This document shows, piece after piece, positions 1-63,250 of a stretch of DNA of 63,250 nucleotides. The position numbers and the translations under genes are program-made. Every line of letters starts with the position of its first letter. Within the stretch, counting starts at the first letter, position 1. A model generated the notes under the pieces. The model was given only the letters and a program-made list of their open reading frames with translations. It made no database searches and was not told where the DNA came from. The stretch comes from Magnetococcales bacterium DCbin4 (GTDB lineage: Bacteria > Pseudomonadota > Magnetococcia > Magnetococcales > UBA8363): the NCBI GenBank assembly GCA_002753735.1, contig PEAN01000001.1, positions 81,040 through 144,289 of the forward strand, given 5' to 3'.

Positions 1-1
1 C

Positions 2-565
2 ATCGACGTGCACGAAGGGAAGGATACCCTTCCGTTTCATCCCTATTTCACCATCAAGGATCTTTATGGGATGGGGGTGTTTTTGATCGTCTATTGTTAT
101 TTTGTCTTCTTCGCGCCCAATGCGTTCCTTGAAGCGGACAACTATATCCCCGCCAACCCGATGCAAACCCCGGCGCACATTGTCCCTGAATGGTATTTTC
201 TCCCATTCTACGCTATTTTGCGCTCCATCGACTTTCTGGGTCCGTACAGCAAGCTGGCGGGGGTGGTGGCCATGGTGCTTTCCATTGCCATCCTGTTCAT
301 CCTCCCCTTCCTGGACCGGTCGCCTGTCCGTTCATTCCGCTACCGTCCTTTGAGCAAACAATTATTCTGGATCTTTGTCGTCAACGCCTTTGTCCTGGGT
401 TGGGTGGGGTATAATCCGGCGGATGCCAGCCTGTTTCATGGCGCGGTTCCGCTGATCCTGATCGGTCGGACCTGTACCGCCATCTATTTCAGCTACTTTA
501 TCATCCTGTGGCTCATTACCGCGTTGGGTATCGAAAAGCCCAGACCCGTACCCAAAAGCCTGTGA
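2..565 (+). CDS. petB: Cytochrome b, C-terminal part (truncated by window edge)
   Basis: Membrane subunit of the ubiquinol-cytochrome c reductase (bc1) complex, which carries the quinone sites. The reading frame is open from base 2, so the gene starts outside the window and only about the last 187 residues are seen. The motif PEWYFLPFYAILR (near residues 60-75 of the fragment) is the Qo-site PEWY motif of cytochrome b. Several hydrophobic helices follow, as in the family's C-terminal domain. The stop lies 17 bases before the cytochrome c1 start, so the two genes are cotranscribed, as is usual for a petABC/fbcFBC operon. The Rieske gene would be expected upstream of the window. Confidence 0.95.
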   Translation: MDVHEGKDTLPFHPYFTIKDLYGMGVFLIVYCYFVFFAPNAFLEADNYIPANPMQTPAHIVPEWYFLPFYAILRSIDFLGPYSKLAGVVAMVLSIAILFILPFLDRSPVRSFRYRPLSKQLFWIFVVNAFVLGWVGYNPADASLFHGAVPLILIGRTCTAIYFSYFIILWLITALGIEKPRPVPKSL

Positions 566-582
566 GGAGAGGTGTTCGGACC

Positions 583-1410
583 ATGAGACTCATCAAAACA
601 ATTCTGGCCGTGTGCTTTGCAGCGGTCATGGTTCCCATGGCGCTCCACGCTTCATCCGGTGCGCCCCAACCCCCTTCTCAAAGCTGGTCGCATCATGGGA
701 TCTTCGGCAGCTACGACAAGGCTGCCGCCAAACGTGGTGCCCAGGTCGCGGTGGAAATATGCATGGGTTGTCATTCCATCAGCCTGGTCAAGTTCGACCA
801 ACTGCGCAAATTGGGCTTTTCCGAAGAAGAGGTCAAAAAGCTGGCTGAACTTCAAGGACGCACCAAAATCGACCGCATGACTGGTGCCATGGATGAAACC
901 AGCGCCAAGGATTCCTTTGGTGTCGTTCCTCCCGATCTTTCTTTGATCACCAAGGCCAGAAAGGGATATGAAGATTATACCTATGCCATCCTCAACGGGT
1001 ATTTGTCCGATGCGGAAAGCGAACTGGTGAAGAAGGTCATGGCCGATGGTGAAATTGCAGAGCAGGAAGCACTTGAACTGCAATCCGCTTTGTTGATTGA
1101 TACCCATGACAAGGCTATGGTTAAAGCCAAATTGGAACGCTTGGCGGGTGGGGCCAACTTCAATAAATATTTTCCGGGCAATTTCCTTGCCATGCCCCAG
1201 CCCATGAGCGGCGGACAGATCAATTATGCCGATGGGACGGAAAACTCCCTCAAACAGTTGTCCCACGATGTGGTCACCTTCCTTGCCTGGGCGGCTGAGC
1301 CAACCATGGAAGATCGGAAATCGTTGGGGTTTTGGGTGTTGGGTTATCTGTTCATCCTGACGGTCTTACTCTACGCTGTGAAACGCCGCATTTGGGCCAA
1401 GGTTCACTGA
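583..1410 (+). CDS. petC: Cytochrome c1
   Basis: Haem-bearing subunit of the bc1 complex that passes electrons to a soluble cytochrome c. The ATG at 583 follows an AGGAGAGG ribosome site and opens a Sec signal peptide (MRLIKTILAVCF... to about residue 24). The open frame extends further upstream but overlaps cytochrome b, so I reject that start. Haem c attaches at CMGCH, the AMPQPM stretch supplies the likely axial methionine, and a single membrane anchor (LGFWVLGYLFILTVLLYAV) precedes a basic tail. Length of 275 residues is normal for bacterial c1. Directly follows cytochrome b. A hairpin at 1429-1457 lies just downstream. Confidence 0.95.
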   Translation: MRLIKTILAVCFAAVMVPMALHASSGAPQPPSQSWSHHGIFGSYDKAAAKRGAQVAVEICMGCHSISLVKFDQLRKLGFSEEEVKKLAELQGRTKIDRMTGAMDETSAKDSFGVVPPDLSLITKARKGYEDYTYAILNGYLSDAESELVKKVMADGEIAEQEALELQSALLIDTHDKAMVKAKLERLAGGANFNKYFPGNFLAMPQPMSGGQINYADGTENSLKQLSHDVVTFLAWAAEPTMEDRKSLGFWVLGYLFILTVLLYAVKRRIWAKVH

Positions 1411-1428
1411 AGACTGATTGTTGGCGAT

Positions 1429-1457
1429 CCGGGAAGGGGCGTTCGTTCCCTTCCCGG
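1429..1457 (+). terminator. Hairpin after cytochrome c1 gene
   Basis: CCGGGAAGGG and CCCTTCCCGG form a perfect 10-bp stem with a 9-base loop, 18 bases after the petC stop. There is no T-run directly after it, so it may be a processing or stabilising hairpin rather than a classical intrinsic terminator. A hairpin with nearly the same stem (GGGAAGGGG) lies at 28217-28244. Confidence 0.6.
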
Positions 1458-1492
1458 ACTGTGATGGAAGCATGGAACGTTTCCGGGCGCAG

Positions 1493-1590
1493 CGCATGGA
1501 AGCCTTTTTGTTTAAATTCAAAAACAAAGTCAACCCCCTGGGGGCAATCCCTTAAGCCTCCTTTTTTCATTCAATAATTTTTTTGAATGT
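1493..1590 (+). repeat. Intergenic palindromic repeat, copy 1 (right half)
   Basis: Contains GCATGGAAGCC, a T-rich stretch, then CCCTGGGGGCAATCCC followed by CTCCTTTTTT. This is the right arm of the repeat family seen whole at 2755, 7575 and 47494. It separates petC from the modC-like gene and overlaps the upstream extension of that gene's open frame. Confidence 0.75.
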
Positions 1591-1675
1591 CAACTGGCAA
1601 CAGCCGGTGTCCCAAGGACATAAGCTGCCTACATGTCTGGTGTTCCTTCCGATCCGAAGAAAGGGAATCGTTGAG

Positions 1676-2746
1676 GTGAATGGCATCGAGGCACATTTCC
1701 GGCTCGACTGGCCAGGTTTCACCCTTGATGTGAATCTTGTATTGCCTGGACGGGGAATCACGGTCCTGTTCGGCCATTCCGGTTCGGGAAAAACGACACT
1801 CCTGCGCGCCATCGCCGGACTGGAGCGCGTCCCACAAGGACGACTCGTGGTTGCCGGAGCGGTCTGGCAGGATATGAACCATTGGATCCCGACCCATCGA
1901 AGGCCCATCGGCTATGTATTCCAGGAAGCCAGCCTTTTTCCGCATCTGACGGTGATGGGCAATCTGCGGTATGGCATGAAGCGCAATGGTTTGGTACAGC
2001 GGATCAGTCTGGAACATGTCATCGAACTGTTGGGCATCGGTCATCTGCTGGACCGCAAACCGGCGCGGTTGTCCGGGGGTGAACGTCAACGGGTGGGGAT
2101 CGCCCGTGCCCTGGCGGTCAGTCCACAGCTTCTGCTGATGGACGAGCCGTTGGCTGCTCTTGATTTTAGGCGTAAGCAGGAAATTTTCCCCTATCTGGAA
2201 CGTTTGCATGGCGAACTGGAAATTCCGGTGCTTTATGTCAGCCATGCCCCGGAGGAGGTGGCGAGGCTGGCCGACCATCTGGTGATCATGGAACAGGGAC
2301 GGGCTTTGGCCAGTGGTCCGTTGACCGAAACCCTGGCCCGCCTTGATCTCCCCATCCACTTGGGCGAAGAGGCCGGGGTGGTGCTGGAGACTGTGGTGTT
2401 GGAGCAGGATCGGGCATGGCATCTGGCCAGAGTCGATTGTGCGGGGGGTGGCTTGTGGGTTCGTGACCGGGGGCTGATGGTCGGCGAGCGGGTGCGGGTG
2501 CGCATTCTCGCCCGGGATGTCAGCATTGCTTTGGCTCAAATAAGCAATACCAGCATTATCAACACTTTGCCCGCCAGAGTGACCGATTTGGTCGATGAAC
2601 CGCATCCGGCGTTGTGCTTGGTACGTTTGGATGCGGGCGGTACACCGCTCCTGGCCCGACTGACGCGCCGTTCCGCTTCGGTTTTGCAATTGGCTCCGGG
2701 ACTCGATGTCTGGGCACAGATCAAGGCTGTGGCATTGATTACATGA
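1676..2746 (+). CDS. modC: ModC-like molybdate ABC transporter ATPase
   Basis: ATP-binding subunit of a molybdate-type ABC importer, acting at the inner face of the cytoplasmic membrane. Visible are Walker A GHSGSGKTT, the ABC signature LSGGERQRV and Walker B LLLMDEPLAALD with a switch histidine (YVSHAPEEVARLAD). A C-terminal TOBE/mop-like oxyanion domain contains RVRILARDVSIAL. Length of 356 residues matches ModC. The frame opens at 1583, but that extension is repeat sequence; the GTG at 1676 follows AAGGGA at good spacing and begins where homologous proteins begin. No modA or modB is adjacent, so the partner genes must lie elsewhere. The molybdate assignment rests on the TOBE domain and is not proven. 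Confidence 0.87.
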   Translation: MNGIEAHFRLDWPGFTLDVNLVLPGRGITVLFGHSGSGKTTLLRAIAGLERVPQGRLVVAGAVWQDMNHWIPTHRRPIGYVFQEASLFPHLTVMGNLRYGMKRNGLVQRISLEHVIELLGIGHLLDRKPARLSGGERQRVGIARALAVSPQLLLMDEPLAALDFRRKQEIFPYLERLHGELEIPVLYVSHAPEEVARLADHLVIMEQGRALASGPLTETLARLDLPIHLGEEAGVVLETVVLEQDRAWHLARVDCAGGGLWVRDRGLMVGERVRVRILARDVSIALAQISNTSIINTLPARVTDLVDEPHPALCLVRLDAGGTPLLARLTRRSASVLQLAPGLDVWAQIKAVALIT

Positions 2747-2754
2747 TTGTGCAA

Positions 2755-2918
2755 ATGATTGAAAGAAAAAAGGGGGCTTAAGGGATTGCCCCAAGGACTT
2801 TGAATTTATAAAACAAAGTCAAAAGCGAAGCATGGAAACCTTTTTATTTTAAATAAAAATCAAAGTCCTGGGTGCAATCCCCCAGACCCCTTTTTTCTTT
2901 TAATAATTTATTTAATGT
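2755..2918. repeat. Intergenic palindromic repeat, copy 2 (complete)
   Basis: Left arm AAAAAAGGGGGCTTAAGGG-ATTG-CCCC, a central GCATGGAAACC, then right arm CCTGGGTGCAATCCCCCAG with CCCCTTTTTT. The two arms are inverted copies of each other. It lies between the convergent modC-like and acyl-ligase genes and reaches the stop codon of the latter, so it may end transcription from both sides. Confidence 0.85.
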
Positions 2919-5415
2919 CAACACGCCCTACAAATTTACGATAGATCCCCTCGATGGATTCAAAATCCGCCAAAGAAATCATTTCCGGTTCAATGTTCAA
3001 GCCACAAACCTGGTTCAACATCGTAACCAGTTCAACAATCGCCAACGAATCCAAAAGCGCCCCGGAAACCATTCGATCCCAGGGTGGATTGTCAATCAAA
3101 GGGGCGTGATCCCGGACCTTCCTTTGTACCAGTTGGGTAAAATGTTCATAACTCCCATCCCATACACTTTGTTCAGGTGGGGGATCGTTGTCTTCCAGAT
3201 TGATCACGCCGAAACATCGTTCCAAGGCTTCGACGGGAACGTGGGCCAAGGATGGATCGAGATGGGTTCCGTCCATCAAACAATCAGGGGAAATCATCCC
3301 ATCCTCACCCAATAACGGGGTACAAACATCCATGAAGTGGATCACCCGTTCGGCACACAACGCTTGCATGGCGGTGTAGAACTGATGTTGCAACCGATAA
3401 CGCTCCCGGGGTGTCCCCCGCACGGGCCACTGCTGATCACCGTTGTCACGGTTGAGGGGTGCCGTGGGGATACCGGTCATGTAAGCCAGGCGGCCCGGCC
3501 ATATTTTTTGCAAGAATATGAAAAATTTACGATATTCCTCCACCGATTGTTGGATGCGTTTTTCAGGATCGGGATGATTGGGAAAAATGGTACGGCATTC
3601 CGGTTCTCCCGCCTGAATCACCAGGGGATCGCGGGGATTCATATGGGTCGCCAGTTCGGTAAAGAACGGGATGGTCTTGGCCCAATTATCCGACCACAAC
3701 AAGCCTACCCAGTAGGCATGCACCCCTTTGAACCGATTGTGATGTGAGGTGTTGCCGGTCCAGAAGATACGCACATGGCTGTCGCCGCACAGGTGAACCG
3801 TATCGCCCAGGCTTTTCAGGTACCGTTGCAGATTGTGTTCCCGGGCCATTTTGCCGCTGGAAGTTTTACGCAACCATCCCCGGGGAACCATGGCGACCTG
3901 AATGAAACCATCGAAATGAAGGTTCAAACGGGATTGTAGCTCACGGCAAATGTCTGATCTCTGGTCCAGGGTCAGTGAGGTTTCAGGTTCTACCAGGGCA
4001 AAGGTTTGTTGTGTATCCAGTTCATGGTCCGTTTCCCCGACGACCGCCACACGGCCGGGGTGAATGGCGGGATGGGTATGGATCACCGCTTCCACATCCT
4101 GGGGATAAATATTTTTCCCATTTTGGATGATCAAATCTTTTTTGCGACCGCACAGGTACAGTTGACCCTCATGGAGGAAACCCAGATCGCCAGTGGGAAA
4201 CCATCCGTCCTCGGCCAGGGGAGGGGACTGATCGTAACCGGCAATGGTACACCGGCTGCGCAGCCATATTTCTCCGACATCCTTGCCCGATGGGGCTTGA
4301 ACACGTACTTCCACCTCTGCCAGGGGGAAGCCGCAACTGATCAATGAACGGCATCCCGGTGATTCCCGGGTTTCTGCATGCAGTGGTGTGACGGGTCCGA
4401 CGGGTTGAACCTGATGTTGCCGCAAGGAGGCCGCATCCAGGGCGAGTTGGAGTGGGGGTTGGCCGAGTTTGCTTTGGGTGGCGGCAAACACATGTTCCGC
4501 CAGGGCATAACAGACCGACAACTGTTCCGGTTGAACACCATGAGTCGTCATGAATCGATGGAAACCGCCCAGGCTCACCGGTTCGGAACAATTGATGAAG
4601 GCTCTGACATGATTCAAATCGTAGCGTTTTGGATTTTTACATAGAAAGGAAAATGCAAAATTGGGCAACCAGGTGAGGGTGGCGCGATAACGTTCCATCG
4701 TTTCCAGGAGGATGCCGGGTGCGGCGGCCCAGTGAAACGGATCCAGGTAATAAACGGGTGTATGGGTCAATAATGGCAGCAAAAATGTCGCCACCAATCC
4801 CATATCATGATACAGCGGCAACCAACTGGCGATGCGATCGGTCGCGGGGTCCAGTGCGAGGGCCTGCCGGTAACGTTCGATCTGGGCAACCAGCATCTCT
4901 TCCTGGATGGCGACCGCCTTTTGCAGACCGGTGGTGCCGGATGAGCATTGCAGGAACAAACCTCTTTGTTCTGCGGCTCCCTGCCAGCCGGGAAAGGTTT
5001 CGGGGTTGGTGGGTGGTGGGGCGGTCAGTGTGGCTGGGGTCAACAGGGTGGGCCAGGTTTCCCGGTCGATTTCTTCGCCGACAAAGGTACGGCTTGCGAA
5101 TCGGGTCATGTAGTTGGTCAGCTTTTCGCCGTAGGCTTCGGGGGTGATTTTATGGTTGGGATAAGAAATGAAGGCGGGAAGACGTCCTGCCAGGATGGCT
5201 CCAAACCATGCGGCCATCATCATGGGGGTGGTGCGACCAAAAATCATGATGACCGGGTCGGGGGTGGTACGCAATCGATTGGCCCAGGACAGGATATGGC
5301 AATAAAACTCCCTGCCGTTGCATCCGATCATTTGTCCTGATTGGGAATCATGGATGAACAACAATGGGTGGGTGTGTTTTTGCAGACGCGTCAGGAATTG
5401 GGCGATGATGGCCAT
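2908..5415 (-). CDS. Acyl-AMP ligase / SGNH-like / acyl carrier fusion protein
   Basis: A three-part protein of 835 residues. Residues 1 to about 500 are an AMP-forming acyl ligase: P-loop-like SSGTTGLQK, TGDLGFLHEGQLYLCGRKKD, and SSGKMAR with the catalytic lysine near the end. Residues of about 535-735 begin with LCGDSHVRIFW and end with DGTHLDP, the pattern of SGNH/GDSL hydrolase-like domains (block I GDS, block V DxxH). The last 90 residues look like an acyl carrier domain with LLDSLAIVEL, whose serine would hold phosphopantetheine. Inferred role: activating a fatty or hydroxy acid and loading it on its own carrier, with the SGNH part transferring or trimming the acyl group. Substrate unknown. 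The next gene in the same direction is an M50-HlyD protein, 46 bases upstream. Confidence 0.8.
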   Translation of the reverse strand: MAIIAQFLTRLQKHTHPLLFIHDSQSGQMIGCNGREFYCHILSWANRLRTTPDPVIMIFGRTTPMMMAAWFGAILAGRLPAFISYPNHKITPEAYGEKLTNYMTRFASRTFVGEEIDRETWPTLLTPATLTAPPPTNPETFPGWQGAAEQRGLFLQCSSGTTGLQKAVAIQEEMLVAQIERYRQALALDPATDRIASWLPLYHDMGLVATFLLPLLTHTPVYYLDPFHWAAAPGILLETMERYRATLTWLPNFAFSFLCKNPKRYDLNHVRAFINCSEPVSLGGFHRFMTTHGVQPEQLSVCYALAEHVFAATQSKLGQPPLQLALDAASLRQHQVQPVGPVTPLHAETRESPGCRSLISCGFPLAEVEVRVQAPSGKDVGEIWLRSRCTIAGYDQSPPLAEDGWFPTGDLGFLHEGQLYLCGRKKDLIIQNGKNIYPQDVEAVIHTHPAIHPGRVAVVGETDHELDTQQTFALVEPETSLTLDQRSDICRELQSRLNLHFDGFIQVAMVPRGWLRKTSSGKMAREHNLQRYLKSLGDTVHLCGDSHVRIFWTGNTSHHNRFKGVHAYWVGLLWSDNWAKTIPFFTELATHMNPRDPLVIQAGEPECRTIFPNHPDPEKRIQQSVEEYRKFFIFLQKIWPGRLAYMTGIPTAPLNRDNGDQQWPVRGTPRERYRLQHQFYTAMQALCAERVIHFMDVCTPLLGEDGMISPDCLMDGTHLDPSLAHVPVEALERCFGVINLEDNDPPPEQSVWDGSYEHFTQLVQRKVRDHAPLIDNPPWDRMVSGALLDSLAIVELVTMLNQVCGLNIEPEMISLADFESIEGIYRKFVGRVDIK

Positions 5416-5461
5416 GATTTTCTTGATTTTCTCATCAATAAAACAATAAACATGCTTGATT

Positions 5462-7570
5462 TTAAAATTGCCGTTCCCTGATCCACAAAGCCATCATCCA
5501 CCGAATCCATTGATGCCCAATCGATTCCTCATCTCCAGACAACATGACCCAACCCCGATGCACCCGTTCCAACCCTTTTGGAGGTTCCCCAATCAGGGAA
5601 AAAACAACCCGATATACTGGATTCCGCGCCAAACTCCGGCCCTGGGAAGTCTGAGTGGCCGGGATCGGTCCCCCATGAATCGAAGCCAGTTCCAACAAAT
5701 CCAACTCCCTGGATTCACTCAAAGCCACAGAGCGCAATTGAACCGATACCGCTGGAGTCTCGACCGTCATGGAATGAAAACGACCCTTCCGACCTGAAAC
5801 CATTTGATGCAGGTCTGCCTCACCCACAAAACCTTCAACCTGCCATTCCGGGGCGGCCAAAGTCAATACAGACGTTCCAGCCCCGATCCAGGCTCCTTCA
5901 TGCAGGTGATCCATCATGGTCACGACTCGGCCCGCCATGGGCGCAGTCAAGGTCATGCGATCCTGTTGCGCCTGTAAACCTTCGTGTCGCACCCATTCCC
6001 GGGCCAGTTGCCGCGATAAACTTTCCCGGTGTTCCAAATCCTGCACCGTTGCCGCCAGTTCCAAGCGCCGTTGCAGCACATGGGTGTGGGCCTGACTCAA
6101 TTCCAGTTGCAGATCCAAGGCGGAAGCCCCCAGATGGATCATTGGATCACCCGCATTCAACAATTGTCCCGGCGTGACCCATATGTTTCGGATTTTTCCG
6201 TCCCGGGGCGGATAAATCGCCATCAAATGTTCGGGACGCAATACAGCGGCGACTTCCACAACGTTGGGCCATGGATAAAGCACCAACACCATCCCGGCCA
6301 TCAGCCATCCCATCAACCTTCGCACGACGATTCCTCGTTCGGGTCCAGTCAAACAGGTTCCCCATTCTTTCATTTCCAAAGCCACCGGACGGAGGACGAA
6401 CCAGGTCAGTTCCACGACCCATAACAGCATCCCCAACAATTTGAAAAAAAAATGGTAAACCACCAACGCAATCGTGACAAACAGCATTAGACGATAAATC
6501 CAGGTCACCCAGGCGAATACAATCAAAAATCGACGTCGGCCAACAGACCAGGGTTCGGGAGGAGGCGGAGAGACACCCAGCAGGCGGCAACGCAACCACC
6601 ACCGTCCCATGGCAAAGGCGCGGGCATGCAGGTTGGGGATATCCAACCCATCACTCAACAAAAAATAGCCATCAAAACGCATGAAGGGACTGAGATTGAT
6701 GGCCAGGGTGGTCATCCATGTCGTTCCCGCAAGCAAAAACAAAGCTTCACGAAAGGCGCCATCGGGCCACAGGTTCCATAACCATGTCGCCCAGATCGCC
6801 AATCCCAACTCTGCCTTGATTCCCGCCCCGGCGATTGCCATCCGCGCTCGTCGAGATGAAATCTTCCATGCTTCACTCAATTCGGAATACGGCACCGGCC
6901 ACAAGACCAGAAAGGCGATTCCCATGGTAGGAACATGGACACCCAATCTTTTGGCTGCCAAGGCATGTCCCAACTCGTGAACCCCTTTGGCCAACACTAC
7001 GGCACACGCCAGAGTCATGGCCCCCCAAAGATCAAATACTTCCGGGATCGAATCGACAAAACGATCCCATTGGCGCATGGTCATGAACCAGGCGGACAGA
7101 AACAACACCACCTGGAGACCGGTATACCATGAGGTGTGGAAAAACTTTGTTAAAGGGAGGAGACGTTGCAGGAAAGGGTCGGGTGACCACAGTGGAATGC
7201 GAAAAAAAAGATAATGGGTCAACAAGGACCGCCACCATCCGGGCCGATTTGGCGGCTTGACCTGGCCTGATGCGGCAAGCAATTGGTTGTGCCGCAGAAA
7301 GGTCATCCAATCGGCGAGTTCTCCCCATGAAATCGTGGTGGATGAGTTTTTCCGGTTGAGACGATCATGCAATGTGGCGACGGTGATTCCCTTTTCCCAA
7401 CCATCGAGCATACGTAATTCATGAACCCCGATCCGGTAAAACCGGTGCCGGAGTGCATCTTGAATGATCCAGGTCGGGGCACCATCCAGGGAATCGACCG
7501 GACCGGGGGTGATGGCCAGATCTTCCCGCAATGCAGGCAGGGGTTGATCCCTGAAAGGATGGGTTGCCAT
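5462..7570 (-). CDS. Membrane M50 peptidase-like / HlyD adaptor fusion protein
   Basis: Predicted inner-membrane protein of 702 residues. The N-terminus resembles the small PqqD-like winged segment of this family (WIIQDALRHRFYRIG). A multi-helix part carries the zinc motif HELGHA and a second M50 motif, NLSPFMRFDGYFLLSD. The last 240 residues form a HlyD/RND-adaptor-like module: two half-lipoyl segments (IYPPRDGKIRNIWVTPGQLL and LTAPMAGRVV) flank a coiled coil. Such proteins occur with LEPR-XLL export clusters, and one lies at 11-19 kb here. The ATG at 7570 is chosen over a TTG at 7585. No clear ribosome site is visible because repeat copy 3 abuts the start. Whether it cleaves anything is unknown. 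Confidence 0.8.
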   Translation of the reverse strand: MATHPFRDQPLPALREDLAITPGPVDSLDGAPTWIIQDALRHRFYRIGVHELRMLDGWEKGITVATLHDRLNRKNSSTTISWGELADWMTFLRHNQLLAASGQVKPPNRPGWWRSLLTHYLFFRIPLWSPDPFLQRLLPLTKFFHTSWYTGLQVVLFLSAWFMTMRQWDRFVDSIPEVFDLWGAMTLACAVVLAKGVHELGHALAAKRLGVHVPTMGIAFLVLWPVPYSELSEAWKISSRRARMAIAGAGIKAELGLAIWATWLWNLWPDGAFREALFLLAGTTWMTTLAINLSPFMRFDGYFLLSDGLDIPNLHARAFAMGRWWLRCRLLGVSPPPPEPWSVGRRRFLIVFAWVTWIYRLMLFVTIALVVYHFFFKLLGMLLWVVELTWFVLRPVALEMKEWGTCLTGPERGIVVRRLMGWLMAGMVLVLYPWPNVVEVAAVLRPEHLMAIYPPRDGKIRNIWVTPGQLLNAGDPMIHLGASALDLQLELSQAHTHVLQRRLELAATVQDLEHRESLSRQLAREWVRHEGLQAQQDRMTLTAPMAGRVVTMMDHLHEGAWIGAGTSVLTLAAPEWQVEGFVGEADLHQMVSGRKGRFHSMTVETPAVSVQLRSVALSESRELDLLELASIHGGPIPATQTSQGRSLARNPVYRVVFSLIGEPPKGLERVHRGWVMLSGDEESIGHQWIRWMMALWIRERQF

Positions 7571-7574
7571 AGAA

Positions 7575-7726
7575 AAAAATATCAAGAAAAAAAAGGGGTC
7601 TGGGGGATTGCCCCCAGGACTTTGATTTTAAACAGAAAGGTTTCCATGCTCTGGCTTTTGACTTTGTTTCTAAAGTCAAAACCCTGGGGGCAATCCCTTG
7701 AGACCCATTTTTTCTTTCAATCATTT
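7575..7726. repeat. Intergenic palindromic repeat, copy 3 (complete)
   Basis: Left arm GGGGTCTGGGGGATTGCCCC, centre GGTTTCCATGCTCTGG, right arm CCCTGGGGGCAATCCCTTGAG with a T-run. Fills the gap between nrdJb and the M50-HlyD gene, both on the minus strand, so here it could terminate the nrdJ message. It leaves almost no room for a separate promoter of the downstream gene. Confidence 0.85.
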
Positions 7727-7728
7727 GT

Positions 7729-8370
7729 TCAGCCACATTTGGAATAGCCACACTCCAGGCAGGTATCACAGCCGTCCAGGCGCGCGACCGCCAACTGGCC
7801 ACATTTGGGACACTGCTCCGCCCCCAGAATGCCGCTGGATTGGGCTTTTTCTCGCTTGTCGGCCAGTTCACGGGAAACTTCGGGCGGTTTGATGATACCA
7901 ATCTTCATCAAATGGTTTTCAATACATTCACCAATCTCCGCCACCAGACTGGGCATGTATTTTCCACCCGGTTTGAAATATCCCCCGCGCGGATCGAATA
8001 CGGAACGCAATTCTTCCACCAAAAAAGTGGCGTCGCCACCATGACGAAACACCGCCGACAAGATCCGGGTCAGGGCCACGATCCAGGCGAAATTTTCCAT
8101 GTTTTTGGAATTGATGAAAATTTCGAACGGACGCCGTTTACCGTTGACCATGATGTCATTGATGGTGACGTACAAGGCATGTTCCGACAACGGGGTGCGT
8201 ATCCTGTAGGTTGACCCTTCAAGTTCAGTTGGCCGTTTGAGCAACGGTTGCATCATGATGACATCGGCACTGTTCTCCCTGGCCTTGGATTCCTGGCCAG
8301 GGGTGCCCGTTTTCTCTTCCGGTTTCCTGGAAACCACCTCGTAACCGACAATTTTCTTTTCAATCTTCAC
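7729..8370 (-). CDS. nrdJb: Class II ribonucleotide reductase, C-terminal subunit (NrdJb)
   Basis: Small second chain of a split adenosylcobalamin-dependent ribonucleotide reductase. It has a TSCPD domain (ELEGSTYRIRTPLSEHALYV... to about residue 165) and ends in a zinc-ribbon-like tail, CPKCGQLAVARLDGCDTC plus LECGYSKCG, holding the cysteines that would re-reduce the active site. Length of 213 residues is close to the NrdJb chains of pseudomonads. The frame opens at a TTG at 8406, but GTG 8370 follows GGGAG and starts VKIEKKIVGYEVV, where homologues begin. It lies 36 bases after nrdJa in the same operon. Confidence 0.88.
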   Translation of the reverse strand: MKIEKKIVGYEVVSRKPEEKTGTPGQESKARENSADVIMMQPLLKRPTELEGSTYRIRTPLSEHALYVTINDIMVNGKRRPFEIFINSKNMENFAWIVALTRILSAVFRHGGDATFLVEELRSVFDPRGGYFKPGGKYMPSLVAEIGECIENHLMKIGIIKPPEVSRELADKREKAQSSGILGAEQCPKCGQLAVARLDGCDTCLECGYSKCG

Positions 8371-8406
8371 AGCCTTCAAAACTCCCTTTGAATGACAAAA
8401 ACCCAA

Positions 8407-10530
8407 TCACAACTTTCCGTAATAACCCTCCTTGAGGGCATCATAAAGATTGGCGGCGGTATGGATTTCGCCGTCATATTCGATGTTTTCATTCCCCTTG
8501 ACTTCGATGGTTTCGCCATTTTCCAACACAAAACGATAGGTGGTTGCCGCCAAATCCTCTTGTTTGACCAACACTCCCTGAAACGCGGCGGGATTGAAAC
8601 GGAACGTGGTACATCCCTTCAAACCTTTTTCATGGGCATACAAGTAGATTTCCTTGAATTTTTCAAAGGGATAATCGGATGCCACATTGATGGTTTTGGA
8701 AATCGAGGAATCGATCCATTTTTGCGCCGCTGCCTGAATGTCGACATGTGCCCTGGGATCGATGTCATTGGTATCGATGAACTGCCTGGGCAACCGGTTT
8801 TCAGTCTCCATGGCATCCGGGTCGGCATTGGGATTGATCAGGGCGCGATAGCAGAACAATTCGTGCGACAGGACATCGACCTTTTCCTTGGTTTTCCGAC
8901 CCTGGCGGATGATGTTGCGGCTGTACTTGTGCGAAAAGCTGGGTTCAATGCCGTTGGAGGCATTATTGGCCAAAGAGAGCGAAATGGTTCCGGTCGGGGC
9001 GATCGAGGAATGGTGGGTGAACCGGCAACCCGACCTGGCAATCTCTTCCCGAAGTTTTTCCGGGAACTGTTGCAGATAACGGCTGTAACGTGCCAACAAA
9101 ACCTTTCCCGGAACCTTGTCGCCCAGGGCAAGGCCATCCCTGGCCATTTGTGGCCGTTGTGCCAGCATGGCGGGGGTGATTTCAAACAATTCCTCCATGA
9201 TGGGCGCGGGTCCTTTTTCCTTGGCCAGCTCCACCCCCACCTGCCAGCCGGTGATGGCCAGCTCTCGTGCCACATCCTCGGTCAACCGGATGGATGCGGC
9301 ATCGCCATAAGTCATCCCCAACATGACCATGCAGGAACCCAAACCCAGGAAACCCATCCCATGACGGCGTTTCCTGGCGAGTTCATCGCCTTGATTGTCC
9401 AGTGGCAAGCCATGAATGGCGACCACGTTGTCCATCATGCGGGTAAAGATGGCCACCACTTCCCTGAATTTGGGAAAATCGAAGGTGGCATTGACCGCAA
9501 AAGGATTTTTGACAAACCGGGTCAGATTGATCGATCCCAACAGACAGGCGCCATAAGGGGGAAGCGGCTGTTCTCCGCAAGGATTGGTGGAACGGATGTT
9601 TTCACAGAACCAGTTGTTGTTCATCTCATTGACCCGATCAATGAGGATGAATCCGGGTTCGGCAAAATCATAGGTGGAACGCATGATCAAATCCCACAAC
9701 CGACGTGCCGGAATCGATGTATAGACCCGGCACGCCACCCGACCCTGTTCATCGACCCTGTAACCGTTCTGGATCGGCCATGGACGATAAATTTTGGCGC
9801 AATCGGGATCCTTTTCTTCCATCGAATTGGCGGGAAAGACCAGATCCCAATCCTCATTTTCCTTGACCGCCCGGATGAAGGCATCGGTGATCAGGCAGGA
9901 AAGATTGAACTGACGCAAACGGCCATCTTCACGTTTGGCGCGGACAAAATCACGAATATCGGGATGGGCGATATCGAAGGAAGCCATCTGCGCACCCCGT
10001 CGCCCCCCAGCCGAAGAGACGGTGCGGCACATGGCATCGAAGATATCCATGAAGGAAAGCGGTCCCGAAGTGCTGGCACCCGCCCCCGCCACAAAGGCAC
10101 CACGGGGACGCAACGTTGAAAATTCATAACCGATGCCACATCCCGCCTTCAACGTCAGCCCCGCCTCCCGCACCTTGTCGAGGATGCCGACCATGGAATC
10201 CTCGATGGTTCCGGAAACGGTACAATTGATGGTACTCGTGGAAGGTTTGTACTCCTGGGCACCCGCATTGGAGATGATTCGGCCCGCGGGAATGGCTCCG
10301 TGTTCCAGTGCCCAGAAAAATTTTCCAAACCAGAATTCGCGCACGGCGGGTTCTTCGACGTCGGCCAGCGCCCGCGCCACACGGCGATAGGTATCTGAAA
10401 GCGTCAGGTCCACGGGTGTACCATCCTGGCTCTTGAGACGATATTTACTGTCCCAAATATCCAGTGAGGCGGGTTGCAGTGCGACCTCTTCCAGATTCAA
10501 CGGGACCGTTTCAAAAACTCCGACGGCCAT
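8407..10530 (-). CDS. nrdJa: Class II (B12-dependent) ribonucleotide reductase, catalytic subunit NrdJa
   Basis: Makes deoxyribonucleotides in the cytoplasm by cobalamin radical chemistry, independent of oxygen. The 707-residue barrel shows FNLSCLITDAF, the radical-site motif STNPCGEQPLPPYGACLLGS (Cys and Glu), SSIAPTGTISL and SSISKTINVASDYPFEKFKE, all typical of the class II alpha chain. The C-terminal TSCPD and cysteine tail are absent and are supplied by NrdJb downstream. ATG 10530 follows GGAGG at 9 bases; the upstream extension to 10554 lacks support. No cobalamin riboswitch could be made out in the leader. Confidence 0.93.
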   Translation of the reverse strand: MAVGVFETVPLNLEEVALQPASLDIWDSKYRLKSQDGTPVDLTLSDTYRRVARALADVEEPAVREFWFGKFFWALEHGAIPAGRIISNAGAQEYKPSTSTINCTVSGTIEDSMVGILDKVREAGLTLKAGCGIGYEFSTLRPRGAFVAGAGASTSGPLSFMDIFDAMCRTVSSAGGRRGAQMASFDIAHPDIRDFVRAKREDGRLRQFNLSCLITDAFIRAVKENEDWDLVFPANSMEEKDPDCAKIYRPWPIQNGYRVDEQGRVACRVYTSIPARRLWDLIMRSTYDFAEPGFILIDRVNEMNNNWFCENIRSTNPCGEQPLPPYGACLLGSINLTRFVKNPFAVNATFDFPKFREVVAIFTRMMDNVVAIHGLPLDNQGDELARKRRHGMGFLGLGSCMVMLGMTYGDAASIRLTEDVARELAITGWQVGVELAKEKGPAPIMEELFEITPAMLAQRPQMARDGLALGDKVPGKVLLARYSRYLQQFPEKLREEIARSGCRFTHHSSIAPTGTISLSLANNASNGIEPSFSHKYSRNIIRQGRKTKEKVDVLSHELFCYRALINPNADPDAMETENRLPRQFIDTNDIDPRAHVDIQAAAQKWIDSSISKTINVASDYPFEKFKEIYLYAHEKGLKGCTTFRFNPAAFQGVLVKQEDLAATTYRFVLENGETIEVKGNENIEYDGEIHTAANLYDALKEGYYGKL

Positions 10531-11052
10531 GAACCGTAACCTCCAACAAAACAAGGGCTTATAAAAAAATACATTTTTTACAACAACTTATAAAGCAAAA
10601 ACAAACTAACTTTAACACCGACCCAGGGAGGATTGGAAGGTGAAACCCGACAGCAGCCACCGGGGAAATTTTTATCGCGACATCATTTTGGCATGCGATA
10701 AAAATTTTTGCTCCACCTGATGAAGAAACGATGAGGATCATCCATGATGCGCTTGTTGAGCATGTTTTTTGCGATCATGAACGCATTGTATTGACCTTCC
10801 ATACAGCGTGGAACGCCAACTGAAGCTGACGGACGGCCTGCCCCCGGTGTGCAGCCCATCATTTTGTACCATGGGAACCCGAATGGAATGCCGCAACCGT
10901 CTTGATACCCTGATCCGTCTGCCAACAGGGTCACCATTGTGGCATCACCAACCGGAATTACGATACCATACCATTGATGAGGGACGGGAGACGTGGCGTT
11001 TACAGGTATTGGAAGCTCCAACATTGGAAGAGGTATTCGTTCATTGAGTTTC
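10531..11052. other. 522-base gap between nrdJa and the LEPR-XLL gene
   Basis: Divergent intergenic region. It holds the 13-bp inverted repeat at 10666-10707 and AT-rich promoter-like sequence at 10555-10620. Two doubtful open frames occur. A plus-strand frame at 10808-11047 ends TWRLQVLEAPTLEEVFVH, like the tail of DUF4162-type ABC ATPases, and may be a remnant. A minus-strand frame at 10683-11054 (123 codons) uses CCA, GCA, TCA and ATA codons unlike the neighbours. I do not call either as a gene. Confidence 0.5.
10666..10707. promoter_or_regulatory. Perfect inverted repeat upstream of nrdJa
   Basis: AAATTTTTATCGC at 10666-10678 and GCGATAAAAATTT at 10695-10707 form a 13-bp perfect inverted repeat around 16 bases. 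It lies about 140 bases upstream of nrdJa in an otherwise AT-rich leader. It could be an operator for a dimeric regulator or a weak hairpin; it does not match the NrdR box pattern I know. Confidence 0.5.
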
Positions 11053-14000
11053 ATGGATCACATCACCCGGATCATGGCATGGGGCAGGGGTTCATTGAAG
11101 AGGGGGGCGGCACACCTCCATGAGGGGTTGATTCGACCCTTGGGTCACCGGTTCACCTTCAATCACGACGCCTCTGCACCCTCCATCAACCCGTCCGGCC
11201 CCCCCCGGGGACGCATGCTGGCGTTGGAACCGCGCATGATGTTTGATGCGGTCGGTTTTTCGGATGCGGCGGATCTTTTGTCCAAGGCGCAGGATGCGGT
11301 CATTCCCGACCCACCTCATGTGACCGCTGAAACCACAGCCCGTTCTTTTGCCACTGATGGAATGGCGGTGCCGCTGCCCCGGATCACCCTTGCCACCCAT
11401 GAGCAACAAAAATTGGCGGAAGTGACCCTTGAATTGATCGGTCATGAAACGGGGGTTACCGATAAATTGGATTTTTCCGACACCCATTCAATCATCGGTC
11501 GCTGGGATGAAGGGATGTTGACCTTGAAATCCAGGGAGGGTCATCCCCTTTCCGCCGCCCAATTCCAGGCCGCCCTGAACGAAGTGACCTATCTGTACCG
11601 TCATACCGGAACCCAAACGGCGCTGACCCTGGAGGACCGGAATGTCCGGGTGACGGTGGTGGATGAATATGGCCAGGAAACCGCCCTGACCCTGACCTTG
11701 AAACAGGATCAACGGATTGCCGCCAAAACCGGTCTTGATTTCGCGCCCACCCAGCGGGAATGGGGTGATGCCATTTTATTTCCCGATCTCGATTTTGTTG
11801 AAGATCCCAAGCTGGAACAGGTCCGTCCCGCAAACATGTTGACGGAGGTGGGCTTTCTGGTCGCCAACATTCTGGGAAACCGGGTGGATGATCCTGACAT
11901 CGACCATGACAGCGATCCACAATCCCGGGTCAGGTATCAGGGAATGGCCATTGTGGCGTTGGATGATGCCAATGGTCAGTGGCAATATTCCACCGATGGT
12001 GGTACCCAATGGTCCGAAATGGTGGATGTCCGACCCGAATCGGCATTGTTGTTGACCGCCACGACCCGGGATCGGATCCGTTTCGTCCCCAATCCCGACT
12101 TCATCGGGGAGACCTTCATTGAATTTCGTGCCTGGGACGTGCGGAATACCACGGAGGCCGCCCGCAATGGTACGACAGAGGTCGATACCCTGCATAATGG
12201 TGGCACCACCCCGTACAGTACCGAAATAATGCGTTGGACCACAGACATCGTTCCGGGGGCGACCGTCACCTTGAACCATCAACTGGTTTCCACCGCCATC
12301 ACGCGTACCACCTCCGGGATCCTTCCGGGTAATTCTCACAACCATGCATCCTCCCTGAGTGCCGATGGGCGGTATCTGGTATTCACTTCGGATGCCGCCA
12401 ATCTGGTGTCGGGGGATACCAATGGATACCGGGATCTGTTCCTCCGTGACAACCAGACCGGGGAAACCAGACGTATTTCCAATGGGATGAACGGTCAGCA
12501 GGCCAATGGCAACAGTGACGATCCGGTGATCAGCGGTGATGGTGGTACCGTGGTCTTCACCTCGGCGGCCTCCAATCTGGTGTCGGGAGACAATAATTTT
12601 CGCAGCGATGTATTCCGCTACACCCTGGCTGATCATACGCTGAGCCGGGTGTCGCTCGGTTCCTCGGGGATCGAGGCCAACGATGCCAGTTTTTCTCCCG
12701 ATGTTTCCAGCACCGGGGATCGGATCGTGTTCGTCTCCCGTGCGAGCAATCTGGTCAAGGGGGACGACAATGGCAGGGATGATGTGTTTTTGCGTGACGA
12801 AACCCGGGGAGAAACCTTGCGTCTTTCCGTGGCGGTGGATCGCGGGGCAACCAACGGTGCCAGTTTCGATCCCGCCATCAGTGGGGATGGCCAGTGGGTG
12901 GTGTATGCCTCCGATGCCTCCAATGTGATTGCCGACGACACCAACGGGACCACCGATCTGTTCATGGTGGCGGCGACGGGTACCACGCCTGGCCAACGCC
13001 TCCAGGGAAGCGCGCCCCCCGATGGTCCGAGCCACGATCCTGACATCGGCTTTGATGGTCGCCGCGTGGTTTTTTCATCCCATGCGACCAATCTGTCCGC
13101 AGCCGATGTCAATGGCATGGGTGACCTGTTTTTGTATGAACGTGATCAGACGGGGGAATGTCGTCTCCTCTCCTTCGACCGCGACGGGGGATCCGCCAAT
13201 GGTGCAAGCGCTGATCCCGCGCTCAGTGCCGATGGTCGGTTTGTCACTTTTCTCTCCCGGGCAACCGATCTCGACAATCCCGGGATCATCACCGTGGACA
13301 GCAATGAATCCCCCGACCTTTTTCATCACAGCATCGATACCGGGCAGACGATTCGCATCTCGCAGCATGCCACGGGGATCCCTTCCAACGGATTGGAATT
13401 TCCAACCCCCGCCATCAGTGGTGATGGCCGGTGGGTCTCCCATGTGTCGACTGCGGGAAACCTGGTGGATGGCACTTCGGCAAAGACGACGATACGGCAA
13501 TTGTTTTTGGCTGAGATCAACATCGCACCTCGATTCGATGACAAACAAATTGAAATGAAACGGATTTTCTCAGAATCCGAGGCAATGGAAGGGGTGACGA
13601 TTGCGGAACTGTTCGGTCAGGGATATGTGGAGGTCAATTCCGGCGATGCGCGTGGCATTGCGGTCACCCGGATCACGGGCGACGGTCATTGGCAGTTTTC
13701 CACCAATCTGGGTGCCAACTGGTCCGAATTGTCGGAACCTGCGCCGCAGACGGCAACCCTGCTCAAGGAAAACGGTCAGACCCGGATCCGCTTCATTCCC
13801 GAGGTCGCTTCCCGGGAGGGTGAGGCCGCCATCACCTTTCATCCCTGGGATGGAACGGTTGGGCTCAACGCCCAGAGGGGGATCGGGTTGGCGCTGATCG
13901 GGGGTGCCACGTCGATTGGCAAGGATTCGGTGACGGTGCAATGGCGGATCGGAACCGCAACGGCGCAACCCGTTTCGCCCCAGAACGTGGTTCAACATCC

Positions 14001-14679
14001 CCTCCCGGGAGGAAATTCCGGGGTTATCATTCCTCTGCCGGATGTGGTGACGTTTTCCAAGAATATTCCGCCACCGCCGTCACCCGTGAAACCGTTGTTC
14101 GTCCCTCCGTTGCCGCGAGGGATGCGATCGGGAGACCACATGACACACGGCATGAACATTGCTTTTTCCCTTCCGGCACGAAATTCCGATCCTGGTGGTC
14201 AAAGGGGCGTCGCCCAACCGGTCATGGAACATTCCTTTCATGAAAAGGTTTTTCGGGGAGCGGGCGGATTGCCATGGAAAATGGCCCCATCCTTGGAAAC
14301 CAGGGGACGAACCGGTGCCATCGCGGTCCAGATCGATTGGTCCATGGAAGAAAAAATGCTGCCAAACCCTGTTTCAAACCTGCCACAAGCAGTGACACCC
14401 GTCCCCGCTCCCGTACCTGTGCCGCGCGGAGATCAGCCCGTTTCTTCTCCCGAACCTGTGCTTCAAGGGGAGAGACCCGTCTTTGCTCCGGTGCAAAAGG
14501 ATGGAGCGATTGGACAGGAACCCCGTCCTTCCGAGCCCGCTTCCGCCCCTGCGGGAGTCGGTCAACCGGAATCCGTGCCGAAAGAATCCATGCCACCGGT
14601 TTCGGGTCGGCCAGGGTTTTCCCGCCAGGTCGCAACCTTGATGGCGGCGCACAGAACGCAACTCAAGGGTCAACGATAA
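11053..14679 (+). CDS. LEPR-XLL surface/secreted protein with seven-bladed propeller
   Basis: Large probably exported protein of 1208 residues. Near the N-terminus, residues 57-65 read LALEPRMMFDA, the LEPR-XLL motif of very large secreted adhesin-like proteins. Two similar modules (GQWQYSTDGGTQWSE at about 310 and GHWQFSTNLGANWSE at about 880) flank a run of seven repeats of about 56 residues between about 430 and 822. Each repeat starts like SADGRYLVFTSDAANLV and carries a DTNGxxDLF loop, so this is a seven-bladed PD40/TolB-like propeller with possible Ca sites. A proline-rich stretch ends in GFSRQVATLMAAHRTQL. No RTX nonapeptides are seen. The ATG at 11053 is preferred to a GTG at 10993. 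The stop overlaps the next start by one base. Confidence 0.8.
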   Translation: MDHITRIMAWGRGSLKRGAAHLHEGLIRPLGHRFTFNHDASAPSINPSGPPRGRMLALEPRMMFDAVGFSDAADLLSKAQDAVIPDPPHVTAETTARSFATDGMAVPLPRITLATHEQQKLAEVTLELIGHETGVTDKLDFSDTHSIIGRWDEGMLTLKSREGHPLSAAQFQAALNEVTYLYRHTGTQTALTLEDRNVRVTVVDEYGQETALTLTLKQDQRIAAKTGLDFAPTQREWGDAILFPDLDFVEDPKLEQVRPANMLTEVGFLVANILGNRVDDPDIDHDSDPQSRVRYQGMAIVALDDANGQWQYSTDGGTQWSEMVDVRPESALLLTATTRDRIRFVPNPDFIGETFIEFRAWDVRNTTEAARNGTTEVDTLHNGGTTPYSTEIMRWTTDIVPGATVTLNHQLVSTAITRTTSGILPGNSHNHASSLSADGRYLVFTSDAANLVSGDTNGYRDLFLRDNQTGETRRISNGMNGQQANGNSDDPVISGDGGTVVFTSAASNLVSGDNNFRSDVFRYTLADHTLSRVSLGSSGIEANDASFSPDVSSTGDRIVFVSRASNLVKGDDNGRDDVFLRDETRGETLRLSVAVDRGATNGASFDPAISGDGQWVVYASDASNVIADDTNGTTDLFMVAATGTTPGQRLQGSAPPDGPSHDPDIGFDGRRVVFSSHATNLSAADVNGMGDLFLYERDQTGECRLLSFDRDGGSANGASADPALSADGRFVTFLSRATDLDNPGIITVDSNESPDLFHHSIDTGQTIRISQHATGIPSNGLEFPTPAISGDGRWVSHVSTAGNLVDGTSAKTTIRQLFLAEINIAPRFDDKQIEMKRIFSESEAMEGVTIAELFGQGYVEVNSGDARGIAVTRITGDGHWQFSTNLGANWSELSEPAPQTATLLKENGQTRIRFIPEVASREGEAAITFHPWDGTVGLNAQRGIGLALIGGATSIGKDSVTVQWRIGTATAQPVSPQNVVQHPLPGGNSGVIIPLPDVVTFSKNIPPPPSPVKPLFVPPLPRGMRSGDHMTHGMNIAFSLPARNSDPGGQRGVAQPVMEHSFHEKVFRGAGGLPWKMAPSLETRGRTGAIAVQIDWSMEEKMLPNPVSNLPQAVTPVPAPVPVPRGDQPVSSPEPVLQGERPVFAPVQKDGAIGQEPRPSEPASAPAGVGQPESVPKESMPPVSGRPGFSRQVATLMAAHRTQLKGQR

Positions 14680-16424
14680 TGTGCATCCGGTTCAGGGTGT
14701 CCACCCGGACGACGGCAGGGATGGTTCTGGGTGTATTTTTGATCGGGATTCAGGGTTGTTCGGTGCAGCCGACCCCCTTGGAACCCCGGGTGGTTGGTGA
14801 TCGGGCGGCAAAAGATCTGGAACAGTTGCAGCTCGAAGAACCGCGCCCCAATCGACCCGTGACCCTGGAGATGGCCTTGGAGATGGCGCTGAACCACAAT
14901 CTGGAACACCGGGTCAAGATGGTGGAGGCGGCACTGGCCCATGGTCAGTTGAACCTCGCCCTGCAACAGATGTTGCCGGGTGTGAGTGGTTCATGGACCC
15001 GCCATGAACGCACCCGGGATGCCGCCAGCTTCAGTGAATCGATCAAGGATGGTTCCCGATCGGGTGATGATGCGACCGCTTTGGAAAAAATTTATTCCTC
15101 CGGTGATGTGACCCTGGTGTGGAATCTGTTGGATTTCGGGGTCAGTTACATCCACTCGCGACAGCAGGCGGATGATTGGTTGATCGCGGCCCAACGGCAT
15201 CGCAAGGTGGTGATGGACATCATTCGGGATGTCCGGTTCGCCTTTTGGCGGGCGGCGGGTGCCGAAGCGATGTTGCCCGAGGTGGAATCGAACCTGCAAT
15301 CGGTCCGGATGGCACTGGCGAAGTCCAAAAGGTTGGAACGGGAACGATTGCAATCGTCGGATGAGGCGATGGACTATCAGGAAGAATTATTGCGGCAGAT
15401 TCAACTCCTGATGGAATTGCAAAAAGAGATGCTTCAGGCCAAAACCCGGCTGGCGGCACTGATGAACATCCGTCCCGGAACCCCTTATGTCCTGGAGGTT
15501 GGGAACCGGGATCGTCTGGAGGTCCCCGAGGTGGCGTTTTCAAGCGGGCAATTGGAGGAGTTGGCCATGGTCAGCCGCTCCGAACTGCTCGAAGAGGATT
15601 ATCAGGAACGCATCAGTGCCATGGAGACCCGGATTGCGTTGTTGAAATTGCTACCCGGATTGAAAACAACCCTGAGCGGTCAATATGACGACAACCGCTA
15701 CCTGAAACATTCGGGCTGGGGTGAGGTTGCCTATGGGTTGAGTTACAGCTTGAATGACCTGCTTGCAACGCCCCAACGGATCCGGACCGCACAGATCCGG
15801 CAACAACTGGTCATTGCGCGCCGTCTGGCCATGGCGATGACGATCCTGACCCAGGTTAATCTGGCGTTACAGGAGTTTTACCAGGCCAAAAATGATTTTG
15901 CCATCGCGGATGAATTGCATGCGTTGAAAAAACGGCAAATGTTACGCGAATCGGCCGCAAAATCGGTCCGGGGCGGTGCTTCTCTGGCCCTGGAACGCCG
16001 ACAGATCGAATTTTTGGTGGCGGCGATGCAGCGGGATCGTTCCTATGCGCAACTGCAAAACGCCTATGGGATGATCCTCCACTCGGTGGGTATGGAACAA
16101 CTCCCCCCTGTCGACCAGGTCCAGGGGCACGATGTCTTCGCCCTGGCCCGATACGTTCATGAACAGCGTCATCCCGGGGATTCCCTGGAACTTCGCACCG
16201 CAACGGAGGAGGGGCATCGGTTCGACCAGGTTTTGCAATGGTTTGGTGTCGCATCGGCGGGGAGTGCGCCACGGCCCGTTCAATCCCGGACATGGACGTT
16301 GCGGGGAACTTCAAACGACGCCACAGACATTACCGATACCCGACCCGGCAAAGGGTCACCGCCATCATCTCAGGATTCAATCCCTCGTGGGGAGACCAAA
16401 AAATGGGTGCTCGTCGATCGATAG
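14679..16424 (+). CDS. TolC/OprM-type outer membrane efflux lipoprotein
   Basis: Outer-membrane channel of the export operon. The ATG overlaps the stop of the LEPR-XLL gene (TAATG), a sign of coupled translation. The signal sequence ends at a lipobox GIQGC (Cys 27), followed by VTLEMALEMALNHNLEHRVK, a typical start of the outer membrane efflux repeat. Long heptad-rich helices follow, as in TolC. The family usually has about 450-500 residues; here 581, with a C-terminal extension of about 120 residues rich in polar residues. The open frame reaches back to 14274, but that part is the shadow of the upstream gene. It would connect with the HlyD proteins downstream. Confidence 0.88.
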   Translation: MCIRFRVSTRTTAGMVLGVFLIGIQGCSVQPTPLEPRVVGDRAAKDLEQLQLEEPRPNRPVTLEMALEMALNHNLEHRVKMVEAALAHGQLNLALQQMLPGVSGSWTRHERTRDAASFSESIKDGSRSGDDATALEKIYSSGDVTLVWNLLDFGVSYIHSRQQADDWLIAAQRHRKVVMDIIRDVRFAFWRAAGAEAMLPEVESNLQSVRMALAKSKRLERERLQSSDEAMDYQEELLRQIQLLMELQKEMLQAKTRLAALMNIRPGTPYVLEVGNRDRLEVPEVAFSSGQLEELAMVSRSELLEEDYQERISAMETRIALLKLLPGLKTTLSGQYDDNRYLKHSGWGEVAYGLSYSLNDLLATPQRIRTAQIRQQLVIARRLAMAMTILTQVNLALQEFYQAKNDFAIADELHALKKRQMLRESAAKSVRGGASLALERRQIEFLVAAMQRDRSYAQLQNAYGMILHSVGMEQLPPVDQVQGHDVFALARYVHEQRHPGDSLELRTATEEGHRFDQVLQWFGVASAGSAPRPVQSRTWTLRGTSNDATDITDTRPGKGSPPSSQDSIPRGETKKWVLVDR

Positions 16425-16993
16425 TTTCCTCCCCGTTCCGGCGTTTCGTGGGTGGATGGTTGTTGGCATGGCTTTTGGCGGGTTGTGTCACGGAAAGTTA
16501 TCAACCCTCCCTCATCGAATTCACCTATCCGGCAGCCGACCGGCTGGGGTTCAACCTGAGTCAGGGGATTGATCAACAGCAACGACCGTTGCAGATGGAC
16601 AAACCCTTGTTGGTGGCCAGTTTCGTGGAACTCGACAACCTGGAAAAAACCTCGACTTTTGGTCGGCTCATGGCGGAACAGATCGCTTCACGGTTGACCC
16701 AGAAAGGGTTTTCCGTCATCGAACTGAAATTGCGTGAACAACTCTACATCCATGCCACTTCAGGTGAATTCGCCCTGTCCCGGGAATTGCAGAACATCAG
16801 CCGTGAACAAAATGCCCAGGCCCTGTTGGTGGGGACCTATTCGGTGATCCAGGATCATGTCTATGTCACCGCCAAGATTGTGCGCAGTGATGGACACGTC
16901 TATGCAGCGCATGATTTTGCCATTCCCAGGAGCCATCTTTTGGAACGTACCGTCAAGGGCCGTTATGATGTTTGGCAACCGCAAACCCGGTAG
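16403..16993 (+). CDS. FlgO-like outer membrane lipoprotein
   Basis: Lipoprotein of 196 residues: signal MGARRSIV... with lipobox LLAGC, then a FlgO-type domain (LLVASFVELDNLEKTSTFGR, LMAEQIASRLTQKGFSVIE, QNAQALLVGTYSVIQDHVYV). In flagellar systems FlgO anchors structures in the outer membrane. In export clusters its role is not known; a structural role near the TolC channel is my inference. ATG 16403 follows GGGGAGA at 8 bases and overlaps the TolC-like gene by 22 bases. Confidence 0.82.
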   Translation: MGARRSIVSSPFRRFVGGWLLAWLLAGCVTESYQPSLIEFTYPAADRLGFNLSQGIDQQQRPLQMDKPLLVASFVELDNLEKTSTFGRLMAEQIASRLTQKGFSVIELKLREQLYIHATSGEFALSRELQNISREQNAQALLVGTYSVIQDHVYVTAKIVRSDGHVYAAHDFAIPRSHLLERTVKGRYDVWQPQTR

Positions 16994-17753
16994 GCTGTTT
17001 CCCGGGTCATTGGCCATGTGTTCTTTGGTGTGGTTCCATGGTTTCGGGACTGCGATGGCGGATTCGCTTTCCCAGCAGGCCCTGTTGGAACCCGCCGCTT
17101 ATTCCACCCTTTCCAGCCGCATGGCGGGAACCATCGAGGCCATTCATGTCCGGGAGGGGGGGGCGTTTGCCCGTGGGGATCTTTTGGTGGTGTTTGATTG
17201 CGCCATGCCCAAGGCCCAGTTGGCCAAGGAACGGGCCGATTTGCAGACCGCGGAAAAAAAACATGAGGTCAACCGCCGCATGGCGGAACTCGACAGCGTC
17301 AGCCAGGTGGAATTGGCGTTGTCCGAGGCGATGGTTCAAAAATCCCGTGCCGATGTCGGCATCGCCCGGGTCCATGTGAATCAATGCGACATCCGTGCCC
17401 CTTACGACGGTCGGGTCAGCAAACGCCACGTTCAGCCCTTTGATGGTGTTGCCGCCGGTGCGCCGGTGCTCGACATCCTGGCCCATGGACCACTCAAGGT
17501 TTCGATGTATGTCCCCTGGTCCTGGTCTTCATGGCTCAAGGTTGGGATTCCCTTTGAATTTCGCCTCAAGGAAGATGGCCCGGGCCATCCTGCACATGTA
17601 ACCGCGGTTGGCGCGCGGGTCGATCCCGCCAGTCAGACCCTCGGTGTCTGGGGGGAAATGACCGGGACAGTTCCTGAATTATTGGCAGGAATGAGCGGTA
17701 CGGCCTATTTTGTTGCCCCAGTGCCACCAGGAATCAGTCCTCATGGACGTTGA
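16965..17753 (+). CDS. HlyD-family periplasmic adaptor (short)
   Basis: Membrane-fusion-type adaptor of 262 residues with a cleavable signal peptide (MMFGNRKPGRLFPGS... to GTAMA). The two half-lipoyl pieces are visible, SSRMAGTIEAIHVREGGAF and CDIRAPYDGRVSKRHVQPFD, with a short coiled coil between them (residues about 80-130), then a beta-barrel part. It would bridge the inner-membrane component to the TolC-like channel. The chosen ATG overlaps the FlgO-like gene by 29 bases; a second ATG at 16968 is equally possible. Confidence 0.82.
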   Translation: MMFGNRKPGRLFPGSLAMCSLVWFHGFGTAMADSLSQQALLEPAAYSTLSSRMAGTIEAIHVREGGAFARGDLLVVFDCAMPKAQLAKERADLQTAEKKHEVNRRMAELDSVSQVELALSEAMVQKSRADVGIARVHVNQCDIRAPYDGRVSKRHVQPFDGVAAGAPVLDILAHGPLKVSMYVPWSWSSWLKVGIPFEFRLKEDGPGHPAHVTAVGARVDPASQTLGVWGEMTGTVPELLAGMSGTAYFVAPVPPGISPHGR

Positions 17754-19113
17754 CCGGACGAATCGGAAATCCTCCGACAAGGAATGGATCGTTGCGCTGA
17801 TCGATCTTGAAACTGCCCTCCGGCATGCCGTCACCCTGGATGCAGCAGCCCGGATCATCGTCAATGACACCCGAAATGTGTTTCCTTTCCGGCAAGCGAT
17901 CCTGTTTGACCGATCTTTCGGAAAACGATGGCGGGTACGCAATGCCTCCGATGTCGTCGATCCCGACCCGAAAGGACCATTTTTGTCATGGTTGACCCTG
18001 TTTCTCAACCAATGGATGCCGCAAGGGGGTCACCAAAAACCACAACAGATCGACGCCTCGCTGTTGCCGGAACACCAAAGACACTCCTGGGAACAATGGT
18101 TGCCTCCCTTCGGCTATTGGGTCCCCCTGGTCACCGCCTCGGGTCCACCCCTGGGGGGTGTTTTTTGGTTTTGCGATACCATGATTGCGGAACATGAATG
18201 GCAACGGTTGGAACATCTGGCATCCAGTTTTGGCCAAACCTGGGAACGCTTGGTGCTGTTGGAACAATGCATCCATCCCAAACGATGGTTGGCGCGGATG
18301 ACCCCTGGGCGCGCCACCTTTTTCGTTGTGATTCTGGTCACGGCGATCGCGTTCATTCCCGTCCATCTGAGCGTGTTGGCCCCGGCACGCATTGTTCCGA
18401 TTGATCCTGTCGCGATGAATTCGCCGCTGGATGGCGTCGTGGCGCAGGTATTCGTCCAGCCCAACCAGGAGGTCAAAAAGGGAGATCCCTTGTTTCGCCT
18501 GGAAGATACGGAACTGAAAAACCGCCATGCCGTCGCCCTCAAGGCGCTGGAGGTGGAATCGGCCCAGTTGGAACAGGTTCGACGTAAAGGGTTTCATGAA
18601 GATCGCAGCCGTGCCGAAGTGGCCTTGGCCCAAGCCATGGTGGCGATGAAACGGGCCGAGGCACAATTTGCGGCGGAACAGTTGACCCTGGTGGAGGTTC
18701 GGGCACTGCGAAACGGGGTTGCGGTGTTCAATGATCCCAACCAATGGTTGGGACAACCGGTGCGGGTTGGCGAAACCGTCATGTCGCTGGCCGATCCGGG
18801 ACGAATGGAGGTGGAAGCCTGGATTCCAGTCGCCGATGCCATCACCCTGGAACACGGGACGCCGGTTGAGATGTTTTTGAATATCCATCCCTATCAGCCC
18901 TTGGCGGCCCGGCTGTGGATGGCCGATTTTGAGGCGCGGCATTCCCCCGAGGGGCTTTTGGGATTTCGCGTGCGTGCCCGGTTTGAAGAAGAGTCTCCAC
19001 TGGCACGCCTGGGCTTGCGGGGTTCGGCCCGGTTTCAGGGGACACGGGTGCGGTTGTGGTATTATCTATTGCGCCGCCCCCTGGCATTTCTGCGCCAACA
19101 GACAGGATGGTAA
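17743..19113 (+). CDS. GAF-like domain / membrane / HlyD adaptor protein
   Basis: Fusion of 456 residues. Residues 1-185 look like a GAF-type domain (ETALRHAVTLDAAARIIVND, GYWVPLVTASGPPLGGVFWF) on the cytoplasmic side. One membrane helix (FFVVILVTAIAFIPVHLSVL, about 195-215) leads into a HlyD module with half-lipoyl NSPLDGVVAQVFVQPNQEV, a helical hairpin and a barrel. This arrangement would let a cytoplasmic sensor domain touch a periplasmic export adaptor. ATG 17743 follows AGGA and overlaps the previous gene by 11 bases. It is the last gene of the operon. Confidence 0.8.
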   Translation: MDVDRTNRKSSDKEWIVALIDLETALRHAVTLDAAARIIVNDTRNVFPFRQAILFDRSFGKRWRVRNASDVVDPDPKGPFLSWLTLFLNQWMPQGGHQKPQQIDASLLPEHQRHSWEQWLPPFGYWVPLVTASGPPLGGVFWFCDTMIAEHEWQRLEHLASSFGQTWERLVLLEQCIHPKRWLARMTPGRATFFVVILVTAIAFIPVHLSVLAPARIVPIDPVAMNSPLDGVVAQVFVQPNQEVKKGDPLFRLEDTELKNRHAVALKALEVESAQLEQVRRKGFHEDRSRAEVALAQAMVAMKRAEAQFAAEQLTLVEVRALRNGVAVFNDPNQWLGQPVRVGETVMSLADPGRMEVEAWIPVADAITLEHGTPVEMFLNIHPYQPLAARLWMADFEARHSPEGLLGFRVRARFEEESPLARLGLRGSARFQGTRVRLWYYLLRRPLAFLRQQTGW

Positions 19114-19156
19114 ACCGCAATCGGAGTGAACATGGACCCCTGTTTTCCAGGGATTC

Positions 19157-20791
19157 CTATCGATTGGGTATGGCTGCCAGGAAGAAATAAAATGCGGCCA
19201 ATGCCAGCGGTGGCCCAAACCATGAAATGGGAAGACCATTGCCCGCCATGATCGCCCCTCCCATGAACAGACCCGCCCCCGTCACCGCCATGCTCAAACG
19301 TTTGATGCCCGTGGACAAACGCCGCTCCAACCGATCCAGGGAATCGCCATGGACTTCGATGGCCAGTTTGTCGTTGGCCAGTTTTTCCACACTGAGCATG
19401 GCCAGTTCCGGCAATTGAACCGCTGCCGTGGAAAAGGTGCGAAATCGTTCGCGAACGGTCCGAATTTTTCCCTTCGGACCCATGTTTTCAATCATCCAGT
19501 CACGGATCAACGGTTCTGCCAACACCCACATGTTCAAGTCGGGATTGATTTCGCGTCCAACCCCTTCCAACGTCAACATGGTTTTTTGCAACAAAAGCAG
19601 ATGCGGTTGCACCGCCATGTCAAACCGTTCGGTCACCTTGAACAATTGCGCCAACAAACGGGCGATGGAAATATCCTTGAGCGGCTGTCCGAAAATGGGC
19701 TCGGCAATCTGACGACACGCATCCTCGAATTCATCGATGTTGGTGTGGCGAGGGACGAATCCCGCCGCCAGATGGATCTCGGCCACCTTGCGATAGTCGC
19801 GAATGATGAATCCTTGCAACAGTTCCGCCAGCCAGATCCGATCCTGAACCGAAATCCGCCCGACAATGCCGAAATCGAAAATGGCGACGGTGCCATCCTT
19901 GAGGACGAAAATGTTTCCCGGATGCAGATCGGCGTGAAAAAATCCATCGCGAAAGACCTGCTTGAAAAAGCTGACGATCAAATTTTTTGAAACCTGGGTG
20001 GGGTCGAGATCGGGATGAGATTGACGGGTCAATTCGTCGATGGGAATGCCATCGAGCCATTCCATGGTCAAAACCCGGGTCGTCGTCAGTTCCCAAAGGA
20101 CGGTTGGGACACGGAGTTCCTGATCGAGCTGAAAATTTTCTCTGAACTTATGTGCCCTGGATCCTTCGACCTGAAAATTCATTTCGTTGCGGATGGAGGT
20201 TGCGAATTCCTCGACCACACGACGGATGCGAAACCGTTTCCAATCGGGAATGTATTTGTCAATCTGGGTGGCCAGGGTGGAGAGCAGATGGATGTCGGTT
20301 TCCACCAACAGGGCGACATTGGGACGCAACACCTTGACGGCGACATCACGTCCTCCAAGGGTGGTGGCGTGATGTACCTGGGCGATGGAGGCGGAGGCCA
20401 CGGGCACGGGATCGAAATGGATGAAAAACTGGCTCAGCGGCCCTTCCAGGTCCGCTTCGACAATTTTGGTGACGATGGAAAAGGGAAATGGCGGGACATC
20501 ATCCTGGAGTTTTTTCATCTCCAAACCGACATCTTCCGGCAGGACATCCATGCGGGTGGAAAGCGCCTGACCGAATTTGATGAAGGTTGGCCCCAATTCT
20601 TCCAGGGCACATCGCAGCCTGGCAGGGGGACTCAATTCCCGACGCATTTTTTCGATGCCCGGTTTGAATCCTACCATCCAGGCCACAAACCGATAGACGA
20701 GGAACCGGTCATCCAAAAATTCAATGCGATAGCGGGCAAGGATCCAGATGATCCCGATCAACCGTTTGAAGGTACGATAATGATTCAACAT
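19157..20791 (-). CDS. ubiB: Ubiquinone biosynthesis atypical kinase/ATPase UbiB
   Basis: UbiB/ADCK-family protein of 544 residues that supports ubiquinone synthesis at the inner membrane. It shows the KxGQ region FIKFGQALSTR, the alanine-rich-loop equivalent ASASIAQVH, the lysine strand DVAVKVL, the catalytic loop FFHADLHPGNIF and the metal motif DFGIVGR. Two C-terminal membrane helices (MAVTGAGLFMGGAIMAG and PPLALAAFYFFLAAI) fit the family. It is the third gene of ubiE-ubiJ-ubiB; 6 bases separate it from ubiJ. Confidence 0.95.
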   Translation of the reverse strand: MLNHYRTFKRLIGIIWILARYRIEFLDDRFLVYRFVAWMVGFKPGIEKMRRELSPPARLRCALEELGPTFIKFGQALSTRMDVLPEDVGLEMKKLQDDVPPFPFSIVTKIVEADLEGPLSQFFIHFDPVPVASASIAQVHHATTLGGRDVAVKVLRPNVALLVETDIHLLSTLATQIDKYIPDWKRFRIRRVVEEFATSIRNEMNFQVEGSRAHKFRENFQLDQELRVPTVLWELTTTRVLTMEWLDGIPIDELTRQSHPDLDPTQVSKNLIVSFFKQVFRDGFFHADLHPGNIFVLKDGTVAIFDFGIVGRISVQDRIWLAELLQGFIIRDYRKVAEIHLAAGFVPRHTNIDEFEDACRQIAEPIFGQPLKDISIARLLAQLFKVTERFDMAVQPHLLLLQKTMLTLEGVGREINPDLNMWVLAEPLIRDWMIENMGPKGKIRTVRERFRTFSTAAVQLPELAMLSVEKLANDKLAIEVHGDSLDRLERRLSTGIKRLSMAVTGAGLFMGGAIMAGNGLPISWFGPPLALAAFYFFLAAIPNR

Positions 20792-20797
20792 TGTGTT

Positions 20798-21505
20798 TTA
20801 ATCTGGAGAGGCGGGGGGGGCGGCGGGGTCGGTTTTGCCGGTTGCCGTTCCACTATTGGCCACTGCCCGTTTCCTTTCCAGTCGGGTGACGCTTTTTTCG
20901 AGTTTTTCAAAACGTTCACGCACGGCTTCTGCCTCCCGGGCAAACTCCTGCAATTGGTTGCGGGATGGGAATCCATGCCCCTGGAGCCATGATTCCACTT
21001 CCGATTCAACAAATTCCTTGCCTTGCTGACCCGCCAGTTTTGTTTTTCTGGCCATGCCCATCAGAGTCCTGGCGGCTCTTTGCCCCACCAGGATGGCCAG
21101 TTCCCGTTCCCAGTCGATTTCGACGTTATCCAAAAGATTTTTGAACCGGAGTCCGGTATCGGTTTCGCCGGACAGCTTCAGTTGCCGGGAGAAGAACAAG
21201 GAATCGGGATCGGAGGTGTGAAACAACAGCGACAGAAACGCCGATGTATTGCCCGACATGGTCACATGGGGAATGTTGTCGCAATAGGTATGGATGCGCA
21301 ATTGGCCCGTTTCGTCCACATTCATGTAGAGCGATTCATCCATATCTTCGATTTCAAACTGAAAAATTTTGCCATCAAGTTCTCCGAGCCTTTTTTTCAA
21401 CTCCGGATAACGGGTGAAGAACAGATTGAGGACAATGCTCAAGGAGACTGCCGTGACCGGTTGCGGAATGATTTTGAGGGGTGCCGACAATAAGGACATG
21501 ATCAT
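20798..21505 (-). CDS. ubiJ: Ubiquinone biosynthesis accessory factor UbiJ (SCP2 domain)
   Basis: Lipid-binding accessory factor of the Ubi complex. The first 120 residues form an SCP2-like domain (PHVTMSGNTSAFLSLLF, RQLKLSGETDTGLRFKNLL). The C-terminal part is a coiled coil (REAEAVRERFEKLEKSVTRLE), the usual UbiJ layout; 235 residues is slightly longer than in E. coli. The ATG at 21505 has GGAAGG 9 bases upstream; an in-frame ATG at 21499 is the alternative. Lies 3 bases after ubiE. Confidence 0.9.
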   Translation of the reverse strand: MIMSLLSAPLKIIPQPVTAVSLSIVLNLFFTRYPELKKRLGELDGKIFQFEIEDMDESLYMNVDETGQLRIHTYCDNIPHVTMSGNTSAFLSLLFHTSDPDSLFFSRQLKLSGETDTGLRFKNLLDNVEIDWERELAILVGQRAARTLMGMARKTKLAGQQGKEFVESEVESWLQGHGFPSRNQLQEFAREAEAVRERFEKLEKSVTRLERKRAVANSGTATGKTDPAAPPASPD

Positions 21506-21508
21506 GAT

Positions 21509-22258
21509 TCAAGCCTTCCATCCATGATGAACGGCGGCGATGCCGCCCGAAAGATTATGGTAGCGCACCCCCGACAGACCACGATCCCGCAACAGGGTGG
21601 CAAAGGTTTCCTGATCGGGGAAACGGCGGATCGATTCGACCAGGTATTGATAGGAATCCCGATCATTGGCGACCCGGCTGCCCAGTTCCGGCAAAACTTT
21701 AAAGGAATAGGCATCATACAAGGGTTGCAGAATGGAGATGGACAAGCGGGAGAATTCCAGACACAAAAATTCGCCACCCGGTTTGAGGACACGAACCATT
21801 TCCTGAATGGCAGCCTCGATCTGGGTGACGTTGCGGATGCCGAATCCGATGCAGGCGACATGGAACGCATTGTTGGCGAAGGGTAATTCTTCGGCGTTGC
21901 CCTGGATCCATTCGACGCCTGCCACGATTCCCTGATCGGTCAACCTGGAGCGGCCACGATTGAGCATGTTGTCGTTGATGTCATACACGACGATTCGGCC
22001 ATCCCCTTTGAGGCGTGGATGCATCAAACGGGTCAAATCACCGGTGCCACCCGCGACATCGAGAATCTGATAACCTGGACGAATCCGCAATCGACGCATG
22101 GCATACCGTTTCCACAGGCGATGGATTCCCAGGGACATCAGATCGTTCATCAGGTCATAGCGATCCACCACGGAATCAAACACCTGACGGACCCGTCCCA
22201 CTTTTTCGCTCACGGGTATTTCACTGAATCCAAAGTGGGTCGTCGTGTCACGGGTCAT
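21509..22258 (-). CDS. ubiE: Ubiquinone/menaquinone C-methyltransferase UbiE
   Basis: S-adenosylmethionine-dependent methyltransferase of ubiquinone (and, where present, menaquinone) synthesis. It has the family signature VFDSVVDRYDLMNDLMSLG, SAM motif I ILDVAGGTGDLTRLM, and the late motif EFLCLEFSR. Length of 249 residues is normal. ATG 22258 follows AGGAG at 8 bases. First gene of the ubiEJB operon, a standard order in proteobacteria. Confidence 0.96.
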   Translation of the reverse strand: MTRDTTTHFGFSEIPVSEKVGRVRQVFDSVVDRYDLMNDLMSLGIHRLWKRYAMRRLRIRPGYQILDVAGGTGDLTRLMHPRLKGDGRIVVYDINDNMLNRGRSRLTDQGIVAGVEWIQGNAEELPFANNAFHVACIGFGIRNVTQIEAAIQEMVRVLKPGGEFLCLEFSRLSISILQPLYDAYSFKVLPELGSRVANDRDSYQYLVESIRRFPDQETFATLLRDRGLSGVRYHNLSGGIAAVHHGWKA

Positions 22259-22514
22259 GGTCGGAACTCCTGCGCGATGCGGTCTTGAAGATCAACACGC
22301 CATGATAACACGATACCGATGTGTTTTGGGAATGTCTTATGAACGGCAGGTTCCATTTGTTCCTGATGCGGGCGGATGAGCGCGCCATTTTCGAACCGAT
22401 TGTTCATTGGGATGGCTTTATTGTAAAATATTTTGTTTTTGTAATGCGGTGATTGGAAAAGCAAGGTGTTGCATGAGTGGAGATGAACCGGTTTTTGATG
22501 CGAAGGGACGCGGC

Positions 22515-22859
22515 ATGGCGGCATTCACGGAGCGGAATGGTTTGATTTCATCCGAAACCATTTCAAAGGTGGTCCATACCATCGTCGAACATTTCAATCC
22601 TGTCAGGATCGTCCTGTTCGGTTCCTACGCTTCGGGCAACCCGGATCCGGACAGCGATCTGGATCTGTTGATCGTGATGCCGTCGTCTTTGCCGCGCTAC
22701 AAACGGGCATTGCCCATTCGCATGCTGTTCCGCCCCGCCCCCTGTTCCATGGATATCCTGGTTTACACCCCGGAGGAGGTGGATCATTGGATGGGTACGG
22801 TCAATCATATCGTCACGAATGCCTTGCAATCCGGAAGGATTCTGCATGAACGGGCGTAA
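22515..22859 (+). CDS. MNT-type minimal nucleotidyltransferase
   Basis: Small nucleotidyltransferase of the DNA polymerase beta fold, 114 residues, with the active-site motif LFGSYASGNPDPDSDLDLLI. In MNT/HEPN pairs this chain is usually the antitoxin, and in some systems it modifies the HEPN partner with nucleotides. ATG 22515 has AAGGGA at 6 bases; an in-frame ATG at 22473 (with AAGG) would add 14 residues. The partner overlaps its end by 14 bases. The AT-rich 250 bases upstream (22259-22514) hold a probable promoter but no gene. Confidence 0.83.
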   Translation: MAAFTERNGLISSETISKVVHTIVEHFNPVRIVLFGSYASGNPDPDSDLDLLIVMPSSLPRYKRALPIRMLFRPAPCSMDILVYTPEEVDHWMGTVNHIVTNALQSGRILHERA

Positions 22860-23247
22860 CTGTGACTATTGCCGGGAGTGGCTCAAGAAGGCCGATAACG
22901 ATCTGATCACGGCACAGAGCGTTCTGGCCTTGGAACATGGCCCAACAGACACACCCTGCTTTCATGCCCAACAGGCCGTGGAAAAAGCCATGAAAGGTCT
23001 GTTGACCTTTCATGGGATGGCCTTCGGTAGAACCCACGATCTTCTGGTCCTGTTCGATCTTGTTGTTCCATTCCTTCCGGAACTGGTGCGTCTTGAGGAA
23101 AAACTTGGCGCCATGAGCGATTACGCGGTGGAATCCCGCTACCCTGGCGATGCCATGGAACCGGACCGAAGCGATGCCTTGGAAGCGCTGCTCGTTGCCG
23201 AACAGGTGGTTGCCATGGTCAAAGTGTTCTGCGGAAGTAACGAATGA
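22846..23247 (+). CDS. HEPN domain protein, partner of MNT
   Basis: Helical HEPN protein of 133 residues with the usual CFHAQQAVEKAMKGLL helix and a GRTHDLLVLFDL segment. The canonical HEPN ribonuclease motif (R, four to six residues, H) is not evident; only R-T-H is seen, so this may be a non-RNase HEPN of the MNT-associated type. ATG 22846 follows GGAAGGA at 7 bases and overlaps the MNT gene by 14 bases, so the pair is cotranslated. Likely a toxin-antitoxin-type module, though activity cannot be read from sequence. Confidence 0.8.
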   Translation: MNGRNCDYCREWLKKADNDLITAQSVLALEHGPTDTPCFHAQQAVEKAMKGLLTFHGMAFGRTHDLLVLFDLVVPFLPELVRLEEKLGAMSDYAVESRYPGDAMEPDRSDALEALLVAEQVVAMVKVFCGSNE

Positions 23248-23262
23248 CTATTTTAATCATCG

Positions 23263-23491
23263 ATGGAAATGGAGCAACACGGCATCTCCAAGGAAATTGT
23301 TGATGAGGTGATGGATGCCTACCACAGTAGATCGTCGCGGAACGGGATGCCTTGATCGCCTGTCAATCACAGATCCGCTCTGAAGATGGTCGCCTGTTTC
23401 TGGTCCGGGTGATCGTGAACCCCCAACTTGATCCGGCTGTTGTCGTCACGGTTTATCGCACCAGCAAAATCGAAAAATACTTCAAGGACGC
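23263..23491 (+). pseudogene. DUF4258 family gene remnant, frameshifted
   Basis: Two pieces in different frames read as one degraded DUF4258 protein. Bases 23263 to about 23330 encode EQHGISKEIVDEVMDAYHS; then a frame change near 23330 leads to QIRSEDGRLFLVRVIVN and VVVTVYRTSKIEKY, the typical end of this family. The N-terminal part that normally precedes HGIS is missing. It lies directly before a DUF2283 gene, the usual neighbour of DUF4258. The break is visible in the sequence given, but a sequencing error could also explain the frameshift. Confidence 0.6.
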
Positions 23492-23492
23492 C

Positions 23493-23690
23493 ATGAAAGT
23501 GACCTATGACCCGGAAGTGGATGTGTTGCGTATCGTGTTTTCCAACGCGCCCATCGAGGAAAGTGACGAAGACAAACCCGGCGTGATCATGGATTATGAT
23601 CAGGAGGGCAATCTGGTCGGAATGGAGATCCTTGACGCCAGCAAATGCGTGGAAAACCCGATGTCGGTGGAGCATGTGGTGGCTGGATGA
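23493..23690 (+). CDS. DUF2283 family small protein
   Basis: Protein of 65 residues starting MKVTYDPEVDVLRIVFS and continuing GVIMDYDQEGNLVGMEILDAS, a clear DUF2283 pattern. Function unknown; the family is often found paired with DUF4258 genes and has been suspected to be antitoxin-like. The open frame reaches back to 23331, but AAGGA right before ATG 23493 and the family's usual start favour the short form. The preceding DUF4258 partner is broken. Confidence 0.75.
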   Translation: MKVTYDPEVDVLRIVFSNAPIEESDEDKPGVIMDYDQEGNLVGMEILDASKCVENPMSVEHVVAG

Positions 23691-23746
23691 ATGATCAAGG
23701 ATTTCCAAGATTGAAATATTGAACATACAGACATGAAGGGATGCTC

Positions 23747-26700
23747 ATGGTCGATGTCTTGATCCCCGTGCCGGTCCAGGATGAACGGATGAAGTATGAC
23801 CGCATTTCCAACCAGGGGGAGGGACCCAAACTTACCTTTCCCGAGGTGGAGCCACACCGGGACGACACCACTTTGTTGCTGCCCGAATCCAATGCCGTGT
23901 TTCTATTGGGGCGGAGCAGGGAATTGGCGGAATTGTCTGCTTGGTGCCAGAAAGAAACTCCGTTGTCGGTACGTGTAATGGTCGGACCGGGTGGTATGGG
24001 CAAGACCCGGTTGGCGATGGAGTTTTGTCGTCATCAACGTACATTGGGATGGAAGGGCGGTTTTCTCAAGCGGGGAGATCTTGACGCTTTTTTGCAGAAA
24101 CCCGACTGGAACCATTGGTTTCCTGATGGCAACACCTTGATCGTCCTTGATGATGCTTCCTGGAGTAGTGAACACCTGAAAAAATGGTTGGACAGCCTGA
24201 CTGTTCCTCAAACCGGCAACAGCCGACTGCGCCTGCTCCTGCTGGAACGTCATGCCATCGAGGAGGGGGGCTGGTTTCAGCAGGTGTTTCGCAGCAGACT
24301 CGATGGCGACTGGCGGCGAATCGCCTTGTTGGATCCTGCCAATCCGGTAGAACTGGCCCCATTGGCCGATGATGATCGTCGTCCATTATTGCAGGCAGTG
24401 GTGACTGTGGTGGGGGGCCGTGTCCAGATTCCCCGGGCAGGGGAAGACATGGCCTTCGACCGCGATCTGGCCCGGACGGAATGGTGGGGTCACCCCCTTT
24501 ATCTCCTCATGGCCGGTTTGGAGATGCGGGACCGGGGGGAAGCCCGACCGGTGCTGCGTCTGAAAAAACCCGAACTCGCCGTGGCGCGGGCTGAACGAGA
24601 AAAAAGCCGCATCCAGGAATACGGCTCAAGTCCCGCAGAAAAGCGGCTCCTGCCCCATCTGGCGGCCCAGGCCACCCTCTGCGCTGGCCTGACCAGGGAA
24701 CAGATGGTCCGGTTGGCAAGGCAGGAGAGTGAAGCCCTGGGCTATCACGCCGCCCCCGCCGAACTGGCCGACCGTCTCCACACTGCACTGCCCGCCCCGG
24801 AGGAGGGAATTGCCACCATCCGTCCGGATTTCCTTGCCGAAGCTTTTATCCTGCGTGCCATGCAAGAGGGCGAGACTTCCCTTCCTCGCGTCTATTCTTT
24901 GGCTCCAAAACCGGTAGTGGAAACCCTCGTTCGCTTGATAGAAAACTTTTCTCCACCGACTTATCCCCAACCTTTGTCGTGGTTCCAAGCCTTGGTGGAT
25001 GGAGCGGATTTGGCCACTCTGGAAGAAATAGCCGATCTTTTCCCCTATTTCAGTCTCCCCCTTCTTGACCTGATGGCGCATGCGGAAACCCGTATGGTCG
25101 ATTTGTTGCGGCAGATGGAGTGCAAGGGAGAAGAACGCGAAATAAAACTTGGTACACACCTCAGCTATCTTGGATACAGGCTGAGCAATTTGGGCCGACA
25201 TGAGGAGGCGCTGGCGGCTGCCGAAGAGGCGGTTGCGATTTATCGAAACTTGTCTGCCGCCCGTCCGGAAGTCTTTCGGCCTGATCTGGCCAGATCCCTC
25301 AACAGTCTTGGGAACAGGCTGAGTGTTTTGGGCCGACTCGGTGAGGCGCTGGCGGCTGCCGGAGAGGCGGTGGCGATTCATCGAGACTTGTCTGTCGCCC
25401 ATCCGGAAGCATTTCTGCCTGATCTGGCCATGACTCTCGATATTCTTGGGTTCAGTTTGGGCGATTTAGGCCGACATGATGAGGCGCTGGCGGCTGCCGG
25501 AGAGGCGGTGGCGATTCATCGAAACTTGTCTGTCGCCCATCCGGAAGTTTATCGGCCTAATCTGGCCAGATCCCTTAACAATCTTGGGGTCAGGTTGAGT
25601 AGTTTTGGCCGATATGATGAGGCACTGGTGGCTGCCGAAGAGGCTGTGGCGATTTGTCGCGTTTTGGTTGCTGCCCGTCCAGAAGCTTTTCTGCCTGAAC
25701 TGGCCAGGTTCCTCAATAATTTTGGGAATAATTTGAGCTATTTGGCTCGATATGATGAGGCACTGGTGGCTGCCGAAGAGGCTGTGGCGATTTATCGCGA
25801 TTTGGCTGCCGCCCGTCCAGAAGCTTTTCTGCCTGATCTGGGCAGATTCCTCCATAGTCTTGGGAACAGGCTAAACGATTTGGGCCGACATGAAGAGGCG
25901 CTGGCGGCCATTGAAGAGGCAGTGGCGATTGATCGTGATTTGGCCAATGCCCATCCACAAATTTTTCTGCCTCTTCAGGCTGGTGAACTCAATTATCTTG
26001 CCGATAGTCTTGTCGGGTTGGGGCGCTGGAAAGAAGCCGAGGCAGTCACTGAAGAGTTGATAAAGATCTACAGCGATCCGGTTGCTTCCCATCAGGAATC
26101 CGTTCAGTCCGTTCTGACGAGGTTACAAAACAATCTTCGGCGTATCCGGGACAACGACAACACAATGACCGGCGAATACATTTCTAATATTAAAATCCGC
26201 AACCTGAAATGTTTGCGGCAATTTTCATGGAAATTGGAAGCTGGGGAGGAAGCGCCGGGTTGGCATGTGCTGCTTGGCGACAATGGTTCGGGCAAGTCCA
26301 CCTTTTTGCAGGCTTGTGCCATGGGCATGTTGCCGGTCGCGGATGTTCATGCCGCAGATGTCAATTTGGACGGTTGGCCAAGTGAGCAGGAGGAAATGGC
26401 GGAGATTTGGATCCATTGTGATTCGGGCAGGAAGCTTTACACGACGATTCATCGCGCCAGGGAAAACCCCATTGAGCGAAAATGGTCTTCCTCGTTCGTT
26501 GCTTTTGGCGCAGCCTATGGACCTTACCGACGATTTCGGGGGGGCACGGATAAGGCCGCCGGTATTCTCAATTCGAGCCGTCCTTTGGCCCGCTATTTAA
26601 GCGTGTTTGGCGAAGATGCGGCCATGGTTCACGTCCAGTCCTGGCTGCGAGACCTGCATCATGCGATGTTGGAGGGCAAATCCGCAGAGAAAAAAATGCT

Positions 26701-27373
26701 TGCGGATGTGACAACCTTTCTCAACCAGGAGGGATTGTTGCCGCAAGAAGTGCAACTGGTTTCGGTTTCTTCAGACCAAGTGGTTTTTGAAGACCCTGCG
26801 GGCACCCGGGTTGACATCAACAGTTTGAGTGATGGCTATCGTTCGATACTCAGCATGATGCTGGAACTGATCCGGCAAATGGGCCTTTTCTATCGAGATC
26901 AAACGATTTTCAGCCCGAATGGCCACCAGGTGATCATGCCGGGGGTGGTGCTGCTCGATGAAATCGATGCTCATCTCCATCCGCGTTGGCAACGGGTCAT
27001 CGGTCCCTGGTTGACCCGTTGTTTCCCCAAGGTTCAATTTTTGATCACCACCCACAGCGTTTTGGTTTGCCAAGGAGCGATCAAAGGTTCGGTCTGGCTT
27101 TTGCCTGATCCCGCGAACCCCGATGATTCGGGCCAACGGCTGACCGGTTCCGCCCTTGATCAATTGCTCTATGGCAATCTGTTGGAGGCGTACCATTCCA
27201 ATGCTTTTGGTCCTGGCATCGACCGTTCGGACGAAGCACGCAAAAAGTTGGAATATTTTGCCCATCTCAATGTCAAGTCCGTGGCCGGAATGCTTCAGCC
27301 TCATGAAGAACGGGAACACAGGACTTTGCAAAGAATTTTTGGTGCATCTTCAGACGCTTGGGGAAAACCATGA
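23747..27373 (+). CDS. STAND NTPase - TPR - ABC/PtuA-type ATPase fusion
   Basis: Fusion of 1208 residues. (1) A STAND-type NTPase with P-loop GPGGMGKTR (80-87) and Walker B TLIVLDDAS (130-139), up to about 470. (2) A TPR array with period 46 residues and six near-identical copies (GRHEEALAAAEEAVAIYR type), about 480-800. (3) From about 807 (MTGEYISNIKIRNLK) an SMC/ABC-type ATPase: Walker A GDNGSGKST (about 844), signature-like NSLSDGYRSI, Walker B VLLDEIDAHLHP, then LITTHS. The next gene, an HNH nuclease, overlaps by 4 bases (ATGA), matching PtuA-PtuB (Septu). ATG 23747 has AAGGG at 6 bases; ATG 23741 is possible. An internal ATG at 26165 could start the ATPase alone. Antiphage defence is inferred. 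Confidence 0.82.
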   Translation: MVDVLIPVPVQDERMKYDRISNQGEGPKLTFPEVEPHRDDTTLLLPESNAVFLLGRSRELAELSAWCQKETPLSVRVMVGPGGMGKTRLAMEFCRHQRTLGWKGGFLKRGDLDAFLQKPDWNHWFPDGNTLIVLDDASWSSEHLKKWLDSLTVPQTGNSRLRLLLLERHAIEEGGWFQQVFRSRLDGDWRRIALLDPANPVELAPLADDDRRPLLQAVVTVVGGRVQIPRAGEDMAFDRDLARTEWWGHPLYLLMAGLEMRDRGEARPVLRLKKPELAVARAEREKSRIQEYGSSPAEKRLLPHLAAQATLCAGLTREQMVRLARQESEALGYHAAPAELADRLHTALPAPEEGIATIRPDFLAEAFILRAMQEGETSLPRVYSLAPKPVVETLVRLIENFSPPTYPQPLSWFQALVDGADLATLEEIADLFPYFSLPLLDLMAHAETRMVDLLRQMECKGEEREIKLGTHLSYLGYRLSNLGRHEEALAAAEEAVAIYRNLSAARPEVFRPDLARSLNSLGNRLSVLGRLGEALAAAGEAVAIHRDLSVAHPEAFLPDLAMTLDILGFSLGDLGRHDEALAAAGEAVAIHRNLSVAHPEVYRPNLARSLNNLGVRLSSFGRYDEALVAAEEAVAICRVLVAARPEAFLPELARFLNNFGNNLSYLARYDEALVAAEEAVAIYRDLAAARPEAFLPDLGRFLHSLGNRLNDLGRHEEALAAIEEAVAIDRDLANAHPQIFLPLQAGELNYLADSLVGLGRWKEAEAVTEELIKIYSDPVASHQESVQSVLTRLQNNLRRIRDNDNTMTGEYISNIKIRNLKCLRQFSWKLEAGEEAPGWHVLLGDNGSGKSTFLQACAMGMLPVADVHAADVNLDGWPSEQEEMAEIWIHCDSGRKLYTTIHRARENPIERKWSSSFVAFGAAYGPYRRFRGGTDKAAGILNSSRPLARYLSVFGEDAAMVHVQSWLRDLHHAMLEGKSAEKKMLADVTTFLNQEGLLPQEVQLVSVSSDQVVFEDPAGTRVDINSLSDGYRSILSMMLELIRQMGLFYRDQTIFSPNGHQVIMPGVVLLDEIDAHLHPRWQRVIGPWLTRCFPKVQFLITTHSVLVCQGAIKGSVWLLPDPANPDDSGQRLTGSALDQLLYGNLLEAYHSNAFGPGIDRSDEARKKLEYFAHLNVKSVAGMLQPHEEREHRTLQRIFGASSDAWGKP
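25193..26020 (+). repeat. Six 138-base tandem repeats encoding TPR units
   Basis: Units begin at 25193, 25331, 25469, 25607, 25745 and 25883, each 138 bases (46 codons), with a degenerate seventh from 26021. Long stretches such as GAGGCGCTGGCGGCTGCCG recur nearly unchanged between copies. The similarity at DNA level points to recent duplication or gene conversion inside the sensor part of the STAND protein. Confidence 0.9.
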
Positions 27374-28200
27374 TTTTATCCGGCAATCTTGCGCTACCCC
27401 AACCGATCCAGGGTTTCCTGGATGAGCGACAACGAAAGATAGACGCGCTTCCGAATTATGAAGAGAAGATCGAAGAAGCAAAAAATCTTTGGAAAAAAAA
27501 GGACAAGACGAAATTTGAAGAGGTCAGATGTGCATTATGTGGCATGTCTACGGTGCCACGGCAATGCCATTATTGCGAACATTCTGAAGCGGATGAGGTG
27601 GAACACATCTATCCGAAAAGTTGGTATCCGGAACGAACCTTCCTCTGGGAAAATTATTTGCTTTCATGTGGTATCTGCAATGGCTCAAAAAAAAGAGATC
27701 GATTTTCCATTTTCGATGAATTTTATAATGAAATACCTCTGACCCGTAAACGCGGTCAATCAGCAACCCCGCCGCCGTCCGGAAGTGCCGTGTTCATTAA
27801 TTTTCGGAAAGAAAATCCCTTGGACTTTCTTACCTTGGATCTCAAAAGGACCTTTTGTTTCACGCCACGAATCAACCAGGATGATCGATCCCGAAGACGG
27901 GCTGAATTTACCATTAAAACCTTGGACTTGAATCGTTCCTTCCTTACTGTGACACGAAGGAACTGTTTCAATTCTTATTGTTCACTTTTGAAACAATATG
28001 TAACAGACAAGAGGTCGGGAACCTTGGGTGCAGGTGATCAAGAACGCAAGCGCGACAACATCTGGAAGCAATGCCACGCGATGGTTTGGCAGGAAATCAT
28101 CAACAAGCGGGAGGAAAAGGGGATGGAGGAGATCAACGGTCTATTTCGTGATGCCCCGGAATTACTGACCCGACCTCCTTTTTATTTTCCGGTGTCTTGA
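27370..28200 (+). CDS. HNH endonuclease, PtuB-like
   Basis: Nuclease of 276 residues, probably the effector of the adjacent ATPase. The zinc-bound HNH core reads CALCGMSTVPRQCHYCEHSE, then VEHIYPKSWYPE with the catalytic-type histidine, then LWENYLLSCGICNGSKKRD with the Asn and the last CxxC. This pattern is that of the Septu/retron-associated HNH family (PtuB). The rest is basic and helical. The ATG overlaps the stop of the ATPase gene (ATGA), so the two chains are made together. Confidence 0.82.
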   Translation: MILSGNLALPQPIQGFLDERQRKIDALPNYEEKIEEAKNLWKKKDKTKFEEVRCALCGMSTVPRQCHYCEHSEADEVEHIYPKSWYPERTFLWENYLLSCGICNGSKKRDRFSIFDEFYNEIPLTRKRGQSATPPPSGSAVFINFRKENPLDFLTLDLKRTFCFTPRINQDDRSRRRAEFTIKTLDLNRSFLTVTRRNCFNSYCSLLKQYVTDKRSGTLGAGDQERKRDNIWKQCHAMVWQEIINKREEKGMEEINGLFRDAPELLTRPPFYFPVS

Positions 28201-28216
28201 AACGTGGCTGAACGGA

Positions 28217-28244
28217 ATCGGGAAGGGGCACGCCCCTTCCCGAT
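28217..28244. terminator. Bidirectional hairpin between HNH and dsbA-like genes
   Basis: ATCGGGAAGGGG and CCCCTTCCCGAT make a perfect 12-bp stem around a 4-base loop, midway between two convergent genes. No clear T-run follows. Its stem resembles the hairpin after petC (1429-1457). Confidence 0.65.
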
Positions 28245-28252
28245 GGAGCGCA

Positions 28253-29224
28253 TCAATTCGGTTTGATTTCCCGGTCGATGACTTCCTTGAAGGTGTTCAA
28301 GGGAATGGCGCCGACGAGTTTGACGCCATTGATGAAAAAGGTCGGGGTTCCGGTAATGCCCAATTCCCGTCCCGTCGCTGAATCGCTGGTAATCCGCTCG
28401 GCGTGACGGTTGCTGGCCAGGCATTCGTTAAACTTGGTGGCATCCAATCCCAGTTTTTTGGCCAATTCCTTCAACGCATCCACGGCCAATGATTGGGATT
28501 CGACGAACAACGCGTCATGATAGGGCCAGAACTTGCCTTGTTCGTTGGCGCACATCGCCGCTTCCGAAGCTTTGGGTGCCATTTTGTGGAACGGCAGCGG
28601 ATAGTGACGGAAGACAAAACGCAGTTTGTCGCCATACGCATCCTTCAACTGTGCCAATACCCCCTGCGCCTTGCGGCAATAAGGACATTCAAAGTCGGAA
28701 AACTCGATGATGGTGATCGGGGCTTGGGCCGGGCCACGGCTGAGATCCTGGGGACCGGGAACGGTATAACGTGGCTCCTCCAGCATGATTTCAACCTTGT
28801 AGCGGTTGACCAGATCCTCATGATATTTCATCTTCGCATGCTTGAGCGCCTGGTCCTTGAGAAAGGTGTTGACCTTTTCCTTGATCGCAGGATCATTGTT
28901 GGGAATCTTTTCCTTGTTGGCATCCATGAACTGCTTGACCTGTTCCTCCGTGACCGGCACCAGGAACTTGGCCGCCATCTTGTCTTCAACCTGATCCTTG
29001 GGGATATTGTTGGCCTTGGCTTCAAGTGCCAATAATTGATCCAGAACTTCCGCTTCGACCTTTTCCATGCGCAAATCGTAGATCTGTCCTGCCAGCATGG
29101 CATCCACCTTGGACAACTCCAGGGTCCAGTCACCGATCCGGGCTACTGGCTCCGCTAAAAGTGGCGATGGTAATAACATTAGTGCTACAATACTGGAAAT
29201 AAACGAACCTTTTATTTTTTTCAT
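28253..29224 (-). CDS. DsbA-family thiol oxidoreductase with SurA-like N-terminus
   Basis: Periplasmic protein of 323 residues. Signal peptide MKKIKGSFISSIVALMLL... ends near LLAEP. Residues of about 30-150 are helical and resemble the N-terminal part of SurA/PpiC proteins (DQLLALEAKANNIPKDQVED). From about 165 on it is a thioredoxin fold with active site ECPYC in EFSDFECPYCRKAQ and the cis-proline loop GITGTPTFFING. It probably forms or isomerises disulfides of exported proteins. ATG 29224 has AAGGA at 8 bases. Confidence 0.88.
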   Translation of the reverse strand: MKKIKGSFISSIVALMLLPSPLLAEPVARIGDWTLELSKVDAMLAGQIYDLRMEKVEAEVLDQLLALEAKANNIPKDQVEDKMAAKFLVPVTEEQVKQFMDANKEKIPNNDPAIKEKVNTFLKDQALKHAKMKYHEDLVNRYKVEIMLEEPRYTVPGPQDLSRGPAQAPITIIEFSDFECPYCRKAQGVLAQLKDAYGDKLRFVFRHYPLPFHKMAPKASEAAMCANEQGKFWPYHDALFVESQSLAVDALKELAKKLGLDATKFNECLASNRHAERITSDSATGRELGITGTPTFFINGVKLVGAIPLNTFKEVIDREIKPN

Positions 29225-29277
29225 CAGGGAATCCTTCGGCGAGAGACGAAACATGGGATATGAAAACCGGAGTACCG

Positions 29278-29712
29278 TCAGGAACCGTAAATTTGTTCGG
29301 CCCTTTTACGGAAGGATTCCACCATGGAATAGGATGCCTTGCCAAATACAGGTCCCATGGCCAAATCCACCAGTTTTTTGCTGAATTTGAAGTCAATGAA
29401 AAATTCCACCTTGGAACCGCCGGAGGGAAGGTCGGTAAACCGCCATTCGCTGTCCAAATGACTGAACGGACCCGAAAGGTGGGTGATGCTGACGCGGTGC
29501 GGTGGGTCGATTTCATCCCGGGTGAAGAAGGTTTCACGCAACCCCTTGAATGCGAAGGTCATCTCCGATTTGAAATCTTTTTCGGTGAGTTCAAATTTTT
29601 TCGATTTGACCAGCCAGGGGATGAATTCGGGATAACGATCCATGTCCACGACCAGATCGAACATTTGTTGCGCCGAAAACGGAACCTGGACACTGACACT
29701 GCGTCTGGGCAT
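29278..29712 (-). CDS. COQ10/RatA family START-domain protein (copy 2)
   Basis: Protein of 144 residues of the SRPBCC/START fold: VPFSAQQMFDLVVDMDRYPEF at the start and VEFFIDFKFSKKLVDLAMG near the end, as in COQ10 and RatA. In eukaryotes COQ10 binds ubiquinone; RatA of E. coli has been reported as a ribosome-binding toxin, which is disputed. A quinone- or lipid-binding role is most likely. The preceding gene, 2 bases away, is a paralogue with the same motifs. Confidence 0.85.
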   Translation of the reverse strand: MPRRSVSVQVPFSAQQMFDLVVDMDRYPEFIPWLVKSKKFELTEKDFKSEMTFAFKGLRETFFTRDEIDPPHRVSITHLSGPFSHLDSEWRFTDLPSGGSKVEFFIDFKFSKKLVDLAMGPVFGKASYSMVESFRKRAEQIYGS

Positions 29713-29714
29713 GT

Positions 29715-30152
29715 TCAGGCTCCCTGTCCATAAAGTGCCATCGCCCGCTTGCGGAAGGCGCCGATCATCTGCTTGGATACTTGCGAAAATACCGGTCCCA
29801 TGATCATCTCTTTCATGCGGCTGTCAAATTTGAAATCGATGAAAAAATCAACCTTGGTGCCCTGTCCCGTCTCCAGGAACATCCAGGTGCTGACCAGATA
29901 TTGAAATGGTCCCGACTTAAGGTTGATTTCCACTTTTTTTTCCGGAATGACGATATCCAAGGTTTGAAAACTTTCCCGGATCCCTTTGAAGGAAACCGTC
30001 AATTCCGCCATGAACTGATGGGGTTGCAGATCCCATACCCGGGATTTGACGCACCACGGCAAAAATTGTGGATATTGTTCCACATTGACGACAAGATCAT
30101 AAATCTGCCTGGGGGAAAAGGGCAGGGTTTCACTGACGCGTATTCTTGGCAT
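29715..30152 (-). CDS. COQ10/RatA family START-domain protein (copy 1)
   Basis: Protein of 145 residues, paralogous to its neighbour: LPFSPRQIYDLVVNVEQYPQF, VKSRVWDLQP and VDFFIDFKFDSRMKEMIMG align with the second copy. The ATG at 30152 begins at MPRIRVSETLPF, matching MPRRSVSVQVPF in the partner; the 32-residue extension to 30248 is rejected. A tandem duplication whose copies have diverged in the central strands, perhaps in ligand. Confidence 0.83.
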   Translation of the reverse strand: MPRIRVSETLPFSPRQIYDLVVNVEQYPQFLPWCVKSRVWDLQPHQFMAELTVSFKGIRESFQTLDIVIPEKKVEINLKSGPFQYLVSTWMFLETGQGTKVDFFIDFKFDSRMKEMIMGPVFSQVSKQMIGAFRKRAMALYGQGA

Positions 30153-30358
30153 ATAAAGTAGGTGCGTGCTGGATACGATTGTTGTCAACGACCGGGCATG
30201 AAACCATGTTCCAGGCCAAGCATATTGCAATGTGATGAACGGGTCCATGAATTCCAGTTTCCTTTCATGATTGGGCGGGTCATATTTTCCTGCAACTCAT
30301 GGGAAATCCCCCGTTGGGGTATAGACATCATCCGAAAAAATGTGAAGGATAAGAAAAA

Positions 30359-33300
30359 GTGAGTGAACCATCTCCTGTTTCGGCAGCACCAACGTTGAAT
30401 TCGTCCGCCCTGTCGGCCAATCTTGACCAGACCCGGGTGGGAACGATCACCATCGATCCGGCCCACGAGGTTTTGCGCGAGGTGGTCCGGGAGTACAAGG
30501 GAATCCTGGATGCCTTGGATCGATTGTTGTTGGAACTCAATCATCCGTTTCGCAACTGGGTGCTGATCCTGCCGGAATTGAAAGGGTATGTCCTGAAAAA
30601 TGTGGGCATCTACCTGCGTCATGATCGGGGACCCGAATGTCTGGTGTTGTTCTACCGCTGGTTCGGGCAGGCACAGCGCGAAGGGGTGCGTACCGATCTG
30701 TCCCGTCCCGCACTGGATGCGTTGAGCGCGTTTCTGGTGCGTGCCATCGACCAGGTGCCGCAGGATCGGCTGGCGGGGTTCGGACCCGCCTTCAATGACA
30801 TTTTTTCCGGTTTGGCCACCCTGGAACCCGATCTGTTGCGCCTCCTGGCCCAATCCCCCTTTTCCTTGCGTCGCGGGATGATGGCATTGCTGGAAAAGGC
30901 GGACGGCCTGGCGTTGGATTGGGCGGGGCTGGATGGATTTGCCCGGGCCGGTTTGATGGCCAGTCTGGACTATTGGCTGTCGTTGCCCGATCCGGCTGAG
31001 TTCGCTTCCGGTGATCGTGCGGCCGTTGCCGGGATCGCTCCTGCGTCCTTGCTTGAATATAAAAAACGTCTGTTGGAACTCGAAGCCACGACGGCCGGCA
31101 AGGATCGTCTCAAAGCGATGTTCGCCCTGCCAGACTACATGGAGATGGTCCGGGGCTATCAGCAGGCTGCCGATCGGCTGGGGACGTTGCCGGAAGGGGA
31201 ATCGGATCATTTACAGGAAATCCTGAACCGCAAGCTGGTGTTCCTGTTTCACATCATGCGCATCGATGGATTGCGCCTGATCCATGAATCAACCCTGCGC
31301 ACCATCAATCAAACCCTGGTCCAACTGGTGCGCATGCGCCAGGGATTCGAGGAATTGCGCGATTATTTCAATGATGCCTTTGCCCTGTTCCGGGAACATG
31401 TCGCCACCTACCCCCAGACTGCCTTGCAATCGATTGAAATTCTTGGCGAAGAGGTATTTCAGCGCGACCACAGCCGGTTGGTGGAAATCTTTCTGGAACG
31501 GACGGTGGATTTCGGGTTTCAATACAGTTCCGTCACCGGTGTCAGCGCCGAATGGCAACCGCTGTGCAATCCCAGCCATCTGTTCAACATTCGGGTCTGG
31601 CTCAACCTGATCCGCCGCAATCCCCCCTGGAGTCCGACCCTCTTTTCCGCCTTGATCATCAATCTGAAGCTGACCGGGGTGTTGATCCGGGATACCGATC
31701 TGTTCCAGAAGGAAGTCACCAGTCTGCTCAACAGTGGTATCGGTCCCGTCTACAATCTGACGCGGCAGTTTTGCCGCCTGCTGCCGGTCTATTACAATGA
31801 GATCGGTGCCGAGGGGCTGTTGCGTGATGTCTCCACCCAGTTGGACGAACGCCATCAACGACAGGATCCGCTCATCCATTTTTTGCGCAAACAATGTCAC
31901 GTCGAAAGTACCAATCGCATCGTCAACCTGGCGCGTGGCATTCTCCTGTATTGGTCCAACGGTCACTCCAAACATTTGGAAGGGTTGGTCAGCGATCAAC
32001 TCCTGGTCACCATCCAACCTTCCGGTCCCATGTTCGATGAAGTTCACCGGATCACAAAGACTTTGTTCGCCCAGGGCGATCCCCTGTCATGGTCCGCCGC
32101 CGAGGTGGAACGTCGGATCATGGAACTTGATGTGGCGAGCTTGAGTGAACGCCAACGGGTCAACCTGATCGTCCGTCTCTACCATCTGTTGGAACAAAAA
32201 TACAACCTGGGATTCCACAACATCCAGGAACCCCTCAAACAGGCGATGGACAACGGTATTCCCGGTCTGGAGCGGTTGTACCGGCTCATGACTTCCGATG
32301 GTGAAGGGGGCGGGGGGGATGAAAAACTCGAAGCCTTGTTGGATGCCCTGGAAGGACTCAATAAAATCATCTTGAGCGATGAAATCTTTCCCGCCCACGA
32401 GGAAATCTACCAAAAACGCCATATCGCCGTCGATATCCCCTCGGTCTACGGTCGTTATTCCGAGAAAAAATTTGATGCCCTGTCGCTCAGTTTCCGTCTG
32501 GAAAACCTTGCAACTGTGGAACTGGAAGGGTTGGCGCTTCAGGTCCACGATGAATTCATCACCCGCTCGTCGTTTTTCCGGGTACATGCCATCATCGATT
32601 ATTTTCTGCGTGCCTTGCGTCTGGATGGGGTATCGTCGCGCAAACTGGACAACCTCAATGCGGTATTGCAACGGTTCCTGGAATTCAACGATTTCACCTT
32701 CCACCAATATCTGGATGTATTCCGCGGGTTTGCCGAAGGGATCAAGGATGTCGTCAACACCTACTTCACCACCCACCATCGCGATGCCCTGGCCACCATC
32801 ATCCCCATGATTCCCAAGGGGGCGATGCTGCCCAAATACCATCCCCTTCTGGATTCAGATCTGGGGATCAGCATCGAACGGATCAGTGAATCCTTCCTGC
32901 GTGACCTGGTTGCCGAATCCTTCGGTTTGCAATCCTTCGACCGGTTCATCACCCGGTTGTTGCAGGTGTTGCGCCGTCAGGGGGAGAAATTGCCCCTGCC
33001 GTTGCTCAACCAGTTGATGAATTATCATCCGGGACGGTTGTTCCACTCCCTGACCGAACCCAAGGGTCAGACCCAGGATTTGTTGCACCTGGGGGCCAAG
33101 GGGTTCAACCTGTTGGACATGGCGACCGATCATTTACCGATCCCGGCCGGCACCATCTTGACGACCGAATATTTTCGCTGCCACCAGGTCATCCGGGCCT
33201 ATCCGCCCGCACGGGATGATTTCATGGCGCGATTGCGGACCCATATGGCATGGATTGAACGGCAATCGGGTCGCAACCTGGGTGATCTTGCCCGGCCATT

Positions 33301-34561
33301 GTTGGTTTCGGTCCGCAGTGGTGCCCTGTTTTCCATGCCGGGAATGATGCAGACCATTCATAATGTCGGCATCAATACCGCCATCGTCCAGGTTTTGGCG
33401 GAGCAGTCGGGCAATCCCTGGTTCGCCTGGGATAATTATCGCCGGTTCATTCAATCCTGGTGTGCCACGCTGGATATGGATCGGACCATTTTCAATGATC
33501 TGATGCATCGGCATAAGCAAAAGGCGGGGGTCCGGTGGAAACAGGAATTCAATGCCGATCAAATCCGTGCCTTGACCCTCGATTATCGTGCCGCCGCCCA
33601 TGACTGTGGGATCGTCATTCCCGAAGATCCCATGGAACAACTTTTGGTTGCCATCGACCAGGTGATCGATTCCTGGAATTCACAAAAGGCGCGTGAATAC
33701 CGGCGGATCATGGATTTGTCGGATGCCTGGGGGACGGCCGTGGTGATTCAACGGATGGTTTTTGGCAACCTTAACCGGCAGGCGGGATCCGGGGTGTTGT
33801 TCACCGCCCATCCGCATCGTAAACTGGATCGGGTCTTGTTGTGGGGCGATTATACCATTGGCAATCAGGGGGAGGATATCGTCAGCGGTCTGGTGACGAC
33901 CCGTCCCATCTCTCTGGATCAGTGTGAATATGAGGGGCGCGGTTCCGAAATCAGTCTCGAACGGTGTTTCCCCAAGATCTATGGCAGGCTTTTTGAAGTG
34001 GCAATCCATTTGATCTATGATCGTCGTTGGAATCCGCAGGAAATGGAGTTCACCTTTGAAGGATCGCAACGCGCCGATCTCCATTTGTTGCAGAGCCGGG
34101 ATATGGTGACCTCGAAAAATCGTGCCCCGATCCATCACCGTTTCCTGGACAGCCCTGATTTGCGGGATCATCGGATCTCTCAGGGAATTGGCGTTGCAGG
34201 TGGTGCATTGTGCGGGCGGGCGGTGTTCAATCTGGAACAGATCGAACGGTTGCGGGCCGAATTTGGCGATGAACCTTTGATCCTGATTCGTCATGACACC
34301 GTTCCCGACGACATCAAAGAGGTTTCCATGACCCAGGGGCTTTTGACCAGTCGTGGTGGCCAGACCTGTCATGCCGCCATCGTGGCCGCCAAAATGGAAA
34401 AAACCTGCATCGTGGGGTGTGAAGATTTGGTGGTGACGCGCGATTCGGCTAAAAGTATGGGTTCGGGGCGGGAAATTCGTTGTGGCGACCGCATCAGCAT
34501 GGATGGGTTTCGCGGATTGTTGTATTGGGGATGGTTTCCGGAAGAGCGCCTTGGGGGGTGA
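30359..34561 (+). CDS. PPDK-like protein: pyruvate-binding and phosphohistidine domains with long N-terminus
   Basis: Protein of 1400 residues. The first 850 or so are mostly helical with no motif I recognise. About 880-1270 resembles the ATP/pyruvate-binding domain of pyruvate phosphate dikinase (LGAKGFNLLDMATDHLPIPAG, LLVSVRSGALFSMPGMMQTI, GSGVLFTAHPH). The last 130 residues hold the phosphohistidine motif TSRGGQTCHAAIVAAKM. The PEP-binding TIM barrel that normally follows is absent. It could transfer phosphate from ATP to the histidine and then to an unknown acceptor. Starts at GTG 30359 after AAGGA; single gene. Confidence 0.8.
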   Translation: MSEPSPVSAAPTLNSSALSANLDQTRVGTITIDPAHEVLREVVREYKGILDALDRLLLELNHPFRNWVLILPELKGYVLKNVGIYLRHDRGPECLVLFYRWFGQAQREGVRTDLSRPALDALSAFLVRAIDQVPQDRLAGFGPAFNDIFSGLATLEPDLLRLLAQSPFSLRRGMMALLEKADGLALDWAGLDGFARAGLMASLDYWLSLPDPAEFASGDRAAVAGIAPASLLEYKKRLLELEATTAGKDRLKAMFALPDYMEMVRGYQQAADRLGTLPEGESDHLQEILNRKLVFLFHIMRIDGLRLIHESTLRTINQTLVQLVRMRQGFEELRDYFNDAFALFREHVATYPQTALQSIEILGEEVFQRDHSRLVEIFLERTVDFGFQYSSVTGVSAEWQPLCNPSHLFNIRVWLNLIRRNPPWSPTLFSALIINLKLTGVLIRDTDLFQKEVTSLLNSGIGPVYNLTRQFCRLLPVYYNEIGAEGLLRDVSTQLDERHQRQDPLIHFLRKQCHVESTNRIVNLARGILLYWSNGHSKHLEGLVSDQLLVTIQPSGPMFDEVHRITKTLFAQGDPLSWSAAEVERRIMELDVASLSERQRVNLIVRLYHLLEQKYNLGFHNIQEPLKQAMDNGIPGLERLYRLMTSDGEGGGGDEKLEALLDALEGLNKIILSDEIFPAHEEIYQKRHIAVDIPSVYGRYSEKKFDALSLSFRLENLATVELEGLALQVHDEFITRSSFFRVHAIIDYFLRALRLDGVSSRKLDNLNAVLQRFLEFNDFTFHQYLDVFRGFAEGIKDVVNTYFTTHHRDALATIIPMIPKGAMLPKYHPLLDSDLGISIERISESFLRDLVAESFGLQSFDRFITRLLQVLRRQGEKLPLPLLNQLMNYHPGRLFHSLTEPKGQTQDLLHLGAKGFNLLDMATDHLPIPAGTILTTEYFRCHQVIRAYPPARDDFMARLRTHMAWIERQSGRNLGDLARPLLVSVRSGALFSMPGMMQTIHNVGINTAIVQVLAEQSGNPWFAWDNYRRFIQSWCATLDMDRTIFNDLMHRHKQKAGVRWKQEFNADQIRALTLDYRAAAHDCGIVIPEDPMEQLLVAIDQVIDSWNSQKAREYRRIMDLSDAWGTAVVIQRMVFGNLNRQAGSGVLFTAHPHRKLDRVLLWGDYTIGNQGEDIVSGLVTTRPISLDQCEYEGRGSEISLERCFPKIYGRLFEVAIHLIYDRRWNPQEMEFTFEGSQRADLHLLQSRDMVTSKNRAPIHHRFLDSPDLRDHRISQGIGVAGGALCGRAVFNLEQIERLRAEFGDEPLILIRHDTVPDDIKEVSMTQGLLTSRGGQTCHAAIVAAKMEKTCIVGCEDLVVTRDSAKSMGSGREIRCGDRISMDGFRGLLYWGWFPEERLGG

Positions 34562-34679
34562 TGATCAGGGGATGATGAGAAAAAGTTGGGCCGGGGATCT
34601 TCCTCAAGGTTCATTTTGGAAGTCATTCCCGGGACCCCCTTCTCTCTTTGGACCATTTCTTTGATTTCAAGGAACAGGG

Positions 34680-35108
34680 TCAGGGCATGTTCCAGAGTGG
34701 CAAACCCGTGGTGGTGTCCAGGACGCGTTGAAATACCGGTCCTCGAAACACATGGATGATGGTTTCGCAGGCAAAGACGATGGTTCCGGGAAAAAGATGG
34801 CCGCCGTGCGTCCGCCCCGAAGCATCTGAAAGGATGGCATGGACATGCGCGAAGGGTTTGTCATCCTTCATGGAAATGTTGCCGGTGAGTTGTACGATTT
34901 CCAATGGCCAATCCAGGCGGATGGTCTGGTAAACCTGTTGCCTCTGGTCGTAATAGCCCAGGACCGCCTTTTGAACCGCCCCGATGGCGGTAATCTTGCC
35001 CAATTCGATGTGGTGTTGGCTGCAGATGTGATTCAATGCTTCCAGAAGATCCTCCCCGTGTTGCAGCCGGCCCATGAAATAATGCTCCGAAGTCACTTCA
35101 TGCAACAT
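34680..35108 (-). CDS. PPC (DUF296) domain protein
   Basis: Protein of 142 residues of the PPC/DUF296 family: ITAIGAVQKAVLGYYD, LTGNISMKDDKPFAHVHAIL and the hallmark GGHLFPGTIV. Bacterial members form trimers; plant relatives are fused to AT-hooks and bind DNA, but no hook is seen here. Function unknown. ATG 35108 follows GGGGAG at 9 bases, better than the upstream start at 35132. Confidence 0.83.
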   Translation of the reverse strand: MLHEVTSEHYFMGRLQHGEDLLEALNHICSQHHIELGKITAIGAVQKAVLGYYDQRQQVYQTIRLDWPLEIVQLTGNISMKDDKPFAHVHAILSDASGRTHGGHLFPGTIVFACETIIHVFRGPVFQRVLDTTTGLPLWNMP

Positions 35109-35320
35109 GGTAACGACTCCCCTGGCGATCAAAGAGAGGAAAGGAGGGGGTTCCGATCCTCAAGGTTGGAAAAGTTGGAATTGGATGCGATATGATTAGT
35201 AAATGCACGCTATCAGCATTTTTTTATGAATGGTTAATAATAAACCCTTGATTCGTTCCGGGTCAATTCGGATGATCAAGGGATGGCATCGTGTTTGTGG
35301 AACTCTGTGGAGAATGAATC

Positions 35321-36556
35321 ATGAAAATCGGCATCAACGGGATGGGACGCATTGGGAAACTGTCTGTATGGAACCAGGTTGCCAAAAAACATTTTTCCGA
35401 AATTGTCGTCAATGTTGGCCGTGAAGTCGGTCGTGGATTGCAGGATTTGCTGCAAACCATTGAAAAAGACAGCACGTTTGGCCATATCGGTGTTTGGCTT
35501 CATGGATATGGCGGTGGCCGGGTGATTGAAAACATGAATGAAGCGGAAGGAACCGCCACCATTGATGGCGTTCCCGTCCGCTTTCTGCGCACCCACCGCA
35601 ATCCCAGGGAAGTTCAATGGCGGCAACATGGGGTGTCGTTGGTGGTGGATTGTACCGGGGTGTTCATGGATCCTACGACTGCCGCCAACCAATCCGGTGG
35701 GGCGTTACGGGGGCATTTGGAAGCGGGGGCGACCAAGGTGATCCTGTCGGCCCCCTTCAAGATTAAAAACAAGGGGCAACCCATGCCGCCCGATGCCCTG
35801 ACGGTCGTCCTGGGGATCAATGATGCCGATCTGGATCCGGGTCGCCATTCGGTCATTTCCGGGGCTTCCTGTACCACGACCTGTCTGGCCTTCATGATGA
35901 AACCATTGCTCGATCATTTTGGGGCCGGTCGCATTCTTTCCGCTTCCATGGTGACGGTTCACGCTGCAACCCCGAGCCAAAAGGTGCTGGATGCGGTTCC
36001 CAAGGCGGGGGCGACCGATTTGCGCAAGACCCGCAGTGTCATGAACAATATCATTCTCACCACCACCGGTGCTGCCAATACCTTGCGTCTGGTATTGCCT
36101 GAAATGGCCCACATTGGTTTCATGGCGGAATCGGTGCGTATCCCGACCTCGACCGGATCCTTGATTGTGCTCAACGTCAATCTGCAATCGGAGAACAAGG
36201 AAAAACCGATTGATCGTGAGCAGATCCTTGAAGTATACCGCCAGGCGGCCCAGGGGGTTCACAGCGCCTATCTGGAATATTCCGATGAGCAGAACGTCTC
36301 TTCCGACATCATCGGCTATCCTCGAAAAGCGGCGGTCATCGAAGCTCAGGAAACCCATACCCGGACCGGTTTCGTCTCCATCGATCCGCGTCGCATCGAA
36401 GGATTGGGACAGGACGCTTTAGGCGCCATCGGTAGCCGTTCCCTGGAGATCCCCGTGACCCAGGCGACGATCTTCGGATGGTACGATAATGAATTGGGAA
36501 GCTATGCCCATCTTTTGGGGGATTTGACCATCCGCATCGCGCGACAGATGGTGTGA
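35321..36556 (+). CDS. gap: Divergent glyceraldehyde-3-phosphate dehydrogenase
   Basis: Phosphorylating GAPDH-type enzyme of central carbon metabolism, 411 residues against the usual 330-340. Rossmann start INGMGRIGKLSV, catalytic cysteine in SGASCTTTCLAF, catalytic-type histidine in MVTVHAATPSQK, and GWYDNELGSYAHL near the end are recognisable. Differences from the standard type: CTTT instead of CTTN, no classical IND after the first strand, and an insertion around residues 30-70 and 240-260. It may belong to a separate GAPDH subgroup. ATG follows GGAG. The next gene starts 47 bases later. Confidence 0.85.
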   Translation: MKIGINGMGRIGKLSVWNQVAKKHFSEIVVNVGREVGRGLQDLLQTIEKDSTFGHIGVWLHGYGGGRVIENMNEAEGTATIDGVPVRFLRTHRNPREVQWRQHGVSLVVDCTGVFMDPTTAANQSGGALRGHLEAGATKVILSAPFKIKNKGQPMPPDALTVVLGINDADLDPGRHSVISGASCTTTCLAFMMKPLLDHFGAGRILSASMVTVHAATPSQKVLDAVPKAGATDLRKTRSVMNNIILTTTGAANTLRLVLPEMAHIGFMAESVRIPTSTGSLIVLNVNLQSENKEKPIDREQILEVYRQAAQGVHSAYLEYSDEQNVSSDIIGYPRKAAVIEAQETHTRTGFVSIDPRRIEGLGQDALGAIGSRSLEIPVTQATIFGWYDNELGSYAHLLGDLTIRIARQMV

Positions 36557-36602
36557 CGGCGTCTCCCGTGTGGAGGCAAAACGGTTGGACGACAGAGGAC
36601 CA

Positions 36603-37271
36603 ATGGCAGACGAAGACGAAAAAGCAAAAAAATTACTTTCCATCATTCTCAGGGCCGATGGCAGTTTGCGTTATGATCGCATGACCCGGGGGCAGTTGGA
36701 GAACATGTTGGATCAGGAGGTGTTGGAAGATTCCGGGGTGGAAGAAGTGGTGGATCTGGCTGAACAGGGAACCTTCAATCCATTGCGGGAAGCGTTGGGT
36801 TCGGTCGGGCCTGATTTTTTTCCCCGTTCCAGTCAGGCCATCGCGCGCACCCTGAAGACACCGGCCATTGAGAACAGCCGTTTTGCCATTCCTCTGGCGC
36901 GTGCGCTGCAACAGACGCTCCATGACCTTGAAAATCGTTTGCCCAGTGCCATCCAGGCGCAACGCCTGGCAACCGATGATGGGGGCAATGCCAAGCTGTT
37001 GTTGGACATCATGGATCTGGAAACTTCATGTTTGTGTGAACATGGTGATGAACGTGGCCGTGAACAATGCCGCAACCGTTTTTGGAAATTGTGGGAATTC
37101 GCCTGGGCACGACGTATTTTCGAACCGGATGATTCGGTGATTGAAATTCTTGAAAAGCTCTATTCGGACAATATGTTCCTGGAGATTCGTTCGGGAAAGC
37201 GGCGGGCATTGAAGCCACCCGGGGGGATGCGTGATCCCAGGTTGGAGGATGAAGGGATCAAACGCGGGTAA
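36603..37271 (+). CDS. Hypothetical acidic protein
   Basis: Protein of 222 residues, not recognised. Starts MADEDEKAKKLLSIILRADG, is rich in charged helices, and has two cysteines in ETSCLCEHGDERGREQC. No signal peptide or membrane segment. ATG 36603 follows GAGGA; the upstream GTG at 36570 is less likely. It lies 47 bases after the GAPDH gene in the same direction, so it may be cotranscribed. Confidence 0.65.
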   Translation: MADEDEKAKKLLSIILRADGSLRYDRMTRGQLENMLDQEVLEDSGVEEVVDLAEQGTFNPLREALGSVGPDFFPRSSQAIARTLKTPAIENSRFAIPLARALQQTLHDLENRLPSAIQAQRLATDDGGNAKLLLDIMDLETSCLCEHGDERGREQCRNRFWKLWEFAWARRIFEPDDSVIEILEKLYSDNMFLEIRSGKRRALKPPGGMRDPRLEDEGIKRG

Positions 37272-37288
37272 CCCAATGACCTTGAACA

Positions 37289-39172
37289 TCAGGGCGTCGT
37301 TGGTAATGATGAATTCGAATGGGTGTCATTGATGAACCAACCTGCATACCAGGCTTGAGGATGCAGACTTTTTTCCGCGGTGGCGAAAAGACAACGCCCT
37401 TTGGGTGGCTCCAGATATTGGGGGGTGGCGGAAAGATGGGCCATCAGCGTCAGCGTTTCACCGGTCTGGAAGGACCAGAATACGTGAAATGATCCCGTGG
37501 AATCGCGGCTTTTACGTGTTGGTCGTCCCAACCCTTGACGGACACGTGGCCAGATCTCCTTCTTCCTTATTTTGATCAAATATTTGTGTAAATCGAGCCA
37601 TTCCTGGTGTGATGGTTTGCATGCTTCATCCCAGTCCAGTTTGGAAGCCATGAATGTTTCGCTCCGGGTGGGATCGGGAAATGGGGGTGGGGGCTGGGTC
37701 GGGGTCAGATTGAAAAAATGAATGAACTCACGTCTGCGACCGGTGATGATCGATGGTTGCAGGCGGGGTTCCAGGTCGGAAAAAAAATAAAATGGTTTGA
37801 GACTGCCCCATTCCTGTCCCATGAACAGCATGGGGGGATGTGGTGCCAGCATGAAAAGAACGGTGAGTGCCCGCATGATTTCGGGATGGGCCAGGGCGTG
37901 CAATCGTTCTCCCTGGGGACGATTGCCCGTTTGATCATGGTTTTGCAGAAAATTGACAAAACATTCAGGTGGCAGGTGTGCGCTTGGATTGCCACGTTTT
38001 TTTCTGTAGTAGTGTGAAAATTCGCCTTGAAATGAAAATCCCTCCTCAAGACAACGACTTAAATGGGTGATGGGATCGGAGTGGAAATCACCATAATATC
38101 CTTGATTTTCGCACGTCGCCAAAACATGGGCGCTGTGATGGAAATCATCATTCCATTGCGCACGGCCACCCGAATAATGTCCGTCGGTCCCGGGTGTCAG
38201 GAATCGGGTGGCATTGTCGCCATGTTCCAACACCAGATGGATATGACGCCCTTGTCCCGGTCCTGCGGCAACCTGCTCATTCAATTCGTCCATGAAGTGG
38301 GTTGCTGAATGGTCACTGATGGCTTGGACCGCGTCGAGACGCAGACCGTCGAAGTGGAATTCTTCCAGCCAGTAGAGGGCATTGTCGATAAAAAAGCGTC
38401 GTACCCAGCCGCTTTGTCTGCCATCAAAATTGAGGGCGTTGCCCCAGGGGGTATGACGATGGCGGTGGAAAAACGCGGGGGCGTAGCCATGCAGATAATT
38501 CCCTTCAGGACCAAAATGGTTGTACACCACATCCAGCAACACCATCATCCCGCGTGCATGGGCTTGTTGCACCAGATTTTTCAGTGCATCGGGGTGACCG
38601 TACCGGGCACAGGGGGCAAACATGGCAACCCCGTCATATCCCCAACCAAAACGTCCGGGAAAATCGGCCAAAGGCATGAGTTCCAGGGCGGTGATGCCCA
38701 GTTGTGCCAGGGCATCCAATTTTTGCGTGACGCCGTCGAAGGTTCCTTCGGGACTGAATGTTCCAACATGTACTTCATAAATGATGGCTTCATGCCAGGG
38801 TCGTCCGCGCCAGTGGCCATCCTGCCAGGGAAAAGAGGCGGGATCGATGACCTGACTGTCGCCATGGACGCTTTCGGGTTGATGGCGTGAGGCGGGGTCG
38901 GGGACGGAATCCGTGTCGTTGATCAGGTAGCGGTAGCGGGTTCCGGCAGGGGCAAAGGTTTCCAGGGAATACCAGCCATCCTTTTGCCGATTCAGGGTGA
39001 GGGGGGGGAGGGGCCGGACATCGGGGTCATCGTGGGAGCGGATCAAATGGACCGATTGCGCCCGGGGTGCCCAAAGATTGAATCGGGTCTTTCCGTTGGA
39101 CAGGGGAAGGGCACCAAAACGCATCTCGTATCGGCGTGAAATTTTCTCGCTGGTTCCATCTCCTGATTCCAT
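37289..39172 (-). CDS. treZ: Malto-oligosyltrehalose trehalohydrolase TreZ
   Basis: Glycosidase of the TreY/TreZ route that releases trehalose from maltooligosyl trehalose. An N-terminal CBM48-like domain (RFNLWAPRAQSVHLI) precedes a GH13 barrel: DVVYNHFGPEGNYL, nucleophile region FDGLRLDAVQAI, acid region HLVLEHGDNATRF, and FLQNHDQTGNR with the third acidic residue. The HDQTGNR form and overall pattern distinguish TreZ from GlgB. ATG 39172 has GAGGGGA close by; the TTG at 39220 is not used. No treY is next to it in the window. Confidence 0.9.
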   Translation of the reverse strand: MESGDGTSEKISRRYEMRFGALPLSNGKTRFNLWAPRAQSVHLIRSHDDPDVRPLPPLTLNRQKDGWYSLETFAPAGTRYRYLINDTDSVPDPASRHQPESVHGDSQVIDPASFPWQDGHWRGRPWHEAIIYEVHVGTFSPEGTFDGVTQKLDALAQLGITALELMPLADFPGRFGWGYDGVAMFAPCARYGHPDALKNLVQQAHARGMMVLLDVVYNHFGPEGNYLHGYAPAFFHRHRHTPWGNALNFDGRQSGWVRRFFIDNALYWLEEFHFDGLRLDAVQAISDHSATHFMDELNEQVAAGPGQGRHIHLVLEHGDNATRFLTPGTDGHYSGGRAQWNDDFHHSAHVLATCENQGYYGDFHSDPITHLSRCLEEGFSFQGEFSHYYRKKRGNPSAHLPPECFVNFLQNHDQTGNRPQGERLHALAHPEIMRALTVLFMLAPHPPMLFMGQEWGSLKPFYFFSDLEPRLQPSIITGRRREFIHFFNLTPTQPPPPFPDPTRSETFMASKLDWDEACKPSHQEWLDLHKYLIKIRKKEIWPRVRQGLGRPTRKSRDSTGSFHVFWSFQTGETLTLMAHLSATPQYLEPPKGRCLFATAEKSLHPQAWYAGWFINDTHSNSSLPTTP

Positions 39173-39323
39173 GTTCCCCTCAATCGTATCTTTTGATTGG
39201 CAGATCTTTTTGTTCGGCAAAGAATCGCTGACAATTTACCAATCCATTGCGAATTTCATGCTCGGCGCGGTTCAATGTTCCAATATTCCTGAAACCACGT
39301 CTGCCATGTGAAGGACACGGACT

Positions 39324-39950
39324 TCATTGCGTTGGATGGTTGGGGTTTTGAGCATGGATGGAGCGTACCACATCAAGAAAATGATTTTCGACCCGATGAA
39401 TGGCAAAACCGGCACGATCCAGATTGTTCAGGGTGTCGCGGTTCATTTCAGGACCGAACGTGCGACTGATGGGCGTCATCAGATGCAGCATCAGATTGAA
39501 TGGAAAGATGCGGCTACCGGTATGTTCGAACATGAACAGGAATCCACCCGGTTTTAACACCCGGCGTATTTCCTTCAGACCCGCCACCGGGTCGGGGACG
39601 GAGCAAAAGGTGCATGAAGTGAATACCTGATCGAAGCGGCCATCCCCGAAGGTCATGGCGGTGGCATCCATTTCCTGCAATTCCAGGTGTCCGTTGTATT
39701 TTTTTGCCCGCACCGCTGCCCGTTCCAACATTTTTGGACTGATATCGATGGCGGTGATGGTTTTTCCCCGGGGGAAGCAGGGAAAATCAAGGCCCGTCCC
39801 CGCTGCCATGAACAGGATTTCCCCTTCCATGCGGGCAAAAAGGGCCTTTTTGGACGGTGCCCATCTTTTTTCGGTACCCCATGCGGCGCTGAGGTCGAAA
39901 AAGGTGGCGGCTCGATCCCATTTGTCTCTGGTCTGGGTGTCAGGGACCAT
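39324..39950 (-). CDS. Class I SAM-dependent methyltransferase
   Basis: Protein of 208 residues with SAM motif I ILFMAAGTGLDFPCF, acidic loop TAIDISPKMLERAA, and motif EIRRVLKPGGFLFMFEH, as in UbiE-like and small-molecule or phospholipid methyltransferases. Substrate unknown. Its start overlaps the end of the small membrane protein gene by 11 bases, so it is the third gene of an operon. Confidence 0.85.
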   Translation of the reverse strand: MVPDTQTRDKWDRAATFFDLSAAWGTEKRWAPSKKALFARMEGEILFMAAGTGLDFPCFPRGKTITAIDISPKMLERAAVRAKKYNGHLELQEMDATAMTFGDGRFDQVFTSCTFCSVPDPVAGLKEIRRVLKPGGFLFMFEHTGSRIFPFNLMLHLMTPISRTFGPEMNRDTLNNLDRAGFAIHRVENHFLDVVRSIHAQNPNHPTQ

Positions 39951-40314
39951 GGATGCCTCCGATTCTCCAATGAATCAGGGTGGTCCAAAGGAATGCCAGC
40001 AGCCCGGAAACGATCCCCACCGCTCCAACTCCGGGGGGATCCAGCCAGTCCATGGCCAATCCCATTCCTGCCAGCATGCCTGCAAGTTTTCCTGCAAGCA
40101 TGACTGGCAACATCACCTCCATGGCACCAAAAAATGGGATGAAGACGAACGAGATCGCCATCCCCGTCAACATGCCAAGGACCATCCCCCCCACCATGGC
40201 CAGCATCATGGATCCTTCCCATGGGATCCAATGCGATACCATGCGTGCGGCGAGCCAGCCGCTGACACAGGTCGCAATCAGGTCACCCACGATGAAGTAG
40301 GGGCGTGTTTCCAT
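39940..40314 (-). CDS. Small multi-pass membrane protein
   Basis: Protein of 124 residues with three or four membrane helices rich in Gly and Met (MLAMVGGMVLGMLTGMAISF, MLAGKLAGMLAGMGLAM, GIVSGLLAFLWTTLI). Not recognised. The start at ATG 40314 overlaps the stop of the upstream small gene, and its end overlaps the methyltransferase gene. The helix pattern with GxxxG repeats suggests tight helix packing. Function unknown. Confidence 0.7.
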   Translation of the reverse strand: METRPYFIVGDLIATCVSGWLAARMVSHWIPWEGSMMLAMVGGMVLGMLTGMAISFVFIPFFGAMEVMLPVMLAGKLAGMLAGMGLAMDWLDPPGVGAVGIVSGLLAFLWTTLIHWRIGGIHGP

Positions 40315-40655
40315 CAAATTGCCTGTGGGAAGACCGGTTCAGAGGGTTGATGGCTCATACGGCGAAATTCTGCCTTCTCCAGTTGCGGCCACCTTTTCCC
40401 CAGACGGATGAACGTCGGTTGATCGTAACATCCGCGTGTGTTCAGGGCATCGCACAGGCGGCCGCGATTGATTTTTGGCAACAACTGTTCGGTCAAGGTT
40501 TCAAAAGGATTATCCAAATTTTCTGGGGTTGCGCGGATAAAGCCATATTCCACCATTTCGCCAAATTCAGCAGGCGTCAAGATTCCAATGAAGCGAGATG
40601 GCATCTCTGACCGGGTGAATTGGGTATGAGTCTGTTTTTCCAAACGATTAGGCAT
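40314..40655 (-). CDS. Hypothetical protein
   Basis: Protein of 113 residues, not recognised. Contains FIGILTPAEFGEMVEYGFIR and LLPKINRGRLCDALNTRGCYD, with no signal or membrane segment. The ATG has AAGGAG at 6 bases, a strong ribosome site, and its stop overlaps the next gene's ATG. It heads a three-gene operon with the membrane protein and the methyltransferase. The 160 bases upstream hold no gene. Confidence 0.65.
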   Translation of the reverse strand: MPNRLEKQTHTQFTRSEMPSRFIGILTPAEFGEMVEYGFIRATPENLDNPFETLTEQLLPKINRGRLCDALNTRGCYDQPTFIRLGKRWPQLEKAEFRRMSHQPSEPVFPQAI

Positions 40656-40815
40656 GGACGTCTCCTTGGACTTGATGAAAAATCTTTCTTAGTCAATCAA
40701 AGGGCGTGCCAACAGAGCGGCGGTGAAGGTCATATCGCTTGTGCCAGCGGGATGATGGGTGCAATATCGGTCCGATCGGTAAGGTGTCACCATTGAAACG
40801 TGAAGAGGAATGGTC

Positions 40816-41352
40816 ATGATCTGGTTATTCAAAAAAATGTCAGGGGGGGGACCGCAGCCACCAAGGGCTTCGGTCCGGGAACTGTTCTGGTCCTGGTGCG
40901 GTGCCTTTTTGGGGATTGGATGTGTTGCGCTGCTGCACGAAAAATGGTTCGTCGCTCATGACCTGATTTTGATCATCGGTTCCTTCGGCGCTTCGGCAGT
41001 ATTGATTTATGGTGCCATCACTTCGCCCTTGGCCCAGCCGCGCAATCTGTTGGGGGGGCATCTGGTGTCGGGGATGGTGGGGGTGGCGGTGTTTCAATTG
41101 GGGGGACAGATCCCCTGGTTGGCGGCGGCTCTGGCGGTGTCGCTGTCGATCGTCGCCATGCAGATCACACGGACGCTTCATCCTCCAGGAGGGGCCACTG
41201 CTCTGATTGCCATCATCGGTTCGGATCAGATTCATGCCTTGGGTTGGCTTTATCCTTTGGTGCCCGCTTTTTCCGGGGCACTGATTTTGCTGTTGGTTGC
41301 GCTCCTGGTCAACAATCATGCCTCAGACCGCCGTTATCCCCTGTTTTGGTAG
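40816..41352 (+). CDS. HPP family integral membrane protein
   Basis: Protein of 178 residues with four to five membrane helices and the HPP-family signatures FGASAVLIYGAITSPLAQPR, NLLGGHLVSGMVG and HPPGGATAL. Family members in cyanobacteria and plants have been linked to nitrite transport; the role here is unknown. ATG 40816 has AGAGGA at 6 bases; ATG 40810 lies too close to that site. Single gene, followed by the repeat array. Confidence 0.83.
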   Translation: MIWLFKKMSGGGPQPPRASVRELFWSWCGAFLGIGCVALLHEKWFVAHDLILIIGSFGASAVLIYGAITSPLAQPRNLLGGHLVSGMVGVAVFQLGGQIPWLAAALAVSLSIVAMQITRTLHPPGGATALIAIIGSDQIHALGWLYPLVPAFSGALILLLVALLVNNHASDRRYPLFW

Positions 41353-41396
41353 GATGGGTTGGTGACGGACTGGATGCCCTTCGGGCACGACAAATC

Positions 41397-41640
41397 CATA
41401 ACCTTGGGGGACTTCGTCCCCAAACCCCCTGTGGGAGATGTAAAGTCAAAGTCAAAACCTTGGGGGACTTCGTCCCCCAAACCCCCTGTGGGGGATATAA
41501 AAACCAAAACCAAAAACGAAAACAAAACCTTGGGGGACTTCGTCCCCCAAACCCCCTGTGGGGGATGTAAAACCAAAATCAAAGTCAAAATCAAAGTCAA
41601 AACCCTGGGGGCAATCCCCCAGACCCCTTTTTTTTCTTAA
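41397..41640. repeat. Amplified palindromic repeat array (copy 4)
   Basis: Three tandem units of about 55-75 bases read CCTTGGGGGACTTCGTCCCC then AACCCCCTGTGGGGG(G)AT, each followed by A-rich runs of AAAGTCAAAG or AAACCAAAAC. A last unit is the ordinary right arm CCCTGGGGGCAATCCCCCAG with CCCCTTTTTTTT. Each unit forms a GGGGGAC-TTC-GTCCCCC hairpin and a CCCCC-TGT-GGGGG hairpin. It fills the 328-base gap between the convergent HPP and lpxK genes; no gene is present. Confidence 0.85.
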
Positions 41641-41680
41641 TAATGATGACAAAAACGACGTATCCCAAACTGGGTGTGGT

Positions 41681-42820
41681 TTAAGGAAATGGGGTATCGG
41701 GAATGGCATCCTGACCATTCTTTTTGATCATGAACACCAAATGTTCCAGCCGTTGCAACAGCCATGAGGGTGGATGAGGAAAACGAATGCCGACAGCCAG
41801 GGCAAACAAGGGTGGCGTGGTGACACCGACATGGATTTTGACCAAATCCTTCTGGGTGGTGACCAGTGCCGTCGCTCCCAGAATGTGGGCCTTGGTTGCC
41901 AATGATCGCCATTGTTCAGACGTGATTGCATGATGGTCGGGAAAAATTTCAAAATCAACCAGATCCAACGATAAATCACGCAAGACCATACGAAAACTTT
42001 CCGGTTGACCAATGCCGCAAAACGCCAATACCTTTCGGTGTCGCAAGGTATCCAGGGGATGTTGGACACCCTTGGCGGCCTCGATCCAATGCAACGGTTC
42101 ATGATGGCAGTGGGCAATGGGGATTCCAGGGGCATGGCGCTGAATCATGACTCCGGCGGCGACGGGATCAAACTCGTTCCCGGCACGGGTGAAAATGATG
42201 CCATCGGCCCGGCCAATGGCCCGGGGGAACTCCCGCAGGACCCCTCCCGGAAGGATGCGACCATTGCCCCAGGGGTGCCGGGCATCCAACAACACCAGAT
42301 CCAGATCGCGGTAGACCGGTACCTGTTGAAAACCATCGTCCATGAGAATGAGCCGACACCCCAGATGATGGGTGGCATGGTGGATGAGGCGACGACGGTC
42401 AGGTCCGGTCAAAACGACGGCCCCAGGCAGTTCCTGGGCCAGAAGTACCGCTTCATCCGCAGCCTCCGGGGCATCGAGGATCCTTTGTTCCCGATTTGCC
42501 ACCAGGGTGATGGGGGCTCGGGAACGTTGGCGATAACCCCGGCTGACGATGGCCAAAGGGATGCCCCGGTCGAGAAAGTAACGCCCCAGCCAGGCAACCA
42601 TCGGGGTTTTGCCCGTGCCGCCCGCCGTCAGATTGCCGACACTGATGACCGGACATGCCCCTTGCCATCGCGTCAACCATCCCCGCCGATAGAGGTGCGT
42701 TCTTCCCGCCTGAACCCAACCATATCCCACACCTGCCATTCCGAGCAGGTTGAGAAAAGTTCGTTCCATCCAGCCACGGGGCGGGCAACGCCCTTCAAGC
42801 AGCGGGATCAATCGGCGCAT
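41681..42820 (-). CDS. lpxK: Tetraacyldisaccharide 4'-kinase LpxK
   Basis: Phosphorylates the lipid A disaccharide at the 4' position at the inner membrane. The P-loop VISVGNLTAGGTGKTPMVAW is the family hallmark; RLILMDDGFQQ and GGVLREFP also fit. The N-terminal segment FLNLLGMAGVGYGWV probably associates with the membrane. 379 residues is slightly longer than E. coli LpxK. ATG 42820 is preferred over 42835. It overlaps the end of waaA by 26 bases, so both belong to one lipid A-Kdo operon. Confidence 0.93.
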   Translation of the reverse strand: MRRLIPLLEGRCPPRGWMERTFLNLLGMAGVGYGWVQAGRTHLYRRGWLTRWQGACPVISVGNLTAGGTGKTPMVAWLGRYFLDRGIPLAIVSRGYRQRSRAPITLVANREQRILDAPEAADEAVLLAQELPGAVVLTGPDRRRLIHHATHHLGCRLILMDDGFQQVPVYRDLDLVLLDARHPWGNGRILPGGVLREFPRAIGRADGIIFTRAGNEFDPVAAGVMIQRHAPGIPIAHCHHEPLHWIEAAKGVQHPLDTLRHRKVLAFCGIGQPESFRMVLRDLSLDLVDFEIFPDHHAITSEQWRSLATKAHILGATALVTTQKDLVKIHVGVTTPPLFALAVGIRFPHPPSWLLQRLEHLVFMIKKNGQDAIPDTPFP

Positions 42821-44093
42821 ACCCCTCTTCCTCAAGAATGGCGTTGATTTCCATCATCGTGCGCGTCAGGGCGCCCGCATTGGTTTCAACGACCCTGCGT
42901 GCCGCCTGGCCCATGGTTTCATGGGTTTGCGGTTCCTGGAGCCAGCGGGAAAACACTGAAAACAAATCTTCTTCATGTTCCACCCGCGCTGCACCACCCG
43001 CTTCCAGCAACAAACGGGATACATCCTTGAAATTGAAGGTGTGCGGGCCAAAAGCGGTGGGCAGCCCCCATGAAGCCGCTTCCAGCATGTTCTGTCCTCC
43101 ATGGGCAATGAGGCTGCCACCAACGAACACCAGATGCGCCAGGCGATAAATCCGTGTCAGCCAGCCGACTTGATCGACAAGCAATACCGGAGTTTCCCAG
43201 ACACCCCGGGATTGTGACAACGCTTGCACCGCCAATCCATGGTGTTGAATGAGCGTGGTCACCGCTGTGCCCCGTTCGGGATGACGGGGGACGATGATCA
43301 GGCGCAATGAAGGATGCTGTTGCACAAGCCGCCGGTAAACCTTGAGCACGACCTCTTCTTCCCCGGGATGGGTACTGGCGGCCAGGAGAATGGGTGTGTT
43401 TGGTTGACCGATCCGCCGTTCAAGTTCCGCCATGGCCTCCGCCGAAGGTCGGATCAGGGCCTGGTCATACTTGATGTTGCCTGAAACCCGAATCCGTTGC
43501 CTGGAAACCCCGATCGCCTCCATCCGGTCCGCATCCATTGCCGATTGCATGATGAACAGGCGGACGGGTGCCAGAAAACGGCGCATGAAAAAACGGATTC
43601 TGCGATAATTTTTAAAAGACCCTGGTGAGATCCGTCCGTTGATGATCACTACGGGAACTTTGAGGAGGGCGGCGGTGGCGAACAATCCCGGCCAAAGTTC
43701 CGTTTCCAGAATGATGATCAGGGTGGGACGGATCCGTTTCATGACCCGGCGGGTGATCCAGAGGAAATCGAGTGGGAGGTGGAAAATGAATGCCAGACCC
43801 GATATCTTGTCCTGTGCGATTTGGCGGCCCGTTTTGGTGACGGTGGAAAAGACTTGTTCACATTGAGGATGGCTTTTTTTCAAGGTATTGATCAATCCTT
43901 GGGCCGCAAGGGTCTCTCCGACACTTACGGCATGGATCCAAATACGTGGGGTGGCATCGCGTTGTGGAATTCCGAATCCCAACCGTTCCAACAGGGTGCC
44001 GCGATATTTGGGAGTGGTCCAATACCGCCAGATCCAATAGGGCAGCGTCACCAGGATGACCACGAACAGCAACAGGGAATAAATATGAATCAT
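42795..44093 (-). CDS. waaA: 3-deoxy-D-manno-octulosonic acid (Kdo) transferase WaaA
   Basis: Adds Kdo to lipid IVA at the inner membrane. An N-terminal membrane anchor (IYSLLLFVVILVTLPYWIW) precedes two GT-B halves: WIHAVSVGETLAA, ILETELWPGLFATA, STHPGEEEVVLKVYR, IVPRHPERG and GGSLIAHGGQNMLEAASWG are typical. 432 residues is near the family length. ATG 44093 is preferred; an upstream TTG at 44114 is unlikely. Upstream lies a half copy of the intergenic repeat. Confidence 0.93.
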   Translation of the reverse strand: MIHIYSLLLFVVILVTLPYWIWRYWTTPKYRGTLLERLGFGIPQRDATPRIWIHAVSVGETLAAQGLINTLKKSHPQCEQVFSTVTKTGRQIAQDKISGLAFIFHLPLDFLWITRRVMKRIRPTLIIILETELWPGLFATAALLKVPVVIINGRISPGSFKNYRRIRFFMRRFLAPVRLFIMQSAMDADRMEAIGVSRQRIRVSGNIKYDQALIRPSAEAMAELERRIGQPNTPILLAASTHPGEEEVVLKVYRRLVQQHPSLRLIIVPRHPERGTAVTTLIQHHGLAVQALSQSRGVWETPVLLVDQVGWLTRIYRLAHLVFVGGSLIAHGGQNMLEAASWGLPTAFGPHTFNFKDVSRLLLEAGGAARVEHEEDLFSVFSRWLQEPQTHETMGQAARRVVETNAGALTRTMMEINAILEEEGYAPIDPAA

Positions 44094-44119
44094 TGGCGGC
44101 GCGTATCGGAACAATAAAT

Positions 44120-44167
44120 GATCAAGAAAAAAAGGGGTCTGGGAGATTGCCCCCAGGGTTTTGGCTT
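44120..44167 (-). repeat. Intergenic palindromic repeat, copy 5 (left half)
   Basis: AAAAAAAGGGGTCTGGGAG, then ATTGCCCCCAGG, the left arm only, between the divergent waaA and glyQ genes. Here it cannot serve as a terminator for either gene, which argues that the repeat spreads as a sequence element. Confidence 0.7.
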
Positions 44168-44292
44168 TGGGCCTTCATGGCCACGGATGGTGCAGGACGA
44201 CTTTTTCATCCCCATGCAGGGTGCCGCTTGACACCATTGTTGTCCAGCGGGATTATCTGAACCATCAAAAAAAATTCAAGCGGAGTGTATCT

Positions 44293-45162
44293 GTGACTTT
44301 TCAAGAATTGATTTTCGCCTTGCAACATTATTGGTCCCGTCAGGGATGCGTGGTGGTCCAACCCTTGGATCTGGAGGTGGGTGCCGGGACGTTTCATCCC
44401 AGTACGTTTCTCAGGGTTTTGGGACCCGAACCCTGGAATACCGCCTATGTCCAACCCTCCCGGCGCCCCAGTGATGGCCGTTATGGCCAGAATCCCAACC
44501 GCCTGCAACATTATTATCAGTTTCAGGTGATGCTTAAACCTTCTCCCGCCAATATCCAGGATTTGTATCTCGATTCATTGGTGGCCATTGGCATCCAACC
44601 CCGCGACCATGACATACGCTTTGTCGAAGATGACTGGGAAAGTCCGACGTTGGGGGCGTGGGGGTTGGGTTGGGAAGTGTGGCTCGATGGCATGGAGGTG
44701 ACCCAGTTCACCTATTTCCAACAGGTCGGCGGCATCGATCTTTATCCGGTTTCCGGTGAGATCACCTACGGCCTGGAACGGTTGGCGATGTACATCCAGG
44801 GGCGGGAAAATGTGTACGACCTGCAATGGTCCGGAAACATCACCTATGGCGATGTGTTTCACCAAAATGAGGTCGAATATTCCCGGTTCAATTTTGAGCA
44901 GGCCGATACCTCCTTGTTGTTTCAACTGTTTTCCATGCACGAAAAAGAATCCCTGGCCCTGGCGGCTGCCCATTTGCCGTTGCCCGCCTATGATCAGGTG
45001 ATCAAATGTTCCCATGCCTTCAATCTTTTGGATGCCCGGGGTGCCATCAGCGTCACCGAACGGGCCGGTTACATCGGTCGGGTGCGCAATCTTGCCCGTA
45101 CGGTGGCGGAAGCCTATGTCGCACAACGTGAGGCTTTGGGGCATCCCTTGTTGAAAAAATAA
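44293..45162 (+). CDS. glyQ: Glycyl-tRNA synthetase alpha chain
   Basis: Catalytic subunit of the bacterial heterotetrameric glycyl-tRNA synthetase. [37 protein letters not shown], and [19 protein letters not shown] with [14 protein letters not shown] are highly conserved family motifs. 289 residues is normal. The frame is open from 44161, but the GTG at 44293 has GGAG at 8 bases and matches the family start (xTFQEL). glyS follows after a 207-base gap containing a repeat copy. Confidence 0.95.
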
Positions 45163-45171
45163 TTTAAATTT

Positions 45172-45276
45172 TTGAGAAAAAAAAAGGGGTCTGGGGGATT
45201 GCCCCCAGGGTGTTGACTTTAAACAAAAAGATTTCCATGCTCTATCTTTTGACTTTGTTTTTTCAAGACAAAATCA
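45172..45276. repeat. Intergenic palindromic repeat, copy 6 (left arm and centre)
   Basis: AAAAAGGGGTCTGGGGGATT with GCCCCCAGGG, then ATTTCCATGCTCTATC and TTTGACTTTG. The right arm hairpin is missing. It sits between glyQ and glyS, which are normally adjacent and cotranscribed. Confidence 0.8.
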
Positions 45277-45369
45277 AAAGGAAGAATTGGAAGGGGTGCT
45301 GAATCGTTACATGGTTGCAAATAAAATAGTGTTTCTCCTTGATCATGATGTGGCAAAAGGATCACTGAA

Positions 45370-47466
45370 GTGACAGAATTCTTGTGGGAAATCGGTTGCG
45401 AGGAAATTCCGGCGGGAATGTTGGCCGGGGGGATCGGGTTTTTGGCCGAGGCCATGGAACGGCATTTGCGCGAGGCCGGTTTGTACCTTGCCGCAACCAC
45501 CCGGATCGAAAGCGAGGGGACACCCCGGCGATTGATGGTGTCCGTGACCGGAATGGGGGATCGGCAGGCGGACCGGGTGGAGGAGATGCGTGGACCGCCG
45601 GTGGATCGCGCCTTCGATGCCATGGGTCGGCCAACCAAGGCGGCTGAAGGTTTTGCCCGCAGTTGCGGTGTGAGCGTGGATCAATTGCAACGCCTGGAAA
45701 CCGCCAAAGGGACCTATCTGTGTCATACCATCCAGCAACCGGGGCAGGAGACGGCCCAGTTGTTGCCGGGGATCATGACCCGTATCCTCGAAGAATTCCC
45801 CTGGCCCAAAACCCAACGTTGGGGCGCAGGGCGGATGCGGTTCGTCCGACCGGTGGGGTGGATGGTGGCGGTATTGAATGGGGCGACGTTGCCCTTTGTC
45901 ACGGTCGATGGCCTTGCGGCGGGCCGGCAAACCCAGGGACATCGGTTCATGGCCCGGGGTCCGTTCGAGGTTTCTGGCATTGCGGATTATCGCAAGGCGA
46001 TGATTGCGGGACGGGTCGTCCTGGAAATGGCCCGGCGGCGGCAGATCATCGAGGAAGGGGTCCATCGTTTGGCCGCTGGGGAAGGGGGACAGGCGCTGGT
46101 TTCCGCTGAATTGTTGCTCGAAAATGCCAATCTGACCGAATGGCCGCAACCGTTGTTGGGCCGTTTTGATCCCACCTACCTCGCCATTCCCCCGGAGGTG
46201 TTGACCACCTCCATGAAAAACCACCAAAAATATTTTCCCATCACTGATGCCAAGGGTGCCCTCTTCCCCTGTTTCGTCGCCATCTCCAACAGCGAAGTGA
46301 CCGATGCAACCCTGGTGGTCCGGGGGTATGAACGGGTGTTGCGTGCCCGTTTGGAAGATGCCGCCTTCTATTGGGCCGAAGATCGCAAACAACCTTTGGA
46401 AAACCGCCTCGACCTGTTGAAAAAGGTGGTGTTCCAGGCCCGTCTGGGCAGCCTGTACGACAAGACGGAACGGATTGAACGCCTGGCATTGCGGCTTGCC
46501 CAAGGGGCGGGTCACAGGGTGGACCCCAATCATGTCCGATTGGCGGCCCGATTGTGCAAATGTGACCTGGTCACTGGCATGGTGGGGCAGTTCCCCGAAC
46601 TCCAGGGGATCATGGGGGGCTATTATGCCCAACATTCCGGGGCTGATCCCGTTGTGGTCCGCGCCATCCGCGAACACTATCGTCCTCAGGGGGCCGCCGA
46701 TGGCCTGCCCGAAAACCTTGAAGGGCGGTTGGTCTCCATGGCCGACAAACTTGACACCCTGGTCGGCTGTTTTGGCATCGGTCTGGTCCCCACCGGAGCC
46801 AAGGATCCCTTTGCCCTGCGTCGCGCCGCCCTGGGGGTGATTCGCATTCTGTTGGATGATGGAGGGGTGCGTTTCCGGTTGTTGGGTGTACTTGAATCGG
46901 CCTGGGATGCCTTTGCTCCCGGTGTGCTGGAACTTTCACGGCGGCAAACGGTGGACAACCTGATGGCGTTCATCTATGGCCGGTTGCAAAATCATCTCAA
47001 AACACATGGATTTGAACATGATTTGATCGATTCGGTCCAAGTGTTGGGTTTGGATGATCTCCTGGATGTCCGGCAACGTGTCGGTGCCCTCGATCAATTC
47101 AAAAAACTCCCTTCGTATGGTGCTTTGGTGGCCGCCAATAAACGGATCGCCAATATTTTGCAAAAGGCGACGGAAGATTGGCAGCATCATCCCCTTGATG
47201 TCGCCGCCTTTGCCGATGCAACCGAAAAAGTCCTGTTTGAACAGGTCGAAACGACGGCCCAGGTGGTTGGGGCGGCGGTGGCTCGTGGCAGTTATGGGGT
47301 TGCACTTGATCATCTGGCCCGATTGCGTCCTGCAATCGATGCCTTTTTTGAACAGGTCTTGGTGATGGACCCCGATCCGTTCAAACGTTTAAACCGCCTG
47401 GCGCTTCTTTCCCGGGTGCGGGGGGTGTTTCAGAACGTGGCGGATGTCAGTCGGCTGGAAGGTTGA
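45370..47466 (+). CDS. glyS: Glycyl-tRNA synthetase beta chain
   Basis: tRNA-binding subunit, 698 residues, normal length. The start EFLWEIGCEEIPAGML, TSMKNHQKYF, EDAAFYWAEDRK and ADKLDTLVGCFGIGLVPTGA with DPFALRRAALG are classical GlyS motifs (HD-type domain and C-terminal anticodon-binding part). Starts at GTG 45370 with AAGGA at 8 bases. Works with GlyQ upstream. Confidence 0.95.
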   Translation: MTEFLWEIGCEEIPAGMLAGGIGFLAEAMERHLREAGLYLAATTRIESEGTPRRLMVSVTGMGDRQADRVEEMRGPPVDRAFDAMGRPTKAAEGFARSCGVSVDQLQRLETAKGTYLCHTIQQPGQETAQLLPGIMTRILEEFPWPKTQRWGAGRMRFVRPVGWMVAVLNGATLPFVTVDGLAAGRQTQGHRFMARGPFEVSGIADYRKAMIAGRVVLEMARRRQIIEEGVHRLAAGEGGQALVSAELLLENANLTEWPQPLLGRFDPTYLAIPPEVLTTSMKNHQKYFPITDAKGALFPCFVAISNSEVTDATLVVRGYERVLRARLEDAAFYWAEDRKQPLENRLDLLKKVVFQARLGSLYDKTERIERLALRLAQGAGHRVDPNHVRLAARLCKCDLVTGMVGQFPELQGIMGGYYAQHSGADPVVVRAIREHYRPQGAADGLPENLEGRLVSMADKLDTLVGCFGIGLVPTGAKDPFALRRAALGVIRILLDDGGVRFRLLGVLESAWDAFAPGVLELSRRQTVDNLMAFIYGRLQNHLKTHGFEHDLIDSVQVLGLDDLLDVRQRVGALDQFKKLPSYGALVAANKRIANILQKATEDWQHHPLDVAAFADATEKVLFEQVETTAQVVGAAVARGSYGVALDHLARLRPAIDAFFEQVLVMDPDPFKRLNRLALLSRVRGVFQNVADVSRLEG

Positions 47467-47493
47467 TGATCGAGACGAAGGGGAAAAGTGGAC

Positions 47494-47640
47494 AAGGAAA
47501 AAAAGGGGTCTTAAGGGATTGTCCCCAGGACTTTGATTTTGACTTCACACAAAAAGGTTTCCATGCTTTAGCTTCTGATTTTGTTTCTAAAATCAACACC
47601 CTGGGGGCAATCCCTTGAAGCCCCCTTTTTTTCCTTGATC
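47494..47640. repeat. Intergenic palindromic repeat, copy 7 (complete)
   Basis: Left arm AAAAAAAGGGGTCTTAAGGG, centre AAAAGGTTTCCATGCTTTAG, right arm CACCCTGGGGGCAATCCCTT ending in CCCCCTTTTTTT. Lies between glyS and a convergent small gene, the position expected for a bidirectional terminator. Confidence 0.85.
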
Positions 47641-47664
47641 ATGACGCCTGCTTTTGGCCCGGGA

Positions 47665-47856
47665 TCAATTGGGAAAAGTCAAAATTCCGTAATAATAATC
47701 CACATAACGCTTCAAACGATTGAGGGCGTTGGTGTTGAGTGCCCGCAGATCGGTCAAATCCCTGACACCGCTGTGATTCCTGACGATGGCAAAGACGTTG
47801 GGATTTTTCTTGAGAAAGTCAATTTTTTCTTGAATTTCATGAAGTTCCAAAGACAT
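47665..47856 (-). CDS. Small hypothetical protein
   Basis: Protein of 63 residues, MSLELHEIQEKIDFLKKNPN, rich in charged residues and ending in RYVDYYYGILTFPN. Not recognised. ATG 47856 has GAGGGA at about 8 bases, a good ribosome site, which favours a real gene; a longer frame from 47886 is less likely. It lies alone between repeat copy 7 and the YrfG-like gene. Confidence 0.6.
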   Translation of the reverse strand: MSLELHEIQEKIDFLKKNPNVFAIVRNHSGVRDLTDLRALNTNALNRLKRYVDYYYGILTFPN

Positions 47857-47925
47857 TGTATATTCCCTCCTCAGTCTGGGGTTCATTAGTTGGATTAAAG
47901 TGACTCAATGTTCATGCCAAGACAG

Positions 47926-48606
47926 TCACGGTGGCATGATTTCACGAAAATCGATAATGGATGGAAACCTTTGTGAAAAGTGTGGCGGTTGCCTGGAACT
48001 GGGTGCTGCCATGTGAACGGGAAACGCGATTCCCTGGGCCCGGGCGGTGTCGAGGACTGCTTCAGTATCGTCAGCCAGGAGGGTTTCATCGGGATGGAAA
48101 CGGGATGATTGTTTCAGGGCATGCCAAAAGTCGGGGGTTTCCTTGGGGTGGCCGATGTCATGACTGCAATGGATGGTCTGGATCCAGGCACCAAGGCCGG
48201 TTTTTTTAAATTTCAGGGCGATGGCGTGGGGATGCGCATTGGTGACCAGGGAGATGGGGCGGTGTTGTTGTTTGAGCCGGTTCAGGAATGGCACCACATG
48301 GGGGTGGATGCCGATCAGGTGTTCGACCCGTTCCTTGAGGCGGGGGATGTCCATTTCCAGAATGCGGGACCAATGGTTGAGGTCGTACCAGGCCAGGGTT
48401 CCCTCGAAGGATTTGTAGATGGCGAGGATTTCCGCTTTGGCTTGCGCGAAGGGGATCCCTTTTTTTTCGGCATGGGCCTGGGGAACCGTTTCCCGGAAGA
48501 ATACGTTGTCGAAATGAAGGTCCAGAAGCGTTCCGTCCATGTCCAGGAACACCGAGGTGATGACATCCCAGGGGAGGGGGATGACGGGATGAGACGGATG
48601 GGTCAT
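47926..48606 (-). CDS. yrfG: HAD phosphatase, GMP/IMP nucleotidase YrfG-like
   Basis: HAD-family hydrolase of 226 residues. Motif I is FLDMDGTLLDLHFDNVFF, whose LDLHFDN extension is typical of YrfG purine nucleotidases; motif II is SLVTNAHP, motif III includes GHPKETPDFW, and motif IV LLADDTEAVLD. Probably dephosphorylates IMP or GMP. Its ATG overlaps the argJ stop by 4 bases, so both are in one operon. Confidence 0.87.
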   Translation of the reverse strand: MTHPSHPVIPLPWDVITSVFLDMDGTLLDLHFDNVFFRETVPQAHAEKKGIPFAQAKAEILAIYKSFEGTLAWYDLNHWSRILEMDIPRLKERVEHLIGIHPHVVPFLNRLKQQHRPISLVTNAHPHAIALKFKKTGLGAWIQTIHCSHDIGHPKETPDFWHALKQSSRFHPDETLLADDTEAVLDTARAQGIAFPVHMAAPSSRQPPHFSQRFPSIIDFREIMPP

Positions 48607-49820
48607 GACCGGTAATCGGCGTTGATGGTGATGTAGCCGTGGGTTAAATCGCAGGTCCAGACGGTATCCTGTTCCCGGCCCATTCCCAGGTTGATACGGA
48701 CGGTGATTTCTTTTTGTGCCATGACGGCGGCCCCATCCGCTTCCTGGTAGCCGGGTGCCCGGATCCCCCCGGCGACGATCTGAACCTGGTCAAGGAAGAT
48801 ATCGATCCGGTCCACCTGGAGGGGAACTCCGGCGTAGCCGACTGCGGCAAGGATGCGACCCCAGTTGGGATCGGATCCGGCGAACGCGGTTTTAACCAGA
48901 GGACTTTTGGCCACGGTGGCGGCAATGGTGCGGGCTTCTGCCCGGGTAGTGGCTCCAGTGACTTCGATGGTGACGAATTTGGTGGCCCCTTCGCCATCGG
49001 CGACAATCATCCGGGCCAGGCGACCGCAGACCGATTCCAAGGCGGCGGCAAACAGGGTCATGGTGGTCGGGTTGGTGGCATCGATGGTGACGCCTCCCTG
49101 TCCCGAGGCAAAGGTCAGCACGGTATCGTTGGTGGAGGTATCCCCATCGACGATGGCGCGATTGAAGGTATGATTGACGGCATGGGTGAGGAGCCGTTGC
49201 AGGATGGAGTGGGGGACGATGGCGTCGGTGAAGATGAAGCTCAACATGGTGGCCATGTTGGGATGGATCATCCCCGCTCCCTTGGCGATCCCCAGGACGT
49301 GGACCGGTTGATCTTCGACATGAAAATGTTCCATGACCAGTTTGGGATGGGCGTCGGTGGTCATGATGGCCTGCGCGGCCTGGAGCCAGGGGGTTTGATC
49401 CGACAGGTTCCGGGTCAGTTCCGGCAATGCCGCCAGGGGACGATCGACAGGGAAATGTTCACCGATGACACCGGTGGAGGCGATGAAGACGGTTTCCTCG
49501 GGAATGGCCAGGTGCTGGGCAACGGTTCGGGTCAGGGCCAGGGCTGCCTGCATTCCCTGGGGACCATTGGCAACATTGGCGTTGCCGGAATTGACGATCA
49601 GGGCACGTCCCTGTCCTTGAGAAAGCCGTTGCCGGCACAGGGTGACGGGGGCCGCAACGACCTGGTTCCGGGTGAAGACACCGGCGACCGAGGTTGCAGG
49701 ATCCATCGCGACCAGGAGCAGATCGGTACGCTGGTTGGCTTTGATGCCACAGGCGGTGGTGGCGAAACGGAATCCTGGAACCTTCCAGGTTTCGGGGGGT
49801 GAGGTCTCAAGGATCGTCAT
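48603..49820 (-). CDS. argJ: Bifunctional glutamate N-acetyltransferase ArgJ
   Basis: Transfers acetyl between N-acetylornithine and glutamate in arginine synthesis, and may also use acetyl-CoA. The self-cleavage motif KGAGMIHPNMATML (threonine nucleophile) is present, with VNSGNANVANG near the N-terminus and FAGSDPNWGRILAAVGYAG near the end. 405 residues is normal. AAGGAG precedes the ATG. Followed by the YrfG-like gene with a 4-base overlap. Confidence 0.95.
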   Translation of the reverse strand: MTILETSPPETWKVPGFRFATTACGIKANQRTDLLLVAMDPATSVAGVFTRNQVVAAPVTLCRQRLSQGQGRALIVNSGNANVANGPQGMQAALALTRTVAQHLAIPEETVFIASTGVIGEHFPVDRPLAALPELTRNLSDQTPWLQAAQAIMTTDAHPKLVMEHFHVEDQPVHVLGIAKGAGMIHPNMATMLSFIFTDAIVPHSILQRLLTHAVNHTFNRAIVDGDTSTNDTVLTFASGQGGVTIDATNPTTMTLFAAALESVCGRLARMIVADGEGATKFVTIEVTGATTRAEARTIAATVAKSPLVKTAFAGSDPNWGRILAAVGYAGVPLQVDRIDIFLDQVQIVAGGIRAPGYQEADGAAVMAQKEITVRINLGMGREQDTVWTCDLTHGYITINADYRS

Positions 49821-50116
49821 GGTGCGTACTCCTTTGATACCGCGGTCGTGACATCGGGCGAATTATCGGACCCCAGATGATATGAAAGAATATTTTGGCT
49901 GGCAATGGATGGCGGGTTGCAATGATGGGAGGAGTGCGCCCTGGCCAATGCTTGGCATCGTTTTTGAAAGGGATCATGGCGTGGGGATCGTACAGCAGAC
50001 GATTGAAACAATTAAAGAAATAACACCCAATCAGTACAATGATTCCGGAGCGGGATGGGTCTCGTTCCGATGGCGACCGGCAAAAAAAAAATCGACAACA
50101 GCAAAAGGATACTCCC

Positions 50117-50323
50117 ATGGGACAAAGTCTTGCAAATCGCGCAAACCGTCTGGTTTGGCTGGGTGATATGGAACCGGAATACGAAGATATGTTGGAATGG
50201 ATGCTTCTGGTGGAAGAGGTGGATGATCGACTGCCCCAATCCCGATTGCCGCTTCACTGGTCGGTGATTCCCAAAACGCTGCTTGCCGCTCCAAACGTTT
50301 ATCAAGGTGTTGCGTGCCACTGA
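50117..50323 (+). CDS. Small hypothetical acidic protein
   Basis: Protein of 68 residues starting MGQSLANRANRLVWLGDMEP and continuing with the acidic run EDMLEWMLLVEEVDD. Not recognised. ATG 50117 has AAGGA at 7 bases; the frame is open from 50039 but the first part looks non-coding. The 296 bases before it (49821-50116) show no gene. Moderate support only. Confidence 0.45.
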   Translation: MGQSLANRANRLVWLGDMEPEYEDMLEWMLLVEEVDDRLPQSRLPLHWSVIPKTLLAAPNVYQGVACH

Positions 50324-50404
50324 AGAATTGGTGACAATGGCTCCGAATCAGGCTCGACTTCATACGGGTCAAGAACAAACGCCAAGGGATCGGGAGCGCC
50401 AAAA

Positions 50405-50866
50405 ATGTTGCACCATGCCGTCAGGGAAAAGCCGTCTTCATTTCATGACCGGATGACCGGGCCGTTCGATGGCTTGGTCAAAATCGATGATGCCCGGAAG
50501 TTGGCGGTTGAGATCGAGGCCATGGGACCCTGGTATCTCAACGAGCCGTTAACGGGGGCACCGTCGGAGTTGGTGGATGGGGGTCGGGCGCGGGGACATC
50601 TGGAACAATTGCTCGATGAAATCCTGCGTGAGGAAAAAGGGGTCTGGACGACCATGGTGTATGTTCAATCCCGGGACAATCCGGAATTGATCAAGGTGTT
50701 TCATCCCCGTCGGGCAGGGTGTGGCTGTGGTGGTGGCGGCAGAATCGTCCCCTGGTGGATTCTTTCCCGGGGTGTCGTGCCGGAGTCGATTCAAAGTTGG
50801 GTTCGCACGACCTGTGCGGTCGATGCGGTGGAAACAAAAGGTTGGTTGAGAAAATATTTTCCATGA
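50405..50866 (+). CDS. Hypothetical protein with CGCGGGG motif
   Basis: Protein of 153 residues, not recognised. Mostly helical up to LLDEILREEKGVWTTMVYVQ, then a cysteine/glycine stretch AGCGCGGGGRIVPWWIL. No signal peptide. The weak ribosome site is compensated by a 4-base ATGA overlap with the Nudix gene, which supports translation of this frame. Might assist the Nudix protein, but nothing shows this. Confidence 0.6.
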   Translation: MLHHAVREKPSSFHDRMTGPFDGLVKIDDARKLAVEIEAMGPWYLNEPLTGAPSELVDGGRARGHLEQLLDEILREEKGVWTTMVYVQSRDNPELIKVFHPRRAGCGCGGGGRIVPWWILSRGVVPESIQSWVRTTCAVDAVETKGWLRKYFP

Positions 50867-51309
50867 ACCGCCCCGTCGTGGTCGTTGCGGCGGCCTGGAT
50901 CGAGGACGACGCTGGGCGAACCTTACTCAGCCAGCGTCGCCCCGGAGACAGTTTTGGGATGCATTGGGAATTCCCCGGCGGAAAATTATTGGCGGATGAA
51001 ACTCCCGAGGCGGCCCTGATTCGAGAATTGCAGGAGGAATTGGGGATTACCGTCGAGGATCCCCAACCGTGGAGTTTTGTCTCCCATGGTTACGAAACAT
51101 TCCATCTGTTGATGTTGGTGTTTCATTGCACTCGGTTCACAGGGCTTCCCGAGGCCCGTGAGGTCCATCGTTTTGGTTGGTTTGATCTGGAAGAGATGAC
51201 CAGGCTTGAATTCCCCCCCGCCGATCTGCCGCTTCTGAGTCGCATGATCAAGGAAAAAAAGGGTTCCCGCTTGGGCGGGAATGACGGAGGATGGTCCCCA
51301 GGGTTTTGA
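50863..51309 (+). CDS. mutT: Nudix hydrolase, MutT-like
   Basis: Protein of 148 residues with a full Nudix box, GGKLLADETPEAALIRELQE followed by ELGI, and the N-terminal strand VVVVAAAWIEDDAGR. The GMHWEFPGGK context and size are those of MutT, which removes 8-oxo-dGTP; other substrates cannot be excluded. The last 16 residues (GSRLGGNDGGWSPGF) are read from a dispersed palindrome, so the native C-terminus has been replaced or extended. Confidence 0.85.
   Translation: MNRPVVVVAAAWIEDDAGRTLLSQRRPGDSFGMHWEFPGGKLLADETPEAALIRELQEELGITVEDPQPWSFVSHGYETFHLLMLVFHCTRFTGLPEAREVHRFGWFDLEEMTRLEFPPADLPLLSRMIKEKKGSRLGGNDGGWSPGF
51264..51281. repeat. Dispersed palindromic unit inside the 3' end of the Nudix gene
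   Basis: TTCCCGC-TTGG-GCGGGAA, a 7-bp stem followed by TGACGG. Similar TTCCCGC...GCGGGAA units are common extragenic repeats in proteobacteria. Here it is translated as part of the Nudix protein. Confidence 0.6.
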
Positions 51310-51341
51310 TTGCCTGTTCGTGTGGAATCTTGGGTTCGTAA

Positions 51342-51578
51342 TTATTTTTGATTGCTGACGCCAAATTTTTTGAAGGCATCGATCCATTGCGGATAAAGGG
51401 AAAAGTAACTTTCCACCGCCTTGCCCGGATCGAAAATGCTTTCGAATTCGTCCATTTTGCTCAACATGCGCTGTTTCATCTTTTCCAGCACTTCATTTTG
51501 AAGCGGTTGCACATCGGGCAGCCCGAGAAAGGCCCTGGCTTCCTGGGGTGACACTTCGACCTGCACGTTGATTTGCAT
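51342..51578 (-). CDS. DUF6489-like small protein
   Basis: Protein of 78 residues: MQINVQVEVSPQEARAFLGL then PDVQPLQNEVLEKMKQRM, the pattern I know from DUF6489 proteins of alphaproteobacteria, often near polyhydroxyalkanoate or phasin genes. Function unknown. ATG 51578 follows GAGGGA at 5 bases; the longer frame from 51659 is not supported. Confidence 0.75.
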   Translation of the reverse strand: MQINVQVEVSPQEARAFLGLPDVQPLQNEVLEKMKQRMLSKMDEFESIFDPGKAVESYFSLYPQWIDAFKKFGVSNQK

Positions 51579-51781
51579 GTTTCCCTCCCCTGTGATGAAA
51601 TCATCATCAAATTGATGTTCGTGGTGGATGTTGTTCAATGTTTCCACTGTCCCCGCCACTAAAGATGCCCTAGCATATCACATGCGGCAGTCAGTGACCA
51701 TATGATAATGATCAAGAACCCGTGGGGGTTGATCCCGGGCCCGAAGGGGATCTTGGTTCCATGAACGGTTGTGGAGGGATC

Positions 51782-52906
51782 ATGAAGTCCAAGCGGCATA
51801 CCATCATGTTGACCGGTGGCGGGACAGGGGGACATTTGTATCCCGCCCTTTCCCTGGCCAAACATGTTCAGGATCGTTTTGAGGTGGTCTATGTCGGCCA
51901 TCCCGACAAGATCGAAGGGCGTGTGGTTCCGGGGGAGGGGATTGCGTTCCATCCTTTGGTCGCAGTCCCGTTCACGTCGCGTCCAACGCGTCTGCCGGGG
52001 TTTCTCTGGCATTTTTTCCGTTCTCTGTTACGGGCGTATGGGTTGTTGCGCCGGTTGCGTCCTGCGCTGGTGGTTGGTTTTGGTGGCTATGTCAGTCTTC
52101 CCGTGGGATTGGTTGCCCGTGTTCTCGGCATTCCGGTGGCGATACACGAACAAAACGTTCATGGCGGCCTGGCCAACCGATTGTTGATCCGGGTTGGGGC
52201 ACTGGCCTTGACCACCTTTCCCGGAACAAGACTGCCCACCCCTCGTCAACCTCCCATCGTCACCGGTTGCCCGGTGCGCCGTGAAATCGGTTCCCTGGAC
52301 CGGATGGCCTCGCGCCGGGATCTGGGTTTGCCGGTTGATCGGACGATTTGTCTGGTGATGGGGGGGAGTGGTGGTGCGCGATTCCTCAATGAAACCTTGC
52401 TTGAGGTGTTGTCCCTGGCGGCCCACAGGAAAGATTGGTTTTTCCTGCATGTGACCGGTCAGGGGTATCTGGAGGAGACCCGTGCCATGGTGGCGCGTCG
52501 GTTTCCCGATGGGGATTTGCAGGAACGCTATCGGATGGAGGGGTACATCACCGAGATCGCCCGTTATTATGCGGCGGCTGACCTGGCCATCTGTCGCGGT
52601 GGTTCGGCGACGGTCAATGAACTTTCGTGTGCCGGACTCCCTGCGATTCTGATCCCCTCGCCCAACGTGACCGACAATCATCAGGAGGGCAATGCCCGTC
52701 ATCTGGAAGCGGTGGGGGCGGCTGAGGTGATGCTGGAAAGGGAGGTGACGCCGCAACATTTGTATGATCGGCTGACCGCCTTGCTGGATCATCCTGAAAA
52801 ACGGGCGGTCATGGCGGACAATGGACGGAAACACGCATTGGGGCACAAGGCGCTGGGGATGATCGAAACCGCCCTGCGCCAGCACTGCCCTGTCTTGAAT
52901 GATTGA
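51782..52906 (+). CDS. murG: MurG-like N-acetylglucosaminyltransferase
   Basis: Turns lipid I into lipid II in peptidoglycan synthesis at the inner membrane. N-terminal loop LTGGGTGGHLYPALSLA, VVGFGGYVSLPVGLVA, HEQNVHGGLANRLL, then VMGGSGGARFLNE and CRGGSATVNELSCAGLPAIL are the family loops. 374 residues is normal. ATG 51782 follows GGAGGG. No other mur or fts gene is near, so this copy stands outside a division cluster; it may be the only murG or an extra one. A strong hairpin follows. Confidence 0.88.
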   Translation: MKSKRHTIMLTGGGTGGHLYPALSLAKHVQDRFEVVYVGHPDKIEGRVVPGEGIAFHPLVAVPFTSRPTRLPGFLWHFFRSLLRAYGLLRRLRPALVVGFGGYVSLPVGLVARVLGIPVAIHEQNVHGGLANRLLIRVGALALTTFPGTRLPTPRQPPIVTGCPVRREIGSLDRMASRRDLGLPVDRTICLVMGGSGGARFLNETLLEVLSLAAHRKDWFFLHVTGQGYLEETRAMVARRFPDGDLQERYRMEGYITEIARYYAAADLAICRGGSATVNELSCAGLPAILIPSPNVTDNHQEGNARHLEAVGAAEVMLEREVTPQHLYDRLTALLDHPEKRAVMADNGRKHALGHKALGMIETALRQHCPVLND

Positions 52907-52907
52907 G

Positions 52908-52945
52908 CATGTCATTATTTGTCGGCCTGACAAAAAAATGACATG
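52908..52945. terminator. Bidirectional hairpin terminator after murG
   Basis: CATGTCATTATTTGTC and GACAAAAAAATGACATG pair in a 16-17-bp stem with one bulge around a 5-base loop. The A/T run lies inside the stem. It starts 2 bases after the murG stop and is shared with a possible small convergent gene. Confidence 0.75.
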
Positions 52946-52951
52946 GCCCAT

Positions 52952-53134
52952 CTATTTCCCCGGCAGATTTCTTTTATCCCAGGGATCCCACAGATCCTTG
53001 TTGGGCAGGGTCGGTTTGGTCCCGGGTGTCTCTTTTTGATTCTCGTCGGAAAACAGATCGATGGGATGTTTGCTGATCGTTTGGGATCTGGTTGCCGCAC
53101 GTTGGATGACCGGCTCAATGGTTGGGATATTCAT
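52952..53134 (-). CDS. Possible small hypothetical protein
   Basis: Frame of 60 residues, MNIPTIEPVIQRAATRSQTI ending in KDLWDPWDKRNLPGK. Codon use (GAT CTG, ACC CTG CCC) resembles the neighbours, AAGAG lies 8 bases before the ATG, and its stop borders the bidirectional hairpin. Not recognised, and could be spurious. It is divergent from the helicase operon. Apart from it, the gap 52946-53324 shows no gene. Confidence 0.4.
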   Translation of the reverse strand: MNIPTIEPVIQRAATRSQTISKHPIDLFSDENQKETPGTKPTLPNKDLWDPWDKRNLPGK

Positions 53135-53324
53135 GCGTCGTACTCTTTTGGCAGGCATGTGGTTTCAATGAATATTTTCTGACGTTCCAGATTAAAGCAA
53201 ACAACATGCCTGTCTGCTTCGATGTCCGGTTCTTGTCAGGGCCATCGCATTTGAAACGGGCATGGATGAAAAAGTCACTCGGGGGGTGTAGATGTTCGTT
53301 CACCAGCCTGACAAGAGGGTTCTG

Positions 53325-56300
53325 ATGGATGTTTTTGAGTTTCGGAAGTGGCTCGTTTCCGAATACGAGCAATTCTCCCGCAGTTTCAGCAAAATCATGG
53401 CTGAGGACATGCGAAAACATATGGATGCTGAATATCGGGATGGGCACTTCTGGCCCGCTCCGCTGGTTCAGTTGAATCCCAGCTTCGTATCGGGTGGCTG
53501 GATTGATGACTTGGTTTCAGAAGGACTCCTGCATCCCGAGTGCCGAAACATGTTTCGAGTCCAGAAGAGCCCGGGCACAATGGGCTACCCGATCAACGTT
53601 CACCTGCACCAGGAAGAAGCCATACGAATTGCTCAGCGTGGTGAGAGCTACGTCCTGACCACCGGGACCGGATCAGGGAAATCGCTTTCATACTTTATCC
53701 CCATCGTGGACCATGTCCTCCGTCACAAGGTGGGCAAGGAAAAGTCCGGCATTTCCGCTATTGTGGTTTACCCCATGAATGCCCTTTGCAACAGTCAGAT
53801 GGAGGAGTTGGATAAATTCCTCCGGGCTGGATATGACAAGGACCGGGAGCCTGTGACGTTTGCCCGGTACACCGGCCAGGAATCAAAGGAAGAGCGGCAA
53901 AGAATCGCAGAATCTCCACCGGACATTCTTCTTACCAACTACGTCATGCTTGAGCTGATCATGACGCGGCATGATCCTGCCGACCAGGCTGTCATCAGGC
54001 ATGCGGCAGGTTTGCGCTTTCTGGTTCTGGATGAGTTGCATACCTATCGTGGTCGCCAGGGTGCCGATGTGGCCATGCTGGTCAGGCGGGTCCGCGAGCG
54101 GCTCAATGCCAACTTGCTCTGCGTGGGAACTTCCGCCACCATGGCCAGCGAAGGGGCGGTGACGGATCGGAACCGTGTTGTCGCTGAAGTCGCCAGCCGT
54201 TTGTTTGGCTCCAAGGTTCGCCCTGAGAATATTGTTACCGAAACTTTGGAGCGGGCCACGGCTTCGGACGTTACCCCAACCAGGCAGGTGCTTGGAAAAG
54301 CGGTAACAGATGGCGTTCCGACGACCGCAGCCCATGAAGACCTCCGCAGCCATCCGGTTGCCATCTGGGTTGAACTCAATCTTGGCCTGGAAAAAGAGGA
54401 TGGACGGCCTGAAGGTAAACTGGTCCGATGCGTCCGTCCCAAAACGCTGCGCCAGGCTGCCGAGTCATTGGCGGATGAGACGGGTCTCCCTGCCGATCAA
54501 TGTGAATCCTATCTCGCTCGTTTCCTCCTGTTGGCATTCCGTACCAAGGATGGAAACGGAAAGCCTCTGTTTGCATTCCGGTTGCACCAGTTCATTGCGG
54601 GTGCGGGGAATCTGTTTTCGACTCTGGAGCCGGCGCATCGCAGATATCTCACCGTCAACGGTCAGCAGTTCAAGCCAGGGGAACGGGACAAGCTTCTTTA
54701 TAACGCAGTGTTTTGCCGGGAATGTGGCCAGGAGTATTTCCCCGTTTGGGCAACGTTGGAAAACAGGCGGCCCATGGCGATTTCGCCTCGGGAATTGTCA
54801 GGACGTTCCAATGAGGGGGATGACGTTCAGTTCGGTTTCTACATGCCAGATCCTGAGGGACAATTCGACCCTTCCGCTTTTGAGGATCACTTTCCTGAAG
54901 AATGGTTGGACTTTGATCATGGAGATGCACGCCTGAAACCCTACTATGGACGCTACAGACCCACCCTGCTCAAGGTCAACACCAGGGGCGAGTCCAGCAC
55001 GGAAGGGATGCCGGGGTGGTATATTCCGGGATCTTTTCGTTTTTGTCTTCACCCGGAATGCGGTGTCAGCTATGACGGCAGCGTTCGCAGTGATTTGACC
55101 AAACTGTCCTCCTTGAGCAGTGAGGGGCGCAGTTCCGCCACGACCATGCTCACACTGGTCTCCCTGCGCTACCTGTTGGGAGCGGAGGGTTTGGGAAAGG
55201 AAGCCAGAAAGCTGCTTGGTTTCAGTGACAACAGGCAGGATGCCGCGCTTCAGGCGGGTCATTTCAACGATTTCATCCAAATCCTTCTGTTGCGCGGTGC
55301 CCTGCTCGCCGCGATCCGCAATGAGCCGGAAGGGATCTTGCGAGATGATACCCTGACCCAGAGGGTAGTCCTGTACCTGCGCCTGGAGGCTGGAGATTTT
55401 TCATCCAATCCCGAGGTCAAGGGGGCCAAAGCCTTCAATATTGAGAAAACACTTCGCGAGGTTGTCGGGTACCGCTTGTACCATGATCTCCGACGTGGAT
55501 GGCGAATCACCAACCCTGATCTGGAACAGCTACGCCTGCTCAAAATCCACTATCAGTCGCTTCAGGAGTGCGCAGGCGATCAGGGCGAATGGTCCCGGTG
55601 CCACCCTTTGCTGGCTCATGCGACTGCTGAACTGCGTCAATCCCTGGCGCAGGAACTGCTCGACACCATGCGCCGGGGGTTGGCCATCAGGACCCTTTAC
55701 CTGGACCCGCATTATCTTGAGCAGGTCAGGAACCGCAGCTTTTCAGACCTCAAGGAGCCTTGGGGGCTTTCCGAAGATGAACGCCCTGTCACGGCTTCCG
55801 TCATGATTCCAAGGCCAAAGAAACAAACGAGTCGTTATGATTTTCCGACGGTTCATATTTCCTATCGGTCACGGTTTGGTTCCCGATTGAAAAGCCAGGC
55901 CACTTGGGGATTTGGAAATTCCCACTTCCCGAAAAGGTTTGATGAAAACCTCTACAACGAGCTGGTTGATGGCATGCTTCGAGTGTTGGAGGTCTATGGA
56001 CTGGTCGAGCCGGTTGCGTTGAGCCATGATGACCGGGGCTATCGTGTGGGGGCGAGCGTTCTCGAATGGTCATTGAATCCAACCCCCGGGGAATCCCCGT
56101 CTTCAAAGGGGTTCAAGGAGACCGATAACGCATTTTTTCGCACACTCTACCGCAACGTTGCGGGTCAATTGCAAGACGGGGATCGTTTCCTCCACCAGCT
56201 TGAAGCGCGTGAGCATACCGCCCAGGTGGACGGCAGCACCCGTGAAGAGCGTGAAAATTCCTTCCGCTCCGCCAGGTTGCCAGTTCTGTTCTGTTCCCCG

Positions 56301-58559
56301 ACCATGGAACTCGGGGTGGATATTTCCTCCCTGAACACCGTCTTCATGCGCAATGCCCCGCCAACGCCTGCGAACTATGCCCAGCGCAGTGGTCGGGCGG
56401 GACGCAGTGGGCAACCGGCCCTGGTGATAACCTACTGCGCGGCGCGTTCCCCACACGATCAATATTTCTTTGCAGATCCCACCCGCATGGTCGCGGGCAG
56501 CGTCAACCCTCCCATGATCGATCTGGCCAACGAGGAGTTGATCAAAAGCCACCTGCATTCGGTTTGGCTTGCGGAAACGGGACAGAAACTGGGAACTTCG
56601 GTCAAGGACGTACTGGACCTGGAGAAACCGGATACCTTGCCGGTACGCGACGACCTGGCGACCTTCATGAATCGTCCCGCTGTTCGCGAACGCACGGACA
56701 AACGGGCGCTCGCCATTCTGGCCATGGTTGAAAATGAGCTGACCCGGGAGGTCGCTCCATGGTACGGACCGGAATGGCGGAACAATGTGGTTCGGGCCTC
56801 TTTCCAACAGTTCAACCAGGGGTTCGAACGCTGGCGTTCCCTGTACCGGGCGACGGCCAGGCAAATGGAGAAAAACCACGCTGTCCAGATGAATGCGGCA
56901 GCCACGGAAAAAGACCGCAAGGAGGCCAAACAGCGCTATGATGAAGCCCGGATCCAGCAGGAGTTGTTGTTGGATTCCAAGACCACCATGAATTCCGATT
57001 TCTACACCTACCGGTTTCTGGCCAATCAAGGATTTCTTCCCGGTTACAACTTTCCCCGCCTCCCCTTGATGGCGTTCATCCCTGGTCGCAAGGAAAAGGT
57101 GGGGAGGGACACCTTCCTCAGTCGTCCGCGTTTTTTGGGGCTGTCCGAATTCGGGCCGCAATCCATCATCTACCATGAGGGGAGCACCTATCGCGTGCGC
57201 AAGGTCATCCTTGGCATCAAGGATGAGGAGAGCGTCTCCACGTCGGCCACGCTTCCGGTGCAAACCGCCCGTCTCTGCCCGGCCTGTGGTTATGGGCATT
57301 TCGGGGACCAGAAGGAGTTTGATCTGTGTGTCAATTGCGTCGCCCCTCTGGGTGGTGGGCGCAATCTCATGAAACTCTACCGTATCGAGCAGGTCAGCAC
57401 CCGACGGGCCACGCGCATCACCTCCGACGAGGAAGAGCGTCAACGCCAGGGGTATGAAACCGTCACCACCTTTCGCTATGCGGAAGAAAATGGCCGACCC
57501 CGATTCGCTTCACTGAACATTTCGGAGGGTGAGGAGCTTTTGCTGGAACTCCGTTATGGACCGGCGGCCACCTTGTGGCGGATCAACCTGGGATGGCGGC
57601 GCCGGAAGGAAAAGTCCATTTTCGGTTTCAACGTTGACGCAACCAGCGGCGTTTGGTCAAAAGATGAGCAAGCCCCCGAGGATGTTACCGATTCCCTGGA
57701 ACGGGCGAAATCGGTTCAACGCATCATTCCCTTTGTGGAAGATCGCCGCAACATCATGATCCTGCAACCCAAGGAAATGATGGACGATGCGACGATGGCC
57801 ACGTTGCAGTACGCCTTCAAACGGGGAATCGAGGCGACCTTCCAGTTGGAAGGGAGTGAATTGGCGGCTGAACCCATGCCGGGATGGGGTCGCCGCAATG
57901 CCGTGCTGTATTACGAGTCCGCCGAAGGGGGGGCCGGTGTCCTGACTCGTCTGGTCACGGACCCGGAGGCCGTTCGCAAGGTGGCCCGGAATGCGTTGGC
58001 GATTCTTCATTTCCGAACCGGGTCAGGGGCGTGGCGGGACCACGGCGACCTGACGGATACCAACGAACATTGCGAGGCCGGTTGTTACCGATGCCTGCTC
58101 AGCTATTATAACCAACCTGAACATGCCCTCATTGACCGCAAAAATCCCACTGTATTGGATTTTCTCTGCCGTTTGACCCGATCCTGGTCGGAGAAGGAGC
58201 AGTCCGGGCAGTCCATGGGGGATCTTTTACGGTCACTCTTGAACGCCTCGGTTTCTTCGTTGGAGAAGGCATGGCTGTTGTATCTGAGAGATCACGGGCA
58301 CAATCTTCCGGACCGCGCCCAACCCTTGCTCACTGATGTCAATACCCGGGCCGATTTTGGTTACTCGGAAAAGCAGGCCCTCATCTACATCGACGGTCCG
58401 CACCACGAAGGTAACGTCCAGAGACGGCTTGATGACCGGATCACCCGGAACCTTCAGGACGCTGGGTTGACCGTCGTTCGTTTTCCCAAAGAGCCGTCGG
58501 CCTGGTCCGCGATCATTCAGGCCCATGGCTTCATTTTTGGACGGGGAAACAAGCAATGA
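53325..58559 (+). CDS. Giant DEAD/DEAH helicase with DUF1998 and C-terminal nuclease-like domain
   Basis: Protein of 1744 residues. Helicase part: Walker A TTGTGSGKS (about 111), box II VLDELH (about 236), motif III GTSATM, motif VI RSGRAGRSGQ (about 1024). A cysteine cluster CPACGYG...CVNC lies at about 1318-1339. A DUF1998-like part follows, with YESAEGGAGVLTRLV and CEAGCYRCLLSYYN (about 1583). The last 80 residues (RADFGYSEKQALIYIDGP, then RRLDDRITRNLQDAGL) look like a Vsr/DUF559-type nuclease fold. DISARM DrmA and DrmB carry helicase and DUF1998 separately; here they are one chain. ATG 53325 (MDVFEFRKW) is preferred to 53292. Its stop overlaps the SNF2 gene by 4 bases. Confidence 0.85.
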   Translation: MDVFEFRKWLVSEYEQFSRSFSKIMAEDMRKHMDAEYRDGHFWPAPLVQLNPSFVSGGWIDDLVSEGLLHPECRNMFRVQKSPGTMGYPINVHLHQEEAIRIAQRGESYVLTTGTGSGKSLSYFIPIVDHVLRHKVGKEKSGISAIVVYPMNALCNSQMEELDKFLRAGYDKDREPVTFARYTGQESKEERQRIAESPPDILLTNYVMLELIMTRHDPADQAVIRHAAGLRFLVLDELHTYRGRQGADVAMLVRRVRERLNANLLCVGTSATMASEGAVTDRNRVVAEVASRLFGSKVRPENIVTETLERATASDVTPTRQVLGKAVTDGVPTTAAHEDLRSHPVAIWVELNLGLEKEDGRPEGKLVRCVRPKTLRQAAESLADETGLPADQCESYLARFLLLAFRTKDGNGKPLFAFRLHQFIAGAGNLFSTLEPAHRRYLTVNGQQFKPGERDKLLYNAVFCRECGQEYFPVWATLENRRPMAISPRELSGRSNEGDDVQFGFYMPDPEGQFDPSAFEDHFPEEWLDFDHGDARLKPYYGRYRPTLLKVNTRGESSTEGMPGWYIPGSFRFCLHPECGVSYDGSVRSDLTKLSSLSSEGRSSATTMLTLVSLRYLLGAEGLGKEARKLLGFSDNRQDAALQAGHFNDFIQILLLRGALLAAIRNEPEGILRDDTLTQRVVLYLRLEAGDFSSNPEVKGAKAFNIEKTLREVVGYRLYHDLRRGWRITNPDLEQLRLLKIHYQSLQECAGDQGEWSRCHPLLAHATAELRQSLAQELLDTMRRGLAIRTLYLDPHYLEQVRNRSFSDLKEPWGLSEDERPVTASVMIPRPKKQTSRYDFPTVHISYRSRFGSRLKSQATWGFGNSHFPKRFDENLYNELVDGMLRVLEVYGLVEPVALSHDDRGYRVGASVLEWSLNPTPGESPSSKGFKETDNAFFRTLYRNVAGQLQDGDRFLHQLEAREHTAQVDGSTREERENSFRSARLPVLFCSPTMELGVDISSLNTVFMRNAPPTPANYAQRSGRAGRSGQPALVITYCAARSPHDQYFFADPTRMVAGSVNPPMIDLANEELIKSHLHSVWLAETGQKLGTSVKDVLDLEKPDTLPVRDDLATFMNRPAVRERTDKRALAILAMVENELTREVAPWYGPEWRNNVVRASFQQFNQGFERWRSLYRATARQMEKNHAVQMNAAATEKDRKEAKQRYDEARIQQELLLDSKTTMNSDFYTYRFLANQGFLPGYNFPRLPLMAFIPGRKEKVGRDTFLSRPRFLGLSEFGPQSIIYHEGSTYRVRKVILGIKDEESVSTSATLPVQTARLCPACGYGHFGDQKEFDLCVNCVAPLGGGRNLMKLYRIEQVSTRRATRITSDEEERQRQGYETVTTFRYAEENGRPRFASLNISEGEELLLELRYGPAATLWRINLGWRRRKEKSIFGFNVDATSGVWSKDEQAPEDVTDSLERAKSVQRIIPFVEDRRNIMILQPKEMMDDATMATLQYAFKRGIEATFQLEGSELAAEPMPGWGRRNAVLYYESAEGGAGVLTRLVTDPEAVRKVARNALAILHFRTGSGAWRDHGDLTDTNEHCEAGCYRCLLSYYNQPEHALIDRKNPTVLDFLCRLTRSWSEKEQSGQSMGDLLRSLLNASVSSLEKAWLLYLRDHGHNLPDRAQPLLTDVNTRADFGYSEKQALIYIDGPHHEGNVQRRLDDRITRNLQDAGLTVVRFPKEPSAWSAIIQAHGFIFGRGNKQ

Positions 58560-61399
58560 CCGTCACCGAAACATTCCAACCCGGAAGTCTGGTGCGGGCA
58601 CGTGGCCGGGAGTGGGTGGTGCTGGCGGGGCATCGTGACCAGGTTCTCAGGCTTCGCCCCCTGGGGGGGAGTGAGGATGATGCGACAACCATCTATCTCC
58701 CGCTTGAGCCAAGGCCCCCGATCTTGGCCACGTTCAATCTGCCGGATGCTTCCAGGGCGGGCTCACAGACCTCCGCACTCCTGTTGCGGGACGCTCTGCG
58801 TCTCAAACTTCGAGCGGGTGCCGGGCCGTTCCGCAGTTTCGGCAACATGGGTGTCGAACCACGAGCCTATCAGTTGGTGCCGCTGCTCATGGCCTTGCGG
58901 TTGGAGGTTGTCCGCCTGCTCATTGCGGATGATGTGGGCGTTGGCAAGACCATCGAGGCCGGTTTGATCGTCCGGGAACTGCTGGATCGTGGCGAGGTGG
59001 AGCGGATGACGGTGATCTGCCCACCCCACCTGTGTGAACAATGGCAACAGGAGCTGGCATCCAAATTCAACATTCAGGCGGAAGTGGTGCGCACCGGCAC
59101 TGCCGGGCGGTTGGAACGGGGGTTGATGGCTGGCCAATCGATTTTTGAGGTCTATCCCTTCACCATCGTTTCTCTGGACTACATTAAAGCGGATCGGCGT
59201 CGGGACGAGTTTTTACGTGCCTGCCCGGAGCTGGTCATTGTGGAAGAGGCCCATGGTTCGGTGCGCGGCGATGTCGGGGCACGTCATCAGCGTTATCAAC
59301 TTTTGAAAGGGCTGGCTGATGATCCCAGTCGTCACATGCTCTTTCTCACCGCCACGCCCCACAGCGGCGACGAAAATGCGTTTTTTAACCTGCTGGGCCT
59401 GTTGCGACCCGAGTTCAGGCAACTTCAAGGCACTGCTCCCTCAGATCGCAAGGGGTTGAGGGAGGAACTGGCACGGCACTTTGTGCAACGGCGACGACCG
59501 GATATTCGGGAGTGGCGGGACGCCACTGTTTTTCCCGACCGGGAGTCGGCGGAGACCACCTATTCCCTGACCGGTGAATGGAAAAAGTTGTTTGACGATG
59601 TCCTTCAATATGCCCGACAAATGGTCAAGCAGGCCGAAGGATTGAGCATTCTGAAACAACGCATGAGCTGGTGGGCAGCCTTGGCGTTGCTTCGTTGCAT
59701 CAGCAGCAGTCCGGCGGCGGCGGCCCTGGCGTTGCGTACCCGGTTGGAGTCCACCGGGGAAGGGTCCGAGGAGAACCAGATCGCCAATCTGGAAATGCGG
59801 GCGGCCCAAACCGTGTTGGATGGCGATGCGGAAGAAATCTTGAGCCGGGATGAACATGTTCCCGCCGGAACCATCGAGGATCTGGGGGAACTTGGCAGGT
59901 TGATCCAGAGAGCCGGGTCATTGAAAGGACCGAACAATGACCCCAAGTTGTCGGGACTCCTGGCGCAGTTGAGAAAACTGGTGGCGGACGGATTCCAGCC
60001 GGTGATCTTTTGCCGCTATGTCGCCACCGCTCATTATGTGGCGGAGCATCTGCAAACGGCGTTCAGGCGGGAGGGGGTGGAGGTGATCGCCGTTACCGGG
60101 GAACTCACCCCGGAGGAACGGGAGGAGAAGGTCCAAAGTCTCAAAGAGTTCGACAAGCGGTTGTTGGTGGCGACCGATTGCCTCAGCGAGGGGATCAACC
60201 TTCAAAACCTGTTCAACGCCGTGGTGCATTACGACCTGACCTGGAACCCTACCCGCCATGAGCAGCGGGAGGGTCGGGTGGACCGGTTCGGCCAACCCTC
60301 GACCAGGGTGCGGGTGTTGATGTACTACGGGGAGAACAACCCGGTGGATGGCGCAGTGCTTCAGGTGATCCTGCGTAAGGCCGAACGCATTCGCAAGGAG
60401 CTCGGGGTTTCCGTGCCCATGCCCTCGGACAGCAACAAGGTGATGGATGCCATCATGCAGACGGTTTTGCTGAAGGAAGGGGGTCTGGTTCATGGCGGGA
60501 AACAGTTCTCCCTGCAATTTGATGCGTTGGATCAAGAGGTGGAAATGGCCTGGGAGCGCGCCAGGGAAAAAGCCAGACAGAGCCAGACCCTCTTTGCCCA
60601 GCGCCGTTTGAAGCCGGAAGAGGTGCTCCCCGAATGGGAGAAGGCCATCCAGGTGCTGGGTGGTGAAGCCGATGTGGCCCGCTTTGTTCACAGAACGGCG
60701 GAACGTTTAAACGCCCCCCTGAAACCCGTTCGCAATGAGTTCCGCTTTCCCCTTGGGCACCTGCCGCTCCCGTTGCGGGAACGATTGGCTGCGATGGATT
60801 TACAGGACAGCACCCGCATCACCTTCACCCATCCGGCACCCTCCGGCGTGGCGTACATCCACCGCTCCCATCCCTTGGTGGCCGTCCTGGCCGATTATGT
60901 GGCCGAACGCGCCCTGGACGAGGAGGAACCGGAACTGGCGGCCCGTTGCGGGGCCACCTTCACCAAGGAGGTCAAGACCCGTACCACGATTTTTCTGCTC
61001 CGTCTGCGCAGCCAGTTGATCATCGAACGGCGTGAGGGGAACGGCTACGTTCACGCAAAGACGTTGCTTTCCGAGGAATGTCTGGGGGTGGCGGTGGAGG
61101 GTTCCGACGCTCCCGGGATCTTGCCGGAGCAGGATGCCCGCTTCCTCATGCAGTTGGAACCCGCCCGTAACATGGAGCCGGGCCAGCAGGCGCAGATGAT
61201 CGAAACCGCCAAACAGGGGGTGGCGCAGCTGCAACTGGAGTTCAGCCGGATTGCCCGCCAGCGGGCCGATGAACTCCTGGCCGACCACCGCCGGGTGCGG
61301 GAGGCCAGCGATGCCAAGGGGATCCGGTACGATGTCAAACCCTGCCTGCCGGTAGACGTGATCGGTATCTACGTCCTGGCCCCTGCCGTGGCCTTTTGA
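58556..61399 (+). CDS. SNF2-family helicase, DrmD-like
   Basis: Two-lobed SNF2/DEAD-like ATPase of 947 residues. Walker A ADDVGVGKTIEAGLI (about 125), box II VIVEEAH, motif III FLTATPHSG, motifs V-VI ATDCLSEGINLQ and HEQREGRVDRFGQ. The N-terminal RARGREWVVL-type beta domain and long C-terminal region fit the DrmD/RapA-like helicases of DISARM and related islands. Box II reads EEAH rather than DEAH. The ATG overlaps the helicase gene's stop (ATGA), and the stop shares one base with the next start. Confidence 0.85.
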   Translation: MTVTETFQPGSLVRARGREWVVLAGHRDQVLRLRPLGGSEDDATTIYLPLEPRPPILATFNLPDASRAGSQTSALLLRDALRLKLRAGAGPFRSFGNMGVEPRAYQLVPLLMALRLEVVRLLIADDVGVGKTIEAGLIVRELLDRGEVERMTVICPPHLCEQWQQELASKFNIQAEVVRTGTAGRLERGLMAGQSIFEVYPFTIVSLDYIKADRRRDEFLRACPELVIVEEAHGSVRGDVGARHQRYQLLKGLADDPSRHMLFLTATPHSGDENAFFNLLGLLRPEFRQLQGTAPSDRKGLREELARHFVQRRRPDIREWRDATVFPDRESAETTYSLTGEWKKLFDDVLQYARQMVKQAEGLSILKQRMSWWAALALLRCISSSPAAAALALRTRLESTGEGSEENQIANLEMRAAQTVLDGDAEEILSRDEHVPAGTIEDLGELGRLIQRAGSLKGPNNDPKLSGLLAQLRKLVADGFQPVIFCRYVATAHYVAEHLQTAFRREGVEVIAVTGELTPEEREEKVQSLKEFDKRLLVATDCLSEGINLQNLFNAVVHYDLTWNPTRHEQREGRVDRFGQPSTRVRVLMYYGENNPVDGAVLQVILRKAERIRKELGVSVPMPSDSNKVMDAIMQTVLLKEGGLVHGGKQFSLQFDALDQEVEMAWERAREKARQSQTLFAQRRLKPEEVLPEWEKAIQVLGGEADVARFVHRTAERLNAPLKPVRNEFRFPLGHLPLPLRERLAAMDLQDSTRITFTHPAPSGVAYIHRSHPLVAVLADYVAERALDEEEPELAARCGATFTKEVKTRTTIFLLRLRSQLIIERREGNGYVHAKTLLSEECLGVAVEGSDAPGILPEQDARFLMQLEPARNMEPGQQAQMIETAKQGVAQLQLEFSRIARQRADELLADHRRVREASDAKGIRYDVKPCLPVDVIGIYVLAPAVAF

Positions 61400-62352
61400 T
61401 GCGCAACACCATGCCTGGACATACACAACAGGCCGCAGAGATTATTGATATCGAAGGATGGCGTCCAGATGATCAATTCCCCACCTATCCTGAGGGCACC
61501 CGGGAAAAATCCATGTGGATCAGCCCACAGTCGTCCCCTGTTTCGTTTTTGATGGGTGGTCATCGCTATTTATTCAAACATGCCTCACATCGCTATCCAA
61601 CCCAGTTTTGGTGTGAGGTGATCGCCTATCGAATCGGCTGCTTGATGGGAATTCCAGTCCCGCCAGCTTATGCTGCCTGGAAATCCAGCAGCCAACAATC
61701 TGCCGCACTGATTGAATGGTTTTATCGGGCGGATGAGGAGGTGCGCTACGAATCTGGAACCGTTCATATGAAAAGAATGATTCCGGATTTTGATGTCAAA
61801 AAGGGCCGTCAGCACAATATTGAAACCCTCCTGACCATTCTTGCGGGCATCGACGAAAAACTGATTCTGGACATGACGAAAATTCTTGTTTTTGATGCGG
61901 CTATTGGAAACACAGATCGTCACCAGGAAAATTGGGGAATCTTGTGGAGGGGGAATCCACCACGACCGGAACTCGCTCCCGCTTTCGACAATGGTACAAG
62001 TCTTGGACATGAAATCATGGATGACAAGATTCCAGATTTTCTATCAAGTCCAATGAAAATAGCGCACTATATCGACAAGGGACAGCACCATATGCGGCGG
62101 ACATCGACCGGATCCGAAGGTAAGTGCGGCCATTTTGAACTGGTCGCCTGGTTGCTGGATCAATATCCAGAATCGAGGCGGGATCTCTGCCAGTGCCTTG
62201 AATTTGACAGGGACGGCATGAATACTTGGCTGGCTGCATTGCCCAATTTTGCCATTCCTGATGCACCCACGCCGGAGCGGATTCAATTCATCGAACGCCT
62301 TCTGCATTTCCGCATGGAGCGACTGCATGCTGTACTAACTCGCAGGGATTGA
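61399..62352 (+). CDS. HipA-like kinase
   Basis: Protein of 317 residues with a HipA-type kinase core: YLFKHASHRYPTQFWCEVIA near the N-terminus, catalytic loop AAIGNTDRHQENWGIL (about 168-182) and the metal motif PAFDNGTSLG (about 194). HipA toxins phosphorylate a tRNA synthetase; in this shorter subfamily the target is not known. No HipB-type DNA-binding partner is present; the next gene encodes a HIRAN domain. ATG 61399 overlaps the SNF2 stop by one base; ATG 61411 is an alternative. Confidence 0.8.
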   Translation: MRNTMPGHTQQAAEIIDIEGWRPDDQFPTYPEGTREKSMWISPQSSPVSFLMGGHRYLFKHASHRYPTQFWCEVIAYRIGCLMGIPVPPAYAAWKSSSQQSAALIEWFYRADEEVRYESGTVHMKRMIPDFDVKKGRQHNIETLLTILAGIDEKLILDMTKILVFDAAIGNTDRHQENWGILWRGNPPRPELAPAFDNGTSLGHEIMDDKIPDFLSSPMKIAHYIDKGQHHMRRTSTGSEGKCGHFELVAWLLDQYPESRRDLCQCLEFDRDGMNTWLAALPNFAIPDAPTPERIQFIERLLHFRMERLHAVLTRRD

Positions 62353-62356
62353 GGTC

Positions 62357-63082
62357 ATGAACCGCATCATTCGACATATTGTTGAGCCACGACATCTGTT
62401 TCTGGCCTGGCAGGCCCCGGATGGCCATTTATACGGTCGGACTCGGCACAAGGTGGCAGAAATCGTCCCTGACCAGGACGGCACCATCCTTTTCCGTTAT
62501 CTCAAGGGAACAGATGATTTTGAGGCGGCATTGTCCGCTGGTTTTTTGGGATATCCAGCTTTCCCTTTGGAGCAGGAACTTTATACGTCAGGTATCCTGG
62601 AAATTTTCATGCGACGCCTCCCCCCTCGGAAGAGGCGGGATTATCACGATTTTCTGCGCCTGTGGCGGCTTGATCCCGCAACCCGGCTCACCCCACTGGC
62701 ATTGCTGGGTTATGTGGGAGCGCAACTTCCAGGAGATGGTTTTTCTCTGGTTCATCCCTTTGACAATGGGGAACCCCCTTTTGAATTTTTGGAAGAAGTT
62801 GCCGGATTTCGTTATCGCCGGGATGCCAGTCAACTTCTTGCCTTGTTGCAAGAAGGCCAGGAGATTCAACTGCGTGCCGAGCCTGACAACCTCCACGATC
62901 CGCAGGCGATTCGTATTGAATTGCCGGACAATCATCTCATCGGCTATGTGAACAAATTGCACGCCCCCGGACTGCAACGGTGGCTGCAAACCCCCGGGGT
63001 GCGTGGGACCATAGATCGTCTCAATGGCACCCCATCCAGGCCTCTGGTCTATGTGTTTGTCGAAATTGGCACCGCACCATGA
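62357..63082 (+). CDS. HIRAN-domain protein
   Basis: Protein of 241 residues. The C-terminal 95 residues are a HIRAN domain (VAGFRYRRDASQLLALLQEG, EIQLRAEPDNLHDPQAIRIE, LIGYVNKLHAPGLQRWL), a module that in SNF2 enzymes such as HLTF binds DNA ends. The N-terminal 140 residues resemble HipA N-terminal lobes (HLYGRTRHKVAEIVPD, FEAALSAGFLGYPAFPLEQE), so this chain may complete the kinase upstream. GAGG precedes the ATG; 4 bases lie between it and the HipA-like gene. Confidence 0.78.
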   Translation: MNRIIRHIVEPRHLFLAWQAPDGHLYGRTRHKVAEIVPDQDGTILFRYLKGTDDFEAALSAGFLGYPAFPLEQELYTSGILEIFMRRLPPRKRRDYHDFLRLWRLDPATRLTPLALLGYVGAQLPGDGFSLVHPFDNGEPPFEFLEEVAGFRYRRDASQLLALLQEGQEIQLRAEPDNLHDPQAIRIELPDNHLIGYVNKLHAPGLQRWLQTPGVRGTIDRLNGTPSRPLVYVFVEIGTAP

Positions 63083-63250
63083 AAAGAAACCAGAACCACG
63101 GTTTCACCGTTCTCAAGGTCGAAGGCAACATTCTTCCGCCGGAGTTTCTCCAGAAGGTGGCGGCGTTGGCGGCCCCCCGCCAGGCCAATACGGACTACGA
63201 TGTCTCTAAATCTTTCAACATCAAGGATGAGATTGGCCGCTACTGGCGGA
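63079..63250 (+). CDS. Start of a further operon gene, possibly a large DNA methyltransferase (truncated)
   Basis: Only the first 57 codons are in the window: KVEGNILPPEFLQKVAAL then YDVSKSFNIKDEIGRYWR. The pattern LPP-FL-K-A near the start and a W-rich turn recall N-termini of the large adenine methyltransferases found in DISARM-type and type IIG systems; this is only a suggestion. The ATG overlaps the HIRAN stop (ATGA), so it is certainly part of the operon. Confidence 0.55.
   Translation, partial: MKRNQNHGFTVLKVEGNILPPEFLQKVAALAAPRQANTDYDVSKSFNIKDEIGRYWR

Follow-up and report, generated by a model that had tools for sequence, protein, structure and literature searches.

A candidate ARMADA type I operon with swappable toxin–antitoxin pairs at its predicted methyltransferase gene in Magnetococcales

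ARMADA, a relative of DISARM and Druantia, was introduced in a 2025 preprint (Bell et al., PMC12458937). Type I, as defined there, encodes first a YprA-like helicase that has a Vsr-type nuclease fused to it, then a helicase of the BrxHII/RapA kind, and last a PglX-like methyltransferase. Type II protected E. coli without abortive infection, and a rearranged gene order is mentioned for archaea and cyanobacteria (PMC12458937). No experimental test of type I was found in the accessible literature, and the main text of the ARMADA paper makes no mention of HipA, HIRAN or VapC. hipIN modules have been on record since 2021 (Gerdes et al., PMC8262856), their HipN protein combining a HipS-like part with a HIRAN domain, and a diDNase partner of hipIN has been reported in Gram-positives (PMC11706625). 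Toxin genes inside restriction–modification operons have a precedent in PrrC, which acts as a guardian in the EcoprrI type IC locus (PMC12707154). In the openly readable literature that was searched, nothing on point was found for hipIN or VapC inside restriction operons.

The locus described here follows ARMADA type I in its gene order (YprA-like helicase fused to DUF1998 and, at its C-terminus, a putative nuclease; BrxHII-like SNF2 helicase; PglX-like methyltransferase) but differs in carrying toxin–antitoxin cassettes at the junction between the SNF2 and methyltransferase genes (slot 1) and inside the methyltransferase gene itself (slot 2). The pair in slot 1 is built like hipIN, or PDC-M03 in PADLOC, the gene for a short kinase of the HipA type preceding one for a protein that unites a HipS-like part and HIRAN; here, however, it is borne by a defence operon, coupled tightly on both sides and without promoter space of its own. 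PrrC resembles these cassettes as an embedded toxin in a modification-type defence operon, yet it is a single anticodon nuclease tied to EcoprrI, whereas here unrelated two-gene modules replace one another. The view of a preliminary description of this DNA that no described system has such content does not survive, given that the core has been named ARMADA type I (PMC12458937) and the pair is hipIN (PMC8262856). What appears new, in that the papers searched do not describe it, is the swapping of unrelated toxin–antitoxin cassettes at and inside the ARMADA I methyltransferase gene.

Layout of the locus and its helicase–nuclease core

The window, by which is meant the whole stretch of 63,250 nucleotides that was analysed, is a section of a 158-kb contig from the genome of a magnetotactic-type bacterium of the Magnetococcales. 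Five ORFs that overlap or almost abut were found where the preliminary description had placed them (Table 1), forming one tight same-strand run flanked by murG and recX–alaS. Genes A and B, like D and E, share an ATGA overlap. Gene C may begin at the ATG that lies within the stop of gene B (TGATG) or at 61411, and an alternative in-frame ATG at 53292 would extend the product of gene A to 1755 aa. The end of the window coincides with a 10-N scaffold gap inside the methyltransferase gene (L002 10290-10299); in reality the gap seems to span about 11 bases, a length that would bring the frame into agreement with that of the relative G001. Once the contig was extended beyond it, the right-hand gene, for which a DNA methyltransferase had been suspected, proved to match Eco57I (2.1e-19) and DrmMI (4.4e-76) behind the gap, and is predicted to encode an N6-adenine methyltransferase with its SAM-binding motif CDPACGSGHF and its NPPW motif GNPPWE intact.

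Table 1. Positions of the genes and of the parts of gene E
Feature	Position	Strand	Basis
Gene A, YprA/DruE-like helicase, 1744 aa, putative ARMADA I YprA subunit	53325..58559	+	domain and homology searches
Gene B, BrxHII/RapA/DrmD-like SNF2 helicase, 947 aa, putative second gene of ARMADA I	58556..61399	+	profile matches
Gene C, predicted HipI-type kinase toxin (HipA_C; PADLOC PDC-M03A), slot 1 cassette	61399..62352	+	
Gene D, HipN-type putative antitoxin, HipS-like N-terminal domain plus HIRAN (PADLOC PDC-M03B)	62357..63082	+	
Gene E, 5' end of predicted N6-adenine methyltransferase (DrmMI/PglX-like)	63079..63250 (continues past window)	+	
Gene E, catalytic part	63261-66089 (extended window numbering)		
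DUF2281–VapC pair within gene E	66122-66783 (extended window numbering)		
Gene E, presumed target-recognition part	66780-68276 (extended window numbering)		

The domain calls made earlier from the letters were borne out, with DEAD, Helicase_C and MZB/DUF1998 found in A, SNF2 in B, HipA_C in C and HIRAN in D, as was the arrangement of helicase, DUF1998 and a nuclease-like domain in one chain beside a separate SNF2 protein. In gene A the DEAD (residues 95-275), Helicase_C (958-1029) and MZB/DUF1998 (1494-1591) domains all lie in one 1744-aa ORF whose C-terminus carries, at about 1660-1725, a putative DUF559/Vsr-like nuclease domain. The window copy of this domain scores 19.3 bits against a cut-off of 20.6, while homologues match DUF559 there in 11/14 cases and Vsr in 2/14; a motif, ADFGY...YIDGPHHE, is conserved, and the AlphaFold model of the C-terminus has poor confidence (pLDDT 56). 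Gene A matches YprA (6znp) at 6e-22, its top PADLOC match is DruE at 6.7e-93, and among solved proteins the nearest to it in sequence is a DEAD/DEAH helicase of 2108 aa (9tu7). Gene B carries SNF2-type domains by domain search and matches the PADLOC profiles for BrxHII (6.6e-53), BrxHI/BrxHII (1.8e-64) and DrmD (1.2e-90).

From domain content and gene order, the A-B-E core is assigned to ARMADA type I. A YprA-family helicase and DUF1998 are united in a single chain, a BrxHII/RapA-like SNF2 helicase is encoded by the second gene, and a PglX-like N6 methyltransferase by the third, the last being split by a toxin–antitoxin pair. The GajB-like/RelE helicase that marks type II was sought downstream, and no ORF of such size occurs up to alaS. 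The earlier label of a DISARM-related operon holds as far as relatedness goes, for DUF1998, an SNF2 helicase and an N6 methyltransferase are likewise found in DISARM class 1, but DISARM itself was rejected: helicase and DUF1998 are fused in one ORF where DrmA and DrmB would be separate genes, Pfam scans gave no PLD nuclease DrmC, and the NCBIfam scores lie below cut-off for DrmD (348 bits of 610, gene B) and reach only 20.4 of 950 bits for DrmA. Druantia, to which the DruE match of gene A points, was also rejected, since type III consists of DruE and DruH only, a DruH match is absent, and SNF2 and methyltransferase genes are present. A reading of gene B as DpdE (PADLOC 8.8e-208) was set aside because NCBIfam DpdE gave only 184 of 500 bits.

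The A-B-E genes occur also in Acetobacteraceae, rhizobia, Sphingomonas, Acidithiobacillus, Acinetobacter, Campylobacterota, Deinococcus, Thermus, Chloroflexota, cyanobacteria and actinomycetes. Their order is kept in genomes and plasmids of several phyla and is rearranged in cyanobacteria and Thermus; among phage records no relatives of gene B were found. This recurrence of the core in the same order across phyla, together with the pairing of C and D in 79/80 loci described below, is more than chance would produce. The ARMADA methyltransferase of Deinococcus radiodurans MP1 (L049 14829-19774), which is that of the type strain, is broken into ORFs with an IS630-type insertion (ISDra3) in its C-terminal part, and that of the Magnetococcales genome G037 (L153 2086-6702) seems frameshifted, whether in reality or through an assembly error.

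The hipIN pair and its wider distribution

Gene C encodes 314-318 aa, matches HipA_C at 6.9e-13 and, when nine relatives are compared, shows an invariant DRH..N motif and a conserved FDNG region, which are the features of a short HipI kinase with core kinase motifs. Gene D, directly downstream, contains HIRAN by Pfam; its predicted structure (pLDDT 92.7) matches both HipS of HipBST (8ezr, probability 1.00, E 4e-3) and the DNA-binding HIRAN domain of HLTF, in keeping with HipN as a HipS-like plus HIRAN protein. Both genes match the PADLOC candidate system PDC-M03A/B. By sequence, C and D are a separate and known toxin–antitoxin module, hipIN, in which D would neutralise C.

A scan of about 85,000 genomes furnished the best 80 HipI relatives for a survey of this module. 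Gene D follows immediately after gene C in 79/80 of these loci, all from other genomes; 77 hold hipIN without ARMADA, 2 hold it with ARMADA (both Magnetococcales) and 1 is without hipN. The diDNase partner is absent from all 80, and no HipI relative was found on viral contigs. In the 73 loci with enough upstream sequence, hipIN stands directly behind a type I HsdS gene seven times and behind an MmeI-type gene and a type ISP enzyme once each. In Rhodococcus it lies between hsdS and hsdM. Other pairs sit tightly behind ordinary genes, which by Pfam include metH, rnr and valS. hipIN also occurs on its own in G026, G037 and G017, the G037 copy lying behind a recF-like gene.

Several further arrangements came to light. 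In Escherichia phage 899, which is P2-like (L142 5428-7632), a 3'-5' exonuclease gene precedes one for a 520-aa protein whose start matches HipI, and phrog_26212 is a HipI–HipN fusion, like HipL. In two type I restriction loci (L081 4763-10434 and L089 1897-7562) hsdR and hsdM are separated by a MazE-like/PIN pair, and hsdS is preceded by a DUF559-like gene and followed by hipIN; judged by gene content, these are the same kind of cassette around the methyltransferase of another system.

Cassette exchange at and inside the methyltransferase gene

The ARMADA I core is present in 8/48 Magnetococcales genomes, and what stands between its SNF2 and methyltransferase genes varies. Slot 1 holds hipIN in the window, G040 and G010 (3/8, in three Magnetococcales genera), Phd–VapC in G001 and G037 (2/8), and toxin–antitoxin fragments, namely a DUF2281 gene together with a PIN pair in inverted orientation, in G021 (1/8); it is empty in G008 and G018 (2/8). 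At least six changes of content are required on the tree of A plus B, with G021 not scored, and sister loci differ, as in G037 versus G040 or the window versus G001 and G008, with proteins that share about 88-90% identity. The slot 1 cassettes are exchangeable, and we judge the operon to be an ARMADA I locus with swappable toxin–antitoxin pairs. That the HipA/HIRAN pair was inserted, as had been proposed, is recorded by two direct marks. Behind hipIN in G010, at the hipN end and before the methyltransferase gene, the 3' end of gene B is repeated over 65 nt (the alignment scores 90, the highest of 200 shuffles only 24), and in the window the third-position GC content is 0.50 for C and 0.52 for D compared with 0.65-0.72 for A and B.

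Toxin–antitoxin pairs or fragments were found at 7/35 B–E junctions as against 0/29 A–B junctions (Fisher p 0.013), and in slot 1 of 6/8 Magnetococcales loci as against 1/27 others (p 1e-4), both p-values being optimistic because the tests take related loci as independent. By hand count the 27 junctions outside the order contain one such pair (Phd–VapC in Acidithiobacillus caldus) and two genes for 23S-IVP four-helix proteins, the latter in Chlorohelix and Dolichospermum (23S-rRNA-IVP, four-helix bundle; L171 11948-12313 and L179 12061-12459). It had been reasoned that a pair occurring only here and randomly elsewhere would count against a link to the operon. The pair does occur mostly elsewhere, but its placement here is not random, since toxin–antitoxin pairs have filled the same junction repeatedly. 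No promoter would fit in front of hipIN in the window, but in G001 the Phd–VapC cassette shows a promoter-like site just behind gene B.

A serious alternative, to which a substantial though lesser share of belief is given, is that hipIN and VapBC are selfish mobile modules which land in many operons and stabilise the host DNA around them, with no mechanistic link to ARMADA. The same module is found also behind housekeeping and recF-like genes, which is what makes this alternative serious; the great majority of hipIN loci are without ARMADA, the hipIN tree intermixes ARMADA-borne and free copies so that the former are not one clade, and a single slot has been filled by different, unrelated pairs. 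Against this stand the clustering of pairs at the methyltransferase rather than at the A–B junction and the repeated occurrence of hipIN next to methyltransferase or specificity genes of type I, type ISP and MmeI type (about 9/73), although these counts are small and confounded by defence islands.

Gene E is interrupted by a second cassette, a DUF2281–PIN pair about 2.9 kb past the end of the window. The cut lies at an identical site in the window genome, G001 and G008, with the catalytic part on one side and, on the other, a C-terminal part that presumably recognises the target, while gene E is continuous at this slot in G018, G040 and most others. Slot 2 is filled by DUF2281–VapC in the window genome and G001, and by a different DUF2281–PIN pair in G008. 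Between the window genome and G001 the slot 2 pair has a dS of 0.08-0.15 as compared with 0.54-0.61 for the flanking halves, so that exchange of the cassette probably postdates the divergence of the sequence around it. Both halves of gene E are under purifying selection (dN/dS 0.123 and 0.172, beside 0.118 for A and 0.114 for B).

That the insertion of VapBC simply broke the methyltransferase and left the operon a remnant is improbable. The enzyme is indeed divided into two ORFs with a toxin–antitoxin pair between them, and broken genes are seen in other ARMADA loci (Deinococcus radiodurans, Acinetobacter soli), but there are no stops elsewhere, the two motifs are intact, in the window genome and G001 the stop of the toxin gene overlaps the new start of the second half (ATGA), and the split is shared by three genomes. 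The low dN/dS of both halves together with the recent exchange of the cassette speaks against decay and argues for a working methyltransferase of two chains. Least probable of all is the conserved five-gene system that the preliminary description had in mind, with the HipA/HIRAN pair as a dedicated regulatory or abortive subunit, for despite the tight overlaps throughout and a five-gene order shared by the window, G040 and G010, close relatives with the same core have Phd–VapC or nothing at that place, hipIN stands alone in three genomes, its third-position GC content is unlike that of the core, and the swapping of cassettes had already weakened the idea.

A proposed safeguard of self-marking

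The reading preferred here, held with some confidence but well short of certainty, is that the operon is an antiviral, restriction-like ARMADA I system with exchangeable toxin–antitoxin cassettes beside and inside its methyltransferase gene. Its gene content, order, overlaps, homologies, cassette swapping, insertion footprint and purifying selection on both methyltransferase halves are observed, and the antiviral activity of this copy, toxicity, neutralisation, triggering and the function of the split methyltransferase are what we infer. The methyltransferase would mark host DNA, leaving unmarked phage DNA to be attacked by the Vsr-like nuclease together with both helicases, the core thereby providing, to judge from ARMADA II and the wider family, a modification-guided and non-abortive defence. 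HipN would hold the HipI kinase inactive. With no spacer for a promoter and with an end that overlaps the methyltransferase start, the window hipIN probably depends for its expression on the ARMADA transcript alone; were that transcript lost or silenced by a phage, the supply of antitoxin would fail before that of the toxin, and the freed HipI would phosphorylate a host target and arrest translation. The VapBC pair may act alike from within the methyltransferase gene, the split enzyme then working as two chains.

An alternative trigger can be imagined in which DNA ends draw off the HIRAN domain, which in HLTF binds 3' DNA ends. As DruE loads on 3' single-stranded DNA (PMC13192584) and HIRAN domains bind DNA ends (PMC8262856), HipN could, as a hypothesis only, sense ends produced or exposed during restriction. 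Ordinary addiction, with the antitoxin supply bound to the ARMADA transcript, is the plainer alternative. A bolder and more doubtful extension of the preferred reading would have the cassettes serve as a working fail-safe in ARMADA I and likewise in some type I restriction loci, a toxin pair standing between the catalytic and target-recognition halves of a bipartite methyltransferase, a HIRAN antitoxin reading the 3' ends laid bare as restriction acts or goes wrong, and the cell arresting whenever the helicase–nuclease is overwhelmed or self-marking fails.

The safeguard role of the cassettes is plausible and, because hipIN is also found behind ordinary housekeeping genes, unproven. Given those positions, its presence here need not be functional; the non-abortive action of ARMADA II and the scarcity of slot 1 pairs outside Magnetococcales also speak against the preferred reading. 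If the cassettes are functional, they suggest a general design in which a modification-based defence operon is guarded by swappable toxin–antitoxin pairs at its methyltransferase, make it testable how such systems punish the loss or inhibition of self-marking, and offer a role, the sensing of DNA ends, for the unexplained HIRAN domain of hipIN modules; it is in a guardianship of the methyltransferase that their greater interest would lie. If they are hitch-hikers, the locus is still a clear natural record of cassette insertion and swapping at one gene junction, its footprint preserved.

Beyond the methyltransferase gene lies a gene for a 432-aa SMC/LmuB-like ATPase (L002 15319-16617; window numbering 68280-69578), and related 'SMC' genes, often with an HNH endonuclease gene behind them, stand at the corresponding position of rhizobial ARMADA loci (L164-L166). 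Directly next in the Magnetococcales locus are an orphan DUF2281 antitoxin-like gene and an MNT-HEPN pair (L002 16541-17866; window numbering 69502-70827), so that three toxin–antitoxin-like pairs and one orphan precede recX–alaS.
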